A program made the translations under genes and the position numbers. A DNA stretch of 64,000 nt from Desulfobacteraceae bacterium (GTDB lineage: Bacteria; Desulfobacterota; Desulfobacteria; Desulfobacterales; SURF-7). Under the pieces are notes generated by a model, which worked only from the letters and a program-made list of their open reading frames with translations, made no database searches and was not told the origin of the DNA. The DNA is taken from assembly GCA_003599865.1 (NCBI GenBank), contig QZKS01000035.1:1-64000 (forward strand). The letters run 5' to 3'. Position 1 is the stretch's first letter. Every line of letters begins with the position of its first letter. Of the stretch, positions 1-64,000 are shown piece after piece.

Positions 1-2
1 AA

Positions 3-185
3 TTATGACCCCGGACCTGCGCAGTTCATTCCGAGGCAGGAGCCGAGAGATCCGAATGCGCTGCCGCCAAAGGATAGCTTGCATCCTGCGGCCAGAACCT
101 CTTCCGCAGCCAGTTCGATGATGCGAAGCTCCGGCTTTTCATATGTTTTTTTTCGACATCCCTGATTCGGTTCGTTCTCATTCAT
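3..185 (-). CDS. RiPP precursor peptide, Cys/Gly/Ser-rich core
   Basis: Predicted substrate of the radical SAM enzyme encoded just upstream. About 60 residues: a charged leader containing YEKPELRIIELAAEEVLAAG, then a 26-residue tail rich in Gly and Ser with Cys at tail positions 1, 16 and 21. The ATG at 185 is preferred over the in-frame GTG at 191, because an AGGAG lies 7 nt before the ATG but only 1 nt before the GTG. The ATG overlaps the upstream TGA as ATGA, which implies translational coupling. The leader-core boundary after LAAG is an inference. The precursor role rests on size, composition and position; no known product family was recognised. Confidence 0.72.
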   Translation of the reverse strand: MNENEPNQGCRKKTYEKPELRIIELAAEEVLAAGCKLSFGGSAFGSLGSCLGMNCAGPGS

Positions 186-1297
186 CGCCACTCTCCTTCT
201 GTCGAATCATTGCAAATCGATTCCAATCGATGTTTTCCCATTTCACAGAGATATTCAGATCGCACTTTTTCATTTCCTGTTTCCAGACAAAAAAAGGCAG
301 GACAATACCCGCATAATGCAATTTTTTGACAATTTCTGCAGGATTCAATCCCATTGTGCTGATTATGAATCCCAGGGATCACATTTTCCCATCCATCCTG
401 AAAACCACCCTGCAAAAGATCAAACTCCGGTCTGCCGGTCATCAGGCAAGGATGCAGCTTTGCAAAGGGATCAATATAAAAAGAAGCCTGCCCTGCTCCG
501 CAAACATACAGGGAATCAGGGTAATGAAAATTTCGGGTACGCAGATAATATGACAGCCACCTCCGATACCTCTCCGCATCGGACATTTCGAGCCTTACGG
601 CATCTTCAGGACTGACACGAAAATCAAGCGGCGACGGGTCTCCATTCAGACACGGAAAAAGGGCCGCATCAAACCTGAATTTGACACCAAGCCTGCTCGC
701 GATATTTTCCATTGCTGAGAACTCATGACGATTAATGGACATGAGTATGGTTTTCAGTGCAACCCGTATCCCATGGTCAAGCAAAAGTGTAATCCCTTTC
801 ATACACTTTTCATATGAGCCCTTGACACGGGTAATCCGTTCATAAGTTTCAGGTGTTGCCCCATATATACTGATCTCCACTGCCTGGGGAGGCATATCGG
901 AAAAAATCTCTATCTCTCTCTCCGTTACACAGGTGCCGTTTGAGAAAACCGTTACCAGAAGACCATTTCGGATGGCATGTCTGTATACCTTGTCAAAATC
1001 TTTTCTTAACAAAGGCTCGCCGCCTGTAATCAGAAGATGAAGACACCCTGCCCCGGTAATTTCATCAATGATTTGCAGCCATTTTTCCGTATTGATCTCA
1101 TTCGAAATGTCACCGGCCTTATGATGCCGGTCCCCCAGATAACAATGGACACAGTTCAAGTTGCATTGCCGGGTCAGATCAATCGTTCCGAACAGGGGGA
1201 TCCTTCTCTCCATCACTTTTGCATTGAATCGGACAAAATACTCCCGATCAGATGTTCCGATGGTTTGAAGGCACTCCAAATCAAGCCACCTGCTCAA
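182..1297 (-). CDS. Radical SAM/SPASM peptide maturase
   Basis: Cytoplasmic iron-sulfur enzyme expected to modify the adjacent precursor, perhaps by forming thioether or carbon-carbon crosslinks (the reaction is inferred). The radical SAM CxxxCxxC motif is CNLNCVHC at Cys45, Cys49 and Cys52, followed by the LLITGGEPLLR glycine-rich motif. A Cys-rich SPASM region spans roughly residues 265-360 (CGAG, HPC, CRNCQ, CGYCPAFFC). Length of 371 aa is normal for the family. The annotated start is a TTG at 1297 that overlaps the PqqD-like gene; a TTG at 1279, 6 nt after AGGTGG, is an equally good start just past the PqqD stop. The PqqD-RRM-peptide order is typical of RiPP operons. Confidence 0.88.
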   Translation of the reverse strand: MSRWLDLECLQTIGTSDREYFVRFNAKVMERRIPLFGTIDLTRQCNLNCVHCYLGDRHHKAGDISNEINTEKWLQIIDEITGAGCLHLLITGGEPLLRKDFDKVYRHAIRNGLLVTVFSNGTCVTEREIEIFSDMPPQAVEISIYGATPETYERITRVKGSYEKCMKGITLLLDHGIRVALKTILMSINRHEFSAMENIASRLGVKFRFDAALFPCLNGDPSPLDFRVSPEDAVRLEMSDAERYRRWLSYYLRTRNFHYPDSLYVCGAGQASFYIDPFAKLHPCLMTGRPEFDLLQGGFQDGWENVIPGIHNQHNGIESCRNCQKIALCGYCPAFFCLETGNEKVRSEYLCEMGKHRLESICNDSTEGEWR

Positions 1298-1571
1298 TCA
1301 GATTTTCAGTAAGAAAATCATCGATCAATGCAACAAGATCTTCTTTTGCTTTTTTCTCCTCCACATCAAATTCATGGATAACCAGATTGAGAATCTTCTC
1401 AACAGGAGTCTCTTTTTCAATATGTGCCCAGATAAATTCCGCAACCGGATTCAGAGAAAAAATCCGCTGCATATCCGCCAGTTTCCCGCGAATCGGTACA
1501 AGGATGGTTTCATCGGCTATTTTCCGGGCAACAATCTCATCTTTTTTTCGGTACACCTTATTATTGCTCAT
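1281..1571 (-). CDS. PqqD-like RiPP recognition protein
   Basis: A 96-aa protein of the PqqD family. Such proteins fold as a RiPP recognition element that binds the leader peptide and delivers it to the radical SAM partner. Visible family features are the N-terminal strand region (IVARKIADETILVPIRGK), the N-x-x-A-x-x-I-W segment (LNPVAEFIWAHIE), and a C-terminal helical part of the type ...LVALIDDFLTENLI. It is the first gene of the minus-strand cassette, preceded by GGAG about 10 nt before the ATG. It overlaps or abuts the radical SAM gene, so the two are surely co-translated. It could instead serve other precursors outside the window. Confidence 0.85.
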   Translation of the reverse strand: MSNNKVYRKKDEIVARKIADETILVPIRGKLADMQRIFSLNPVAEFIWAHIEKETPVEKILNLVIHEFDVEEKKAKEDLVALIDDFLTENLIEQVA

Positions 1572-1622
1572 AGCATATAAGCTCCAGGGTAAGCGTATTT
1601 GGAAATGATCTTTTATTCAAAA

Positions 1623-1818
1623 TTCCCCCTTGAGGCGGATCATCACAGACATTCCCCCTTGAGGGGCATCGTCATAGTTATTCCCCCCTTGAGGGGGGAT
1701 TAAGGGGGGTGTAACAAAACCCCGATACTTCAAGATAGATGTTTTTATCGAAAAACCGAAACACCCCCCTGGCCCCCCTCAAGGGGGGAATTTCAATTTC
1801 GATACCCCCTCAAGGAAG
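1623..1818. repeat. Clustered CCCCTTGAGGGG palindromic repeats
   Basis: Five copies of a TTCCCCCTTGAGGGG-type unit. Three are direct (about 1623-1637, 1652-1667 and 1681-1699) and two inverted (about 1762-1791 and 1804-1818). The third copy plus its TTAAGGGGGGTGT tail (1681-1712) is nearly the reverse complement of 1762-1791, so the two could form a stem of about 30 bp with a loop of about 50 nt. The block fills the gap between the C25 protease gene and the RiPP cassette and contains no ORF. It may act as a terminator for the upstream gene or be a dispersed REP-like element. GC content is far above its flanks. Confidence 0.8.
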
Positions 1819-1843
1819 AATTTACGTTATAAACCCACAATAT

Positions 1844-4800
1844 TCAGTGCATCACCCTCAATTTCATCTGCAATGCCGGATCTCCCAATAGATTGTAGAC
1901 ACGGGGCGGTTGTTCACCTTTTATCTTGCTCCCGAAATTCATAAAACTCTTTTGGATGGCCTTGCCCAGAATCGACTCTCTGTTCTGAAAGACTTCTTTG
2001 AAAAATTCCTGATCCAGAAAGGCTGCATGCACATTCATGGAAAATCCGGTGGGTGCCCAGACGGCAACCGCTCCTTCCCCCTCGCTCATCAGCAAGACTT
2101 CACCAAGAGAGTCAAAGCCGGGCAATGCAAAACGACCGGCGACACAAGTCATTGCAGTAACAATCGGCAGCTTATCACCATTTTCAAACAAGGAAACATC
2201 GGCTGCAGTTAACAGGCCTTCATCCGTCAGAGAATTCACCGCGCCATGCCCCAGATAATTGATCAGCAGAACACCGTCTTGTATCCCGGATAACATTCGG
2301 GCCCTTGCATCGTTGATTCCCAGATCCGACAGATAAATTCTGTCTGAGGAATATTCGAACGGCAGATTTGCTGCGACGCTGTCGCTGTCTACTGAAAAAT
2401 CACCGCCGTTATCCGGATTGTCAGCCATCATCATAATCCGGGTGCACCACTCACCTTCCGGTGTGTTCTCATATTGTTCCATTTTCCGGATCACTGCCAT
2501 CAGGTCTTCCAAAGTGATCGCCGGAATTCTACCGATAGCGATTTCCGGTATGCCGTCATTACTTACAACATCGGCAAAGGGAGCATCCGAAGCAAACAGC
2601 CCGTAGGATGTCGGGATCAGGATGGGCGGTATCAGATTGTCTCCATGCCCCTGGTAATCCTTATAGTCATAGGTTCCATCTCCTGCCAGAACAACATACT
2701 GCGGCGGGATGATCCATTCATGATATGCATAGGAAAGAAAATCCCGTATTGCGGTTGGAGCGGCAATACCATGATTGAATTCATCATAAATATCTTCCAG
2801 CATGATCACTTCGGTGGTGAAACCTTTTTGCCTGCGATACTCGGCAAGCGCCCGGGCGCCGTCCTCCAGTTCCGGCACGGTGATGACAAGATAATCAGCT
2901 TTATTTGTCTTGTCTTTTAAATTGGAACGGCTGTCCGCAACAAACGATACCGGTTTTTTCACAGCATCGGCGGTCACTGCAAAATATGTTGATTCAAAGT
3001 GATACGGATGGAAGGAAACGGAAAAATCATCCTCTTCCTGTCGAATGGTTGAGGCATTCATATAAGCCGGTTCACGATTCCCGGTAACATCAAACACCAT
3101 GACCTTTGGATTGGAAAAACCGCTGATGGTGATGGTATCGTTTTCAGACCCGGAAACGGCCAGAGAATTCCCGGATGCGATATAAAACCGGTTATACGTT
3201 AGGTCTATCGCATTCACATAGAAAAAACTATAGGGAGCACCGGTATCCAGGAGTCCTTTGACGGCTATGGTATTGTCCCCCTCATGCAGGATTGCCTGAT
3301 CAAAGGCAAACGCAAAGCGGACGTCATCCATTCCATTCCAGGAACCCTCTCCAATAAAAATTCCATTCATCAGAATTTCCACATGATGATCCGATGCAAT
3401 ACCCTGAAAGTCTGATCCGCCTTTCAGGGTAACTGCGATGCCGGCAGTATTTTCCCCGGAAACCGATGCAACGGCGGGTAACGTTACCGGAAAAATTTTC
3501 GGTTCCTGATCCGGGGCTCCGGAAATGATGACATCCCATATCCAGAAATCCGCTTCCGGATCATGGTACAATCCTGTTACCGGCCATTGATTCTTCTCTG
3601 CATGAACCGTATCGGTGAAATAATGCCCTTGAACAGGAAATTCCGGTCCGACGCCTTGAATGATATCCATATTCAGGCCCCGGCCTTTTTCCAGCCGGTA
3701 GATGTTCTGATCCGTATAGGGGGTATCAATCGCTTTTCCATAAAAATAAATCCCGCTGTTTTTATCCGCCTTCATCCAGGCAACCGGTTTGCCTCCGGAA
3801 TGAAGTGAGAGGTTGCCCTGTTGGATCAATCGTTTCACCTGGTTCACCGGAAGGCCTAATACATCGGCAATCTCCGAGGCGTCCAGATGATAGATTCCGG
3901 TTTCCTGAATACTGATTTTCGCCTCTGCTCCCCGCTGATACTTTCTCAGCCCTTTATATTGATTCCGCAACTTCTTTGCGAGTTTCAACCGTTGTTTTCT
4001 GTTCTCACTGATCTGTCTGGGACGAGGCTTATCATCAATGGTATTGGCCTGGTCAAAATACCCTCCACCGGATGATGCACTCCCGGATGACAGTCGATGC
4101 AGATTTTTCCTTCCGAAAATCCGTGCATAAATCTGTTTCAACAGGTCCAGCTCTTCTCCATCCACCGTAATGGTGAACGGCCCATGGACCCTTGATTTCC
4201 CGCGAGACTCTTTCTCAATCAATTTATAGGTATAGGTCTCACCGGAAACAGCCGTATCATCCGTGTATCGATAGGTTCCTCCCTGCGCATGAACAAGCAA
4301 TCCCGGCAGTATCTGTTGATTCAGTTTTTCAAACTTTCCGGTATCCTCATTTTTTCGATACAGATAAAAACCCAGCGTACCGACTTCTGAAGCGGTTTCC
4401 CATTCCACGACAACCCGGTTGCCTTCTTCATAAGCCTTAAAGGATGACAGGATCGCAAGCGTCGGAACATAGGCAAACACCTCGGTGGAGTCTGTTGAAT
4501 CATTGGGATCTGTATAATTGACATACAGGTAATCGTCCCCGGAAACATTCAGGGTGCCGTCATCTGAAGTTCCGGTGGAATATACAATCGGAATGCCGGA
4601 AGCGTTTTCAAAAATACCGGTATCGATACCGGTTTCGGTCAGAACGATTGTTTCCGTGTCGGTTCCGCTGACCGGCGGCGAGGCGGAACCAGTTACCTGA
4701 ATGATGACCGTTATCGTCTCTGCCACGTCCGGGTCCATATTCCGATCCGGATCAACAACCTGAACATAGGCGTTATCCGATCCGCCAAGGATATCATACC

Positions 4801-7447
4801 CATTGATCGGATTTCCCGATGCATCAGTAAAGGCGATCGAACTCCAGCTGTTCATTCGGAACTCATTATAGGTAATTGTAGCCGGAGCGGAAAGTTGGGA
4901 CGGCAGATCCGGTTGAAAGGAGGTACCATCTATTGCTGCAACAGCTGTCCAGGCTCCGTAAGAAACATCATCCGTCGAATTATCAAAATAGCTTCTCAAA
5001 AAGGCAGAACTGTCTGCCGTCCCAGTTGTATCCGTAAAAATCAACGCCCCATTTCCATCGTAGTAGGCCACATCATAAGCCGTCCCGGGAATCCACCCGT
5101 GTCCTCCCACATAAATGACATCATTTCCAACACCTGTATCAGACGGGTCGCGGTAGTAAAGATTGTCTTCCGTGGAATAATCGCTTGCGTAAGATAAAAG
5201 GTGCGGCACATAATCGACAACCGTCGCTGCTATCGGTGATGCTGCTTGATCACTCGAAATAGATGAGATCGCTTCAATCCGTGTAATCCCGATATCCAGA
5301 GGATCATCCACAACAACCTGATACGATACCGTCATGGTCTCGCCGGGCGGGATGGAAAATCCGTCCGCAGCAATTACCAGGTTCGGCGGTGTGCCGTCAT
5401 CAAGCTGATTTGGATCTCCGGCTACATTGGTATATGTGGTTGTTTGGTCAATCGAAGCGGCAATTTCAATATCATCGAAATAAACGCGTTCATTCCCTGC
5501 CAAAGCAGATGAACTCAGGAATCGAATCCTCGTATTGGGCGCTATATAGGCTGAAATATCCCTTGACCAGGCAATATATCCGGAATCATTGGTCGGCCCC
5601 TGAAACCGATCCAGTTCCGTCCAGCTTGATCCGCCGTTATTTGAAATACTGACGGTCACATGGTCGTTGGCGTTGTCCAAAGCATTACGCCTATACGTAA
5701 AACTCAGTGTTGCTGTATCATATCCGGAAAGATCCACTCCTCTCTGAACCCCTTCACCACCACCGTCATTATCCTGTATGCGTAAGACATAGGACGAAGT
5801 ATCCGCTATAACCTGTTCATCACCGCTGGTTGCCCCATCTGATTCGTTGATTTCAAGCCAGTTTGTGGCCCAGTTGGCAGTACCGTTGTTATTGTTATAG
5901 GATCTGGCATTGAATTCATCACGAAAGGTAGCGGCTGCCTGGCTGGAAACGGTAACAGACGTGGATTCCGGAATGCAGGAAGCCCCGGATGAAATGGTTT
6001 CATCAATGGTTATATTGGTATGAGACACTGCGTCCAGGTTGGTCAGGGTCATATCATATTGAATGGTGTCTCCGGCCCGGACCAATCCGCCGGCACTGGA
6101 AGTTTTCACCACACCTATTGCACTGGTAGTACTGGTGATGGCGGAACTGTTATTGCCGGCAATGTTATCAAAAGACGGACTTGAAACCGAAGCGGTATTG
6201 GATGCATTGGGATAGGCCGCAGACCCCACCTCCACGGTAAGGGTAATCGGGGGAAGATTCATGCCAACCGCAACCGGACCATTGTGTGTCCAGACTACTG
6301 TGGGGAGGTTTGAAATATCCGCCGTCCATCCGCTGCCCGAACTGGAAAGGTAAGTCAGACCGGACGGCAGTGTATCCACAACGGTAACCAAACCCGTTTC
6401 CACATCCGGTCCGTTGTTGGTCACCGTGATGATAAAATCCGCTGTTTGCCCTGCAATGAGCTCTCCGGAATGAATTTTATCTATAGCAAGATCGACAACA
6501 GGCGTGTTGGTCACGGAGATGATTTCCGCACTCAACAGCACCATATCTCCTCCGGAACTATACTGAGAGGTGGCTTCCGTATCACCGGCACTCAGAAAGG
6601 AAGAAATGTCATAGGTATCAATGTCCACGCCATAACGACCGGTTGACGGGCTCAGGGTATTGATGGTCGAATTATATTGATTGTTTTGTGGATTATCGGA
6701 ATCCGATAACACGTTGCCGTTGAAACGGAGCGTCTCGGAAAATGTATTGAGACTTCCGGAATTGCCTTCATCTCCTTCCCAACTGATATGGGTCATCTTT
6801 CCATTGATGGGGCTGACAGGTATCTGGAAATTGTCTGCGGTGAAATTGATTGTGCTTCCGTAATATACTTCAAAACCATCAAAGATATTGATCACCCGGA
6901 AATCCTCGGTTGGATCTTCATATACGACAACCAGTGCCCAACCGGAAACAACGGTAGCAAAGCTGCAATGAGGAGGCGCTGTATTGACGCTCAAACCCGA
7001 TACGGAAAAAGTGGAGTCGCCGCTGCCGACTGAGGCCGATACGATTGCGGTCACATCCTTGAATCCACAGAAATACTCTTCATCCGTTCCTTGGAAATCC
7101 TCTACAAACAACCGATCGGCAACAATGGTCTGCCCTTCAAAAGCGACTGTATCATCCGGTACGGTCCGGGTCGAGCCTAACCTTGTGGAAAAAGAACCCG
7201 CCCAATACAGATATGCCGCCCGTATTCCAGCCTCCGCGGGTATTCCTGAAAGATCAGCGGCAGCGCTATCGGTTACTGCACACGCATTTCCATCATTGGA
7301 CTGGGTCCTGAGCGTCGCGCCTGTCACCACATAATTGATATTTCCGGCATGACTCTCATAGAACGTCACCGGGACTCCGGAATATGCGTTGCTTGTATAC
7401 ATGAATACGAGAAACACTCCGAAGACCATCCGGCAACATCTATTCAT
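1844..7447 (-). CDS. Secreted DUF11-repeat protein with gingipain-type C25 peptidase
   Basis: Large exported protein of 1867 aa. The start chosen is the ATG at 7447 (GAGAGG just upstream), which gives the signal peptide MNRCCRMVFGVFLVFMYTSN; the ORF is open 44 codons further but that stretch lacks a signal. DUF11-like surface repeats lie near residues 314-410 and 441-490, beta-rich regions follow, and an FN3-like segment near 997-1090. The C25 peptidase domain runs from about 1516 to the end, with GHG (His1734) and TCVAG (Cys1768); the 34-residue spacing matches the gingipain His/Cys dyad. It is probably cell-surface or extracellular. No sorting tail of the PEP-CTERM or por type is evident. 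Substrate unknown. Confidence 0.85.
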   Translation of the reverse strand: MNRCCRMVFGVFLVFMYTSNAYSGVPVTFYESHAGNINYVVTGATLRTQSNDGNACAVTDSAAADLSGIPAEAGIRAAYLYWAGSFSTRLGSTRTVPDDTVAFEGQTIVADRLFVEDFQGTDEEYFCGFKDVTAIVSASVGSGDSTFSVSGLSVNTAPPHCSFATVVSGWALVVVYEDPTEDFRVINIFDGFEVYYGSTINFTADNFQIPVSPINGKMTHISWEGDEGNSGSLNTFSETLRFNGNVLSDSDNPQNNQYNSTINTLSPSTGRYGVDIDTYDISSFLSAGDTEATSQYSSGGDMVLLSAEIISVTNTPVVDLAIDKIHSGELIAGQTADFIITVTNNGPDVETGLVTVVDTLPSGLTYLSSSGSGWTADISNLPTVVWTHNGPVAVGMNLPPITLTVEVGSAAYPNASNTASVSSPSFDNIAGNNSSAITSTTSAIGVVKTSSAGGLVRAGDTIQYDMTLTNLDAVSHTNITIDETISSGASCIPESTSVTVSSQAAATFRDEFNARSYNNNNGTANWATNWLEINESDGATSGDEQVIADTSSYVLRIQDNDGGGEGVQRGVDLSGYDTATLSFTYRRNALDNANDHVTVSISNNGGSSWTELDRFQGPTNDSGYIAWSRDISAYIAPNTRIRFLSSSALAGNERVYFDDIEIAASIDQTTTYTNVAGDPNQLDDGTPPNLVIAADGFSIPPGETMTVSYQVVVDDPLDIGITRIEAISSISSDQAASPIAATVVDYVPHLLSYASDYSTEDNLYYRDPSDTGVGNDVIYVGGHGWIPGTAYDVAYYDGNGALIFTDTTGTADSSAFLRSYFDNSTDDVSYGAWTAVAAIDGTSFQPDLPSQLSAPATITYNEFRMNSWSSIAFTDASGNPINGYDILGGSDNAYVQVVDPDRNMDPDVAETITVIIQVTGSASPPVSGTDTETIVLTETGIDTGIFENASGIPIVYSTGTSDDGTLNVSGDDYLYVNYTDPNDSTDSTEVFAYVPTLAILSSFKAYEEGNRVVVEWETASEVGTLGFYLYRKNEDTGKFEKLNQQILPGLLVHAQGGTYRYTDDTAVSGETYTYKLIEKESRGKSRVHGPFTITVDGEELDLLKQIYARIFGRKNLHRLSSGSASSGGGYFDQANTIDDKPRPRQISENRKQRLKLAKKLRNQYKGLRKYQRGAEAKISIQETGIYHLDASEIADVLGLPVNQVKRLIQQGNLSLHSGGKPVAWMKADKNSGIYFYGKAIDTPYTDQNIYRLEKGRGLNMDIIQGVGPEFPVQGHYFTDTVHAEKNQWPVTGLYHDPEADFWIWDVIISGAPDQEPKIFPVTLPAVASVSGENTAGIAVTLKGGSDFQGIASDHHVEILMNGIFIGEGSWNGMDDVRFAFAFDQAILHEGDNTIAVKGLLDTGAPYSFFYVNAIDLTYNRFYIASGNSLAVSGSENDTITISGFSNPKVMVFDVTGNREPAYMNASTIRQEEDDFSVSFHPYHFESTYFAVTADAVKKPVSFVADSRSNLKDKTNKADYLVITVPELEDGARALAEYRRQKGFTTEVIMLEDIYDEFNHGIAAPTAIRDFLSYAYHEWIIPPQYVVLAGDGTYDYKDYQGHGDNLIPPILIPTSYGLFASDAPFADVVSNDGIPEIAIGRIPAITLEDLMAVIRKMEQYENTPEGEWCTRIMMMADNPDNGGDFSVDSDSVAANLPFEYSSDRIYLSDLGINDARARMLSGIQDGVLLINYLGHGAVNSLTDEGLLTAADVSLFENGDKLPIVTAMTCVAGRFALPGFDSLGEVLLMSEGEGAVAVWAPTGFSMNVHAAFLDQEFFKEVFQNRESILGKAIQKSFMNFGSKIKGEQPPRVYNLLGDPALQMKLRVMH

Positions 7448-7553
7448 CGTAACCTCTCTTAAAATGATGACAAATAAAAACTTTGATTTCAAATACTTGA
7501 ATATAATGTACAACGGCATATGTTTTTCTTTGTTTGGTCGTACCACAATATAA

Positions 7554-7591
7554 TGTGTATGTAAAGAGCAAATACACACTATAAAGTGTAT
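7554..7591. promoter_or_regulatory. Overlapping inverted repeats TGTGTAT/ATACACA/GTGTAT
   Basis: In the AT-rich gap between the polysaccharide operon and the C25 protease gene, TGTGTAT (7554-7560) pairs with ATACACA (7572-7578), and ATACAC (7572-7577) pairs with GTGTAT (7586-7591). It lies 107-144 nt upstream of the chosen start of the C25 gene. The same AATACACA/TGTGTAT sequence forms the perfect palindrome at 20369-20398 beyond the other end of the polysaccharide operon. An operator role is an inference; the regulator is unknown. Confidence 0.35.
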
Positions 7592-7671
7592 CCCAACTAT
7601 CTTATTTTTTTTTGGAATTTTCTTTGTAAGAAAATGTAGAGGATGAATACAAAAAGATGGTTTAAAAAAAA

Positions 7672-9042
7672 TTAATAGGCATGTATCTTTGCTTTCCTGC
7701 CAAAAACAGTCATCCAGATAATACGGATATCAAACCAGAAATCCCAGTTTTCAAGGTAGTAAATGTCATGCTCAACCCGTTCCTGAATGGAGGTATCCCC
7801 ACGCCAGCCATTCACCTGTGCCCATCCCGTAATACCGGATTTCACAAGATGCCTTACCTTGTAATCCCGGATATGTCTTTTAAACTCTTCAATAAAAAAT
7901 TCCCGTTCCGGCCTTGGTCCGACAACAGACATATTCCCGATGATCACATTCCAGAACTGAGGCAGTTCATCCAGACTCGTCCTGCGGATAAATTCACCTA
8001 TCCTGGTAACCCTGGGATCATTCCTGGTCGTCCATTTTGTATCTGTGACATTTCCATCCTGAACAACCATACTTCGAAATTTGTAGATATAAAATTCAAT
8101 GTTATTGGATCCAACTCGCCTTTGCTTAAAAAGGATGGGGCCGGGAGAGGATATTTTAATCAGGATGGACAGCAGCAAAAGAAGAGGTGAAGTGACGGCC
8201 AGTGCAAAGACAGAGAAAACAATATCAAACGCCCTTTTTACAATACGGTTCCGCAACAGGCTGAGCGGTTCCGTCCGTATGGAAATCAGCGGGATTTCTC
8301 CCAGCTTTTCCAATACAACACGATTCCGGATGATACTGAAAAAATCAGGAACAATTCGGACACGAATGCCTTCGAACTCACATTTCTCGACCATGTTGAT
8401 GATGTTTTTTTCATCACTCAACGGTAATGCGATAATGACCTCGTCAACCAGATGCAAACGGACGGTATCATAAAACCGGGTCAAGTCACCGAGGTAATAA
8501 CCTGACGGGATCGATCCGGTACACTTTGCAGCGATAATTCCATACAGCCTGTATCCCAGTTCCGGAAATGAAATGATCTGTCGCATCACCTTTTCAGCCG
8601 CAATTCCGCCTCCGATGATCAGCACCTTCTTTTGTTTATACCCGCTTTTAATCACATGCCGTAATATCAGTATGATAATCGACCGATACAGAATGGAAAA
8701 CAAAAAAGCAAAAAGCAGCGGGAACAGGATCATCTTATTGCTGTCTTTGAAATTGCCAAAAACAGCGACGCTGACAATAGCGCCTGTCGTCAATACAGAA
8801 TAGCTGGTGAGCTGTCCCTTGATTAAATCCGTAGAACGTGTGTGCGTACTTATACTCAACGTATTGGTATTGATAGAAATAAAAAACCATAAAATACCGA
8901 TAAAAATCATCAGGATTACTGCGTTCAAGGAAATCAGCCCCCACCCGTTGTAAAACAGGTATACAAATAAAAAATTCAGATAAATTGACGCCAGGTCGAG
9001 CAGAAAAAGTATCTTTGAATTATTGTTCTTATTTTTTTTCAT
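7672..9042 (-). CDS. Undecaprenyl-phosphate sugar phosphotransferase (WcaJ/PssY type)
   Basis: Initiating enzyme of polysaccharide assembly: transfers a sugar-1-phosphate (glucose or galactose in characterised relatives) from a UDP-sugar to undecaprenyl phosphate at the inner membrane. 456 aa: several N-terminal membrane segments, a central nucleotide-binding-like region (KKVLIIGGGIAAEKVM), and the C-terminal bacterial sugar-transferase domain from about residue 265, with a hydrophobic hairpin, KFRSMVV, RRTSLDELPQFWNVIIG and VVGPRPER. Last gene of the operon; its ATG overlaps the preceding TGA by one base (TGATG). Which sugar is loaded cannot be told from the sequence. Confidence 0.9.
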   Translation of the reverse strand: MKKNKNNNSKILFLLDLASIYLNFLFVYLFYNGWGLISLNAVILMIFIGILWFFISINTNTLSISTHTRSTDLIKGQLTSYSVLTTGAIVSVAVFGNFKDSNKMILFPLLFAFLFSILYRSIIILILRHVIKSGYKQKKVLIIGGGIAAEKVMRQIISFPELGYRLYGIIAAKCTGSIPSGYYLGDLTRFYDTVRLHLVDEVIIALPLSDEKNIINMVEKCEFEGIRVRIVPDFFSIIRNRVVLEKLGEIPLISIRTEPLSLLRNRIVKRAFDIVFSVFALAVTSPLLLLLSILIKISSPGPILFKQRRVGSNNIEFYIYKFRSMVVQDGNVTDTKWTTRNDPRVTRIGEFIRRTSLDELPQFWNVIIGNMSVVGPRPEREFFIEEFKRHIRDYKVRHLVKSGITGWAQVNGWRGDTSIQERVEHDIYYLENWDFWFDIRIIWMTVFGRKAKIHAY

Positions 9043-10232
9043 CAGGGCAATCTGTTATCAGCAGCGGAAATCCATTCCATGATATGAAAGGCATATTTTT
9101 TTTCTCTGATCAAACAAAGCGCGGCATCTTCCCGGATCATGACCCGCCAGAAAAACCCTGTATATCGTTTTAAATGATCTTTCATACGGACCACATAGTA
9201 CAACAGGTTCATTCCGGAATGAATGGATGAAGGATATTTCTGTGATAAAAACTCCCTGGTGGGAATCATAAGCTTTAAAAACAGAATGCCTTTTGTTATC
9301 CATGAATCTGTTTTCCATATCTGCCAGAAATAGGGAGATAATGAAGGTTCATTCTCATTTTTATGAAATATCTGATCAATGGCCCATTCTCCATATTCTT
9401 CCCGAAATGAAACCGGTTTAAGATTTTCCAGAACATCTTCCGGAACCATTGCTCCCGTCAAGGTTTTTGCAAGAAAGAGAGTAAGGTAAACCCCATTCCG
9501 TATACTGCATTCTTCAGAATAATCGATCACCTCTTTCCAATTGAACCCGGAAGGATAGCGCTTGATGGTTTCACGAATATCACAGAAGGTCCTTAATCCG
9601 GCGAACCGGAATTGATGATGAAAAGAAAGATGCATGCAAAGGTGAACGATAAGATGTTCCGGTGATAAAACCAAAGCATGAACTCCGGCAATGACCACCG
9701 GTCTTGCCATATCCCAGATCCTGTTCATATCCAGATCCAGATACTGCTCCAGATACCAATGAACGTCAACCACCAGCCGTTCATCGGCATTCAGATAGCC
9801 GGCTTTCAGAAGGCACTCCTGCCCCCTTTTTAAATCTTCTTTCCGGAACAAAATATCTACATCTTCCATACTGCGAAGGCCAGGATCGGAATAGACGATG
9901 CCATTTAAATGAGCACCCTTCAGCAGAATAAACGGAGTATTTGATTTCACCAGGCCCTGTAATGCATTCTGTAATTCACACTCCATTTTTACATTTCGGG
10001 CCGCACAGTTTATATAGACTGAATAGAGTTTCTGCATGACCTCTCCAGGGATGTCAACTTGCTCTTTGATTCCCTGTAAATGTTTATAGAGGAATGGCGC
10101 CACAAGATGTTCTTTCGACTGCCGAACGAGAGAGTCCCATTCGGAAATTGTTAAATTCTGTAATTGCCCTGCAGATCGCGGATCACCGGATAAACAGTTT
10201 ATCAAGCGCTTGTCTTGGTGGTTCAGGCTCAT
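9042..10232 (-). CDS. NTP_transf_5 family putative nucleotidyltransferase
   Basis: 396 aa, resembling the uncharacterised nucleotidyltransferase family PF14907. The signature region is FILLKGAHLNGIVYSD followed by LRSMEDVDILF, with acidic residues that would bind metal, then HLCMHLSFHHQF further on. Members are frequently encoded in polysaccharide and exosortase loci and also near RiPP genes; their reaction is not established. Here it sits between a GT4 glycosyltransferase and the initiating transferase, so a role in modifying or controlling polysaccharide synthesis is plausible but unproven. Confidence 0.75.
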   Translation of the reverse strand: MSLNHQDKRLINCLSGDPRSAGQLQNLTISEWDSLVRQSKEHLVAPFLYKHLQGIKEQVDIPGEVMQKLYSVYINCAARNVKMECELQNALQGLVKSNTPFILLKGAHLNGIVYSDPGLRSMEDVDILFRKEDLKRGQECLLKAGYLNADERLVVDVHWYLEQYLDLDMNRIWDMARPVVIAGVHALVLSPEHLIVHLCMHLSFHHQFRFAGLRTFCDIRETIKRYPSGFNWKEVIDYSEECSIRNGVYLTLFLAKTLTGAMVPEDVLENLKPVSFREEYGEWAIDQIFHKNENEPSLSPYFWQIWKTDSWITKGILFLKLMIPTREFLSQKYPSSIHSGMNLLYYVVRMKDHLKRYTGFFWRVMIREDAALCLIREKKYAFHIMEWISAADNRLP

Positions 10233-10239
10233 CGGTTTA

Positions 10240-11472
10240 TTATAATTTTAAAGGATTGGAGAATGACTCAAGAACTTCCTTCCATTGCATGGTTATCTTT
10301 TTTCGCTCAAAATGGCTTAAAAAATATTTTCGGCCGCTCTCTCCCATCATTTGAGCCTTTTGGGGTTCATCAATAATGGATTCAATGTTTGATGCAAGCT
10401 CCTTGGGGTCATAAATCGATGCATGAATACCGGCTCCCGCCTTTTTCATGATAGTAATCACTTCAGAATGCGGGTCCGATACACATATAATCGGCTTACC
10501 AACCGCCAAAAGCCCGTAAAGCTTGCTCGGCATGATCACGCCTTCATTTTCCGGTATAATACCCATAAGGGAAACATCGGCCATGGATAAGGATTCTGCA
10601 AGCCGCTCCTTTTGCTGAAATGGAAAAAATTTTACATTATGAAGCCCCCTGGCATTAACTATCTTCTGAAGCGCTTTCTTCTTCGCCCCATCACCGATAA
10701 AAAGGAATATGATGTCATCCCGGTCTCGCAAATATTCCGCACTGTGGATCATCACCTCCAGCGGCTGATAACGCCCCAGATTGCCCGAATACATAACCAC
10801 CTTCTTACCGCGAAGTCCATAATCGTCTATCAGTGTATTTTTTTCTCCGGCTACCGGATAAACAACAGTCTCATCCGCCCAGTTATGGATTACATGAATT
10901 TTATCACTATGGCCCGGCACCTTTTGCAAAACCACTTTTTTCATAGCCTCGGACAGCACAACAATGCCGGAAGCATATTTCAACGAGATTGTGTTCAGCA
11001 AATCAATAAGTTTATAAAGAAAACCGTTCTTCCTGATTACACCGGTATGCGCCGGAAGTTCCGGCCAGAGGTCATGGATCAGAACAACATATTTTCGATT
11101 GTCAAGACCGAATAACAGCAAACCGAGCAACGGAAGCATCGCAGGGTTGGTATTCAATATCATAAGCTCTTTTTTATTCATTCTCATGGCTTCAAACATC
11201 ATGCTCAGAAAACAGCTCGTACCGTTCAGAAGTCTTCCCGGAATTTTGTTTTTATCAAAAAGGAACGAACGAACCCTCCTGATTTCAACACCATTTTTAA
11301 CTTCATGTTTCGGGCACCTCTTTTTTACAAGATATGTGGGCTGTGCACAAATGACGTTAACGTTTAATCCATAAGAAACGAGATTTTCAGCAAGGTCACT
11401 CATGATCAATGCAGTTGTTGTCATGTCCGGATAATAAAGTTGTGTTATAAAAAAAATTCTATTCTTTTTCAT
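10240..11472 (-). CDS. Glycosyltransferase family 4 (WbuB-like)
   Basis: GT-B fold retaining glycosyltransferase adding one sugar of the repeat unit on the cytoplasmic face. The start is taken at the ATG at 11472 (MKKNRIFFITQLYYPDMTTT), the usual N-terminus of WbuB-like enzymes; a 40-codon upstream extension into the previous gene has no family-like sequence. The donor-binding C-terminal half shows VVMYSGNLGRYQPLEVMI and the E-x7-E-like EGVIMPSKLYGLLAVGKPII. Length about 410 aa is normal. Acceptor and donor sugars are unknown. Confidence 0.87.
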   Translation of the reverse strand: MKKNRIFFITQLYYPDMTTTALIMSDLAENLVSYGLNVNVICAQPTYLVKKRCPKHEVKNGVEIRRVRSFLFDKNKIPGRLLNGTSCFLSMMFEAMRMNKKELMILNTNPAMLPLLGLLLFGLDNRKYVVLIHDLWPELPAHTGVIRKNGFLYKLIDLLNTISLKYASGIVVLSEAMKKVVLQKVPGHSDKIHVIHNWADETVVYPVAGEKNTLIDDYGLRGKKVVMYSGNLGRYQPLEVMIHSAEYLRDRDDIIFLFIGDGAKKKALQKIVNARGLHNVKFFPFQQKERLAESLSMADVSLMGIIPENEGVIMPSKLYGLLAVGKPIICVSDPHSEVITIMKKAGAGIHASIYDPKELASNIESIIDEPQKAQMMGESGRKYFLSHFERKKITMQWKEVLESFSNPLKL

Positions 11473-11545
11473 ACAAAACTTGTTTTTAGGGAACAAAACG
11501 GTACTATAGCACCTATCATTTGAGGATAATGTACCGGAGCATTTT

Positions 11546-12790
11546 CTATTCTTTGCCCCAGGGGGTGGGATAGAGAGGGATGTCACTTCCATTTAACACT
11601 GCATGACAGACTGTGATCAATTTGCGAGCCGCGATATCCCATGTATATTTTTCTGAGATAATTTTTTTCCCGCGCACCCCCATTTGTTTCCTTTCATGAT
11701 CATTCAGGCTCAACATGCCATCAAGCGCGTCTCGGATAAAATTTTCTTCCGCCGGAACACAACATCCGCAACCAACCTGATCCAACTCTTGCCAAGGTGT
11801 TTCCCTGGTAGTAATGACCGGAACACTGCACGCCATAGCTTCCGCAACGACATTTCCAAAGTTTTCGGAATATGAAGGTAAAATAAAAATTTCCGCCCTG
11901 GACAGTAAAGACAGTTTTCGCTCACCTTCCACATTGCCTGTGAAAAGTATACTGTCACTATACTCCGAATTATTGGCCATCTGTCTTACTGTCTCCCCAT
12001 AACCCAGATAGTCGGGGCCGGCAATGACAAGAAGGGCGTCAGGATATTTCTTTATGATATGCCGCCATAATGGAATCAGCATATCCAGACCTTTCTGCTT
12101 ACTCAATCTTGACATGAACAGAACTACTTTCCGTCCTTTTAATATGGGCCAAAAGATTTCTGATCGATTGGTGTCAGGAAGTACAGCAAACCGTGATACA
12201 TCGATCCCATTTGGAATGATGGTAAATGGCCCCTTGATACCCATACCTATGCATGCTTCCATTTCTCTTTCTGCTGTAACATGAATACAATCAGTTCCCA
12301 ACAAATCGGTTTTCACATAAGTAAAAAACCCCAACATCTTTTTTATATATTTTATCCGCATCATCCATGGATCCAGTCCGTTTCTGGTTGCAACAATATG
12401 AGGCTTTTTCGCTTGGCGTGCACATCTTGCTCCTATCGTGGCCGGATGAGTGTAAATTCCATTAACATAAACAATATCATTTTTTTTGATTATCGATTGA
12501 ATCCATTTTTTAGATGAAAAGGAAAAACAGCTGCGTTCATTATAAACATACCGGAAAGGATGAATTTTTAAATTGTCTTGTTCATATTTTCGAAAAGATT
12601 GAAATGGAATTCTAACATCCTTACCGGCATCACTTGTTACCACATCTATCGGCAGACCGATTTTCGCCATTGCACTCGATAGACCGTAACCGGATTCACA
12701 TACACCCCCGAACCCCGTTGCCGGAGGGTAGTGGGTAACAATAAAAGCGACAGCCGGGTGCGGTGAACTTTCAGTGGTATGGTTCCGCAT
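11546..12790 (-). CDS. Glycosyltransferase family 4
   Basis: 414-aa GT-B glycosyltransferase of the polysaccharide operon. The N-terminal half begins with VAFIVTHYPPATGFGGVCES. The C-terminal donor domain has VVLFMSRLSKQKGLDMLIPL and the catalytic E-x7-E pattern in PSYSENFGNVVAEAMACSVP. The start ATG at 12790 overlaps the end of the GT2 gene by one base, so the two are coupled. Sugar specificity cannot be assigned. Confidence 0.88.
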   Translation of the reverse strand: MRNHTTESSPHPAVAFIVTHYPPATGFGGVCESGYGLSSAMAKIGLPIDVVTSDAGKDVRIPFQSFRKYEQDNLKIHPFRYVYNERSCFSFSSKKWIQSIIKKNDIVYVNGIYTHPATIGARCARQAKKPHIVATRNGLDPWMMRIKYIKKMLGFFTYVKTDLLGTDCIHVTAEREMEACIGMGIKGPFTIIPNGIDVSRFAVLPDTNRSEIFWPILKGRKVVLFMSRLSKQKGLDMLIPLWRHIIKKYPDALLVIAGPDYLGYGETVRQMANNSEYSDSILFTGNVEGERKLSLLSRAEIFILPSYSENFGNVVAEAMACSVPVITTRETPWQELDQVGCGCCVPAEENFIRDALDGMLSLNDHERKQMGVRGKKIISEKYTWDIAARKLITVCHAVLNGSDIPLYPTPWGKE

Positions 12791-13617
12791 TATCCTGAAT
12801 ATTTCCGTTCCAATATCTTTACAGAGATCATAATTTCATATGCCAGATACAAACAGCAATATGCCCATCCGGCTTTACCATCCAGTATCCCGCCTTTTAA
12901 AATAAACTGATAAAAAAAACGGACAAAAGGCCGAAACGGCATATAATACGATAAAGCCCTAAGTGACTGTCGCCTTTTATGAGAATCCTGATTCAATAGC
13001 CCCATAATGCACTTCAAGAATGGTTTTCGATCGCTTATAGATACCTCCATTTCCATTGTAGACAAACGATTGTGCTTTTCAAACCAGGATGTAATCCCTT
13101 TTGAAAAACAATAATGGATATAGGGTTCCTGAATATATCCGGCTCTTCCGTTTACCTCCCATGTTTCACCATGCCCGGTAATAGATTCACGAAAATGAAC
13201 AAAACCATTCCGGACGATTCTTGGATGCCATACCGGAAAGCCGGAGCTGTATTTCACCCACTTCCCCAGGAAAATCACCTTATAGCAAAGATAAAAGGCG
13301 TTGCAATCCCGGCTTTTTAATGCAGCAGTAATCTCTTCTCTCATCTGTGATGTTACCACTTCATCAGCATCGATAAAAATAATCCACTCCGTATTTATGC
13401 CTACCTCCTGTAATGCCCAGTTTCGCTGGTTGGCAAATCCTTTCCATGGATTACGGTAAACATCACATCCGAATTCTTCCGCATATTTTGTTGTGTGATC
13501 CGTGCTTCCTGAATCAACGATAACGATACGGCTCACCCAGTTCAGATTTTTAAGACATCCCTGTATATTTTTTTCTTCATTGCAGGTTAAAATAATTGCT
13601 GTTAAATTTATTTTCAT
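12790..13617 (-). CDS. Glycosyltransferase family 2 (WaaE/KdtX-like)
   Basis: 275-aa GT-A inverting glycosyltransferase. It starts LTAIILTCNEEKNIQGCLKN, carries VDSGSTDHT and the DXD-like FIDADE metal site, and the central HPRIVRNG segment typical of WaaE-type enzymes, which add glucose to LPS core or capsule in characterised cases. Abuts the FkbM gene without a gap. The actual donor and acceptor are unknown. Confidence 0.88.
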   Translation of the reverse strand: MKINLTAIILTCNEEKNIQGCLKNLNWVSRIVIVDSGSTDHTTKYAEEFGCDVYRNPWKGFANQRNWALQEVGINTEWIIFIDADEVVTSQMREEITAALKSRDCNAFYLCYKVIFLGKWVKYSSGFPVWHPRIVRNGFVHFRESITGHGETWEVNGRAGYIQEPYIHYCFSKGITSWFEKHNRLSTMEMEVSISDRKPFLKCIMGLLNQDSHKRRQSLRALSYYMPFRPFVRFFYQFILKGGILDGKAGWAYCCLYLAYEIMISVKILERKYSG

Positions 13618-14436
13618 TTATTTCTCTGCAAAAAGGTATCCTATTGGATCATGTAATTCAGCAACAAAACGTTTACTATTATTAGCGATCGATACGCGAA
13701 AACCATTATCCTGAAGCGTTTTTACAATTGTCCTTCCATCTCCAAATTCCTGATGAATCTCCATTGCTATTTTACAGACTTTCTCAAGCCAGTGGACATT
13801 CCCTTTAAACAAATCAAATTCGGATCCTTCAATGTCAATTTTCATAAAATCAATTTTTTCTACACCATAACGATTGATAATCTCTTCTATCTGTAAATGT
13901 GGCGGTGCCATGCCATAATGTGATGCGGCTTGAATCTTCGCGGTATCAGCAAATACGCCCGATCCGGCACCGATTAAACCGAACTCTATATGCACTTCCT
14001 CCATGCATCCATTTTTGGCTAAATTATCCTTTATAATGGGAATGAATTCCGACTGCCCTTCTATTGCGATAACCTTTCTTGAATGGAGTGCTGCGAGAAT
14101 AGTAAAAACACCGACATTTGCTCCAATGTCCACGACTGTTCCGTTTTCAGGTATGAAAAAGTTTCCCGGTAAAAAATAAGTCTTTTCACAATAAATTTCA
14201 CGGGCAAGGTCAAAAAAAGCGCTGCTCAAAAAAATCCTCCTGTTAAAAGGAGTAAAACAGCAATTTGCCAAATGGACCTTCCTGTCCGCCGGCCCGAGAC
14301 TGCGCTTTGCAATGATCTCCGGCAGAGAAAAACAGATTGCGATGATATAAGCGAAAAATGTCCGATGATCCGCTGTATGATAGATGGATGAAAGAACCTT
14401 ATAAAAACGTTTTATATGACCTGTCGCACCGCTCAT
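13618..14436 (-). CDS. FkbM family methyltransferase
   Basis: 272-aa SAM-dependent methyltransferase of the FkbM family, probably O-methylating a sugar of the repeat unit. The SAM-binding motif I is TVVDIGANVGVFTILAAL, followed by KVIAIEGQSEF, and the family segment EKIDFMKIDIEGSEFDLFKG ends with the acidic pair. It is encoded between a GT9 and a GT2, so decoration of the surface polysaccharide is the natural reading. Confidence 0.85.
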   Translation of the reverse strand: MSGATGHIKRFYKVLSSIYHTADHRTFFAYIIAICFSLPEIIAKRSLGPADRKVHLANCCFTPFNRRIFLSSAFFDLAREIYCEKTYFLPGNFFIPENGTVVDIGANVGVFTILAALHSRKVIAIEGQSEFIPIIKDNLAKNGCMEEVHIEFGLIGAGSGVFADTAKIQAASHYGMAPPHLQIEEIINRYGVEKIDFMKIDIEGSEFDLFKGNVHWLEKVCKIAMEIHQEFGDGRTIVKTLQDNGFRVSIANNSKRFVAELHDPIGYLFAEK

Positions 14437-14462
14437 TTATCGCTTTCAGCCGCCTCAAAAAA

Positions 14463-15539
14463 TCAGAAAAGAAGAAGTCTGTTTTTTAACAGCTCGATAT
14501 TTTCGAGTACTTCATTGACCGTTATAGAGTTGATACATTTTTTTCCGTTTTCAGTGCATTCTTCCAGGTTGCATCCGGAACAATCAACATGATGATAAAT
14601 CACGCGATGCCTTACTGGATATCCGAAAGGAAACCATACCGCCGGCTTATTTCTTGCGCTGAAAATCGCAACACATGGCGTATGCACTGCACTTGCGAGA
14701 TGCATGGGGCCGCTGTCATGACCCAAAAACATGACCGAACGGCGAAGTACCACAGCGCTCTCTCTTGGTGACAATTTGCCACAGAGATTCACTGCAGGGC
14801 CTTTCCAAATGTTTTTTAAAACATCACAACGTTGTTTTTCATCATCGGATCCGATAAAAGCGATACCCAAATCTGCATATCGCTCACTCAAGCGGCAAAT
14901 CAATTCTTCCCAATTTTTTTGCCCCCAGTCTTTTACCGGCATTTTAGTGCCGGAACAGCAAGCAAAGAAATAACTGCAATCCCCCAGGACGGATATCGAA
15001 TCAACAGCCTTTTTCTCCTCTTCTGCGGTAAACTGTAAATCCCAGCTGTTCCTTTCATTTAATCCGGCATCACCGATTGAGCTCAAGCATCGGGCGAGCC
15101 TTGTCGCTTCATGTTCATATAAACGACTCTCAATATCAAAACGATGGTTACGCAAGTCATCGGAAGCCGGTAATCCAATAATGTTACGAATGCCACAGGT
15201 TTTAAAAAAAAGGTAATCACGGATAATCGACAATCTGCTTCTAGGTGCTGCCAAATATATCAAAACATCCGGCTTCCAAGAGACGATCTTGGACCGGAGT
15301 TCCAGCAAATCAATCGGGTTGCGTGTTTTTAAGGGATAATCAAACCATCCTTGTATTAGTCCAGTCCCTTTTAATATATCTTGGACCGGCGATGCCTTCT
15401 GATGAAACGGCAAATTGGTCAGGACATAGCGATCAGATGCTGGAAAGGTTTTTCGAATCAGGTGAAAACATGGCAAAGCGACAATTGTGTCCCCAATGCT
15501 CCCAAGCCGGTAAATCAATATCCGCTGATTCTTCTTCAA
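14463..15539 (-). CDS. Glycosyltransferase family 9 (heptosyltransferase-like)
   Basis: 358-aa GT-B enzyme of the ADP-heptose:LPS heptosyltransferase family. N-terminal RILIYRLGSIGDTIVALPCF with the catalytic-type Asp, and C-terminal LGHDSGPMHLASAVHTPCVA plus FSARNKPAVWFP. In a Wzy-type locus such genes add a sugar to the repeat unit; use of heptose is not certain. A Cys-rich stretch near the C-terminus (CSGCNLEEC) is common in anaerobe homologues. Confidence 0.87.
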   Translation of the reverse strand: MKKNQRILIYRLGSIGDTIVALPCFHLIRKTFPASDRYVLTNLPFHQKASPVQDILKGTGLIQGWFDYPLKTRNPIDLLELRSKIVSWKPDVLIYLAAPRSRLSIIRDYLFFKTCGIRNIIGLPASDDLRNHRFDIESRLYEHEATRLARCLSSIGDAGLNERNSWDLQFTAEEEKKAVDSISVLGDCSYFFACCSGTKMPVKDWGQKNWEELICRLSERYADLGIAFIGSDDEKQRCDVLKNIWKGPAVNLCGKLSPRESAVVLRRSVMFLGHDSGPMHLASAVHTPCVAIFSARNKPAVWFPFGYPVRHRVIYHHVDCSGCNLEECTENGKKCINSITVNEVLENIELLKNRLLLF

Positions 15540-15545
15540 TCGCTT

Positions 15546-16895
15546 CTATGATGACAATCGATCTTTATTAACAAATATACCGCCGAGGATGTACCACATC
15601 CATGGCAAAATGTTCGCATTTAGAAAAAAATAGTTTTCAGTTAAAAAAGGCACAATACCTCCGACCAAAATGGAAAAGGCAAAAACCGTTTTTTTCGACC
15701 GGTCTTCACGCAGTGATTTATAGGCTCTATAAAGGATAGAGATATGAAATAAAAAGTAAAAAAATAGACCGAAAAACCCATATAGCATCCAGATCCCCAA
15801 GATTGCATTGTGAGGTGCCAACCCCCGGATTGAATTGTCAAAATTCGCTGCAATCGAATCGCCAAGATCAGGGAAACCGGATCCGATAAAAAAATTATTG
15901 CTGCTGGAAAAATAATTTAAATATTGTTCCCAGATATAAAGTCTTCCATACGTCTGATCATATTCGAATGATTTTTCGGAAAATCTTTGCATTTCCAAAA
16001 AATCATTAATGATTTTTTCAGGGGATACCTGATAGAAATCAATCTGACAAATCAAATCCCAGCAAATGAATACAGAAACAACTACACAGAAAAGTGCAGC
16101 CTTTAACAATGGATGATTCATTTTTGTATTGACTTCATTGACGACTTCTTTCCGGAAAAGAACATAGACAAGAAAAGTAGTAAATATATATAACCAGCTG
16201 CCTCGGGTTTTAAGCTTAAAGAGCATCCACACTGTGACTCCAAAAATTAACAGCATTGTGATGATCAATGTTTTATAATAAGGTGTATTTTTTTTACCAG
16301 ATAACAGAAATACGTAGATCGTAAAAAGAAAGGAACCTGTTGCGAATGTTCCCGCAGCCGTCGCACTATTACCGATTCCTGAGAAAAACAACCTTTCAGT
16401 TTCCCCTAGATTTTTAATTTCTTCATAATTCAAAACTAATGGCAAACATATGCTGAACAGAATTACGATACATAATATAAAAGCGTAGCTTGGGGCTATT
16501 GTATTTCTGAAGCAAAAAGATAACACATAAAATGGTATCAAAAACCTTGACAAAAATAATACCGGTCTTCCTAAATCATGAAAGCTTCCCGAAGACACAA
16601 GCAATTCACTGGCAATAACGATTGCGCAAAACATAATCAGGCAGATATCTTCAAAAAGTATTTTGGAAGAATAGAATGTAAAAATTTTTTTACCCAGCCC
16701 GATACTGGCCAAAAAAAGAAGAGGAAACATGAATCGTCCTATAGTGTTTGAAGATGGATATAGCTCCATTCCGGATAGGTCTCTTATGATATATTCGGAA
16801 AAAAGTATCCCAAAGGCAAAAATGCAGAATAACAATACAATAAGGAAAGTATAGTAGTTCTGATTATAATATGATGGGGATTCTGTTTTAATCAT
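15546..16895 (-). CDS. O-antigen ligase/polymerase-like membrane protein (Wzy type)
   Basis: 449-aa polytopic inner-membrane protein with about 11 hydrophobic segments and a larger periplasmic loop in the C-terminal half (about residues 270-370, containing YDQTYGRLYIWEQYLNYF and RGLAPHNAILGIWMLYG). The R-x-x-I/L-W and the PHN segments are typical of the Wzy_C (O-antigen ligase/polymerase) family. Given the flippase and initiating transferase in the same operon, polymerase is the likeliest role; a ligase cannot be excluded by sequence alone. Confidence 0.8.
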   Translation of the reverse strand: MIKTESPSYYNQNYYTFLIVLLFCIFAFGILFSEYIIRDLSGMELYPSSNTIGRFMFPLLFLASIGLGKKIFTFYSSKILFEDICLIMFCAIVIASELLVSSGSFHDLGRPVLFLSRFLIPFYVLSFCFRNTIAPSYAFILCIVILFSICLPLVLNYEEIKNLGETERLFFSGIGNSATAAGTFATGSFLFTIYVFLLSGKKNTPYYKTLIITMLLIFGVTVWMLFKLKTRGSWLYIFTTFLVYVLFRKEVVNEVNTKMNHPLLKAALFCVVVSVFICWDLICQIDFYQVSPEKIINDFLEMQRFSEKSFEYDQTYGRLYIWEQYLNYFSSSNNFFIGSGFPDLGDSIAANFDNSIRGLAPHNAILGIWMLYGFFGLFFYFLFHISILYRAYKSLREDRSKKTVFAFSILVGGIVPFLTENYFFLNANILPWMWYILGGIFVNKDRLSS

Positions 16896-16922
16896 AACGG
16901 CCCAACTATATCTTTTTTCGGA

Positions 16923-17735
16923 TCATTCATGCAAGGCTTCGAACCAATTGCGCTCTTTTTCATACCCTAAACGTAGTAATGCATCTCCCGCATAAGAATG
17001 AAAGATTTTACCAGATTGTATAGATAGATAATTTCGCCAGTCCCCGACAATTCCCTTTCGTTTTTTGGACATTGTGTCCTCCACACCTTTCTCCCGGCCG
17101 GTTTGTTTTGAAAACAAAAATTTTTGTATGGTTTGTTTTAGTGACTCCGGTTCAGGTGGTGACTTTGTTAAATATGTTATAACATCTGAAAGTGATTTAA
17201 ATGTATTGCTGTTTAAATCTTCATATTTGATAACAAAAACATTATCATCATGGAATGCCCACTGGTCGACATGTTGATTCCAGCTATATTTACAGGCAGC
17301 TGGATATCGAAACCACTCTTCAATAAACCGAGGGAAAATGTCCCTATAATTGTCGCATAACTGCGCTGTATTCCTTAAACTCTTGAACCTACTAAGGAAA
17401 TATCCTCTATTTTCCCCATTTACAATATGACGCAAGGCGTAAAAAAACATTGATACGGCAACATCCCGCCCATCCCGAACGACATAAATCACAGGTTTTA
17501 AGCGTGAATGATATTTCCAATGATTATGTAAAACGCATTCGCATCCTAATGGGAAAATACTGGATTTTGGAAATGCAATCTGTAAATAGTCTGAAACCAT
17601 ATGGGCCAACCAAGTGCCACCTGAGCGAGGATATTCCGTAACATAGTAAAAAGGAAACTTCTCCCCAATAGTAATTCCAACTGCATTCGTAATCTTGTTT
17701 GAAATACGACGCATAGCTGTAAACACCGATTCCAT
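16923..17735 (-). CDS. Sulfotransferase
   Basis: 270-aa PAPS-dependent sulfotransferase. The 5'-phosphosulfate loop is YPRSGGTWLAHMV near residue 35, and the 3'-phosphate-binding region is VIYVVRDGRDVAVSMFFY; VIKYEDL follows further on, as in the family. It lies between the flippase and polymerase genes, so it most likely sulfates a sugar of the exported polysaccharide, giving an acidic sulfated polymer. PAPS-generating genes are not in the window. Confidence 0.85.
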   Translation of the reverse strand: MESVFTAMRRISNKITNAVGITIGEKFPFYYVTEYPRSGGTWLAHMVSDYLQIAFPKSSIFPLGCECVLHNHWKYHSRLKPVIYVVRDGRDVAVSMFFYALRHIVNGENRGYFLSRFKSLRNTAQLCDNYRDIFPRFIEEWFRYPAACKYSWNQHVDQWAFHDDNVFVIKYEDLNSNTFKSLSDVITYLTKSPPEPESLKQTIQKFLFSKQTGREKGVEDTMSKKRKGIVGDWRNYLSIQSGKIFHSYAGDALLRLGYEKERNWFEALHE

Positions 17736-17737
17736 AT

Positions 17738-19096
17738 CTATTCCCTTTCAGCCACTGACGGTTTGAAAAACACTTCCTTTTTCTTAACGCTCTTGTATAC
17801 CATGGCGGAAATAATCAGTTGCATTCCAAAATAAAAAGGTACGGATATAGCCGCACCGATCAGGCCATAATATAAAAGAAAAGGTATCGCCGTCATCAAG
17901 CTGAAAAGTGCGCCCGCCCCCCGTATCACAAGAACATATGCTGTTTTTTTATAGGCGAAACAAGTTTTTTCAAACACCAGACTCATCGCAAGGAAAAGAT
18001 TCCCCAAAGCAATCCATGGCATCAGGCGAGCACTGGCATGATATTTTTCAGATAGACATAATTTTGCAATGTCGTTGTGGAAAAAGTACACCATCAATAC
18101 GCCGGCAGCACAGATATAAAAAACACTATTGACCCAGAATCGGAAATATTGCCCCGCCTTTTTTTCATCTCCGGCAGACACTGCCTCAAAGTAAACAGGA
18201 CGGATTGTTCGCTCGACAACAGCCTGCACCATGGTGAAGGGGAGGCTCATTAAACTATATGCAACTGCATAAATTCCGACCTGTTCTGCATCGAGAAATG
18301 CACCAATCAAATAGCGATCACTGAAAGTACTCACCCATCCAAATATGGCCAATGGCATCAATGGCAATGCATAAAGACAGATATCCTGTTTAAATTTTGG
18401 AACACTATCGAAAACCTCTTTTGTATTCCCGACACCGATTCTATTCACCGGGAAAGTATATAAACAGATTAAGACAAGTCCCGTCGCTGTAAGATAACCT
18501 GAAATTATGGAAACTGAGTTTGCACCAAAAATCAATACCGCCAGAACGGCAAAAAGAGGCCTCAACCAGGCATTTGAAATCTGGAGATAAATAAAATGAG
18601 TTTGCATACGGGCAGCATTAAACAGGTCTGTCTCCAAGGCGAATGCGACCTCGCAACAAAGCAACCCAGCGGATAAGATAAATAAATAATAAGATATATC
18701 ATGATTTGCAGCCAGCACATATCCATACCCGGTTATCAAATACAGCAGTGTGTAACTGCCAATGACTCGAAAAAGGTAGGACTGGATCACTCTGCGTAAA
18801 AAAGAAACAAAATGATGGCTGACTGCTTCCGGGTAAAACCTCAGCGCTGCCTGCAGAAAAGGAAAACCAAAAACCTGCCTTCCTAATATTACAGCGCCCA
18901 TAAAGAGGGTAACTTCTCCATAAATTTTCGGCTCCACCAGCTCGGAAAGCAGACGAACACCGACAAGCATGGCCATTGCCTGCGCAATTTGCCCCAAAGC
19001 GATCAGCAGTCCGTCACCAACTATATCTCTGTGGAATTTCTGAGAGAAGAAACCTTTAAAAAGCAATGGCGGGCTGATTGTTTTAAAGGATTTCAT
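17738..19096 (-). CDS. Oligosaccharide flippase (Wzx type, MATE/MOP superfamily)
   Basis: 452-aa polytopic membrane protein with about 12-14 hydrophobic segments spread over the whole length and short loops, beginning GDGLLIALGQIAQAMAMLVG, a typical Wzx N-terminus. Predicted to flip undecaprenyl-PP-linked repeat units to the periplasmic face. Follows galE and is separated from the sulfotransferase gene by only 2 nt, so it is part of the same transcript. Confidence 0.85.
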   Translation of the reverse strand: MKSFKTISPPLLFKGFFSQKFHRDIVGDGLLIALGQIAQAMAMLVGVRLLSELVEPKIYGEVTLFMGAVILGRQVFGFPFLQAALRFYPEAVSHHFVSFLRRVIQSYLFRVIGSYTLLYLITGYGYVLAANHDISYYLFILSAGLLCCEVAFALETDLFNAARMQTHFIYLQISNAWLRPLFAVLAVLIFGANSVSIISGYLTATGLVLICLYTFPVNRIGVGNTKEVFDSVPKFKQDICLYALPLMPLAIFGWVSTFSDRYLIGAFLDAEQVGIYAVAYSLMSLPFTMVQAVVERTIRPVYFEAVSAGDEKKAGQYFRFWVNSVFYICAAGVLMVYFFHNDIAKLCLSEKYHASARLMPWIALGNLFLAMSLVFEKTCFAYKKTAYVLVIRGAGALFSLMTAIPFLLYYGLIGAAISVPFYFGMQLIISAMVYKSVKKKEVFFKPSVAERE

Positions 19097-19157
19097 GACA
19101 AAATATCATGATGCGACACGCAAGGTTTGACTATAGAAGTGAAAAATGGAATTGAAT

Positions 19158-20177
19158 TTACGAGCACCTGTACCCATCCGGATTATTGGACTGCCATCTC
19201 CACGCATCCCGGCACATCTCCTCCAACCCCTGTTGTGCCGTCCAGCCCAGCTCTTTCTTGGCAAGCGTCGGATCTGCATAGCATGTGGCGATATCTCCGG
19301 TCCTTCTGCCGACAATTTGATAGGGTACTTTCTTTCCGGAGGCTTTTTCAAAGGCTTTGACCATTTCCAGAACCGAGTATCCCTGTCCGGTACCCAGATT
19401 ATAGGTCAAAAGCTGACCATTCCCGGATTCGAGTTTTGCAAGGGCCTTGATATGCCCCTTGGCCAGATCCACTACATGAATATAGTCTCGAACACCGGTT
19501 CCGTCTTTTGTGGGATAATCATTTCCATAGACGGAAAGCTTTTCAAGTTTTCCGACCGCAACCTGGCTGACATAGGGTAATAAATTATTGGGAATCCCGT
19601 TGGGATCTTCGCCGATCCTGCCGCTGGGATGGGCGCCTACCGGATTGAAATATCGCAGCAGAGCAATATTCCAGGTTGGATCCGAACCATGCAGATCCTT
19701 TAAAATTTCTTCGATCATCAGCTTGGTGCGGCCATATGGATTAGTAACCGAAACCGGAAAATCCTCTTTAATGGGAACCGTATGGGGATCGCCGTATACT
19801 GTTGCAGAAGAACTGAATACAAAATTACGAACATTGTGCTCTTTCATAACATCGCAGAGAATAAGTGTTCCGGTGATATTGTTATGGTAATACGCGAGGG
19901 GAATGGATACCGACTCACCAACCGCTTTCAGACCGGCAAAATGAATAACAGACTGAATGCTTGCGGATTGAAATATGGCATCCAAACCGGACTTGTCCCG
20001 CAAATCCACTTTGTGAAATATTATTTTTTTTCCTGTCAGCTCTTGCACTCTTCTCAGAGATTCCGGATTGCTGTTCACCAGATTGTCCGCAACAATGACC
20101 TCATAACCAGCTTCAAGAAGTTCAAGGCAGGTATGGCTGCCAATATATCCGGCGCCTCCGGTGACGAGTATTTGCAT
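19158..20177 (-). CDS. galE: UDP-glucose 4-epimerase
   Basis: 339-aa SDR enzyme interconverting UDP-glucose and UDP-galactose (or the N-acetyl forms). N-terminal Rossmann motif [17 protein letters not shown], catalytic Ser in FSSSATVYG and the YxxxK in NPYGRTK, then [15 protein letters not shown] and [10 protein letters not shown], all canonical for GalE. It is the first gene of the minus-strand polysaccharide operon, with AGGGAG upstream of the ATG, and supplies a precursor sugar for the locus. Confidence 0.95.
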
Positions 20178-20368
20178 GCTGCTGTCTCCCTGTATTATTT
20201 GTATATACCAGCACCCATTTCAACAGCTCCGCTTCTTGGATTCCATGGAGAATCTTACATAACATGCTGATATATAATATTATATATTTTTAAAATCATC
20301 TCCTGAGCAGTGCTCCTTTACTTATTCTAAATATTGAATTTAATCAAGGGAAATTGTGGTCGTTCGTT

Positions 20369-20398
20369 TTATAATACACAATCTGTTGTGTATTATAA
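20369..20398. promoter_or_regulatory. Perfect 13-bp inverted repeat upstream of galE
   Basis: TTATAATACACAA (20369-20381) and TTGTGTATTATAA (20386-20398) are perfect reverse complements around TCTG. The site lies about 190 nt upstream of galE and just past the stop of the DUF6279 lipoprotein gene. It has no T-run on the minus strand as an intrinsic terminator would, so an operator is more likely. The core AATACACA recurs at 7571-7578 at the other end of the operon. Confidence 0.5.
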
Positions 20399-20424
20399 TC
20401 AATTGTCAAGGATGTGAAAGGTAT

Positions 20425-21267
20425 CTATATTTCCTTGGAAAGCTCATGCAATTCATTGGACAGTGACAGCGCGTTTTCAAAAAAATCCTTTTTCTGATCT
20501 TCGCTCATATTTTGATGAATCTGTATAAAAACTCTTTTGGTCAATTCACGATTATGCTCTGCGATCTTTCGAAATTCTTCAGGCCAGGTTTCCCGATCGA
20601 AATAGAGCAGATCACAAAGCTCTTTTTCAAACCAGACAAGATCTTTGCGTCGCTTGACAATTTGTTTAAATTTTTCCTGTCCGAGTTTAATATATTCCAG
20701 CCGGGCAATACCGATATCTTTCAGGTCATGGGACCACTGTTTGACAATCTTTTCCTGTTGTTCGTTAAGATCGCCCATGCAGTACTTCAGGAATCGTGTC
20801 ATTCGATTTTGCTTATTCTCTCTTAACTCTTCTTCCGGCAGATCAATATAATCTTCCCGGAACTTTTGATTCCGCTTTTTCAGATTCCGCATCAGTTCAT
20901 CAATCTGCTCATCCGTTGCCGTTGAAAGAATTTTCGCCAAATCCGGGCCAATATGCCTGACCAGATCCTGCCAGTAATGACGCATGGTCAGATGAAATTG
21001 ATCCAGATGCGCTATTGTAAGATCAGTCTTAACCGCCTTTCCGATCTCGTTTAATGATTTTGAGTATGCGGGAAGCTGTGTTGTACGATGCCATTTCAGT
21101 TGAGATATCAGCCTTTTTTCAAGCTCAGACGCCTGATCGTCATGCAAACTGATCATCTGCCCGATATACCATGGAATGATCCAGTCAAGCTGATTGTAAA
21201 CAAAGCGGACAATACAACCGGACAGAAAACAAACAGCGATTATGATCAACAGATATTTTTTCTTCAT
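20425..21267 (-). CDS. DUF6279-like lipoprotein
   Basis: 280-aa predicted lipoprotein. The N-terminus KKYLLIIIAVCFLSGC is a lipoprotein signal with the lipid-attachment Cys18. The mature part is strongly helical and charged; the early segment YNQLDWIIPWYIG and the spacing of W and R/K residues match the DUF6279 family, whose function is unknown. It is monocistronic in appearance, preceded by AGGA, and sits between the polysaccharide locus and a divergent crotonase gene. Confidence 0.75.
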   Translation of the reverse strand: MKKKYLLIIIAVCFLSGCIVRFVYNQLDWIIPWYIGQMISLHDDQASELEKRLISQLKWHRTTQLPAYSKSLNEIGKAVKTDLTIAHLDQFHLTMRHYWQDLVRHIGPDLAKILSTATDEQIDELMRNLKKRNQKFREDYIDLPEEELRENKQNRMTRFLKYCMGDLNEQQEKIVKQWSHDLKDIGIARLEYIKLGQEKFKQIVKRRKDLVWFEKELCDLLYFDRETWPEEFRKIAEHNRELTKRVFIQIHQNMSEDQKKDFFENALSLSNELHELSKEI

Positions 21268-21590
21268 TGTTTATACTTCCTGCTTTTACAACAATATATT
21301 TTATTATCACTGACGCCGGGGATCGCTTTATATCATACATGCATCCTGATGAATCCGGATTCCCGGCAACCCTGTTCTTTTGATAAAGATATTGTATTGA
21401 TCTGGTAATTTATGATATCATAGACTCAAATTTTCATAGAGCAACCCTTGATCTCTGTTTCTCTACCTGAAAATATCCCAACTGTTTTACCGAATACTCC
21501 TTTGAAACAGTTTTCAAGCACATTTACAACAAACAAATCATCCGGTCGACATTTTTCAAATCTTTAATCGTCCATGAAAGGAAAGAAATC
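21268..21590. other. Divergent intergenic region
   Basis: 323 nt between the minus-strand lipoprotein gene and the plus-strand crotonase gene; it must hold both promoters. A 10-bp palindrome ATGATATCAT lies at 21412-21421, and a weak plus-strand promoter-like pair TTGTAT/TATCAT with 18-nt spacing overlaps it. No ORF or RNA gene was recognised. Confidence 0.4.
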
Positions 21591-22376
21591 ATGAATCATA
21601 ACCCGGAGTACATGGTTGATGACATTCTTTTTAAGGCCCGGAAAGAAGATAATATTATTGTTTTGAACATGAAAAACAATTTATTACAAAAAACCACCGA
21701 TCTGAACGCAAAAGAAATCCTGTTTGATTTTCTTCGCGATGTTTCTGATGATCATCAAATAAAAGTCATTGTCATTGTCGGTGACAAAGAAAAAACCGGC
21801 CGGGATGAATATATCCGCTTTTATCAGGATGTGTTGCAGTCCAGAATAAACCCGGAAAACCTGGAACGGCTATATAATGCCGTTAATCAGTTTATCAAAA
21901 AAATGGCCTGTATTAACAAAATGATTATCCATGCAGACAGTGGCAAGGTCATCTCATTGTTCATGAATATCAGCCTTGCCTGTGATTACAGAATTATTGG
22001 TGATGATACCCGATTTCAAAACACCTATCATGAAATCGGTTTGATGCCCAAAGGTGGAGGGGCGTTTTTTCTTTCCAGAATCGCCGGTTTTGGGAAAGCA
22101 TCGGAAATCATGCTCCGGAATGATGATATAACCGCTGAACAGGCTTTGCATTATGGCATTGTTAACCGGATTGTTCCTTCCAGCCGTCTGGAAGAGGACG
22201 CCCTTGCTGTTGCACGGGAAATGTCCGCTATCCCCCTTCAAACCCTTGTTGGGATCAAAAAACTTCTGAATTATTCAATTGATGATCTTGATCGATGCCT
22301 GGAAATGGAAAACCAGGAATTAAGAAAAATTATACGCTCATCCCAATTTCAAGAGAACGCGACACTCCGATTTTAA
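21591..22376 (+). CDS. Crotonase-fold protein (enoyl-CoA hydratase/isomerase family), atypical active site
   Basis: 261 aa with the crotonase C-terminal pattern: SLACDYRIIGDDTRF, EIGLMPKGGGAFFLSRIAG, ITAEQALHYGIVNRIVP and a helical tail. The glycine-rich oxyanion-hole stretch usually GxxxGxG before LACD reads GKVISLF, and the usual FxxGxD segment after the first strand is replaced by KTGRDEY. It may therefore catalyse an unusual reaction or be non-catalytic. Good Shine-Dalgarno (AAGGA, 8 nt). Its end overlaps the convergent pseudouridine synthase gene by 4 nt. Confidence 0.75.
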   Translation: MNHNPEYMVDDILFKARKEDNIIVLNMKNNLLQKTTDLNAKEILFDFLRDVSDDHQIKVIVIVGDKEKTGRDEYIRFYQDVLQSRINPENLERLYNAVNQFIKKMACINKMIIHADSGKVISLFMNISLACDYRIIGDDTRFQNTYHEIGLMPKGGGAFFLSRIAGFGKASEIMLRNDDITAEQALHYGIVNRIVPSSRLEEDALAVAREMSAIPLQTLVGIKKLLNYSIDDLDRCLEMENQELRKIIRSSQFQENATLRF

Positions 22377-23245
22377 TCTTCCGGCAGATGAAAACACCTG
22401 TCCGTACGCTGAAACGGGCATCTGAAAGCCAGGGATACGGCTCTGAGTTGCAATCCCTGATCACTTTTATTTTTCTTGCCATACTTCGGATCACCTATAA
22501 CAGGATGGCCAATACTTTCAAAATGACGGCGAATCTGATGTTTTCTCCCGGTTTGAATCCATATTACGGCAGTAGAAATATTTAAAAACGGATCATATCC
22601 TTGCACCCGATACTCGGTTATGGACTCTTTTCCATCAAGCGGAACCTTTATGATATCAACCTTATCCGGTTCCCCCAGATTCCCCAGGACAGAAGCCCTG
22701 TATTCCTTGACCACCTCACGCTTTTGAAACAGTATTGAAAGTCTTTTGGCAGCTTCCGGGGTATGGGCAATCACCACCAATCCTTCGGTCTCCCTGTCAA
22801 GACGATGGACGGGATAAATACCTCTCCTGGATTGAAAATAAATTTCCGCCTGACGAAGCAATGAGCAGTGATCCCCGAAATCCGTCCCTTGCGTCATTAA
22901 TCCAACCGGTTTCAGCCATACACTGTAATGGATCAGGTCATACAGGAGTTGGGGAGTTGGCGGAACAGCTGAGATAATAGCAGGGTCATAATACAATTCC
23001 ACATAATCGTTATATTGAACGGTTTCCGTTGCTCTTCGAATGCGTTTTCTTTTTCTGCGGGTGTCGGTTTTCCAGGCTGCTCCCTTTGCCATGGCATCTT
23101 TAATTTTGATTTTGGACAGATTGGTAAGCCTTTGCAAAAAATCCGGGAGAAGCTCCGGCTTATCCGTTTTCATCCTTTCTTTGACAATTAATTTCTCCAT
23201 AACTTTCATCCGGCCTGTACAGAAATAACCGGCACCTGAACTCAT
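22373..23245 (-). CDS. RluA family pseudouridine synthase
   Basis: 290-aa enzyme predicted to isomerise uridine in rRNA or tRNA. The catalytic motif is HRLDRETEGLVVIA (Asp within HRLDRET), followed by REVVKEYRASVLG and the C-terminal TGRKHQIRRHFESIGHPVIGD. An N-terminal S4-like segment (about residues 35-95) is present. The ATG at 23245 overlaps the lrp stop as ATGA, so the two are coupled. Other in-frame ATGs follow 12 and 15 codons later; the target site cannot be assigned. Confidence 0.88.
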   Translation of the reverse strand: MSSGAGYFCTGRMKVMEKLIVKERMKTDKPELLPDFLQRLTNLSKIKIKDAMAKGAAWKTDTRRKRKRIRRATETVQYNDYVELYYDPAIISAVPPTPQLLYDLIHYSVWLKPVGLMTQGTDFGDHCSLLRQAEIYFQSRRGIYPVHRLDRETEGLVVIAHTPEAAKRLSILFQKREVVKEYRASVLGNLGEPDKVDIIKVPLDGKESITEYRVQGYDPFLNISTAVIWIQTGRKHQIRRHFESIGHPVIGDPKYGKKNKSDQGLQLRAVSLAFRCPFQRTDRCFHLPED

Positions 23246-23742
23246 CCCTGCTCCAGGCCTGTCCCGAAATCGTAATCCCTCTTTATAAATTTCATAATGA
23301 CAGAAGTTTCTACACGAAGAATTCCATCAATCCGATTTATCCGGTTATATACAAGATCATTCAGGTCTTCCAGCGTCTTTACGACAAACTCCGCGTTGAT
23401 ATCCGTATCCCCTGTCGTCATGACGATGTACCACAATTCTTTAATTTTCCGTAATTCCTGAATTACCTTCTCAATCTTCTTCATTTCTATGTGGATGTAA
23501 AGATCTCCTGTAATATTAAAACCCAGTTTCAAGGGATTGCTTACGGCCACAATTTGAATATAGCCACCGTCAATCAATCTTTTTAGCCGGCTTCTCACCG
23601 TGGCTTCGGAAATGCTCAACTGTTTGGAGATTTCAATATTCGAAATCCTTCCATCTTTTTGAAGAAGCCTGATCATTCTGGAATCAATCTGATCAATATC
23701 CTTTTTGCGATCCGTCACTATTCCGGAAACCTGCTTTTGCAT
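23242..23742 (-). CDS. Lrp/AsnC family transcriptional regulator
   Basis: 166-aa regulator: N-terminal winged HTH (IDSRMIRLLQKDGRISNIEI, SISEATVRSRLKRLIDGGYI) and a C-terminal RAM ligand-binding domain (YIHIEMKKIEKVIQEL, GDTDINAEFVVKTLEDLNDL). Such proteins sense amino acids or related metabolites and control transport or catabolism; the ligand is unknown. A good AAGG Shine-Dalgarno precedes the ATG. Encoded in a two-gene unit with the pseudouridine synthase. Confidence 0.9.
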   Translation of the reverse strand: MQKQVSGIVTDRKKDIDQIDSRMIRLLQKDGRISNIEISKQLSISEATVRSRLKRLIDGGYIQIVAVSNPLKLGFNITGDLYIHIEMKKIEKVIQELRKIKELWYIVMTTGDTDINAEFVVKTLEDLNDLVYNRINRIDGILRVETSVIMKFIKRDYDFGTGLEQG

Positions 23743-23797
23743 GATGTTACCTTTCGCGTTATATCTAAAAAATTACCAAAACAGAAATAATGAACTC

Positions 23798-23838
23798 ATA
23801 AAAAGTCCGAATTCCGTCACTCCGGTGCAAACCGGAGT
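23798..23838. repeat. Half-copy of the AAAAAGTC-ended repeat with hairpin
   Basis: ATAAAAAGTC (23798-23807) is followed by the perfect hairpin ACTCCGGT-GCAA-ACCGGAGT (23819-23838). This mirrors the arrangement of the fuller element at 38960-39079, but the opposite AAAAAGTC arm is missing. The rest of the 23743-23974 gap is very AT-rich with no gene seen. Confidence 0.5.
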
Positions 23839-23974
23839 CCATAATCTATTGAAATTGATTAGAAAATAATAATCAATAATCAATTGTTAATTATTAATAA
23901 TTAATTTAACGCTTATGGGGTCATGCCATCTTCAGTGACCTTTTATCTGTCGTTACATCGGAAATAGGCAATGG

Positions 23975-26602
23975 CTATCCCCTCGCAACGATTTCATACA
24001 CTTTATCAATAGCCATATCCAGGTTTTCCGGTCTTGTCCCGCCTGCTTGTGCCATATCCGGCCTTCCACCGCCTCCCCCATCAACCACGGCAGACACTTC
24101 CCTGATAATATTTCCGGCATGAAATCTTTTTAAGAGATCTTTGGTTACGACAACAATCAAAAGTGCCTTGGGGCCGCTGACCGCACCCAGAACCACAATA
24201 CCGGATTGAACCTTATCCCTGAACTGATCGGCAAGATCCCGCAGCGCTGCCGGGTTGTCGATGGAAACTTTTTTTGCAATCACCTTGATTCCATTGATCT
24301 CCCGATAATCATCTCCAGCCCCTCCAGCGGACACCATGGCCATTTTTGATTTAAGCTGTTCCTTTTCCTTTTCCAGCGATTTCAGGGATGCAGTCAGCTT
24401 CTGAATTCTCTGGACCAGTGTTTCCGGCCGTTCCTTCAAAATGCCGGATGCCTGGTGTAAGATGTTTACCGCTTCCTGTATGTAGCTGACAGCCTGCTCC
24501 CCGGTTAATGCTTCTATCCTGCGAATCCCTGCCGCAACACTGGATTCACTGATAATTTTAAACAGGCCGATATTTCCGGTTCGACCCGTATGGGTTCCTC
24601 CGCAGAACTCTTTACTGAAATCCCCCAATGAGATCACCCGTACCCGATCCCCGTACTTTTCTTCAAAAAGAGCGGTTGCCCCTGTTTTCAAGGCTTGTTC
24701 GGCATCCATCTCAACACTTGAGACCGGAAAGTTTTCCCTGATCCGGTCGTTTACATACGCCTCGATTTTATCCAGATCATTTGAATTCACGGCTGAAAAA
24801 TGATTAAAATCAAAGCGCAGCCTGTCCGAAGCGACAAGCGAACCGGACTGTTTTACATGATCGCCCAGAATGTTTCTGAGTGCTGCATGCAGAATATGCG
24901 TAGCCGTATGATTCAGGGCGATCCGGTTCCGTTCTTTCTCCTGAACCGCCAGTGTGACCACCTCTCCTTTTGTAACTGTTCCGGATAAAACATTGCCTCT
25001 ATGAATGACCAATCCGGTCGGGTCCTTAAATGTGCTGGTCACCTGCATCTGAAAATGAGTGTTTGTAATTTGACCGACATCACCCACCTGACCGCCGGAC
25101 TCTCCATAAAAAGGAGTTTCCTCCACTACGATTTCAACCGTTTCTCCCTGACCGGCGGTTTCCAGTTCATAGCCTTCCCTGACAATCAAAATAACGTTTG
25201 AATCATGGCAGAGGGATTGATAACCGACAAATTTTGAATGTATTCCTTTGGAAGTCAAATTTTTATAGGCATCCCCCAGTGTTGAAAAACGGGTTATCGA
25301 ACGGGACTGTTCCCGCTGCTTTTTCATTGCGGTATGAAACCCTTCCATATCCAGGCTCATATCCTGATCCCGTATGACATCCTGCACAATATCAACCGGG
25401 AAACCATAGGTGTCATACAGTTTAAAAATCATCTGCCCGGGAATATGTTTCTCACCCTTTGATTTCAACTCCGAAATGGTATCATGTAAAAGCCGCAAAC
25501 CATAATCAAGGGTTTCGGAAAAACGAACCTCTTCATTTTGAATCACATTGGTGATAAAGGAGTCCGCTTCCTTCAATTCCGGATACGCATGTTCCATAAT
25601 ATGGAATACGGTTCTTGCCGTCTCATGCAGGAATGGTTTTTCAAGCCCGATATTACGCCCATAGCGAATAGCGCGTCGCATGATGCGTCGCAAAACATAA
25701 CCCCGCCCTTCATTGGATGGCAAAACACCGTCTCCGATCAGGAAAGCGGCTGCGCGGCTATGATCGGCAATCACCTTCATGGCCACATCCACATCCCTTG
25801 AATCACCAGGCTTTTTACCGGAAAGCGCCTCCACCTTCTGCATAATCGGCCTGAAGAGATCAGTTTCAAAATTGGTCGGGGTTTTCTGGAGAACCGATGC
25901 GATTCTTTCAAGCCCCATGCCCGTGTCAATACTCGGCTTGGGAAGAGGCGTCATTTTGCCGGATTCATCCCTGTTGAACTGCATGAATACCAGGTTCCAG
26001 ATCTCCAGATAGCGATCACAGTCACAACCGACGGCACAATCCGGTTTTCCGCATCCGAACGCTTCACCCCGGTCTATATGGATTTCACTGCATGGGCCGC
26101 AAGGACCGGTGTCTCCCATTGCCCAGAAATTGTCTTTTTCGCCCAATCGTACAATCCGGTTTTCCGGTACGCCGACCTGTTCCTGCCAGATACGATAAGC
26201 TTCGTCGTCATCCAGATAAATGGAAACCCATAATTTGTCTTCCGGCAGTCCATATCCCTGAACCAGAAGCTCCCATGCATACTCTATTGCTTTTTCCTTA
26301 AAATAATCGCCAAAGGAAAAATTACCCAGCATCTCAAAAAAAGTGTGATGCCGTGCCGTATATCCTACATTTTCAAGATCATTATGTTTTCCGCCGGCAC
26401 GGACACACTTCTGTGAAGTCGTTGCGGTGTTGTAATTCCTTTTTTCTTCACCGATAAATAACCTCTTGAACTGCACCATGCCGGCATTGGTGAACAAAAG
26501 AGTGGGATCATCGTGCGGTACTAGAGAAGAACTTCTCACCACCTGATGACCTTTTTGGGTAAAATACTCAATAAACTTTCGACGCACTTCATTCCCTGTC
26601 AT
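23975..26602 (-). CDS. alaS: Alanyl-tRNA synthetase
   Basis: 875-aa class II synthetase charging tRNA-Ala. The catalytic domain has [13 protein letters not shown] and [19 protein letters not shown]; the region [19 protein letters not shown] follows. The editing domain carries [11 protein letters not shown] and the [10 protein letters not shown] metal site, and the C-Ala domain ends in [14 protein letters not shown]. Full length for the family. The ATG overlaps the recA stop as ATGA, so alaS is translationally coupled to recA; no recX lies between them. Confidence 0.97.
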
Positions 26603-27663
26603 TTGTCACTCCGATCTGCAATGCTTGTCACTTTATTCTTTTCTACCTTTTCGGGCAACTCCTCCTTTTTGATCAGTCCCAAATCCTCCCGGACCTTCAT
26701 GAGCAAATCCTCATAGATATCCGGATTATCCTGAAAGAAACTTTTCACATTTTCTCTTCCCTGACCGATCCGCTCTCCTTTATAGGAATACCATGATCCG
26801 CTTTTCTCCACCGTGCCGGTTAATACCCCCATGTCCAGAAGATCACCGCTTTTGGATATCCCTTCTCCATACATGATATCAAATTCAGCTTCTTTGAAGG
26901 GTGGTGCCATTTTGTTTTTTACGACCTTTACCTTTGTTCGGTTGCCGACGACATCCGTGCCATTCTTAATGGCATTGGATCTTCTGACGTCAAGCCGGAC
27001 AGATGCATAAAATTTCAATGCATTCCCACCGGTTGTTGTTTCCGGATTCCCGAATACAACACCGATTTTCATTCGGATCTGATTAATAAAAATCAAGGAT
27101 GTCATTGTTTTTCCGATGGTTCCGGTGAGTTTCCGCAAAGCCTGAGACATCAGCCTTGCCTGGAGCCCCATATGGGAATCCCCCATTTCCCCCTCTATCT
27201 CGGCACGGGGGACAAGGGCTGCCACAGAGTCGATTACCAGAATGTCGATGGCACCACTCCGGATCAGCATATCCGCAATTTCCAAAGCCTGTTCTCCCGT
27301 ATCCGGCTGAGACACCAGGAGTTCGTCACAATTTACACCAAGCTTTTTCGCATAGCTTGTGTCCAGTGCATGTTCCGCATCGATAAATGCCGCGATGCCG
27401 CCCTTTTTCTGTGCTTCGGCTACGCAATGGAGCGCAAGCGTTGTCTTACCGGATGATTCCGGGCCATAAATCTCAACAATTCTTCCTTTTGGGATACCGC
27501 CTACACCCAGTGCCTTATCCAGTGCAAGTGACCCTGTTGATATAACGGGTGTTTCAATAATTGTACCGCTCCCCAATTTCATAATGGCGCCTTTGCCGAA
27601 TTGACGCTCGATCTGGCCCATTGCCGCTTCTACAGCTTTATCCTTGTTTGTGGAATTGTTCAT
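26599..27663 (-). CDS. recA: Recombinase RecA
   Basis: 354-aa strand-exchange ATPase for homologous recombination and SOS activation. Walker A is GPESSGKTT, Walker B region [14 protein letters not shown]1/L2 loops with [10 protein letters not shown] and [20 protein letters not shown], and [15 protein letters not shown]. The start has a strong AGGAGG 5 nt before the ATG. The upstream gap (27664-27849) is AT-rich and would hold its promoter; no LexA box was recognised with confidence. Confidence 0.98.
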
Positions 27664-27849
27664 GTTCTCCTCCTGAAAGTGATTCGCACTCCATTAACAG
27701 ACTGCTCTCGACCTGAAATATTCAATATTATTAATATGTAAACGATTCTATGAAGTTAATCCTGCTGATAACAAATAAAATAGCCCTATACTATTAAATG
27801 CATCTGAATGCAATCCGGTAAAAAAACAGGCCCAAATGAGAGCCCGGGA

Positions 27850-28431
27850 CTACTTTTCCGTCGGTCCGGACAAGGCAATGCTTTTTATGCAGGAATACAC
27901 GGCTCCGGCAGGGGTCAACTCACTTTGAAACAGTTTTACCTCTTTGATGGTAAATGGCCTGGTTTGAAAATCATTAAAAAGGCGCAGGCTCTCTTTCAGC
28001 AATTCCATATTCGGATTTGTCTTCACCCTTCCGATTGTCAAATGGCCTCTAAACGGTCTTTTCTCGGACTGAATCCCGATCCTTTCCAGATTTTCATCCA
28101 GTGTTTTTTGAAAACGAATCAGCCGATCCGTTTCGCCGTGAATTCCAATCCAGAGGACACTGGGACGACGCAAGCCCGGAAACACCCCCATTCCGGATGC
28201 ATTGATTGTCATGAGGCTGCATCTTTCCGCTGATTCAGTCATGATGCCTGCGACTTGATCGATCAGATCGGCAGGAAGATCGCCGATAAATTTTACGGTC
28301 AGGTGGATATTACAAACCGGTACCCATCGTAATTTCAGCCCCTTTTTTTTCAACTGTTTCTGAATCTCTCCAATGATCTCCAGCACATCATCGGGTAGAT
28401 CAAAAGCGATAAACGCCCGTATAGCTTTCAT
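27850..28431 (-). CDS. thpR: RNA 2',3'-cyclic phosphodiesterase
   Basis: 193-aa 2H phosphoesterase opening 2',3'-cyclic phosphates on RNA. Both HxTx motifs are present: HLTVKFIG near residue 45 and HLTIGRVK near residue 130. The N-terminus IRAFIAFDLPDDV is characteristic of the LigT/ThpR family. It lies between pgpA and recA, a common neighbourhood in related bacteria. The Shine-Dalgarno is weak. Confidence 0.9.
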   Translation of the reverse strand: MKAIRAFIAFDLPDDVLEIIGEIQKQLKKKGLKLRWVPVCNIHLTVKFIGDLPADLIDQVAGIMTESAERCSLMTINASGMGVFPGLRRPSVLWIGIHGETDRLIRFQKTLDENLERIGIQSEKRPFRGHLTIGRVKTNPNMELLKESLRLFNDFQTRPFTIKEVKLFQSELTPAGAVYSCIKSIALSGPTEK

Positions 28432-28472
28432 AGCGGGATATTCTCAACACCAATATAAAATACAACCTGGTT

Positions 28473-28934
28473 TCAAGATAAACAATACAGACTGATTCGC
28501 AACAGGATGCCTGCCATGATGCCTGCCGCGACATCATCCATTACAATACCGGCTCCGCCCGGTATTTTCTGCTCCAGAAAGCGGATTGGAAAAGGTTTTA
28601 CAATATCCAACACCCGAAACAGGATAAAGCCGGCTATCACATTTACGGTAGTAAACGGTAACCCTGCCATGGTTATCAGAATGCCCGTGATCTCATCAAT
28701 GACAATCTCTCCGGGATCCTTACTTCCCAACAAAGACTCTGCCTTATGGGCAATTAGAATTGACAGAAAAATGACCAGCAAAAGGCAGGGTATTATCATT
28801 GCCGTGCCGACTTTGGATAAAAAAAAACAAAATATCAAGCCAACAACCGTCCCGAATGTCCCGGGAACAAACGGCGCTTTTCCGGAATAAAAACCGGTGG
28901 CCAGGAAAATGACACATTTATCCGTGAAACTCAT
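28473..28934 (-). CDS. pgpA: Phosphatidylglycerophosphatase A
   Basis: 153-aa integral membrane phosphatase that dephosphorylates phosphatidylglycerol phosphate in phospholipid synthesis. Family motifs: FYSGKAPFVPGTFGTVVG, the acidic DPGEIVIDEITG and the C-terminal GGAGIVMDDVAAGIMAG, with hydrophobic segments between them. The ATG overlaps the larC stop as ATGA. Confidence 0.92.
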   Translation of the reverse strand: MSFTDKCVIFLATGFYSGKAPFVPGTFGTVVGLIFCFFLSKVGTAMIIPCLLLVIFLSILIAHKAESLLGSKDPGEIVIDEITGILITMAGLPFTTVNVIAGFILFRVLDIVKPFPIRFLEQKIPGGAGIVMDDVAAGIMAGILLRISLYCLS

Positions 28935-30106
28935 TTCCCGTAACTCTCACGACAAATCGTATCATACACGACCCTGACCGGTATGTTTTTTTGGATGGCA
29001 ATATCGCGGCATATCTCATACTCCGGAACAATAATCGTTACACCATCCGGTTTTGTGATCTGTTTTGCCTTAAGCCTGCCAAAAGAAGTTTCAATTTCTA
29101 CGATACGGCGAGCAAGGCTGCGCCGTTCCATTTCGTAAAACCTGACTCCGGATGTTGTTGTTTCCATCAGAATTCGATCAAGGATCTTATCCCGACAGGA
29201 TGCCGGGCAGACAACCTGTATCAAGGTCCCGGGTCGATTCTTTTTCATATATACCGGAATCCAGTAAACATCCAGAGCGCCATCCTCAAACAACCTCTCC
29301 ATGATAAATCCGAATATTTCAGGATTCATGTCATCAATACAGGTTTCCAGGACCTCCACTTTTTCATCTGCCCGGATGGAACGATCTTTCTTTTTTTCAC
29401 CGATCATGATCCGCAACAGATTGGGGATGTCTCCCATATCCCTTTTTCCGGCGCCATATCCGATCTTTTCAATCTTCATATCCGGCATACCGTGAAATTC
29501 AACGGCGAGGGTTGTTATGATTGCCGCACCAGTCGGTGTAACGAGCTCATGCTGAATATCCGTACCCTGGACCGGTATGTTTTTTAAAATCTCAAGTGTT
29601 GCCGGTGCCGGCACAGGTAACCTGCCATGACTGCAGGTTACAAAACCGCTTCCCAGAGGAAGCCGGGAAGCCGATACGCTTGAAATCTTCAAAAAGTCCA
29701 CACATAAGGCGGTTCCAACAATATCGACAATGGCGTCTACACCGCCGACTTCGTGAAAATGAACCTTGTCAATGGGACATCCATGAATCTCTGCCTCTGC
29801 CTGAGCGATTCTGGAAAAAATTGCCAGACTCATCTCTTTCACAGAAGGCGGGAGATCACCCGCATGGAGCAGAGACTGAATTGCCGAATAATCCCTTGAT
29901 GGAGCAGATTTGGATTCAAGCACCAGGATATCCACAGCCTGAATCCCATTGCGGTTAGCCTTCCTCTCTTCGATATGAAACTCTTTTTTCGGCAGTACGC
30001 GGCCTATTGACTCAAGCAAAAAGGAAACCGGTACACCAAGATCGACAAATGCGGCAAGCGTCATATCTCCGCTTATTCCGGAAAAACAATCAAAATATGC
30101 ATCCAT
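28931..30106 (-). CDS. larC: Nickel-pincer cofactor biosynthesis protein LarC
   Basis: 391-aa cyclometallase family protein inserting nickel into the pyridinium-3,5-bisthiocarboxylic acid cofactor of lactate racemase-type enzymes. N-terminal AYFDCFSGISGDMTLAAF, then HFHEVGGVDAIVDIVG, ELVTPTGAAIITTLA and the C-terminal VLETCIDDMNPEIFGFIMER, all typical. It is one continuous frame, unlike the Lactobacillus plantarum gene, which needs a frameshift. No larA, larB or larE is in the window. Confidence 0.92.
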   Translation of the reverse strand: MDAYFDCFSGISGDMTLAAFVDLGVPVSFLLESIGRVLPKKEFHIEERKANRNGIQAVDILVLESKSAPSRDYSAIQSLLHAGDLPPSVKEMSLAIFSRIAQAEAEIHGCPIDKVHFHEVGGVDAIVDIVGTALCVDFLKISSVSASRLPLGSGFVTCSHGRLPVPAPATLEILKNIPVQGTDIQHELVTPTGAAIITTLAVEFHGMPDMKIEKIGYGAGKRDMGDIPNLLRIMIGEKKKDRSIRADEKVEVLETCIDDMNPEIFGFIMERLFEDGALDVYWIPVYMKKNRPGTLIQVVCPASCRDKILDRILMETTTSGVRFYEMERRSLARRIVEIETSFGRLKAKQITKPDGVTIIVPEYEICRDIAIQKNIPVRVVYDTICRESYGK

Positions 30107-30159
30107 ATGCTGTTATCCTGACGGGAACTCCATTGTTAAATCTATTATAATTGTACATG

Positions 30160-31296
30160 CTATTCCGAATGCAGTCGAATGATCTCCAGCAACAGATTTG
30201 CGGTTTGAACCATGTCTTCCAGTTTGATGGATTCTCTAACCGTATGCATATCCGTCATCCCGGTTCCAATCACCCCGGCCATGATGCCATTTTTAAAAAA
30301 AATGTTGGCATCCGAGCCGCCTCCTGTTGACTTGAGCCTCAATGATCTGCCGAGATTTTTTGCGGCCTGCTGCGCAATCGTAATCACAGGATGACTTTCC
30401 GGTATGTCGGTAAGAGGGAAATCGTTTTCTATGGTATATTCCAATCTGGGAAATTCCGATTCGCTTTCATTTTCTATTTTCAATTTTACAGCGTTTTGAA
30501 ACGATTTTAACATGCGGTCTGTTACCGCTTGCAGTTTTTCGATATTATGACTTCTCACTTCTCCATGTGCTGTAACAACACTGGGAACAATATTCGTTGC
30601 TACCCCTCCGGTTATCACCCCGATATTACATGTCGTCTCATGATCAATCCGCCCAAGCTCAAGATTCGCGATGGCCTTGGAGGCATAGTAAATCGCATTG
30701 ACCCCATCTTCCGGTGCAACGCCGGCATGTGCATCCTTTCCAATAATTTTAAACTCCAGTCGATTGGCGGAAGGTGCCCGGTTTACAATGATCCCGGTAT
30801 CCGATGTATCAAGGACATATCCCTGTGTTGCGGATATCAGATTAAAATCAAAATGCTTTGCCCCCTGCAATCCGATTTCCTCGCAAGTGGTCAGAACAAA
30901 TTCAAGAGGACAATGAGGCAATCGTTTTTCCATCAGGACAGTGATCACTTCCAGAATGATCGCAATCGCGCTTTTATCATCTGCGCCTAAAACCGTACTC
31001 CCATCGCTTGTAAAAATACCATTCCGCAGTCTGGGTTTGATTCCATGCCCCGGCTCAACCGTATCCATGTGGGCACTTAATAACAGCGGAGAAGCAGACC
31101 GGTTCCCTTTAAATTTCAAAACCAGATTGCCGGTATTGCTGCCGGTGGCTTTATCGGATTGATCCATTTGACAGACCGCCCCCAGTTCTCGGGCAATTTT
31201 TTGTATTTCAAGCGATAAAGCCTGTTCCTGGCCGGAGACACTGTCAATTGATACCATTCGCATGAACAGATTCGTCAAGCGCTCTTTGTTTATCAT
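30160..31296 (-). CDS. M20 family metallopeptidase (PepT-like)
   Basis: About 378-aa di-zinc peptidase of the M20 family, closest by eye to tripeptidase-T-like enzymes. Metal and catalytic residues appear in LLSAHMDTVEPGHG, VLGADDKSAIAII, LTTCEEIGLQGAKH and the C-terminal TDMHTVRESI. A dimerisation insert occupies roughly residues 185-290. The ATG at 31296 is preferred because GAGGA precedes it by 5-6 nt; an in-frame ATG lies six codons upstream at 31314. Substrate is inferred to be small peptides. Confidence 0.87.
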   Translation of the reverse strand: MINKERLTNLFMRMVSIDSVSGQEQALSLEIQKIARELGAVCQMDQSDKATGSNTGNLVLKFKGNRSASPLLLSAHMDTVEPGHGIKPRLRNGIFTSDGSTVLGADDKSAIAIILEVITVLMEKRLPHCPLEFVLTTCEEIGLQGAKHFDFNLISATQGYVLDTSDTGIIVNRAPSANRLEFKIIGKDAHAGVAPEDGVNAIYYASKAIANLELGRIDHETTCNIGVITGGVATNIVPSVVTAHGEVRSHNIEKLQAVTDRMLKSFQNAVKLKIENESESEFPRLEYTIENDFPLTDIPESHPVITIAQQAAKNLGRSLRLKSTGGGSDANIFFKNGIMAGVIGTGMTDMHTVRESIKLEDMVQTANLLLEIIRLHSE

Positions 31297-31363
31297 CCGA
31301 TCCTCATTATCCATAATTTGGTTGACAGAAAAAAACGAACAATACTATAGTACCAACCCGAAT

Positions 31364-31461
31364 GGAAGTGCGCAGCTTACTGGTGAGGCTCCCGGACTTC
31401 AAATCCGGTGTGAGGCGCTAAAACCGTCTCGGGTGGGTTCGATTCCCATGCACTTCCGCCA
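31364..31461 (+). tRNA. selC: tRNA-Sec (anticodon TCA)
   Basis: 98-nt selenocysteine tRNA. The 8-bp acceptor stem GGAAGTGC (31364-31371) pairs with GCACTTCC (31450-31457), followed by discriminator G and an encoded CCA (31459-31461). The anticodon arm CCGGA-CTTCAAA-TCCGG (31392-31408) has TCA at 31399-31401. A long variable arm follows, then the 5-bp T stem GTGGG/CCCAT (31433-31449). The 8+5 architecture and UCA anticodon are diagnostic. selA and selB are not in the window. Confidence 0.95.
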
Positions 31462-31510
31462 TATCTTATTGAAATTAATTAATAATTAAATAAAAAATCA
31501 CTAAAATTTG

Positions 31511-31529
31511 TGGCCCAGAGCTGGCCCAG
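31511..31529. repeat. TGGCCCAG direct repeats, possible integrase arm sites
   Basis: Two exact TGGCCCAG copies (31511-31518 and 31522-31529), 11 nt apart, about 50 nt beyond the 3' end of tRNA-Sec. Short direct repeats at this position are often arm-type sites of tRNA-targeting phage integrases. No integrase gene is left and no second copy of the tRNA 3' end was found, so this is a weak inference. Confidence 0.35.
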
Positions 31530-31560
31530 GATATACTTTGGAATATCTAACATTGCAATA

Positions 31561-31597
31561 AAAAAAGTCCGATCATTGTTTTAGAACGGCCTTTTTT
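31561..31597 (-). terminator. Probable bidirectional intrinsic terminator
   Basis: AAAAAAGTCCG (31561-31571) pairs, with one mismatch, with CGGCCTTTTTT (31587-31597) around a 15-nt loop. A-runs and T-runs flank both sides, so it could stop transcription from either direction. It overlaps the stop codon of the small minus-strand ORF ending at 31573. Confidence 0.5.
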
Positions 31598-31803
31598 AAA
31601 TCAAAAAAATAAATATAATTTTTGATCAAGTAAAGTACCAAGAGATTAAAAAGAGCAAGTACCTTGCTTCGCTGATTCTGAATATGCTGCCTGTTCAATG
31701 ACCTGCCAACCGGAGTAATCAGAACGATTTTACTTTTCAGCATGATCGCATGACATTCCCCGGGAAGATCAAACCACCTATCGTAACAAATTATATTTGT
31801 CAT
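31573..31803 (-). CDS. Small hypothetical protein
   Basis: 76-aa ORF whose ATG overlaps the stop of the preceding truncated exonuclease ORF as ATGA, suggesting it is translated with it. No family recognised. The sequence is Leu/Ile/Lys-rich with one hydrophobic stretch near residues 52-66. It may be the decayed remainder of a longer phage-derived gene rather than a functional one. Confidence 0.35.
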   Translation of the reverse strand: MTNIICYDRWFDLPGECHAIMLKSKIVLITPVGRSLNRQHIQNQRSKVLALFNLLVLYLIKNYIYFFDLKKAVLKQ

Positions 31804-31970
31804 CGTCCCATCCCCAAATCTGCGATCTGGTCTTTTTTCTTTTTTTCGATGTCTGCCTTGATTTTTTCAGGATCTTTCAGGTTCCCCGCCGGTTTGACTT
31901 CGGGCAGTATGTCTACCATTGTTTTATTCGCAATCGTTTCAAGGTCAAATGCACACGGTTTTTTAAACAT
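31800..31970 (-). pseudogene. Truncated phage-type 3'-5' exonuclease N-terminus
   Basis: 56-aa ORF with AAGGAG 11 nt before its ATG. It contains AFDLETIANK (the DxE of a DnaQ/PolB-type exonuclease I motif), then ILPEVKPAGNLKDPEKIKAD and a Lys-rich helix. This matches, from memory, the first 50-60 residues of the PolB-related exonucleases of many prophages, which are normally over 200 aa; the later exonuclease motifs are absent. It is the strongest sign that the selC-adjacent patch is a decayed element. The family call needs a profile search. Confidence 0.45.
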
Positions 31971-32030
31971 TCGTTTATTTTCTCCTTTTAAATTGACTTT
32001 TGTCTAATTTTGGCCTAAACAAGGCTAAGA

Positions 32031-32591
32031 ATGAAAAAAAACAAACTTCAAAAAACCGTTGAGCGGTCTGGCTATACTTATGATGAGATTGCTCAATCCA
32101 TCAAAGGGGACTGCCATCTCTCAACCATTCAAAAAATATGCAAGGGAACCCGGTACGCTTCCCTTGAGCTTGCAAAAGACCTATCCGACTTTTTCAACGA
32201 GCCAGATCTTTGGAAATCCATAGTCAATCCCAAAAAAGTCAGGCGCAGGCGTGTTGACAATAAAAAAATAGCCCGACAAAAAATAAAAAAAATAGAACTC
32301 GGATTATTAAAAAGCGATACAGGCATTGAATCAGAAAAGGTTTGCAGCGCCTTAAACACAACTCTTTCAGACGTAAAAAATATACAACTTCCGGTTCCAG
32401 AGGAACAGTGCTTAATCGTCCCTATCATTGTTGAAACAACGTTCCCACGGTTAAATTCTTATTTACAGGCATTAAAATACGGAATTGAAGATAACGACCC
32501 TGATTATATAATTGAACAGATTGAAAGTTTTTCCAAGTATGCAAAAAAAACAGTATCAGAAAAAATAAACAAAGAAAACGCTGCAAAGTAG
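32031..32591 (+). CDS. HTH regulator, phage-repressor-like
   Basis: 186 aa. The N-terminal 50 residues form a helix-turn-helix of XRE/Cro character (SGYTYDEIAQSIKGDCHLST then IQKICKGTRYASLELAKDL), followed by a basic linker (KKVRRRRVDNKK) and a C-terminal helical region of unknown function. It is divergent from the truncated exonuclease ORF, as repressors often are from early phage genes. A TTGACT/TAAACA promoter-like pair with 17-nt spacing lies at 31993-32021, unusually close to the start. Confidence 0.6.
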   Translation: MKKNKLQKTVERSGYTYDEIAQSIKGDCHLSTIQKICKGTRYASLELAKDLSDFFNEPDLWKSIVNPKKVRRRRVDNKKIARQKIKKIELGLLKSDTGIESEKVCSALNTTLSDVKNIQLPVPEEQCLIVPIIVETTFPRLNSYLQALKYGIEDNDPDYIIEQIESFSKYAKKTVSEKINKENAAK

Positions 32592-32825
32592 TCATATCAA
32601 GAATTAAACAGTTGTTGTGTGTAATGTTTATCAACGAAAGGATTTACGTTGAATAATTTAAGTGTGCAATATGGAAACTGAAAAAGATAGCGAATCAAGT
32701 TCTGGAGGCTCTAATACAAATGGGCGATTAATAATCCTAAGAAAGTGCAAGATTTCGAATCTCACAAACATAAATCTCTTGAAACAAACCTCAGTATGAT
32801 TTATTATCATACCAGAGGCGAGGTT

Positions 32826-33068
32826 ATGACAACATCAAAAATTGCGATCACAATTGATCAAAATACATTAAATCGACTGGACCTGCTGGTCAAGTCCCGC
32901 TTTTTCCCAAATCGCAGTCGTGCCATACAAGAGGCTGTAGCGGAAAAACTGGAACGTCTTGAAAAGACCAGACTTGCAAGGGAAAGCGCCAAGCTGAACC
33001 CCGAATTTGAACAGGAACTATCGGAAGAAGGTTTTGATACGGAAATAGCTGAATGGCCGGAATACTAA
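32826..33068 (+). CDS. Ribbon-helix-helix antitoxin of a MazEF-type pair
   Basis: 80-aa protein from the ATG at 32826 (GAGGCGAGG upstream); the longer frame from 32745 lacks a ribosome site. The N-terminal KIAITIDQNTLNRLDLLVKS and FPNRSRAIQEAVAEKLERL form a ribbon-helix-helix DNA-binding/dimer domain. The acidic C-terminus (EQELSEEGFDTEIAEWPEY) is typical of the toxin-binding tail. It overlaps the toxin gene by 16 nt, and the pair probably autoregulates. Confidence 0.85.
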   Translation: MTTSKIAITIDQNTLNRLDLLVKSRFFPNRSRAIQEAVAEKLERLEKTRLARESAKLNPEFEQELSEEGFDTEIAEWPEY

Positions 33069-33391
33069 GAGGGGATATCATCTGGGCGGATTTGAACCCC
33101 GCGATTGGCCATGAACAATCAGGCCTGCGACCGATACTCATACTGAGTCATGAAGTATTTAACAAAAACTCCGGTACGGTTATTGCCGTTGCAATTACCA
33201 GTCAGCCTCAAAAAGCCGGTTTTCCATTGACTCTAGAAATAGAAAACAAAAAGCTGACGAAAAAATCATGGGTGAAGATCAGCCAGGTTCGAACATTGTC
33301 GGTAAAACGCCTGCGAAACAAGATTGGTGTTGCGACATCCGAAGAATTGGATTTAATCGTTGAAGGGCTGAATGAGATAATTGGAGACTAA
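33053..33391 (+). CDS. MazF/PemK family mRNA interferase toxin
   Basis: 112-aa toxin expected to cleave mRNA at short sequence motifs. Family features: RGDIIWADLNPAIGHEQSGL, RPILILSHEVFN, the conserved AITSQPQKAGFPLTL and WVKISQVRTLSVKRL. Full length, no frameshift. Encoded directly after its RHH antitoxin and followed by a hairpin terminator. Located in the accessory patch next to tRNA-Sec. Confidence 0.92.
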   Translation: MAGILRGDIIWADLNPAIGHEQSGLRPILILSHEVFNKNSGTVIAVAITSQPQKAGFPLTLEIENKKLTKKSWVKISQVRTLSVKRLRNKIGVATSEELDLIVEGLNEIIGD

Positions 33392-33414
33392 AATTATCTG
33401 AGAACAAGACCTCA

Positions 33415-33458
33415 AACGGCTTTGCAACCCATCTCTTTTCCGGTATTACAAAGCCGTT
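33415..33458 (+). terminator. Intrinsic terminator after the toxin gene
   Basis: AACGGCTTTG (33415-33424) pairs perfectly with CAAAGCCGTT (33449-33458) across a 24-nt loop and is followed by a T-rich run (CTTCTTTTC). It lies 23 nt after the mazF stop. The loop is longer than usual. Confidence 0.65.
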
Positions 33459-33493
33459 CTTCTTTTCATACTATTAGAGAAACGATAAAGAAA

Positions 33494-33519
33494 AAAGAGC
33501 ATTACAGTAATGACTCTTT
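33494..33519 (-). terminator. Terminator hairpin spanning the DUF2780 gene stop
   Basis: On the minus strand AAAGAG-T-CATTAC folds back on GTAATG-CTCTTT and continues into a T-run (33491-33493). The stem includes the TAA stop at 33502-33504, so terminator and coding end overlap. Confidence 0.6.
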
Positions 33520-33978
33520 CAAACTGCTCATCAATTTTTCGCCTCCCTTTTCTTTCACATAATCATAAATGATCGGCATGAATTGACCGACCATATCACC
33601 GCTGAGACCCAGTTTTTGAAAAGAGCTTTTCAGGTCCGCCATTTTATCAAGCTTGCTGGAACTGCTGCCGAACATGGAAGAGATCCCGCTAAATAGATCC
33701 GATTTTTGTTCCGGTTCCGGAGAAGCGGAAATCATTTTTTCAATGCCTGGAATTTTGCTTGCGAGACTGGTGTAATCCTGCTCACTCAGCCCCTGCTTTG
33801 CCATTTTAAAAATAGAACCAGCCCCTCCTTCCGCCTGCCCCTGAGAAATCCCCAGTTGACTGGTAAGCATTCCAACCAATCCGGAATCCTCGGCATGAAC
33901 AAACCCCGGATGAATATTCGCAACAAAATATACGAATACCAGCACGATCACCTGACCAACTGATTGAGTTTTCATCAT
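33502..33978 (-). CDS. Exported DUF2780-like protein
   Basis: 158 aa with a signal peptide (about residues 1-28, cleavage near HAEDSG). The mature part GLVGMLTSQLGISQGQAEGG, then IPGIEKMISASP, LGLSGDMVGQFMPIIYDYVK and a short helical tail match the DUF2780 pattern of small, low-complexity exported proteins of unknown function. Two adjacent ATGs can start it; the second is 7 nt after AGGAG. Monocistronic. Confidence 0.75.
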   Translation of the reverse strand: MMKTQSVGQVIVLVFVYFVANIHPGFVHAEDSGLVGMLTSQLGISQGQAEGGAGSIFKMAKQGLSEQDYTSLASKIPGIEKMISASPEPEQKSDLFSGISSMFGSSSSKLDKMADLKSSFQKLGLSGDMVGQFMPIIYDYVKEKGGEKLMSSLKESLL

Positions 33979-34256
33979 ACGTCTCCTTTAGCATCAAAAT
34001 TATTTTATCCATGTCACCTGAATATCGTGTCAAAAATATCTTTTGCAGTATCATTTTACGCAAAGAAGATCAATCCATCGATTGATCTGTCCATCACCTC
34101 TTAATGGGAATCATAAAAAAACATGGATGCCAATTCTTTAAAAACAGTTTTTTCACTTGCATAGCGCTCTGGTTATCTTTATAAAGATGATCTTATTTGA
34201 TACAAAATAAAAACAATCCGGCTGCCAAAGCCTCAAATAGACAGAGTGAAAATATC

Positions 34257-35576
34257 ATGACTCAAAATACGTTACGAAGAAATATCGAACATGTCGGATG
34301 GGGGCAATTAACCTATGAAATCCGAAAAATTGTTGCCGTGGGACGCGCCCTTGAAAAGCTGGGTGTATCCATTATCTGGGAAAATATCGGTGACCCGATC
34401 CAAAAAGGAGAAAAAGTCCCCCAGTGGATCAAAAATATCGTTTGTGAGCTGACCGCTGACGATAAAACCTATGGCTATGTGGACACAAAAGGTGTCATGG
34501 AAGCACGGGAATTCCTGGCCGAACAGGTCAACAAAAGAAATGGGCATCAAATTACCCCCGAGGATATCCTGTTTTTCAACGGACTGGGTGATGCGGTTGC
34601 CAAAATTTTTACCTATCTTCGAAGAGAAGCACGCGTCATCGGCCCTTCACCGGCCTATTCCACCCACTCTTCAGCGGAAGCAGCACATTCGGGATACGAT
34701 CATCTGACCTATGAGCTGGACCCGAACAACAACTGGATACCGGACCTGGAAGACCTTGAAAATAAAATAAAATATAATGATTCCATTGCCGGAATGCTGC
34801 TGATCAACCCGGATAACCCGACAGGAGCTGTTTATCCACGCCCTTTGCTGGAAAAAATGATTGATATCGCCAAAAGATACAATATTTTTGTACTCTGCGA
34901 TGAAATCTATGCACATATTGTTTTCAACGGTGCGGAAACAGTTCACCTGAGTGAAGTCATCGGTGAGGTTCCCGGGATCGCATTGCGGGGAATTTCCAAG
35001 GAATTTCCATGGCCGGGTGCGCGGTGTGGATGGATCGAGATTTTCAATCAGGATAAACACCCGGTATTTCAACACTATATCCAAAGCATTACCAATGCCA
35101 AAATGCTGGAAGTCTGCTCCACGAGCCTGCCGCAATATGCGATACCCCTGGTGATGGGAAACCCAAACTATATTCCACACCTGGAAAAACGGAAAAAAAT
35201 GTTTGAGGAGCGGGCAAACGAAGCATTTGAAATTTTTTCCCATGTTAAAGGAATTCATGTCACCAGACCACAGGGCGCATTTTATATGTCCATTCTGTTT
35301 AATGACAATGTCTTAAATAACAGGCAGGTGCTGCCCATTGAAAATAGCGGGGCAAGAGTTTTTGTGGAAGAGAAGGTGATGAATGTCGAACCGGATAAAC
35401 GTTTTGTCTATTATCTGCTGGGTGCAACCGGTATCTGTGTTGTTCCGCTAACCGGATTTTGCTGCTCCCGGCAGGGCTTCAGAATAACACTCCTGGAAGC
35501 GGATGATAACAAAAGAGTTCAGACCTGGCAGACAATAACCAACAGTATCGAAATATATCTGAACTCGGCTCCATAG
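34257..35576 (+). CDS. Class I/II PLP-dependent aminotransferase
   Basis: About 439 aa from the ATG at 34257; an upstream TTG at 34197 is less likely. Fold-type I aminotransferase: DPIQKGEKVPQW, GLGDAVAKIFTYL, INPDNPTGAVYPRPLL, LCDEIYAHIVFNG and the PLP Schiff-base segment GISKEFPWPGARCGW with its Lys. The C-terminus has PLTGFCCSRQGFRITLLE. It resembles alanine/aspartate-type aminotransferases of anaerobes; the substrate cannot be fixed. Stands alone between unrelated genes. Confidence 0.88.
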   Translation: MTQNTLRRNIEHVGWGQLTYEIRKIVAVGRALEKLGVSIIWENIGDPIQKGEKVPQWIKNIVCELTADDKTYGYVDTKGVMEAREFLAEQVNKRNGHQITPEDILFFNGLGDAVAKIFTYLRREARVIGPSPAYSTHSSAEAAHSGYDHLTYELDPNNNWIPDLEDLENKIKYNDSIAGMLLINPDNPTGAVYPRPLLEKMIDIAKRYNIFVLCDEIYAHIVFNGAETVHLSEVIGEVPGIALRGISKEFPWPGARCGWIEIFNQDKHPVFQHYIQSITNAKMLEVCSTSLPQYAIPLVMGNPNYIPHLEKRKKMFEERANEAFEIFSHVKGIHVTRPQGAFYMSILFNDNVLNNRQVLPIENSGARVFVEEKVMNVEPDKRFVYYLLGATGICVVPLTGFCCSRQGFRITLLEADDNKRVQTWQTITNSIEIYLNSAP

Positions 35577-35624
35577 GATCTCTGATCCTGTTTTTTCATA
35601 ACCAGGAGACATAAATTCGTATTT

Positions 35625-35858
35625 TTAATAATTATAGCCAGTTATGATTTCGCTGACCGCGCTGTCCACAAGAACAGCCTTTTTCTTGCATTTGTCGAGA
35701 GATTGCTTGATTCGTGAAATGTCCTTTTTATCAAGGCGATACTCCACGACATTTCCGGATTTTTGATAGGGAGTTCCATGATTGATAATCAAATCCACAT
35801 AATCATCCTTAAAACCTCTTTGGCGTAGTCGTTTCTCTGCGTTCTGTGAAATTTTCAT
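35625..35858 (-). CDS. Small hypothetical protein, DUF4258-like
   Basis: 77 aa from the ATG at 35858, which has a strong AAGGAG. The layout NAEKRLRQRGFKDDYVDLII, then a short strand VVEYRLDKKD and C-terminal VLVDSAVSEIITGYNY, recalls DUF4258-type proteins, a small alpha/beta fold often found near toxin-antitoxin or phage genes. It follows the SeqA-N-like gene by 27 nt, so the two probably form one transcript. Function unknown. Confidence 0.6.
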   Translation of the reverse strand: MKISQNAEKRLRQRGFKDDYVDLIINHGTPYQKSGNVVEYRLDKKDISRIKQSLDKCKKKAVLVDSAVSEIITGYNY

Positions 35859-35885
35859 ACCCTCTCCTTTCTTGTTGATAAACAA

Positions 35886-36440
35886 TCAAGGTAATTGATT
35901 TTTAAAACAATTGATGATTATACCGTCTTTTTTATTCATCCAGTAATACACCTCCCCGGAAACAGGGATATTAAACTTTAACTGCGTCGAAGATTCTGTT
36001 ACCGGCTTGTTGTTTTTTACAATCCACTCACAGGGAACAAAAAAAGCCTCCTCCGCTTTTCCGCAGATAAATACAATCAAACCGCCTTTTTCCTTTTGTT
36101 CCATAAACCTTCTTGTAGGCAAGCCAAAGGAATATTTTTGAACGATATTGCCATCAAGGGGCCAGCCTGCATGGTATAAAAGTGGATAGTCATCAATTTC
36201 CGCTCCATATATTTTTTTTAACCGTAGTCTCTGTTTGTCACCCCGGATGCGGCCAATAATATTCTTGCTTTCCAAGCTTGCGCCGGTTTTTCCGGACACC
36301 TTTCCATCTGTTTTAGGTAAAGAATCTATGTTAAAAACTCTTCTCAGAATTAAATTTGGCGTATCGTTAAAATCTTGAATTCGCTTTCTTAATTCAGAGT
36401 ATACCTCATTATCGATTTTTATCGTTTTTAACTCAATCAT
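35886..36440 (-). CDS. Hypothetical protein with SeqA-like N-terminal domain
   Basis: 184 aa. The first 37 residues (LKTIKIDNEVYSELRKRI, then DTPNLILRRVF) closely follow the SeqA N-terminal ribbon-helix-helix/dimerisation pattern. The linker is Gly/Ser/Lys-rich. The C-terminal 110 residues (YGAEIDDYPLLYHAGWPLDG, GLIVFICGKAEEAFFVPCEW, SGEVYYWMNKKDG) were not recognised. The SeqA GATC-binding domain is absent. Function unknown; DNA binding is suggested by the N-terminus only. Confidence 0.6.
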   Translation of the reverse strand: MIELKTIKIDNEVYSELRKRIQDFNDTPNLILRRVFNIDSLPKTDGKVSGKTGASLESKNIIGRIRGDKQRLRLKKIYGAEIDDYPLLYHAGWPLDGNIVQKYSFGLPTRRFMEQKEKGGLIVFICGKAEEAFFVPCEWIVKNNKPVTESSTQLKFNIPVSGEVYYWMNKKDGIIINCFKNQLP

Positions 36441-36658
36441 AATAAATTACTTATAAAAAAATTATTTATTTTACTTTAATACATGCTTCAACAATATATT
36501 CAAGCAATTTTTTGAATATATTTAATATTTTTTAAAAGTTATCCACCCGAGCGGTACAGGATAAACAAAGAATGACCCTATTATTTCCGTAATAATTTTA
36601 GATACTATTATCGCGACCAGGATACATGATTGAAGTATTTTACTTCATATGTAAATAA

Positions 36659-36695
36659 AAAAAACGTCCATGAACAACCGTTCCGGACGTTTTTT
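36659..36695 (-). terminator. Strong bidirectional intrinsic terminator
   Basis: AAAAAACGTCC (36659-36669) is perfectly complementary to GGACGTTTTTT (36685-36695) with a 15-nt loop. It lies 34 nt past the stop of the Prc protease gene. The rest of the 36441-36728 gap is AT-rich with no gene seen and would hold the promoter of the SeqA-N-like gene. Confidence 0.85.
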
Positions 36696-36728
36696 GCCTG
36701 TATGGAGTCAATCCGGCATGATTCTCGA

Positions 36729-38888
36729 TTACTTCCTTTGTGCAATCCTGTCTGAAGAAACATGGATATAATCAACCAGAATGTTTTCAGCCTCTGTCAT
36801 CATAGGATCAAACTTATCCTTTTCATCCTCTTTTTCCACCTGACTTAACTCATCATCTTCATTGTTTTCCAGTTCCGTGACGTCCGACAACAGCTTTTCC
36901 CCGGTAATCGCCCGTCGCATGTTTTCGAGCTCAAGCCGCTTTTTCTCCGATTCCCCTCGTTCTTTTTTCCGGGTATTTTCATTCAGGGAGATATATTCCA
37001 TCCTTCTCACCTCTTCTATACGCTCAATTCCCTTAGCCAGATAAAGAAATCCCGGATCATCTTTTTTTCGTTTATCATGAATCGCTCTGACCTGATCAAT
37101 TTTTGCAGAAATCTCCGGCAACGGCTGATACCGTACTTTCCCGATTGTGTCCCAAGGCAAAGCCTCCGGCAAAGCACTTTCACCGATTTTATCTTTTTCA
37201 TAGATCTCCGGAAACAGGATATCCGGGATAACGCCTTTATTTTGGGTGCTTTCGCCGGATATTCGATAAAATTTACCCCTGGTGATTTTCAACTGTCCCT
37301 TCAGCAGATTTTCCAGAGACTGAACCGTACCTTTGCCAAACGACTGCGTACCAATGACTATTCCCCGATTATAATCCTGGACAGCCCCGGCGAAAATTTC
37401 AGAAGCAGAGGCACTCATCCGGTTGATCATGACAACCAGCGGCCCACCATAAACCATACTTTTATCCGGATCTTTCAAGGTGGCGGTATATCCATTTTCC
37501 TTACGCACCTGTACAATAGGCCCTTCCTGAATGAACAGTCCGGTCAAGGCCTTGGCCTCTTCCAGGGCACCGCCCCCGTTATCCCTCAGATCAACGATCA
37601 GCCCATCGACCTTTTCCTGAACCAGCTCTTCCAATAATCGTCTGACATCCCGTGTCGTACTTTTATAGTCTTCCCTGCCTTCCATGTAGGCATTAAAATC
37701 AATATAGAAAGTCGGTATATCAATAACACCTATTTTATAGGAGACGCCCCGGGACGCAAACGTGAGAATTTTTTTCTGGGCTGCCTGTTCTTCCAGTTTA
37801 ACCGTATCCCTCGTAATCTTCACTATTTTTGTGCTATTTTCATCCACGGTATCCGCCGGGATAATTTCAAGCTGCACCACGGTTTTTTTCGGTCCCCGGA
37901 TCAGGTCAACAACCTCATCGAGCCGCCACCCGACCACATCCACAATCTCCTTGTCGTTGCCCTGTCCCACGCCGACAATTCGATCGCCCGGTTTCAGTAA
38001 TCCGGATTTCTCCGCAGGACCGGCTGGAATCAGCCGAACAATCTTTGTGTGCTCATTGGAACTCTGCAGAAGTGCGCCGATACCTTCCAGTGACAATTTC
38101 ATCTGGATATCAAAATTTTCCGAAATGCTCGGTGAAAAATATTGTGTATGGGGATCAAAAATCTGTGCGAGTGAATTCATAAAGGTCCGGAAGACATCCT
38201 CGTTGTTCCGCTGATTGATGCGGCTGAGCTGACTTTTGTATCGCTTTTCAAGCAACTCCTTGATCTTGTCCGGTTCTTTTCCGGAAAGCTTCAGGTTGAT
38301 CACCTCATTTTTAATCCGCTTGCGCCACAGATCATCCAATTCCGCTTTATCCCTGGGCCATGGCGAATCCTTGCGGTCAATTTTCATCTGTTCGTCCAGT
38401 TGGAAATTGAAACGATCCATCCTGTTTTCCAGCAGGTCGATACTATATTGAAGCCGTTCGATGACGCGGATTTGATACCGGTTATACATCATGAACGCCG
38501 GTTTCAGGTCATCCTGTTTGATCGCATCATCCAGACAATATTTTAAAACCTGAAAATCATCGATATCCGATTGCAGAAAATAGATACGATTCCAATCCAG
38601 ATCGGAAAGATACCGCGTAAAAACCTTGTCTGAAAGACCGTCATCAATTTTCTGTTTCTTATAATGATAATTCTGTAAATAATGTAAAACTTCCGAATTG
38701 ATTTTTTCGTGATCTTTTTCCGGAGAAAAAAAATTCGTACCCGGATCGGATGGGATCGAAGGGCAGGTGGATGAGCCTGCTGTTTTTTCCAGTGCACATC
38801 CATTCAGGGAAATGCCATTGATCAGAAAGACGCTGAAGACAAGCGCCGCAAGGGTTAGAAAGATTTTCTTTGGTTGAAACAGTGTCAT
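36729..38888 (-). CDS. prc: Carboxy-terminal processing protease (tail-specific, S41)
   Basis: 719-aa periplasmic protease cleaving non-polar C-termini. The N-terminal signal ends ISLNGC, a possible lipoprotein site (Cys31). Then comes the Prc-specific N-terminal domain (LSDLDWNRIYFLQSDIDDF), a PDZ domain near 260-340 (IGALLQSSNEHTKIVRLIPA, GPAEKSGLLKPGDRIVG), and the S41 catalytic core with DLRDNGGGAL, MSASASEIFAGAVQDY (Ser) and SFGKGTVQSLE (Lys). Length and layout fit E. coli Prc (682 aa). Ends with a C-terminal DUF3340-like segment and acidic tail. Confidence 0.92.
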   Translation of the reverse strand: MTLFQPKKIFLTLAALVFSVFLINGISLNGCALEKTAGSSTCPSIPSDPGTNFFSPEKDHEKINSEVLHYLQNYHYKKQKIDDGLSDKVFTRYLSDLDWNRIYFLQSDIDDFQVLKYCLDDAIKQDDLKPAFMMYNRYQIRVIERLQYSIDLLENRMDRFNFQLDEQMKIDRKDSPWPRDKAELDDLWRKRIKNEVINLKLSGKEPDKIKELLEKRYKSQLSRINQRNNEDVFRTFMNSLAQIFDPHTQYFSPSISENFDIQMKLSLEGIGALLQSSNEHTKIVRLIPAGPAEKSGLLKPGDRIVGVGQGNDKEIVDVVGWRLDEVVDLIRGPKKTVVQLEIIPADTVDENSTKIVKITRDTVKLEEQAAQKKILTFASRGVSYKIGVIDIPTFYIDFNAYMEGREDYKSTTRDVRRLLEELVQEKVDGLIVDLRDNGGGALEEAKALTGLFIQEGPIVQVRKENGYTATLKDPDKSMVYGGPLVVMINRMSASASEIFAGAVQDYNRGIVIGTQSFGKGTVQSLENLLKGQLKITRGKFYRISGESTQNKGVIPDILFPEIYEKDKIGESALPEALPWDTIGKVRYQPLPEISAKIDQVRAIHDKRKKDDPGFLYLAKGIERIEEVRRMEYISLNENTRKKERGESEKKRLELENMRRAITGEKLLSDVTELENNEDDELSQVEKEDEKDKFDPMMTEAENILVDYIHVSSDRIAQRK

Positions 38889-38959
38889 GTATTTATCCTT
38901 TATTTCAAAAACATAATTTCTATTTTCCGCGGAATAGTAGTGGAATCAAATTTGATTCA

Positions 38960-39079
38960 TTCGTAAAAAGTCGAAAACATCAAGATTTGTCATTCCGGGC
39001 TTGACCCGGAATCCAGTCTTTTCAGAAGCTTCTGGATGCCGGATCAAGTCCGGCATGACGGAGATAAGACTTTTTACGG
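38960..39079. repeat. Dispersed palindromic element with TTCGTAAAAAGTC ends
   Basis: 120-bp non-coding element. The ends TTCGTAAAAAGTC (38960-38972) and GACTTTTTACGG (39068-39079) are inverted repeats. Inside are two REP-like palindromes built on TCATTCCGGGCTTGACCCGG and CCGGATCAAGTCCGG flanking an inverted GGAATCCAG/CTGGATGCC pair. Related ends occur at 23798 and 47656-47800. It lies between the Prc and YcgN-like genes. Confidence 0.75.
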
Positions 39080-39084
39080 TTTCA

Positions 39085-39543
39085 TCAAATTTCGGTATCA
39101 ATTATATACGCTTCCAGATCGTCCTGCGTCACGTGATTTGCTGAAATGACCTTATTCCGTACAGAGATCCCGGCATGATGAACCGATTCCCTATTGCCGG
39201 AAACAACAGGATGCCAATCCGCCAGACCTTTTCCCTCTAAAATCCTTCTGTAAGCGCATGTTTTGGGCAGCCAGTGTATTTTCCGAATCATTCCCGGATT
39301 GATCATCAGGCAGTCCGGCATGTTACGAATTCGATCCGGATAATCAAGGCATCGGCAGGTCCATGTATCAAGGTACCGGCAGGCCACACTGGTATAGTGT
39401 ACCTCACCGGTATCCTCATCTTCCAGTTTTTCGAGGCAGCACCGTCCACAGCCGTCACACAGCTGTTCCCATTCCTCTTTTGTCATTTGTTCAAGGGTCT
39501 TTTCTTCCCAGAACGGTCTTTTTGTTTTACCCATTTTTATCAT
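39085..39543 (-). CDS. YcgN-type cysteine cluster protein (UPF0260)
   Basis: 152-aa soluble protein with the family's Cys pattern: CDGCGRCCLEKLEDEDTGEV near residue 30, then CRYLD, CRCLDYPDR, DCLMI and LPKTCAYR, which together resemble a metal- or Fe-S-binding CxxCxxxCC cluster. The function of UPF0260 is unknown. The start is uncertain between ATGs at 39543 and 39534; neither has a clear ribosome site. Confidence 0.88.
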   Translation of the reverse strand: MIKMGKTKRPFWEEKTLEQMTKEEWEQLCDGCGRCCLEKLEDEDTGEVHYTSVACRYLDTWTCRCLDYPDRIRNMPDCLMINPGMIRKIHWLPKTCAYRRILEGKGLADWHPVVSGNRESVHHAGISVRNKVISANHVTQDDLEAYIIDTEI

Positions 39544-39691
39544 CGTCCATATGTAAACCTGACCATCGGCAGGATCAAGCGTAAAAGCAGCTATAATTTA
39601 TTTTGAAAATATAGCATTTTGCCTGTATGGTTACAAGGAATGTAAACGCAGGCCATCATTTCTTGAAACAATACGGAGGTTATTTTATAAT

Positions 39692-40708
39692 ATGAACGGG
39701 AATGCAGCAATCGAGGCGGTCGCATATGAACTCCCATTGCATCGAATCTCATCGGAATTTATTGAAGACCAGGTCTCGGATACCATGACCCGCCTGAGAA
39801 TTCCTCCCGGACAACTTGCCGGTTTGACCGGTATCCGTGAACGAAGATTCTGGCCCCCGGGCGTTATGCCAAGCGATGTCGCAACCCGGGTCGCCCGAAG
39901 GGTGATCGAAACAGCAGCCATTGATCCAAAGGAAATCGGCTGTTTGATCAATACTTCCGTTTGCAAGGATTATGTCGAGCCTTCCGTGGCAGCACTGGTT
40001 CATGGGAATTTAGGACTTTCTCCCACCTGCTTAAATTTTGACATCAGCAATGCCTGTCTGGGATTCATGACCGGAATGAACAATATCATGATGATGATTG
40101 AAACCGGAATGATTCGATACGGAATCGTAGTTGCCGGTGAAGGCTCCCGCGAACCCATTGAAGCTACAATACGGCGTCTTCAATCACCGGAAACGACCGT
40201 ACGGGATTTTTTCAACAACTTTGCGACCCTGACGCTCGGCTCCGGTGCTGCTGCAATTCTGCTTTGCCATAAGGACGTTTCCAAGGCAAAGCACACCATC
40301 AACAAGGCTGTCAGTCTCGCCGCAACAGAGCATTGCAGGCTCTGCCTGGGACAGAAGGACCAGATGATTGCCGATGCCGCAAGCGTTATGGTGCACGGCG
40401 TTGAACTGGCCTGGCAAACCTGGAAGCTGGCGGAAAAAACAATTCAGAACTGGAGTGACACAACCATCCGGCATTACATTCCTCATCAGGTCAGCGCACG
40501 GAATATGGAAGCATTGACCAAAAAACTGGGATTAACGGCGGAAAAGGCGCACCTGAATTTTCAGACACTGGGGAACATCGGCCCGGCAGCCATTCCCATC
40601 ACCCTGGGTATTGCGGAGGAAGAAAATCGACTGATTACCGGTGACCATATCGCTCTCATGGGAATCGGAAGCGGTCTGAACTGCACGATGATGAGTGTTA
40701 CCTGGTAA
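39692..40708 (+). CDS. OleA-like thiolase (KAS III family)
   Basis: 338-aa thiolase-fold enzyme. The Cys-His-Asn triad appears in DISNACLGFMTG, YIPHQVSARN and LGNIGPAAIP. Beyond FabH, it shares with the olefin-synthesis enzyme OleA (compared from memory) LINTSVCKDYVEPS, a Glu in VAGEGSREPIEATI where OleA has its active-site Glu, HCRLCLGQKDQMI and the ending GIGSGLNCTM. It therefore likely condenses two acyl-CoAs to a beta-keto acid. No oleB, oleC or oleD is in the window. GGAGG lies 12 nt before the ATG. Confidence 0.82.
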   Translation: MNGNAAIEAVAYELPLHRISSEFIEDQVSDTMTRLRIPPGQLAGLTGIRERRFWPPGVMPSDVATRVARRVIETAAIDPKEIGCLINTSVCKDYVEPSVAALVHGNLGLSPTCLNFDISNACLGFMTGMNNIMMMIETGMIRYGIVVAGEGSREPIEATIRRLQSPETTVRDFFNNFATLTLGSGAAAILLCHKDVSKAKHTINKAVSLAATEHCRLCLGQKDQMIADAASVMVHGVELAWQTWKLAEKTIQNWSDTTIRHYIPHQVSARNMEALTKKLGLTAEKAHLNFQTLGNIGPAAIPITLGIAEEENRLITGDHIALMGIGSGLNCTMMSVTW

Positions 40709-40724
40709 CTTGCAGGGCCTCAAG

Positions 40725-43700
40725 TCATGCGATCGTGAGCTTTTTCTTTTTGTTCCCGTGAAAGGTCTTTTTCTTTGGTGCAAGAGTTGCCTCGCTGCAC
40801 ACTGTATCAACTGCCGGATATCCGAGAAGGGCGTTAATTTCCCGAATCATCCCTTCCGTGACCTTGAGCTTCAACTCCTCCGGCAGTTGCAGCACTGTTT
40901 CCGTCGCACCTGGAATGACAAGATGGATATAACCTGTACACGTTCCGGGATTCGCCTTCAGAATGGAATGCAGCTTTTCCAGAACGGTCTTGTCTGCATT
41001 TTCCAGTCCAACGGAAATATGGACGCCGGCGGTCCATGTTTCTTCAGCCTTTTCCATAGGCACCACCGACTCGGCAAGAAGCTTTACGCCCTTTTCATCC
41101 TTCTGGACTTCGCCTTGTATCAGAATGGGAAAATCCGTTACCAGAAACTCCGATACCGCCTCATAAACATTCGGAAAAATTACGGCTTCCACAGCACCAT
41201 GCATGTCCTCCAGATTGACAAATGCCATGAGATCACCCTTTTTGGTTCGAATGGTTTTCAGGCTGCTGACCGTACCGCCGATCCGTACCGCCGACAGCTC
41301 TTTCACTTCACCAATGGTCAAGGCGTTTGCATTGGTGAATTTTTCAATCAGCTCTGTATATTGATCCAGAGGATGCCCGGAAATATAAAAACCGAGAGCC
41401 TCTTTCTCCAGATTTAACCGTTCCCTTTCGCTCCACTCACCGATATTGGCCATCGACGGCATGTTGATATTCAGTGATTTCCCTCCCCCCATATCAAACA
41501 GGCTCAACTGTGGATCTGCCTTTTCCCTTTGAACGGTTTGTCCGTAATCCAATGCATCCTCCAGGGAAGCCATCATTTGAGAGCGATAATGACCGGTTGA
41601 ATCAAACGCTCCGCATTTGATCAGGCTTTCCAGGACCCTTTTGTTCACCTTTCGCAAATCAACCCGTTCACAAAAATGAAAAAGGGAAGAAAACGGGCCG
41701 TTTTTTTTCCTTTCCTCAATGATCGCCTCAATGGCACCTTCCCCGACATTTTTTACGGCAACCAATCCAAAACGGATTTTCGATCCGGAAACCGTAAATT
41801 CCACAACGCTTTCATTAATATCCGGCGGCAGCACTTGAATGGAATGACTCCGGCATTCTGCGATATATTTCACTACCCCGTCGATGGAATTCATTTCGCT
41901 GGTGAGAAGGGCAGCCATAAATTCAACCGGATAATGCGTTTTCAAATATGCGGTCTGATATGCGATCAGGGCATATGCCGCACTGTGGGACTTGTTGAAT
42001 CCATATCCACCGAACTTCTCCATCAGGTCAAAAATCTTCTCCGCCTTATCCAAAGGCAGATGATTCTTCTTTGCCCCTTCCATGAAAAGCTTCCGGTGCT
42101 TTGCCATCATTTCGGCAATTTTCTTTCCCATGGCTTTCCGAAGACCGTCCGCATCTGCCATACTATAGCTGGCAAGTGCCCCGGCTATTTTCATAACCTG
42201 TTCCTGGTATAGAATAACGCCGTATGTCTCTTTCAATATGGGCTCAAGTTCCGGCAACAGATATTCTACGGGCTCACGGCCATGTTTTCGCTCCACATAA
42301 TCGTCCACCATTCCGGAATCGAGCGGGCCGGGGCGATACAAGGCTACAAGAGCAGTAACATCCTCAAAGCATTCCGGTTTCAAACGAACCAGGAGGTCTT
42401 TCATGCCGGAACTCTCCAACTGAAACACACCGGTCGTATCCCCTGCCGAGAGAAGTTTGTAGGTATCGGCATCATTGAAATCAATCTCCAGAAGATCCGG
42501 AGGCGTCTTTCCCTGTCCGCGAATCAACTGCAATGTATTTTCAATCACCGTAAGGTTGCGCAGACCCAGAAAATCGAACTTGACCAACCCGATCTGTTCC
42601 ACCCGCTTCATATCAAACTGGGTGACAACCTCACCTTTCTTCCCTTTATATAACGGCAGGTATTCAACCAGTTTTTTATCCCCGATAACGACCCCGGCAG
42701 CGTGTGTCGAGGCATGCCTGGGAAGACCCTCCAGCACCCTGCAGATATTGATCAGCTGATCAACCTTTGGATCCTTCCGGGACAGCTCCATCAACTTGGG
42801 TTCCTGTTTCAGTGCATCGTCCAGACTGATATTCAATACATCCGGCACCATCTTGGCGATGGCATCCACCTCGCTGAGAGGAATATCCAGAGCCCGGCCC
42901 ACATCCCGGATGACAGCGCGTGTTTTGAGTTTTCCAAAGGTAATGATCTGGGCAACAAAATCACCACCTCCATAGCGCTCGACAACATACTTAAAAACTT
43001 TCTCTCTTCCATTGATGCAGAAATCCACATCAATATCCGGCATGCTGATACGGGAAGGATTCAGAAATCGTTCAAAAATCAACCCATGCTCTATGGGATC
43101 AAGATCGGTAATGGCAAGGGAGTAAGCCACCATGCTGCCCGCAGCCGATCCCCTTCCCGGTCCTACCGGGATATGGTTTTCCTTTCCATATCGGATAAAA
43201 TCGGCCACAATCAGAAAATAGCCGGGGAAACCCATTTCATTGATAATCTTAATCTCGTAATTCAGACGCTCATCATATACGGCCTGATCAAAATCCGGAT
43301 TTTTGGCCCTGATCCGCTCAAGTCTTTTTTCATATCCTTTCCGGACCTCTCTCTCAAACAGCTCTTCCGTCGTGATTTCGGAGGATGCATCAAATTGAGG
43401 AAAATGATAGGTTTCAAAATCGAATTCGATTTCACACCGTTCCGCAATCTTTGCCGTATTTTCAATGGCTCCGGGATAATGCCCCAGGGTTTTGATCATT
43501 TCTTCCCTGGATTTAAAATACAGCTGATCCGTACTGAAGCGAAACCGGTCCGCATCATTCACCGTTCTTCCGGTCTGGATGCACAACAGCACATCATGGG
43601 CATTGACATCCCCCTGGTCCAGATAATGACAGTCATTGGTTGCAACCATGGGAATGGATAACCTCCGGCTCATATCCAGAAGCGCCTGGTTTACCCGATC

Positions 43701-44261
43701 CTGAATATCGATTCCGTTATACTGTACCTCTAAATAAAAATGGTCCTCCCCGAAAACATCCAGATAGAATCGGGCAGCATCATCTGCCTGTTCAATCTTT
43801 CCTTCCTGAATCAACCGGGGGATTTCTCCATGCAGACATGCGGAAAGGGCAATCAGACCATTGCTGTGTTGCCTCAGAATTGTCTTGTCGATCCGAGGCT
43901 TATAATAAAAACCTTCCAGTTGTGCCACAGTGGTGAGTTTGCACAGATTGCGGTATCCTTCCTGGTTTTCGGCCAACAGCACCAGATGGGAAAGACCTTT
44001 GTTGTCAATTGCGGTTTTGTCGGCTATCGTGCGGGGTGCAATATAGCATTCACATCCGATGATGGGCTTGAGGCCTGCTTTTTTCGCTTTTTCATAAAAT
44101 TCAATGGTTCCGAACATGGTGCCATGATCGGTAACCGCAACAGAATCCATTCCATATTCAATGGCCCTTTTAAAAAGCGGATCCAGCCGAATCGCACCAT
44201 CCAGAAGGCTGTATTGGGTGTGAACGTGGAGATGAACAAATTTTTGATCTGTCTGAGGCAT
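40725..44261 (-). CDS. dnaE: DNA polymerase III subunit alpha
   Basis: About 1178-aa replicative polymerase. N-terminal PHP domain FVHLHVHTQYSLLDGAIR, catalytic Asp in MPDIDVDFCINGREKVFKYV, the fingers/beta-binding region with HAAGVVIGDKKLVEYLPLYK, then a helix-hairpin-helix region and a C-terminal OB domain (VRIGGTVSSLKTIRTKKGDL). The ATG at 44261 is chosen; a TTG at 44276 overlapping the guaB stop as TTGA is also possible and would imply coupling to guaB. Full length. Confidence 0.97.
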   Translation of the reverse strand: MPQTDQKFVHLHVHTQYSLLDGAIRLDPLFKRAIEYGMDSVAVTDHGTMFGTIEFYEKAKKAGLKPIIGCECYIAPRTIADKTAIDNKGLSHLVLLAENQEGYRNLCKLTTVAQLEGFYYKPRIDKTILRQHSNGLIALSACLHGEIPRLIQEGKIEQADDAARFYLDVFGEDHFYLEVQYNGIDIQDRVNQALLDMSRRLSIPMVATNDCHYLDQGDVNAHDVLLCIQTGRTVNDADRFRFSTDQLYFKSREEMIKTLGHYPGAIENTAKIAERCEIEFDFETYHFPQFDASSEITTEELFEREVRKGYEKRLERIRAKNPDFDQAVYDERLNYEIKIINEMGFPGYFLIVADFIRYGKENHIPVGPGRGSAAGSMVAYSLAITDLDPIEHGLIFERFLNPSRISMPDIDVDFCINGREKVFKYVVERYGGGDFVAQIITFGKLKTRAVIRDVGRALDIPLSEVDAIAKMVPDVLNISLDDALKQEPKLMELSRKDPKVDQLINICRVLEGLPRHASTHAAGVVIGDKKLVEYLPLYKGKKGEVVTQFDMKRVEQIGLVKFDFLGLRNLTVIENTLQLIRGQGKTPPDLLEIDFNDADTYKLLSAGDTTGVFQLESSGMKDLLVRLKPECFEDVTALVALYRPGPLDSGMVDDYVERKHGREPVEYLLPELEPILKETYGVILYQEQVMKIAGALASYSMADADGLRKAMGKKIAEMMAKHRKLFMEGAKKNHLPLDKAEKIFDLMEKFGGYGFNKSHSAAYALIAYQTAYLKTHYPVEFMAALLTSEMNSIDGVVKYIAECRSHSIQVLPPDINESVVEFTVSGSKIRFGLVAVKNVGEGAIEAIIEERKKNGPFSSLFHFCERVDLRKVNKRVLESLIKCGAFDSTGHYRSQMMASLEDALDYGQTVQREKADPQLSLFDMGGGKSLNINMPSMANIGEWSERERLNLEKEALGFYISGHPLDQYTELIEKFTNANALTIGEVKELSAVRIGGTVSSLKTIRTKKGDLMAFVNLEDMHGAVEAVIFPNVYEAVSEFLVTDFPILIQGEVQKDEKGVKLLAESVVPMEKAEETWTAGVHISVGLENADKTVLEKLHSILKANPGTCTGYIHLVIPGATETVLQLPEELKLKVTEGMIREINALLGYPAVDTVCSEATLAPKKKTFHGNKKKKLTIA

Positions 44262-44272
44262 TTGAACCAGTA

Positions 44273-45836
<1,564 letters not shown>

Positions 45837-46106
45837 GATTGTGAACTGTGTCTTGCCCATGTGGAAGCAGGTATTTTCCAGATTTTTTCGATCTCTATTA
45901 CCCGTGGTGAATACCAAATGGAACCTTCTTTAGCAATATTTTATTTGGTGTTCCGACGGCCAGGGACAAATAGAAACTTACCGATTGGAATACTTCTTTT
46001 ATTTTCCACAAACCTGTAGTAATATTTTTAACGTATCAATCATCAGAGAGCCTGTTTGCAACAAGCCGACGGAAATTCAATTTTTATTTTTTTGTAAGAA
46101 AACAAC

Positions 46107-46718
46107 ATGCTGATCATCATAAACCCTATCAACCCACAGGATCGATTAATTCAACAGGTGGTTGCCTGCCTGAAAAAAGGTGGGATTATCGCATATCCAA
46201 CCGATACTTACTATGGGATTGGTTGTGACATCCTGAACAAAAGGGCAATTGAAAAAATTTACAGCCTGAAACAGAGAGATCGCGACAAGCCATTCAGCTT
46301 TATCTGTTCCGATCTCAAAAATATCAGCCAGTATGCCAAGGTTACCAATTATGCATATAAAACCATGAAACGTCTGCTGCCGGGACCGTATACGTTTATT
46401 CTGGAAGGATCACGGATGGTACCCAAAATCATGCTGACCAAACGAAAAACCGCCGGCATCCGGGTTCCCGACAATCAGATTTGCATTTCGCTGGTAACGG
46501 CTCTCGGGAACTCTATCATCTCAACCAGTGCCACCAAGCCGGATGGCGCCCTGTTTCATGACCCTTCGTTGATTCACGACTATTTTGGAAATCGGATTGA
46601 TATTGTTATTGATGGTGGCCCGATTGAAGGAAAACCATCGAGTGTTATCAAACTTATCGATGATAAACCGGAAATCATCCGCAGGGGTCAGGGGGATGTG
46701 AGTATTTTTGAATCCTGA
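46107..46718 (+). CDS. TsaC/YciO family threonylcarbamoyl-AMP synthase-like protein
   Basis: 203-aa Sua5/YciO/YrdC fold protein. The nucleotide-binding motif is GIIAYPTDTYYGIGCDI, with KQRDRDKPFSFIC, LLPGPYTFILEG and TAGIRVPDNQI following. Members of this clade either make the t6A37 tRNA intermediate or have unresolved roles (YciO). Length without a Sua5 C-terminal domain fits TsaC/YciO. Monocistronic, convergent with sppA with 2 nt between the stops. Confidence 0.87.
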   Translation: MLIIINPINPQDRLIQQVVACLKKGGIIAYPTDTYYGIGCDILNKRAIEKIYSLKQRDRDKPFSFICSDLKNISQYAKVTNYAYKTMKRLLPGPYTFILEGSRMVPKIMLTKRKTAGIRVPDNQICISLVTALGNSIISTSATKPDGALFHDPSLIHDYFGNRIDIVIDGGPIEGKPSSVIKLIDDKPEIIRRGQGDVSIFES

Positions 46719-46720
46719 TA

Positions 46721-47617
46721 CTATCCATTCCCGGGCTGGAATAAATAACCGGAAGTAATATGAGACCGGAATGTATTTTCAAATATCTGCCTGACGGATG
46801 AACCCATCATTTCCTTTAACAGGTCGATTCCCTTTTCTTCCGGATAGATTCTGGATATTTTTCCCTTGATACCACCAAGCCTTCCTGCCCACTCAATCGC
46901 ATCCTCAAGATTTCCAAGGCGATCAACCAGCCCTAGTCCTTTGGCTTCTTCCCCGGTGAATATGCGACCGTCAGCCAGGGACATCATTTCCTGAAGATCC
47001 ATGGATCTCCCTTTGGATGCGTCTTTTACAAACTGATGGTGGATCTGATCGACAAAACCCTGCAACAGCTTTTTCTCCGTTGTGGTCATTTCCCGGACCG
47101 GCGATCCCATGTCTTTGAATTCACCGCTTTTAATCACGACCGGTATCAGTCCGATTTTCTGAAAAATTTCCTGGAAATTGGTATATCCCATAATGACACC
47201 GATACTTCCGGTAATGGTGCCGGGGTTTGCCATAATCCCGTTCGACCCGGCAGCGATATAGTAACCTCCCGATGCAGCAACCGCACCCATGGAAGTAATG
47301 ACTTTTTTCTGCTTTGCGGTTTTTCGAACTTCATGAAATATTTCCTGAGAGGGGCCTACGCCTCCTCCCGGAGAATCAATACGAAGCACAATGGCCTTTA
47401 CCGAATCATCCTCTCGAAAGGTTTTTATATTTTCAATGATGGATTTTGAATCGATAATCACACCCGTAATCTCAACAATGCCGACCTTTTCACCGGAAAC
47501 AAACGTACTGCTTTTGCTTCCTGATTTAAAAATCAGGGAAATCAGAACAACAAAACTGAACGTGGTGATCGACATGGTGATCATAAAAAAAAGATAAGGA
47601 TGTCTGCGGGAAAACAT
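46721..47617 (-). CDS. sppA: Signal peptide peptidase SppA (short form)
   Basis: 298-aa inner-membrane serine protease degrading cleaved signal peptides. One N-terminal membrane anchor (MITMSITTFSFVVLISLIF), then the S49 core: VLRIDSPGGGVGPSQEIFHE, catalytic Ser in GAVAASGGYYIAAGSNGI and catalytic Lys in VIKSGEFKDMGSPVREMTTT. Short-form length. Strong AGGAGGG upstream. Lies downstream of rpsA, separated by a terminator and a repeat, so it has its own promoter. Confidence 0.93.
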   Translation of the reverse strand: MFSRRHPYLFFMITMSITTFSFVVLISLIFKSGSKSSTFVSGEKVGIVEITGVIIDSKSIIENIKTFREDDSVKAIVLRIDSPGGGVGPSQEIFHEVRKTAKQKKVITSMGAVAASGGYYIAAGSNGIMANPGTITGSIGVIMGYTNFQEIFQKIGLIPVVIKSGEFKDMGSPVREMTTTEKKLLQGFVDQIHHQFVKDASKGRSMDLQEMMSLADGRIFTGEEAKGLGLVDRLGNLEDAIEWAGRLGGIKGKISRIYPEEKGIDLLKEMMGSSVRQIFENTFRSHITSGYLFQPGNG

Positions 47618-47655
47618 GATAGCTCAAACCCTCCTGTCAACTGATTGTTTCAGTA

Positions 47656-47800
47656 TTGACGGCTTCGTAAAAAGCCCAATATCTGCGTTGCGCTGCATCC
47701 CTCGTCACTGCGGCGTACGACAAGTACGCCTCATTACTCGGGATTTGCACGCCTTGATCTTGAACTTTTTACAAAACCGTCTCAATTTTGACTTTTTACG
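47656..47800. repeat. MITE-like element with GTAAAAAG inverted ends
   Basis: Ends TTGACGGCTTCGTAAAAAG (47656-47674) and CTTTTTACAAAACCGTCTCAA, ending at 47785, are imperfect inverted repeats about 130 bp apart. The interior holds GCGTTGCGCTGCATCCC and TGCGGCGTACGACAAGTACGC, itself a GCGTAC palindrome. A further end-like GACTTTTTACG follows at 47790-47800. No ORF. It fills the gap between the rpsA terminator and sppA and resembles multicopy elements of sulfate-reducer genomes (recalled, not checked). Confidence 0.7.
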
Positions 47801-47870
47801 AGTGCATCAGTATTGGCTTGTAAAAAATGGTTCCTGTATGCAAGCGTAAGGGTGTTTCCGGATGGAAAAG

Positions 47871-47902
47871 AAAAAAAAGGCGCCGAGAGTTTCCCCGGCG
47901 CC
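47871..47902 (-). terminator. rpsA intrinsic terminator
   Basis: On the minus strand GGCGCCG pairs perfectly with CGGCGCC (47896-47902 and 47879-47885) around a 10-nt loop, followed by eight T (47878-47871). It lies about 35 nt past the rpsA stop: a textbook rho-independent terminator. Confidence 0.93.
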
Positions 47903-47937
47903 GACTTCATGGATCAAAATATCACTTAGAGGAAAAA

Positions 47938-49791
47938 CTACTCTTCCGATTTTTCTTCCGATACCGGATCCGATATTTTTTTGGATGATTTTTTCTCTGC
48001 GGTGTCGCCTGTTTTTTCTTTGAGGCTTTCGCTCAGAATCTCACCAAACGAAGAAGTTGCCGGTTTCATGTTGGTCACATAATCCTTGAGCAGACTTTCT
48101 TCATCATCAAACTCAAGCCGTTTGATGGAAAGGCCGATTCTTCGCTCCTCCGTATTGACGTTCATCACCTTGGCCGTCAACTCTTCGCCGACATTGTATT
48201 GTCCCACAGGAGTTTTGATCTTTTCCTTGCTGATCTCGGATACGTGTACCAAGCCTTCGATTCCTTCCTCCAGCTCAACAAAAATTCCAAAATCGGTAAT
48301 ATTGGTCACAATGCCGCTGATTTCCTTGCCGACTTCGTATCTTTCTTTCACGGTCTTCCAAGGATCGGGATGCAGCTGTTTGATGCCTAATGAAAAACGT
48401 TCGCTTCCCTTGTCGATATCCAATACAATGGCCTGAACCACATCCCCTTTTTTATACACCTCAGATGGATGTTTGATCCGCTTGGTCCAGGAAATATCCG
48501 AAATATGAACCAGACCATCGATGTCGTCATCGATACCGATGAACAAACCGAAATCGGTTATATTTTTGATCTTCCCTTCAATGGTTGTTCCAATCGGATA
48601 TTTCTCGCTGATCACTTCCCACGGGTTGGGTGCAACCTGTTTCATACCGAGAGAAATTCTTCTGTTTTCCGGACGGATATCCAGCACCAGCGCTTCAATT
48701 TTATCGCCTGCATTGACGACCTTGGATGGATGCCTGATTTTTCTTGTCCATGACATTTCCGAAACATGGATCAAACCCTCAACACCCTCTTCCAGTTCAA
48801 CAAATGCGCCATAATCCGTTAAACTGACAACGGTTCCGGTGACCCGCGATCCAACCGCATATTTTTTAGATGCAATGGTCCAGGGATCCGGAGTAAGCTG
48901 TTTCATTCCCAGGGAGACGCGTTCTTTTTCCAGGTCAAAAGAGAGAACCTTTACATCAATTTCATCCCCGATCGTAAACAGTTCCGAAGGATGTTTTACA
49001 CGGCCCCAGGAGATATCGGTAATATGAAGAAGCCCGTCAACACCGCCCAGATCCACAAAAACGCCATATTCAGTGATATTTTTCACCGTCCCCTTCATGA
49101 CCTGCCCTTCGGTAATGGAGGAAAGTGTCGTGCTTCTCTTGGATTCACGTTCCGATTCCAGGATCGCCCTTCTGGAAAGCACGATATTGCTGCGCTTGCG
49201 ATTGTATTTTAATATCTTGAAGGACAGGGTCTGCCCCACCATTTCATCCAGGTTCCGAATCGGCCTCAAATCAGCCTGTGATCCCGGAAGGAATGCCTGC
49301 AATCCCACGTCAACGGAAAAGCCTCCTTTTACACGGCTGACAATAACACCTTCAACCGTTCCGTCTGCCTCATAGGTTTCACGAATCGATTCCCAGACCT
49401 TGACTTTAGCTGCTTTTTCTTTTGACAGGACGACGCGTTCCTCTTCCTCATCCCAGAATTCAACCATCACCTCGACTTCATCATTGATGTTGGCCTGAAT
49501 CTCACCGTTTTCATCTTTAAACTCATGAATTCTGATCTGTCCTTCGGACTTGTACCCAATGTCAACCAGAACATAATCCTTGTCCACGGCAATAATCCTG
49601 CCGGTCACGACCTCGCCCTCTGCAAAGCGTTTAAAACTTTCTTCATACATGCTCATCAGGCTTTCCATGGTTTCTTCTTTCTGAACGCCTTCCGACCGGT
49701 CTGCATCAACAGATGAATCATTTGTGGACATAGCTTGTAATTCCGATAAATTGTTTTGGTTTACTTTTTCGTTGTTTGTCATCTCTTCCAT
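47938..49791 (-). CDS. rpsA: 30S ribosomal protein S1
   Basis: 617-aa RNA-binding protein that docks mRNA on the 30S subunit. Six S1 motifs lie in tandem, the last four nearly repetitive (ITEYGVFVDLGGVDGLLHIT, LTDYGAFVELEEGVEGLIHV, ITDFGLFIGIDDDIDGLVHI and ITDFGIFVELEEGIEGLVHV). An extended acidic N-terminus (about 50 residues) and a Lys/Ser-rich tail are present. The ATG at 49791 follows AAGGGGG by 11 nt; an ATG three codons later is possible. Downstream of hisC-cmk, as in many proteobacteria, but with its own promoter. Confidence 0.96.
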   Translation of the reverse strand: MEEMTNNEKVNQNNLSELQAMSTNDSSVDADRSEGVQKEETMESLMSMYEESFKRFAEGEVVTGRIIAVDKDYVLVDIGYKSEGQIRIHEFKDENGEIQANINDEVEVMVEFWDEEEERVVLSKEKAAKVKVWESIRETYEADGTVEGVIVSRVKGGFSVDVGLQAFLPGSQADLRPIRNLDEMVGQTLSFKILKYNRKRSNIVLSRRAILESERESKRSTTLSSITEGQVMKGTVKNITEYGVFVDLGGVDGLLHITDISWGRVKHPSELFTIGDEIDVKVLSFDLEKERVSLGMKQLTPDPWTIASKKYAVGSRVTGTVVSLTDYGAFVELEEGVEGLIHVSEMSWTRKIRHPSKVVNAGDKIEALVLDIRPENRRISLGMKQVAPNPWEVISEKYPIGTTIEGKIKNITDFGLFIGIDDDIDGLVHISDISWTKRIKHPSEVYKKGDVVQAIVLDIDKGSERFSLGIKQLHPDPWKTVKERYEVGKEISGIVTNITDFGIFVELEEGIEGLVHVSEISKEKIKTPVGQYNVGEELTAKVMNVNTEERRIGLSIKRLEFDDEESLLKDYVTNMKPATSSFGEILSESLKEKTGDTAEKKSSKKISDPVSEEKSEE

Positions 49792-49857
49792 TAATAAAAA
49801 TTCCCCCTTAGCCTTATTTTTTTTTGTTCCGATCCGTAAAGATGGAACAAGACGGGA

Positions 49858-49886
49858 TATATATCAGAGTGCATAATAAAACACAA
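49858..49886 (-). promoter_or_regulatory. Probable rpsA promoter
   Basis: On the minus strand TTGTGT (49886-49881), 17 nt, TATATA (49863-49858), placing the start of transcription about 60 nt before rpsA. A second -35-like TTGACA lies at 49909-49904 without a well-placed -10. The rest of the 306-nt gap up to cmk (49887-50097) shows no gene. Confidence 0.5.
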
Positions 49887-50097
49887 TGGATTATTGATAA
49901 GAATGTCAATTGGGCGAATATTTTTGACGGAAATTCTGAGGAAATACCGAACGGTGATGCATCGCAAAGTGGATTGAATAACAATATCAGCTTATTCTGT
50001 TTTTTTAAACCGCTGTTTCAAAAGCAGGCGCATGCACCCGATATTGAAAAGCAATGACGGAAAAGTGTTTTTTGTCCGAATGGGTGGAAGGATCTTA

Positions 50098-50781
50098 TCA
50101 GATCCGGCCCTGTTTCCTGCCGGTAATGGTTTGCATCATTTTTTCAATCACTGCATCCAGGGTCAGATCCGTGGTGTCGATACGGACAGCATCCTCTGCA
50201 GCCTTCAATGGAGCAACCGCCCGCGTGCTGTCATTGGTGTCTCTCCTGATAATATCGTTTTCCACCTGTTCCAGGGTCTGAGTGGAACTGCCTTTCATTT
50301 CATGGAACCTTCTGATCGCCCTTGTATGGGGAGAGGCATCCAGAAAAAATTTAACCTCCGCCTCAGGGAAAACCACCGTCCCCATATCTCTTCCCTCAAA
50401 CACCACCTGCTTTTCCCGACCGATCTCCCGCTGCATACCCAGAAGAAATTCGCGAACTACCGGTCTTGCGGAAATCGCCGATGCCATCATGGTGATTTCC
50501 GGAGTGCGGATCTTGTCTGTGATATCCCGTTCACCGGAAAACAGCCGCAACTGTTTTTCAACCAGTTCAAATCGAAAGGAAAGCTGACGGCACATCTCCC
50601 GGATCGCGTTATCGTCTTCTGAAGAGATCCCCCGGCGGACAGCCTCAAACGCGACACCACGATACAGGGCGCCGGTGTCGATATAGCGGTAGCCCAGCCG
50701 GCCTGCCAGCATTTTGCTGACGGTTGTTTTTCCGGCACCTGCCGGACCATCGATGGTGATTAAAAAATGCTCCGCTTTCAT
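50098..50781 (-). CDS. cmk: Cytidylate kinase
   Basis: 227-aa kinase phosphorylating CMP and dCMP. P-loop ITIDGPAGAGKTTVSKMLA, then YRYIDTGALYRGVAFEA, FEGRDMGTVVFPEAEVKFFL and the lid region with RDTNDSTRAVAPLKAAEDAV. Full length. The ATG overlaps the hisC stop as ATGA. Part of the hisC-cmk-rpsA block. Confidence 0.96.
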   Translation of the reverse strand: MKAEHFLITIDGPAGAGKTTVSKMLAGRLGYRYIDTGALYRGVAFEAVRRGISSEDDNAIREMCRQLSFRFELVEKQLRLFSGERDITDKIRTPEITMMASAISARPVVREFLLGMQREIGREKQVVFEGRDMGTVVFPEAEVKFFLDASPHTRAIRRFHEMKGSSTQTLEQVENDIIRRDTNDSTRAVAPLKAAEDAVRIDTTDLTLDAVIEKMMQTITGRKQGRI

Positions 50782-51860
50782 AACACCTTCTCCAATGCTT
50801 TGAAAAAACGCTCATTTTCACTTTTCAGTCCAATGGTAAGGCGGATATAATCCGGAAACCCATAGGATGTCATGGATCTTACAATCACACCTTCCTGTAA
50901 CAATTTTTGAAAAACCAAATCGGCATTCCCGACATTGATCATCAAAAAATTGGCCTGGGATGGTAAATAAGAAAGACCCATCCGGTCAAGAACCGTATAG
51001 CTGAAGTCCAGCCCGTCATGAACCAGCGCCAGTGTTTTTTCCAGAAAATCAATATCATCAAGCGCTGCTGTGGCTGCATGCTGCGCCAGAGTGTTCACGT
51101 TGAACGGCTGCCTGACCCGGTGAAGCAGGCTGCTGATCCGGGTATCCATGAACCCGTAGCCGATTCTCAGGCCGGCAAGACCATAGGCCTTTGAAAATGT
51201 GCGCAGAATCACAATACGTGCGTCTGTTTTCAAATGGGACAGGCTATACAGGGATGACGAATCCCTTACAAACTCAATATAGGCCTCATCCAGAACCACA
51301 ATAACCTGTTCCGGAATTCTTTTCAGAAACGCACAAAAATCATTTTCCGTGATTATACTGCCGGTCGGATTGTTGGGATGGGTGATGAAAATCATCCTGG
51401 TCTTTTCCGTCACCATCTCCGTCATGGCGTCCAGATCAATTGCAAACAAAGACAAGGGAACCATGACAGGAGTTGCGCCTGCAACCTGAACCATAATCTC
51501 ATACATCAGAAAGGAGGGAAAAGGCATGATCGCTTCATCTCCGGGCTGTAAAAAAGCCTTTGTCAGCATGCCGATGATGTCATCCGATCCATTCCCGAGA
51601 ACCATATTTTCGGGCGGTATATTGTATTTTTCCGAAAGCTTCCGGGTGAGATAGTAACCGCCGCCTTCCGGATATCGGTTCACCTTCCGGAGTTCCTTCT
51701 GCACCGCTGCCATCGCCTTTGGCGAAGGCCCCAGCGGATTTTCATTGGATGCCAGTTTAATTGAATTCCGGATTCCCATCTCCCGTTCCAGCTCTTCCAT
51801 CGGTTTTCCCGGAACATAGGGTTTAATTCCGGCGATATATTCAGGCGCTTGCACTTTCAT
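50778..51860 (-). CDS. hisC: Histidinol-phosphate aminotransferase
   Basis: 360 aa from the ATG at 51860, which follows AAGGA by 8 nt; an upstream ATG at 51890 adds ten residues of no family character. Fold-type I PLP enzyme: IKLASNENPLGPSPKA, NGSDDIIGMLTKAFL, ITHPNNPTGSIITE, VVLDEAYIEF, and the Schiff-base Lys in LRTFSKAYGLAGLRIGYG. Converts imidazole-acetol phosphate to histidinol phosphate; it may also act on aromatic keto acids. Confidence 0.92.
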   Translation of the reverse strand: MKVQAPEYIAGIKPYVPGKPMEELEREMGIRNSIKLASNENPLGPSPKAMAAVQKELRKVNRYPEGGGYYLTRKLSEKYNIPPENMVLGNGSDDIIGMLTKAFLQPGDEAIMPFPSFLMYEIMVQVAGATPVMVPLSLFAIDLDAMTEMVTEKTRMIFITHPNNPTGSIITENDFCAFLKRIPEQVIVVLDEAYIEFVRDSSSLYSLSHLKTDARIVILRTFSKAYGLAGLRIGYGFMDTRISSLLHRVRQPFNVNTLAQHAATAALDDIDFLEKTLALVHDGLDFSYTVLDRMGLSYLPSQANFLMINVGNADLVFQKLLQEGVIVRSMTSYGFPDYIRLTIGLKSENERFFKALEKVL

Positions 51861-52006
51861 GTCATGTTTCCTTTCCGGCAATCCGGTCATTGAATCTTCG
51901 CGCTTATATTATGTTTGCCTGCATTTTTCAAATCTTTTGTTTTCCTGGAAAATCATATTTGCTATGGTAACCGGAAAATAACACCTAACGGACAGGATGC
52001 AAAAAT

Positions 52007-53182
52007 ATGACAATCGTAAAAACCGGTCTGGAAACACTGATTGAAAACCCCCTGCCGGAAATGAAAAATAAAAAACTGGGCCTGCTATGCAATCCGGCCT
52101 CCATTTCCCGTGACATCAATCATGCAAGAGATCTTCTTATTAATGCCTTCCCCGGACAGGTAAAGGCCATGTATTCACCACAGCATGGCTTTTTTGCCGA
52201 AAAACAGGACAACATGATCGAATCCGACAATATGCTGGATCACAAAGCCGGCATTCCGGTTTTCAGTTTATATGGGGAGACACGGAAACCCACTAAGGAA
52301 ATGCTGGATCCGATTGATATCCTTCTGGTTGACCTTCAAGATGCCGGAACCAGAGTCTATACATTCATTTATACCTTGTCATACTGCATGGAAGCCGCCA
52401 AAGAATTTCATAAAAAAGTATTCATTCTGGACAGGCCCAATCCCATCGGCGGAAAAATTGTGGAAGGAAATATCCTGAATCCCGAATATGCATCCTTTGT
52501 CGGGCGATTCCCCATCCCCATGCGCCATGGCTTGACAATCGGTGAAATCGCTCTTCTTTTTAACGAGTTTTTCAACATCCATTGCGACCTTTCCATTATT
52601 CGAATGAAAAACTGGAAACGGGATATGATTTTTCAGGATACGGGTCTGCCCTGGGTGCCGCCCTCTCCCAACCTTCCGACACCGACATCGGCTATGGTCT
52701 ATCCGGGTCAGGTGATCTGGGAGGGAACCAATATCTCGGAAGGACGCGGCACAACCCAGCCTTTTGAAATATTCGGCGCACCATTTCTGGATTTGGATAC
52801 AATCGGAAATGCGGTTCCGGATGATGTGTTATCCGGAGCTGTTTTGAGACCGGTGGTGTTTGAACCCACATCCAACAAATGGTCGAACCGGTCATGTACG
52901 GGCTTTCAGATTCATGTCACCGATCCTAAGACCTTCCGTCCATACAGGCTCTCTCTGGAATTGCTAAAGGCTGTCGTAAACCATCATAGAAATGAGTTTC
53001 AATGGAAATCGCCTCCCTATGAGTATGAATTCAAAAAAATGCCCTTTGATCTGATTTCGGGGGATGAGAGCATCCGGAAAGCCATCGAAAAGAATCAGAA
53101 TTTAGACCGGATGGAAACCTCATGGAAGAAAGACATACAGGCGTTCCTGTCCCTGAGTCAACAATACCACCTGTATTCTTAG
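52007..53182 (+). CDS. namZ: Exo-beta-N-acetylmuramidase NamZ-like (DUF1343)
   Basis: 391 aa of the DUF1343 family, whose characterised member NamZ releases MurNAc from non-reducing ends of peptidoglycan chains. Motifs: KLGLLCNPASISRDINHARD, MYSPQHGFFAEKQDN, VDLQDAGTRVYTFIYTL, DRPNPIGG, and VYPGQVIWEGTNISEGRGTT. No signal peptide is evident, unlike secreted homologues, so it may act in the cytoplasm or the start may be misplaced. AGGA upstream. A MurU-AmgK-like fusion lies 3.3 kb downstream, supporting a MurNAc salvage role. Confidence 0.85.
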   Translation: MTIVKTGLETLIENPLPEMKNKKLGLLCNPASISRDINHARDLLINAFPGQVKAMYSPQHGFFAEKQDNMIESDNMLDHKAGIPVFSLYGETRKPTKEMLDPIDILLVDLQDAGTRVYTFIYTLSYCMEAAKEFHKKVFILDRPNPIGGKIVEGNILNPEYASFVGRFPIPMRHGLTIGEIALLFNEFFNIHCDLSIIRMKNWKRDMIFQDTGLPWVPPSPNLPTPTSAMVYPGQVIWEGTNISEGRGTTQPFEIFGAPFLDLDTIGNAVPDDVLSGAVLRPVVFEPTSNKWSNRSCTGFQIHVTDPKTFRPYRLSLELLKAVVNHHRNEFQWKSPPYEYEFKKMPFDLISGDESIRKAIEKNQNLDRMETSWKKDIQAFLSLSQQYHLYS

Positions 53183-53215
53183 CTGATGAAACCTGCCGTT
53201 TTGTGCATAAAGAGA

Positions 53216-53247
53216 AAAGCCCTGCAGAGTAGGACTTGCAGGGCTTT
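53216..53247 (+). terminator. Intrinsic terminator after namZ
   Basis: AAAGCCCTGCA (53216-53226) pairs perfectly with TGCAGGGCTTT (53237-53247) around a 10-nt loop, 34 nt past the namZ stop. The A-run on one side and T-run on the other mean it can also serve the convergent small membrane protein gene. Confidence 0.85.
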
Positions 53248-53310
53248 CAAATCGATAAACAGACTGCCTTATCGTTATCTCAATGACTGTTGTATATTAA
53301 AAAAGCAGGA

Positions 53311-53526
53311 TCAGCTGTCCGTTCCCGGACCGGCAGCGTCATTGTTTCCTTCATTTTTCCAGGTGTCTTTCAATTCATCAAATCCAAGATAGAGCGCCAG
53401 ACATCCGCCAAGCAGAAGCATGGATGGGATTACACCGGCCAAAAGCTGCAGAAACGGTCCAAACCATATTGCCAGACCAATAATTCCCAGAACAGCCCCA
53501 ATAGCACCACCGATTAATGTCTTCAT
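53311..53526 (-). CDS. Small two-helix membrane protein
   Basis: 71 aa from the ATG at 53526, 9 nt after a strong AGGAGG. The Gly-rich KTLIGGAIGAVLGIIGLAIW and LLAGVIPSMLLLGGCLALYL form two membrane segments, followed by an acidic/polar C-terminal tail (KDTWKNEGNND). The good ribosome site and terminator context support a real gene; no family or function was recognised. Confidence 0.65.
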   Translation of the reverse strand: MKTLIGGAIGAVLGIIGLAIWFGPFLQLLAGVIPSMLLLGGCLALYLGFDELKDTWKNEGNNDAAGPGTDS

Positions 53527-53535
53527 AAAAACCAA

Positions 53536-53863
53536 CCTCCTTTACCTTATATTTTGCTTAATGTTTCTAAAGGCTAATTTGCCAAAAACTGTTTTGCAGC
53601 AGATCGATGTCAATAATCTCTTTTGCAATTCGGCAAGAATCCGAAAATGAAATTAAAGGGGTTACCACAACCTCATGCACATAGCAATCATAAAAATTTT
53701 CATTACTGCAATTTCAATATATTGTCAAATCATTAATAGCGGAATCAAATCATTTGCAAACCATTTTTTTTTCTGTTAGCTTTCTGGGGTGTAAAATCCA
53801 TAACCGCCCCCGTAAATTGCGTTATGATAACCTGGACTAAGCCGCTATTTGTGGAATAACATC
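53536..53863. other. AT-rich intergenic region upstream of plsB
   Basis: About 330 nt between the small membrane protein gene and plsB, which diverge from it. It must hold both promoters, but no convincing -35/-10 pair was picked out. No RNA gene or conserved repeat seen. Confidence 0.4.
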
Positions 53864-56494
53864 ATGCTGGACCGGTTGCCGTATAAAACAGAAAGCCCGA
53901 ATGTCGATACAATGAAACATACAAAAAAAACATATATATATTTAAGCCACTTCCCGGTGAAAATCGGTTTCCTGTCTTCCGCCATCCTGAACTTCTTTCT
54001 CACGCGGACCAAAGTGAACAAAGCGCAGATATCGATCCTGAAACAGTTAAGCGAAAAAGGCATCGTGGTTTATGCCAATAAATACAAAAGCAACTTTGAC
54101 TTCCTTTTTTTCTATGCCCGTTACAAACAGCTGAACCTGCCTTTTCCCGAGATCGGTTTTTACTATCGAATCCTGTCCTGGCAACCCATATCCAGGCTGA
54201 TGCAGTCGCTCTTGACCAATATTCGGTATTTCATTAAAAATTTTTCTCTGCCCAATCCGTTTCAAAACGGTTATTATCGGGAGGCACTGACCAACGGCAA
54301 ATCCGGATTTGTGTCACTGATCGACAAGAAAGGATTTTATCGCAGATTTGTCAAAGCAAAGACCGATCCGCTCCGGTATCTGATCGAACTGCAGAAGGAT
54401 CTGGACAGACCGATCTATATTGTCCCGCAGATTATTTTTTACAGCAACACCCCCAGACGTTCCGTGCCGACACTTACGGATATCCTTTTCGGATCGGAAG
54501 AAAAACCGGGAAAAATCAAACGGCTCTTTACATTGTTGAAGAATCCCAAAAAAGCATTTGTGGAAATCTGTGATCCCGTCAATATCAAACAATTTTTGGG
54601 CCGGGATCATGTTCAATCACTGGATATCGAACACCAGGCATTTACCCTGAGAAGGCTCCTGGTCCAGAGAATCAATCGTCATCGCCAGAGCATCATCGGA
54701 CCGGTTATCAAATCAAGGGTGGAGCTGAAAGAAAACATACTGACCCACAACCGGCTCCAGCAATTCATTCAAAAACACGCCGAAGAAACAGAGACCCCTC
54801 TTCCGCAAGTCCAGAAAAAGGCCAATGAGTATCTGGAAGAAATCGCCGCCGACTACAGCCAGAACTGGATACGGATGTACGACATCACCCTCCGGATCAT
54901 GTTCAGACTCCTGTTTGACGGTATGATTATGGACACAGAGGGGCTTGAAAAAGTACAAAAAATGTCCCCCAAAGGTCCGCTGATCATTGTCCCCTGTCAT
55001 AAGAGCCACCTGGATTACCTGATCATCTCCTGGCTCTTTCTGCACAACCACCTGCCCTGCCCGCATATTGCCGCCGGAAAAAATCTGTCTTTCTGGCCGA
55101 TCGGAACCATTTTCAGGGGCGGAGGGGCTTTTTTCCTGCGGCGGACTTTCAAGGGGGAACCATTATATGCAAAAGTTTTTTCAGAATATATATACAAAAT
55201 TTTACAGGAAGGATTTAATATTGAATTTTTCATTGAGGGAGGAAGAAGCCGTACCGGAAAGCTTCTGATGCCCAAGCTGGGCCTGCTGTCCATTATCATG
55301 GAAGCATTCAAGAACAAGGCCTGCGAAGACCTGATCTTCGTTCCCGTATTTATCGGATACGACCGTGTTCTGGAAGAAAAAGCCTATATCCATGAAATCG
55401 AAGGCGGCCAGAAAGAACCCGAAAGCCTGAAACAGGTCATCAAGGCAAGAAAATCACTCAAGGCAAGATACGGAAAGGTTTACGTCAACTATAGTGACCC
55501 CATATCATTAAAGGATTATCTGTCAAAAAACCGGATCAGTCTGGAGACATTGGCAAAAGAAGAGCATGCTGAACTTTGCAAAACACTGGGATTGCAATTT
55601 TTAAATGCCATCAACAGCGTCTCTGTTGTCACACCTCATGGTGTCATGGCCGGTGCGCTCCTGAATATCTCCAAAAAACGATTTGCCAAAAGCCTGCTGG
55701 TATCCTGTCTCGACACCTATATGGCGCATCTTCAGGCAACCAACGCCACACTCGCGGATACGCTGCGAAGTGATGCCGCCAATGCGTTCGATCAGGTCCT
55801 GGAAACCTTTGTAACACGCAAATTCATCGAAAGGGCAGCCGGTATCAATACCGATGAATCTTCGGAAATAGGAGAACTACTCAAGATTCATGAACATAAA
55901 CGACCCAGCCTGGATTACTATAAAAACAATTGTATCATCTTTTTTATCCCGGCTGCGTTCACGGCTGTTTCCATCCTGCATACGGACTCTTTCCAGTTTG
56001 CCGCATCCGATCTTCTTTTTGAATACCGCTTTCTGCAAGAACTGTTTTCCAGTGAATTTGCTTTTGACAACAGCAAACCGGCAGACCAGATGATACGCAA
56101 AACACTGAAAGCCTTTATCGATGACGGTATGCTGATCCCCCACCAGACACTTCCGGATACTTACCGGCTGACCTCATCCGGATTTCGGAAATTGAAATTT
56201 TTTGCCCGATTCCTGAAAACCTTTTACGAATCATACCTGATCGTCCTGACATTCTATCTCCGATATCCAAAGGATTCCGTTGATGCAAAGGATCGATTGA
56301 AAAAAATCCAATCCATGGGAAACCGGATGTATAAACAAAAAGAAATCGACCGGATCGAGTCGCTGTCCAAAATCAGCTTTAAGAATGCCATCACTTTTTT
56401 TGATTCCATTGGTTTGAATGGAACCGAAAACACGGAAAAAATCGATTTTTATATCAATCGGATTACAAACCATATCAATCTACTTGAAGATTAA
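53864..56494 (+). CDS. plsB: Glycerol-3-phosphate 1-O-acyltransferase
   Basis: About 876-aa membrane-associated acyltransferase making 1-acyl-glycerol-3-phosphate, the first step of phospholipid synthesis. The four acyltransferase blocks are in order near residues 380-510: VPCHKSHLDYLIISW (HX4D), GGAFFLRRTFKGEPLY, EFFIEGGRSRTGK and LIFVPVFIGYDRVLEE. Length matches PlsB (E. coli 807 aa) rather than PlsC. The ATG at 53864 is chosen over a TTG five codons upstream. Its stop is immediately followed by the next ATG. Confidence 0.92.
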   Translation: MLDRLPYKTESPNVDTMKHTKKTYIYLSHFPVKIGFLSSAILNFFLTRTKVNKAQISILKQLSEKGIVVYANKYKSNFDFLFFYARYKQLNLPFPEIGFYYRILSWQPISRLMQSLLTNIRYFIKNFSLPNPFQNGYYREALTNGKSGFVSLIDKKGFYRRFVKAKTDPLRYLIELQKDLDRPIYIVPQIIFYSNTPRRSVPTLTDILFGSEEKPGKIKRLFTLLKNPKKAFVEICDPVNIKQFLGRDHVQSLDIEHQAFTLRRLLVQRINRHRQSIIGPVIKSRVELKENILTHNRLQQFIQKHAEETETPLPQVQKKANEYLEEIAADYSQNWIRMYDITLRIMFRLLFDGMIMDTEGLEKVQKMSPKGPLIIVPCHKSHLDYLIISWLFLHNHLPCPHIAAGKNLSFWPIGTIFRGGGAFFLRRTFKGEPLYAKVFSEYIYKILQEGFNIEFFIEGGRSRTGKLLMPKLGLLSIIMEAFKNKACEDLIFVPVFIGYDRVLEEKAYIHEIEGGQKEPESLKQVIKARKSLKARYGKVYVNYSDPISLKDYLSKNRISLETLAKEEHAELCKTLGLQFLNAINSVSVVTPHGVMAGALLNISKKRFAKSLLVSCLDTYMAHLQATNATLADTLRSDAANAFDQVLETFVTRKFIERAAGINTDESSEIGELLKIHEHKRPSLDYYKNNCIIFFIPAAFTAVSILHTDSFQFAASDLLFEYRFLQELFSSEFAFDNSKPADQMIRKTLKAFIDDGMLIPHQTLPDTYRLTSSGFRKLKFFARFLKTFYESYLIVLTFYLRYPKDSVDAKDRLKKIQSMGNRMYKQKEIDRIESLSKISFKNAITFFDSIGLNGTENTEKIDFYINRITNHINLLED

Positions 56495-58198
56495 ATGAAA
56501 GCATTGATTCTGGCAGCCGGTCTTGGCACCAGGCTGCTGCCGTATACCGGTCACACACCCAAACCGCTGTTTCCGATTTCCGGAAAGCCGCTGCTGCAGA
56601 TCCTGATTGAAAATCTGAAGCGATCCGGTTGTACCGGGATTATGATCAATACCCATCATCTGTATGAACAGATTGAAGATTTCATCACCAATCAAGACTT
56701 TGGCATACCGGTTCTCACCCGGTATGAGCCGGATATTCTGGGTACGGGCGGTGCCATCCGGAACAACGCCGACTTTTTTGACGCCTCCCCCTTTATGGTC
56801 ATCAACAGCGATATTCAGACCGATATTGACCTGAGACAGGTCTATTCATTTCACCTTGGTCATCATCAGCCGGCTACCCTGGTAATGCACGATTACCAGC
56901 CTTTCAATCATGTATCGGTAACGGAAAAGGGATTCATTATCGGATTTCATGAACAGGTGAAGCCATGTCCGGATGAAGCGGTTATGAAACTGGCGTTTAC
57001 CGGAATTCAGGTGCTGGATGCCGGTCTCATCCCGCTGATCCGGGAACAGGCCTATTTCAGCAGTATCGACCTGTATCAACACATGATTTCTCAAAACCGG
57101 ATGCCCAGGGCACTGATCGTAAAAGGCCATTACTGGGCGGATATCGGAACACCCGAATCCTATCTGGAAACCGCATACAGGGCTGCGGCACCTCTGGCAT
57201 TTCAACAGGCATTTTCCATGACGCCGAAAGAAACAATCTTGCAGCAGCCACTCAAAGGAGATGGATCGGACCGCAAGTGGATTCGGCTGTCCGCCGGAGA
57301 AAACACACTGATCCTTTGCCATCACGGCATCCGGAATCAGATCAACCCATGCGAGGTGGATTCGTTTATTCAAATCGGCCGGCACTTACAGCAGAAAAAA
57401 ATACCGGTTCCAGCCATTTATTATCATGATGCATTCGCCGGTATGGTCTTTCTGGAGGATCTGGGAGATACCCATCTTGAGGATGTTGTCCGGCGGCTGC
57501 CCTATCGCAACGACCGGATGGATATTTACCGGAAAGTCATAGAAATGATGATTGATATGTCTCAAAACGGCAAAACGGATTTTCTGCCGTCCATGACTTT
57601 CCAGACAGCAGCTTACTCCAGAGAGCTGATCCTCGAAAAGGAATGCCGGTATTTCAGGGATGCCTTTCTGAAAACCACCATGAACATGGATATCCCCGAG
57701 CCGCTTCTGGAAAAGGATTTTTCCGATCTGGCGGATGCTGCGCTTCAAGATGGCATCAATGGGTTCATGCATCGGGATTTTCAGTCCCGGAATATCATGG
57801 TCAGGAACGATACATTTTTGCTGATTGATTTTCAGGGGGGACGAATCGGGCCATTGCAATATGACCTGGCCTCTCTCTTAATCGACCCGTATGTAAAACT
57901 CCCTTTTGAAGAACAACTGGAGCTGATGGATTTCTGCGGGAATCAACTGAAAAAACAAATTAATCTGAATCCGGAAGCCTTCCGGAAAAGTGTTGTTTAC
58001 TGTGCCCTTACCCGAAATCTTCAGATCCTTGGAGCATTTGGATATTTAAGCCGCGTAAAAGGAAAAAAATGGTTTGAACAGCACATCCCCCGTGCCGTCC
58101 AATCCCTTCGGTATTATCTGCACAAAACAGATCCCCGAGAATTCCCTGTTTTAAAATCGATTACACAAACCCTTGAAACCGGAAGAGGTAAAATATGA
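56495..58198 (+). CDS. Fused MurU-like nucleotidyltransferase and AmgK-like sugar kinase
   Basis: 567 aa, two enzymes in one chain. Residues 1 to about 235: nucleotidyltransferase (MKALILAAGLGTRLLPYTGH, HTPKPLFPISGKPLL, VINSDIQTDIDL), resembling MurU, which makes UDP-MurNAc from MurNAc-1-P. Residues about 245-567: phosphotransferase of APH fold with catalytic FMHRDFQSRNIMV and LLIDFQGGRIGPLQYDLASL, resembling AmgK, which phosphorylates MurNAc/GlcNAc at the anomeric carbon. Two sequential steps of cell-wall recycling would thus be joined. Another sugar (such as a heptose) cannot be excluded. The ATG abuts the plsB stop. Confidence 0.82.
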   Translation: MKALILAAGLGTRLLPYTGHTPKPLFPISGKPLLQILIENLKRSGCTGIMINTHHLYEQIEDFITNQDFGIPVLTRYEPDILGTGGAIRNNADFFDASPFMVINSDIQTDIDLRQVYSFHLGHHQPATLVMHDYQPFNHVSVTEKGFIIGFHEQVKPCPDEAVMKLAFTGIQVLDAGLIPLIREQAYFSSIDLYQHMISQNRMPRALIVKGHYWADIGTPESYLETAYRAAAPLAFQQAFSMTPKETILQQPLKGDGSDRKWIRLSAGENTLILCHHGIRNQINPCEVDSFIQIGRHLQQKKIPVPAIYYHDAFAGMVFLEDLGDTHLEDVVRRLPYRNDRMDIYRKVIEMMIDMSQNGKTDFLPSMTFQTAAYSRELILEKECRYFRDAFLKTTMNMDIPEPLLEKDFSDLADAALQDGINGFMHRDFQSRNIMVRNDTFLLIDFQGGRIGPLQYDLASLLIDPYVKLPFEEQLELMDFCGNQLKKQINLNPEAFRKSVVYCALTRNLQILGAFGYLSRVKGKKWFEQHIPRAVQSLRYYLHKTDPREFPVLKSITQTLETGRGKI

Positions 58199-59022
58199 AT
58201 CGCATAAAAATCATGATCAACGGCGTCCCCGGCCATGTTGCCACCAGCATTCTCCTGAACGCATTGCAGGATGAGCGGTTTGAAGTTCTCCCCTGGTCTC
58301 TGACCGGACCGGAGATCACGGAACCGGTTTATTCCATCCAAAATGTCGATATCCGCCTGATCCGGCCGGACAGCCGAAACCGGATCATTGATTCCATCAA
58401 ACAGGAACATGGAACATGGATCACCATCGACTATACCCATCCATCGGCAATCAATGACAATGCCGAATTTTATTGTGCAAAAGACCTGCCTTTTGTCATG
58501 GGGACAACCGGCGGAGACCGGGGAAAGCTTCATGCAACTGTGGAAAAGTCAGCAATTCCCGCGGTCATTGCCCCCAACATGGCAAAGCAGATTGTCGGAT
58601 TTCAGGCCATGATGGAATATGGCGCCAGGACATTTCCCAATCTGTTCAAGGGGTATACGCTTGAAATCCATGAAAGCCACCAGCAGGGTAAAGCAGATAC
58701 CAGCGGAACGGCAAAAGCCATGGTCCGGTATTTTAATGATCTTGGCATCCCTTTTTCCAATGAGGATATTCACCAGGAACGAAATCCGGAAAATCAGAAA
58801 ACAGCTTGGGGGATACCGGAAAAATATCTGTCCGGCCATGCCTGGCATACCTATTCATTGACATCTGCAGATCAAACGGTCAATTTTGTATTCAAACACA
58901 ATGTCAATGGAAGGGAAATTTACTCAGGCGGTACATTTGATGCGGCTGAATTTCTGGATAGGCAGGTTAAAAAAGGTGAACACGGAAGAGTGTTCACCAT
59001 GATCGATGTCCTGAAAGGATAA
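58195..59022 (+). CDS. dapB: 4-hydroxy-tetrahydrodipicolinate reductase, plant-like type
   Basis: 275-aa NAD(P)H-dependent reductase of lysine/diaminopimelate synthesis. N-terminal IMINGVPGHVATSIL is a variant of the GxxGxxG loop, then ITIDYTHPSAINDNAEFY, FVMGTTGGDR, APNMAKQIVGFQAMMEYGA and the catalytic-region ESHQQGKADTSGTAKAM. The VPGH nucleotide loop and ESHQQGKADTSGTA segment follow the plant-type DapB2 rather than the E. coli pattern (recalled). The ATG overlaps the previous stop as ATGA, coupling it to the MurU-AmgK gene. Confidence 0.87.
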   Translation: MNRIKIMINGVPGHVATSILLNALQDERFEVLPWSLTGPEITEPVYSIQNVDIRLIRPDSRNRIIDSIKQEHGTWITIDYTHPSAINDNAEFYCAKDLPFVMGTTGGDRGKLHATVEKSAIPAVIAPNMAKQIVGFQAMMEYGARTFPNLFKGYTLEIHESHQQGKADTSGTAKAMVRYFNDLGIPFSNEDIHQERNPENQKTAWGIPEKYLSGHAWHTYSLTSADQTVNFVFKHNVNGREIYSGGTFDAAEFLDRQVKKGEHGRVFTMIDVLKG

Positions 59023-59047
59023 TCGGGGAGTCTATGTAATATACGCG

Positions 59048-59461
59048 CTACATCTTTTCTACCAGGGCATTGAGTATTTCTTCCTGATAGCTCGTAACCT
59101 TGAGAAATTTTACAGCAACGCCTTTGGATGATGTGCGCGTGATCTCACCGGATATCCGAAACGGAATCTGGGAATTGGGAATGGAAAACGTCAACCCGAT
59201 TTCCTGGCCGGCGCTGAACGCTTCCCTGGTTTCAATAAAAACGCCTCCTGCGCTGATATTCTGGATGAAATCCCTGAAAAATCGATCCTGAGAAGAATAA
59301 TCCACCGCGATCAGGCAATCTTTCCGGTTATAATCCCGATTGCCCTTTTCATTCCATTGTTTCAGCAATTCCAAAAGTTTAAGCTGTTTGTCCTCTGAAA
59401 TATTTTTAATAATTCCAACCAGCTGTTCATAAACACTTGCTTCGCTTCCTGAGGTAGACAT
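59048..59461 (-). CDS. PilZ domain protein
   Basis: 137 aa: an N-terminal helical segment (EQLVGIIKNISEDKQLKLLE), then a PilZ domain with YNRKDCLIAVDY standing in for the RxxxR c-di-GMP loop (only one Arg clear), NISAGGVFIETREAFSAGQE for the D/NxSxxG motif, and SGEITRTSSKGVAVKF. It may bind c-di-GMP weakly or not at all. AAGGA 8 nt before the ATG. Lies between dapB and the secretion genes. Confidence 0.87.
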   Translation of the reverse strand: MSTSGSEASVYEQLVGIIKNISEDKQLKLLELLKQWNEKGNRDYNRKDCLIAVDYSSQDRFFRDFIQNISAGGVFIETREAFSAGQEIGLTFSIPNSQIPFRISGEITRTSSKGVAVKFLKVTSYQEEILNALVEKM

Positions 59462-59676
59462 ATCAACCGTCCTTTTTTAATGAAATAGCCATCATGGTTC
59501 TTCGGCTTGAACCCCCTTGCGATGGATCGCAGGGTCTGTAAATATCTTATCACTTCAAGTTATTATAGATATACTGCACAGTCGGTTTAGTCAAATCATT
59601 TATCGTATTTTCATCACTTCAAACCGCTTTATTTTCCCGGAGGGTATATCCTGTTGTGGTTCACAGAAACCTTGAT

Positions 59677-61233
59677 TCACCGGCTATTCCCGGCAAACTC
59701 CAATTCAACCCGGCGATTCAACCGTCTTCCCTCCGGTGTCTCATTTGACTCCATAGGATTGACTGCGCCCATGCCATATGTGGCGATCCGACGGCTTCCG
59801 ATACCGCTTTCCACCAGAAAACTTTTGATCATTTCTGCCCGTTGCAGGGATAAGTACTGGTTGTAATGATTCGGCCCAGAGGAATCCGTATAGCCGACAA
59901 CATCCACAGACACATCCGGGTTCTGCTTGAAAAAATGGACAACCCTTTCCAGTTCCTTCCGGTCCTGTTCCGACAATGAATCTGAATTGTGGGAAAAAGG
60001 GATAATAATCTTGTTTTTCAGGATACTGGACATTGGAGACTGTTTTCCGGCATGCACCTCACCATCATGTTCCTCTGCTGATGAAAAATTTCCCGGACTG
60101 GCCTCTTGTACGACCTTTTCCGATTCAGAAGGCCTGTTGCCGGAAGACATATCCTCATACAGAAGGGGTATCCGTGTTGCGGTCTCAGCCGTTTGATTTC
60201 CCGTGTTCCGAACATCTAAACCTTCAGATTGCTTGCGTTCGTTCATAATGAACAGGAACAGCAAAAACAGAAAAACAATCAGAATCCCGGGAACCAGTAG
60301 GTTCTGACTTTTCCGGATGCGCGCATGGTCGGCAGGTTTCTCACCGGCAGCTTCCTTTTCGATATTCGAATCATGCCTTTCCGTGTCGGAATGATTGTCC
60401 GGTGTTTTCCCGGAGCGGGGATAACGATACTCGGGGATCCGAAGATCTTCCGCACATTCCCGGATGATTTCCCGATCAATTTTTTGACTCCCCTTGACGT
60501 AACCGGTCAATAGCGCATGGTCACACAGGATATTGACCGTTCTCGGAAATCCCCCGGAATAGGTCATGATTTCCCGAATTGCGTCTTTGGAAAAAATCTT
60601 TTTCTCCGTGCCGGCCACCTTCAGACGGTGCTCGATGTAGGAGTGCATCTCATCCTGATTCAACGCATCCACATGATAATTGATCGTGATTCTTTGCCGC
60701 AACGCACGATTCCGGTCTTCCCATAAAAAACCATTGAATTCATCCTGACCCACAAAAAAAATATTTAACAGTTTCGTACTCTGCTTTTCAATATTCGACA
60801 GAACCCTGATTTCCTCAAGAAGCTCATGGTTGAGCCGCTGGGCTTCATCAATAATCAGCAGCGTTTTTTTGCCGTTTCGGTAAGCGGTGTGTAAAAAATC
60901 GTTAAAATACTGTAAAAATTCGCCTTTGCTCTGAAAACGGGTGACCGACCCAAACGCGGCTGCGATATAGTTGAAAAAATCCAGTATGGTCAAATTGGGA
61001 TCCGGAACCGTCGCCACGATCACATCCGTCCCCAGACTGTTCACCAGTGCGTTGATCAAGGTTGTCTTTCCGGTGCCGACATCACCGGTCAGCAATAAGA
61101 AACCCTTATTGTCCAGAATACCGTACCGTAATATTGCAAATGCCTCTTTGTGCTTTTCTCCCTGCCAAAGAAACGTTGGATCAGAGCTGATCTGAAACGG
61201 TTTGCACCTCAGCTGATAATGTGAAAGATACAT
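59677..61233 (-). CDS. GspA/ExeA-type ATPase fused to a C-terminal OmpA domain
   Basis: 518 aa from the ATG at 61233; a 25-codon upstream extension looks spurious. N-terminal AAA ATPase: GDVGTGKTTLINAL (Walker A) and TLLIIDEAQRL (Walker B), as in ExeA/GspA/MshM. One membrane span near residue 320 (LVPGILIVFLFLLFLFIM), a linker, then an OmpA/MotB peptidoglycan-binding domain (VDVVGYTDSSGPNHYNQYLS, LSLQRAEMIKSFLVESGI, NRRVELEF). Known GspA proteins use a different wall-binding domain (PF01471). Likely anchors a secretion complex to the wall. Confidence 0.88.
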   Translation of the reverse strand: MYLSHYQLRCKPFQISSDPTFLWQGEKHKEAFAILRYGILDNKGFLLLTGDVGTGKTTLINALVNSLGTDVIVATVPDPNLTILDFFNYIAAAFGSVTRFQSKGEFLQYFNDFLHTAYRNGKKTLLIIDEAQRLNHELLEEIRVLSNIEKQSTKLLNIFFVGQDEFNGFLWEDRNRALRQRITINYHVDALNQDEMHSYIEHRLKVAGTEKKIFSKDAIREIMTYSGGFPRTVNILCDHALLTGYVKGSQKIDREIIRECAEDLRIPEYRYPRSGKTPDNHSDTERHDSNIEKEAAGEKPADHARIRKSQNLLVPGILIVFLFLLFLFIMNERKQSEGLDVRNTGNQTAETATRIPLLYEDMSSGNRPSESEKVVQEASPGNFSSAEEHDGEVHAGKQSPMSSILKNKIIIPFSHNSDSLSEQDRKELERVVHFFKQNPDVSVDVVGYTDSSGPNHYNQYLSLQRAEMIKSFLVESGIGSRRIATYGMGAVNPMESNETPEGRRLNRRVELEFAGNSR

Positions 61234-61389
61234 CACTCCCCACCACTGGTATAGGAAACCCCGGCAATGACGTGCTGCCGCGCTGCTCCTGTTTATGATC
61301 GATAACAAAGACGGTTGAGATCATTTCTCAATCAGTCGCATGTGACGGGTTTTTCTACCACAAAAAAAGAAATCATACAAATTCCGATT

Positions 61390-61740
61390 TCAAGGTGTGG
61401 TCATCGGCTTTTGCGCAATCATTTTCAGAAGTCTGATCATCTCGTTATTCTGCCGGATGACCTCATCATACTTCAGCAGGATCGCCGCATTCTGGTCAAT
61501 CAGTTTCCGGTTCTGATCGTACAGCATTTTCAATGATTTTGTCATATACATGGTGCCCAGGGCGACCTGCTCCATTTTATAATCGGCATTCATGGAAGAG
61601 TTGGGAGCAGGAACAGCCGCTTCATATGCCTTTTCGTACTGTTCCGCCAGTTCATCCATGGATTCACCCAAAAGAACCGTTGGACAGGCAGGGCAGACAA
61701 TCAGAACCAACAGAAATATGCACATCATTTTCCGACGCAT
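61390..61740 (-). CDS. Small exported hypothetical protein
   Basis: 116 aa. The N-terminal RRKMMCIFLLVLIVCPACPT is a signal sequence; ACP-like Cys residues give only a poor lipobox. The mature part is helical (MDELAEQYEKAYEAAV, KSLKMLYDQNRKLIDQNAAI), with a predicted coiled coil over residues 68-110. GAGG upstream. Its place between the ATPase-OmpA gene and the pseudopilins suggests an envelope role in the same system. Confidence 0.65.
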   Translation of the reverse strand: MRRKMMCIFLLVLIVCPACPTVLLGESMDELAEQYEKAYEAAVPAPNSSMNADYKMEQVALGTMYMTKSLKMLYDQNRKLIDQNAAILLKYDEVIRQNNEMIRLLKMIAQKPMTTP

Positions 61741-61845
61741 GGAGACACCTCATTTTTCGAATCAAAACAGGGTTTGTTTTTTAGGATAAGGATACCGGCC
61801 GGGAAAGCCGCTTTGGGATGGGATCTTGTTTTGAATTGTTTACAA

Positions 61846-62295
61846 TCAGGACGATGGTTCATAAATGAACTTCCAGTCAGAATATTTTTTTTGGTTTTGA
61901 AACCGGGCATTTTCTTCGGAGAAGTTTCCGGTTTTCAGCGGCTTGCCGTTGCTGGTGCTGTGAACACCGATCAATCGCTCATTGGCGTCTCGGATCAGCA
62001 CCCATTTCCCATCCCCGGCAAACGGGTCCGGATACGATTTTCGAAGATGTTTCCTGACGACAAGGAATCTCGGATCCTTCAGAAGATCGGCCAATTCCGG
62101 AGGATAATTGTTGCCGATTTTATAATAAGATTCAATACCTTTCCGGATCTGGTTTCCCCGGAAAAGAAGTTCGCTTTCCATTTCTCTCTGCATGACGGTT
62201 CGCCAGGAACGACTGACGCCGATCAAGGCAATCCCGGCTATAACCATCAGGATCAATACCGTCATGTATGTAAATCCGTCCCTGCTGCTTTTCAT
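61846..62295 (-). CDS. Type II secretion/type IV-like pseudopilin, atypical +5 residue
   Basis: 149 aa from the ATG at 62295; an ATG at 62307 is also possible. The short leader MKSSRDG precedes F, then the hydrophobic helix TYMTVLILMVIAGIALIGVS. The usual Glu at +5 of the mature protein is Thr here, as in minor pseudopilins of the GspK type, which lack it. C-terminal part PPELADLLKDPRF, YPDPFAGDGKWVLI, GVHSTSNGKPLKTG is like GspG-type subunits. It overlaps the upstream pseudopilin. Confidence 0.82.
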   Translation of the reverse strand: MKSSRDGFTYMTVLILMVIAGIALIGVSRSWRTVMQREMESELLFRGNQIRKGIESYYKIGNNYPPELADLLKDPRFLVVRKHLRKSYPDPFAGDGKWVLIRDANERLIGVHSTSNGKPLKTGNFSEENARFQNQKKYSDWKFIYEPSS

Positions 62296-62300
62296 CGGGA

Positions 62301-62711
62301 TTACCATTCATTATACGGGACACCGTCCAGACTGACAAAATGGCTCCCGCTGTGGATATCAAAAACAGCCCCTTCCTCCCCGTCACCCGGCGGAATAATG
62401 ATCCAGGTGGATTCGGAATTGGTGAACGGGTCTTTGGGCAGATTCCGGATATACTTCTTTTCCGTTAAATCCGCCAGCGAATCCGGGAACCTTCCATGAT
62501 CTGCATAATGCTGATCAATTACATCCCGCAGCACAAACAGCGTATTTTTCAGGGATGTTTCTTTTGCGCGAATAATCGCCCGCTGCATATTGGGCAGTGC
62601 CATATTGGTCAATATGCCGATAATGGCAATCACGATCATCATCTCAATCAGCGTATATCCTTCCCGCCCGGAAATTTTCTTCACGGAACAGGCAAAAAGA
62701 CCTCTCAGCAT
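62301..62711 (-). CDS. GspG-like pseudopilin
   Basis: 136 aa. Prepilin peptidase site G|YTLIEMMIVIAIIGILTN after the leader ending SGREG, with Glu5 present. The C-terminal part (YADHGRFPDSLADLTEKKYI, RNLPKDPFTNSES) matches the GspG family of major pseudopilins. AGGAG 9 nt before the ATG. Part of the minus-strand secretion/pilus operon; assembled in the inner membrane. Confidence 0.9.
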   Translation of the reverse strand: MLRGLFACSVKKISGREGYTLIEMMIVIAIIGILTNMALPNMQRAIIRAKETSLKNTLFVLRDVIDQHYADHGRFPDSLADLTEKKYIRNLPKDPFTNSESTWIIIPPGDGEEGAVFDIHSGSHFVSLDGVPYNEW

Positions 62712-62747
62712 ATCGACTGTCTCCTGCTGCTTCTTGACGGATTGAAC

Positions 62748-63218
62748 TCACCAATCCTTGTAATTGCTTCCATCCAGTGCCTGCCTGTCGCTTTTCGAAT
62801 ACACATCATACACATCCTGCCCCCCCCAGATTTCACTCTGGTAGTCATCGGAATAGGAACGCAATCCCCACTCCCCGTCCTCAACCATCGGATCTCCGGG
62901 GATCCGCCGCAAAAATTTCATTTTCACGGGAATGGGTCCTGATTCGACCTCGACCCCTCTCACCAATATTTCCAATGTCTCCGGATAACCGCTGGATGAG
63001 GCTTCGACCTCTATTTTTTTTTCATCGACAAGCTGTTTGTACTGATCAATCGCTTTTCGAATCACCCTGAGATTCTGTCTCAACTCGAGCTCCCGGGTCC
63101 GTTTATATGTCATCTGAGACAGGGGCAGGATACCGGCCGCAAGGATCGACAGGATGGTCATGGAAACAAGAAGTTCAATCAGTGTCAGTCCTGACGGATG
63201 ATGATAAAGGCATTTCAT
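62748..63218 (-). CDS. GspG/MshA-like pseudopilin
   Basis: 156 aa from the ATG at 63218, which follows AAGGG by 9 nt. The cleavage site is SG|LTLIELLVSMTILSILAA with Glu5. The C-terminal region is SGYPETLEILVRGVEV, FLRRIPGDPMVEDGEWGL, as in GspG-type subunits. It starts just after the secretin-SPOR stop; earlier in-frame starts would overlap that gene. Confidence 0.88.
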   Translation of the reverse strand: MKCLYHHPSGLTLIELLVSMTILSILAAGILPLSQMTYKRTRELELRQNLRVIRKAIDQYKQLVDEKKIEVEASSSGYPETLEILVRGVEVESGPIPVKMKFLRRIPGDPMVEDGEWGLRSYSDDYQSEIWGGQDVYDVYSKSDRQALDGSNYKDW

Positions 63219-63223
63219 ACACA

Positions 63224-64000
63224 TCAACCCTTGAAAGCCCAGCTCCGGTTTACCGCATGGATATCCGGATCGAATTCTTTTCGCTTCCGATATTCATCGC
63301 TTGCTGTTTTTGCCGATGGAAAGTCGGCAAACCGGCCGACAAAAACACGATAATATGATCCCTTGCCGGGCAACTCCGCAAATACGACAAAACATTCATA
63401 GTTCATCGTTTCCAGTTTCCGGGCACGTTTTTCAGCCTGATCTTTTTTCGAATAGGAGTTCACATGAATACTGAATGGAACCGAATCCGGCCAGAAATAT
63501 GGATCTGCCAATGCATCCGCTGCCGGTTTTTCCGTCATATCATCTTCACCGGCCCCCGGCTTCCGATCTTCTTTCAGGATCTTCTGCTCTCCGGCTGCTT
63601 CCGTAACCAGCTCATTGGTTTCCATTGGAGATGATTCCACGGCCTCTTCCTTATCCATAACTTTTTCAAAAGGGTCAGCGGGCATTTCGTCACCGGCTTC
63701 CGGACCTTGCTCCGGCTGAATCGATTTGATGAGCCGGGGTTCCATCAAAAATTCATCCTGATCCATCCGGTAGCTTTCATAGGGCTTGGAAACGGAAAAC
63801 CGCTCTTCTTTTCCGGACCATATCTGGGCAACATCTTCCTCGGGAATTTCCTGCTGATAGATGATATAAGGCGTAATGGACATCAGGATGTCTGTTTTCT
63901 CAGCGCCCTTATCCTCACTTGTGAATAAACGGCCGACAACCGGAATCTCACCGAGATATGGAATCTTCTGCAAGGTTTCTCTGTCTTCATCCCGAATCAG
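63224..64000 (-). CDS. Secretin C-terminus fused to a SPOR domain (partial, runs off the window)
   Basis: The frame is open to the window edge; about 258 residues are visible. They begin LIRDEDRETLQKIPYLGEIP, VVGRLF and KTDILMSITPYII, the end of the secretin beta-barrel domain of GspD/PilQ/MshL. A charged linker of about 95 residues follows, and then a SPOR domain (PFSIHVNSYSKKDQAEKRA, KGSYYRVFVGRFADFPSAKT). SPOR domains bind denuded septal glycan. The start lies outside the window. Confidence 0.88.
   Translation of the reverse strand: MIRDEDRETLQKIPYLGEIPVVGRLFTSEDKGAEKTDILMSITPYIIYQQEIPEEDVAQIWSGKEERFSVSKPYESYRMDQDEFLMEPRLIKSIQPEQGPEAGDEMPADPFEKVMDKEEAVESSPMETNELVTEAAGEQKILKEDRKPGAGEDDMTEKPAADALADPYFWPDSVPFSIHVNSYSKKDQAEKRARKLETMNYECFVVFAELPGKGSYYRVFVGRFADFPSAKTASDEYRKRKEFDPDIHAVNRSWAFKG

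Follow-up and report, generated by a model that had tools for sequence, protein, structure and literature searches.

What do three coupled minus-strand genes at the left edge of a 64,000-nucleotide stretch of DNA (the window, meaning the whole stretch analysed) make together? A sequence-only reading had described them as a cassette of a PqqD protein, a SPASM radical-SAM enzyme and a 60-aa precursor, which is borne out by the PF05402 and PF04055 matches, the ATGA overlap and an AGGAG motif. With a probability of roughly two thirds, we read the locus as a RiPP pathway that shares its tool set with phosphorylated lasso peptides and linear polyphosphorylated peptides (LPPs). On this reading, a radical-SAM enzyme replaces the macrolactam cyclase, the genes sit in an exopolysaccharide locus, and the kinase is predicted to act on the C-terminal serine of the precursor.

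Locus organization

The assembly comprises 5.0 Mb at 97% completeness, and base 1 of the window is base 1 of contig C11. On the minus strand, the genes run from a C25 peptidase (1844-7579) through the PqqD protein (1281-1571), the radical-SAM enzyme (182-1297) and the 60-aa precursor (3-185) to the contig end, with the precursor stop codon two bases from the contig start. The left cut of the cassette is the end of the assembled contig and not merely the edge of the window. Left-hand neighbours had been suspected to be cut off, and rightly so, as the contig ends there and relatives carry a kinase and a signal peptidase on that side. The full cassette exceeds three genes, with the C25 peptidase upstream and, in relatives, the kinase and signal peptidase downstream. 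Its kinase half is easily missed because several draft assemblies break at or just past the precursor gene, as seen at the start of G000:C11 and at the ends of G404:C12 and G425:C149, which fall within or shortly after that gene.

The intergenic region between the C25 and PqqD genes (window 1615-1820) holds a cluster of palindromic CCCCCCTCAAGGGGGGAATT repeats. This repeat is a REP-like dispersed element, present in 38 copies genome-wide at up to two mismatches versus 0 for the reversed control.

The precursor and its family

The precursor MNENEPNQGCRKKTYEKPELRIIELAAEEVLAAGCKLSFGGSAFGSLGSCLGMNCAGPGS (3-185, minus strand; profile match 5.8e-17) is an ORF of 60 aa with its ATG at 185 and its stop at 3-5; the start overlaps the radical-SAM stop through ATGA and is preceded by AGGAG. 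Its leader contains YEKP (132-143), an instance of the [YW]xxP motif bound by lasso- and LPP-type RREs (PMC13381572) that occurs in 49/49 precursors of the family. The three tail cysteines noted previously are found from C35 on, and one more, C10, lies in the leader, giving four in total. C35, the first core cysteine, forms with K36 a conserved Cys-Lys pair (78-83; CK or CR in 46/49 precursors), while C50 (36-38) and C55 (21-23) occupy invariant columns of the precursor alignment. The last residue, S60 (6-8), is the predicted phosphorylation site. Same-length orthologues from two same-genus genomes give pS of 0.29-0.49 against pN of 0.06-0.14, a strong purifying selection that marks the small ORF as a real gene. 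The core is nearly identical within the genus and variable between genera.

Radical-SAM homologues were gathered from two genome sets, 395 from the phylum and 146 from close relatives, their neighbourhoods were retrieved, and the precursor family was assembled by an iterated profile over these neighbourhoods, yielding 49 small ORFs in 42 loci. They share the plan Kx[YW]xxPxL...EEAVLxxCK, followed usually by two further cysteines and then by a C-terminal Gly-Ser or similar, and have one invariant cysteine in common, usually as CK. Among the 48 complete precursors, three cysteines follow the leader in 38, four in eight and two in two. The same 48 end in Ser in 42 cases, in Thr in 3 and in another residue in 3 (Ser/Thr 45/48), compared with a background of terminal Ser in the same loci of 8.8% for large and 9.6% for small ORFs. 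This tail statistic is not circular, since a profile of the leader only led back to almost the entire set of peptides and added no convincing member. As an observation on the side, some of the loci with two radical-SAM enzymes (L053, L054, L056, L057, L060 and L063) have more than one precursor: two or three, in tandem or scattered, whose cores differ.

Conservation of the small ORF beside homologous enzymes, on which the sequence-only reading had staked its proposal, is seen with both the leader and the precursor profiles. In the 146 related genomes, the precursor profile is found in 25, the radical-SAM homologue in 27 and both in 24 (Fisher p about 4e-23, a rough figure, as related genomes are not independent), and a radical-SAM homologue lies near every precursor wherever the flank allows. 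A chance reading frame might be suspected from the position of the ORF at the very end of the contig, but the purifying selection, the co-occurrence in 24 genomes and the 49 family members refute this idea and reduce its probability to a negligible level. The locus thus pairs a small conserved precursor with both a recognition element and a modifying enzyme, as is expected of a RiPP, and the three-gene set is almost certainly a RiPP cassette.

Recognition element

The PqqD-type RiPP recognition element (RRE; 1281-1571, minus strand) matches PF05402 with 51.5 bits against a cut-off of 23.4 and is the sole PF05402 match in this genome. Its best solved profile match is the lasso RRE TbiB1, and 9x90 and 9x8z, the structures of PbaB1 and LppB according to the LPP paper (PMC13381572), are also within the top four. 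As [Y/W]xxP is the motif bound by the RRE in LPP-type systems (PMC13381572), the RRE very probably binds the YEKP leader motif. Four of the aligned RREs come from W-leader loci that have two radical-SAM enzymes, and these show a one-residue insertion after a conserved (G/A)D motif, which is missing from the RREs of Y-leader loci and is a possible specificity marker.

Radical-SAM enzyme

The SPASM radical-SAM peptide maturase (182-1297, minus strand; PF04055, 84.8 bits) has an uncertain start, for which homology prefers the TTG at 1279 over the TTG at 1297. It contains CxxxCxxC and all seven SPASM cysteines, invariant in 23 orthologues (C45, C49, C52, C266, C284, C320, C323, C329, C332 and C351). 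The protein passed no NCBIfam model, so its reaction is not readable from family membership; none of its best partial scores, which belong to heme b synthase, ScmE, mycofactocin and NirJ, lies above 40% of the cut-off, and AlbA, StsB and PqqE are also among the partial matches. Among solved structures, the closest relative by profile is the thioether synthase SkfB, followed by PqqE. Grouping with anaerobic sulfatase maturases had been named beforehand as a finding that would speak against the cassette. No anSME model occurs among the 25 NCBIfam matches listed for the protein and its conserved partner is the precursor, and we reject a sulfatase maturase.

In a maximum-likelihood tree, all but one of the precursor-associated radical-SAM enzymes cluster together (60 rows, support 100/98), and this cluster splits into two main branches. 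The single-enzyme branch, which includes the window, has mostly Y leaders and often a C25 neighbour, whereas the two-enzyme branch has W leaders. A precursor family is hereby supplied for a radical-SAM group whose sampled members pass no curated NCBIfam model.

From its sequence relationships, we consider it fairly probable that the enzyme forms cysteine thioethers in the precursor. It might instead catalyse other chemistry, such as C-C crosslinking, epimerisation, hydroxylation or residue conversion, with the cysteines forming disulfides or binding metal and the kinase step as proposed below. The failure to pass any NCBIfam model and the span of partial matches from heme b synthase to mycofactocin and PqqE would suit this alternative, but every complete precursor has at least two cysteines, mostly three, at aligned positions, and the best solved profile relative is a thioether synthase, so that we hold it to be rather unlikely. 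The pairing of PqqD with a SPASM enzyme and the partial MftC and PqqE matches could also point to a peptide-derived redox cofactor of the PQQ or mycofactocin kind. This is highly improbable, as the scores are far under the equivalog cut-offs (MftC 96.9 vs 265, PqqE 72.5 vs 381) and the core sequence differs between genera. We also know of no role for a kinase or a signal peptidase in those pathways.

Kinase and signal peptidase

No HPr-kinase-like homologue was found in this assembly. The same-genus locus L083 reads C25 peptidase, PqqD, radical SAM, precursor, kinase and signal peptidase, followed by a secreted protein without assigned function, a porin-like protein and Wza- and Wzz-like genes, and a second same-genus locus, L090, likewise has the order precursor, kinase, peptidase. 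The L083 peptidase passes TIGR02228 for archaeal-type signal peptidase I (57.3 vs 51.85), the type that cleaves LPP precursors (PMC13381572). Measured from the precursor, contig C87 of the present genome resumes about 2.4 kb further on, at the L083-equivalent position. This gap of ~2.4 kb therefore most likely contains the missing kinase and peptidase genes, and judging from the two same-genus relatives both are most likely present in this organism. The region absent from this assembly also holds, in L083 (11768-12418) and after the signal peptidase, the gene for a secreted protein without a Pfam match, whose Gly/Ala-rich tail ends in Ser (..GIASPS).

Counted with a clean profile free of radical-SAM/kinase fusions, a kinase homologue occurs in every precursor locus but five (the window, L085, L098, L105 and L027), each of which is truncated by a contig end or sits on a very short contig; most precursor loci also encode an archaeal-type signal peptidase. 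Across the kinases of the relatives, the alignment shows no variation at His and Lys and at least 90% conservation of the Asp pair, which matches the essential His-Lys-Asp-Asp of lasso kinases (PMC9266682). A few kinases have degenerate D/D residues (DER, DEK, EEK). The correlation of a C-terminal Ser with intact kinase residues is not exact, the exceptions being L092 and L051, where the kinase is kept, yet the precursor ends in Ile or Tyr. In L054, L057, L058 and L060 a second radical-SAM domain is fused to an HPr-kinase-like domain in one protein of 662-669 aa, which suggests that kinase and radical SAM act on the same substrate. The C-terminal Ser of the precursor is, in our judgement, the likely target of the kinase.

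These data also bear on the reading of the product as an ordinary sactipeptide- or ranthipeptide-like antimicrobial. In that case the thioethers alone would matter, and the genes for the kinase and nucleotidyltransferase would lie nearby by coincidence, as part of the polysaccharide locus. SkfB as closest solved relative, AlbA and StsB among the partial NCBIfam matches and a Cys-bearing core with its conserved CK are what one would then expect. The kinase, however, is present in essentially all adequately flanked precursor loci and fused to a radical-SAM domain in four, the C-terminal Ser is conserved far over background, and the core is nearly identical within the genus, unlike that of a fast-diversifying bacteriocin, all of which renders a plain antimicrobial improbable and leaves the phosphorylated, radical-SAM-modified RiPP as the preferred reading.

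Peptidase, nucleotidyltransferase and polysaccharide genes

The same-strand neighbour of the PqqD gene encodes a secreted C25 (gingipain/PorU-related) peptidase with DUF11 domains (1844-7579, minus strand; PF01364, 285 bits). C25-like proteins occur in 17 loci, mostly of the single-enzyme relatives, and are absent near W-type precursors. A very large secreted form with DUF11 is encoded just upstream of the RRE in the window, L005, L044, L083, L086, L088, L089, L091 and L094-L096. Gingipain-like cleavage after the conserved CK by this peptidase was considered and set aside, since W-type loci retain CK without C25.

Inside the polysaccharide cluster lies the gene for a PF14907 nucleotidyltransferase (9042-10232, minus strand; 159.8 bits), an LppN/PsmN-type candidate tailoring enzyme and the sole PF14907 match in the genome. 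The family recurs around precursors, although within 6 kb of only 20/36, and LppN itself had no detectable activity (PMC13381572). By analogy, action of the PF14907 protein on the peptide is conceivable, at slightly less than even odds. Further polysaccharide genes of the window encode a sugar transferase, glycosyltransferases, a Wzy-like ligase, a sulfotransferase and a flippase; that the product works with the exopolysaccharide is a more tentative proposal still.

Proposed biosynthesis

The cassette, the leader motif, the cysteine pattern, the C-terminal Ser, the kinase motif and their linkage are read directly from the sequence. The pathway that we derive from them is inference as regards all of its chemistry, the peptidase that removes the leader, the addition of a sugar and the biological role, and could run as follows. 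The PqqD-like RRE would bind the peptide at the YEKP leader motif and hand it to the enzymes. Next, the SPASM radical-SAM enzyme would modify the Cys-bearing core via a 5'-deoxyadenosyl radical, most likely forming at least one cysteine thioether crosslink, and the HPr-kinase-like enzyme would place a phosphate on the C-terminal Ser, in the manner of PadeK and PsmK with lasso precursors. After presumed removal of the leader by the LppS-like archaeal-type signal peptidase, the phosphorylated Ser may be capped with a nucleotide or a sugar by the PF14907 protein. The final product may act within or on the exopolysaccharide that the surrounding genes produce. Taken to its furthest extent, this scheme would define a RiPP class of its own. 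Its [YW]xxP leader and lasso-type RRE would direct radical-SAM thioether formation plus C-terminal Ser phosphorylation, followed by capping, and the product would be a phospho- or glycopeptide with crosslinks, joined to exopolysaccharide or assembled together with it; as a whole, this extension is speculative and rather doubtful.

Comparison with known systems

What links the cassette to LPPs and phosphorylated lasso peptides are features absent from the sequence-only reading, namely the C-terminal Ser and a setting of kinase, signal peptidase and nucleotidyltransferase. The paeninodin precursor is phosphorylated by PadeK at its C-terminal Ser; for pseudomycoidin, PsmN decorates the phosphorylated Ser with hexoses (PMC9266682). 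The likeness extends to the [YW]xxP leader with a discrete RRE, the His-Lys-Asp-Asp kinase acting on a C-terminal Ser and the hexose-adding nucleotidyltransferase, with the C-terminal Ser seen in the window precursor and the His-Lys-Asp-Asp kinase in relatives only. A paeninodin-type lasso peptide is nevertheless rejected, as the B2 transglutaminase-like peptidase (PF13471) has no match in this genome, the genome's matches to the macrolactam cyclase (PF00733) lie on other contigs and none on C11 or C87, and the locus has a radical SAM instead.

SynChlorMet systems combine the HprK-like ScmC, the PqqD-like ScmD and the radical-SAM/SPASM proteins ScmE and ScmF, and the two-enzyme relatives described here have the same kinds of genes. 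Membership is rejected, since all scores are far below the equivalog cut-offs for the window proteins (ScmE 104 vs 400, ScmF 80 vs 400, ScmD 28 vs 100) and for the kinases of relatives against ScmC (33 vs 125 and 15 vs 125). With the sactipeptide and ranthipeptide maturases SkfB, AlbA and CteB, the system shares a SPASM radical-SAM architecture with two auxiliary clusters and a core that bears cysteines; the SPASM domain here has seven Cys ligands. The sequence match to them is partial, however, and here the RRE is a separate protein and a kinase and a signal peptidase are added.

For LPPs, known from Bacillota, an RRE, an HprK-like kinase, an archaeal-type signal peptidase, an NTP transferase and an exporter act in capsular-polysaccharide loci (PMC13381572). 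Shared with them are the discrete lasso-type RRE, the YxxP leader, the HprK-like kinase, the archaeal-type signal peptidase, the PF14907-like NTP transferase and the polysaccharide locus; the RRE and NTP transferase are present in this genome, while the kinase and peptidase are seen only in relatives owing to the assembly gap. In contrast to LPPs, a SPASM radical SAM is central here, the core has cysteines, the phylum is not Bacillota, and the conserved Ser is C-terminal, whereas the phosphorylated Ser of LPPs is core residue 3 (PMC13381572). Of the LPP leader motif YxxPxVLxHQxIxFETxxS (PMC13381572), YxxPxL is present but the signature HQxIxFET is absent from all 24 aligned precursors. LPP membership is rejected on account of the missing HQxIxFET and the radical-SAM homologue at the loci, the LPP peptide being otherwise unmodified and lacking a ring-forming enzyme.

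Literature on radical SAM with HprK, exosortase or Desulfobacterota did not yield this combination; most subscription journals were outside reach, and an earlier description is possible. Within the literature searched, the locus joins two RiPP chemistries found apart, radical-SAM modification and HPrK-type Ser phosphorylation. The LPP authors term the role of the module in capsule and exopolysaccharide loci unknown (PMC13381572); its recurrence here suggests that kinase, nucleotidyltransferase and signal peptidase form a portable tailoring module that appears across phyla and repeatedly in such loci.
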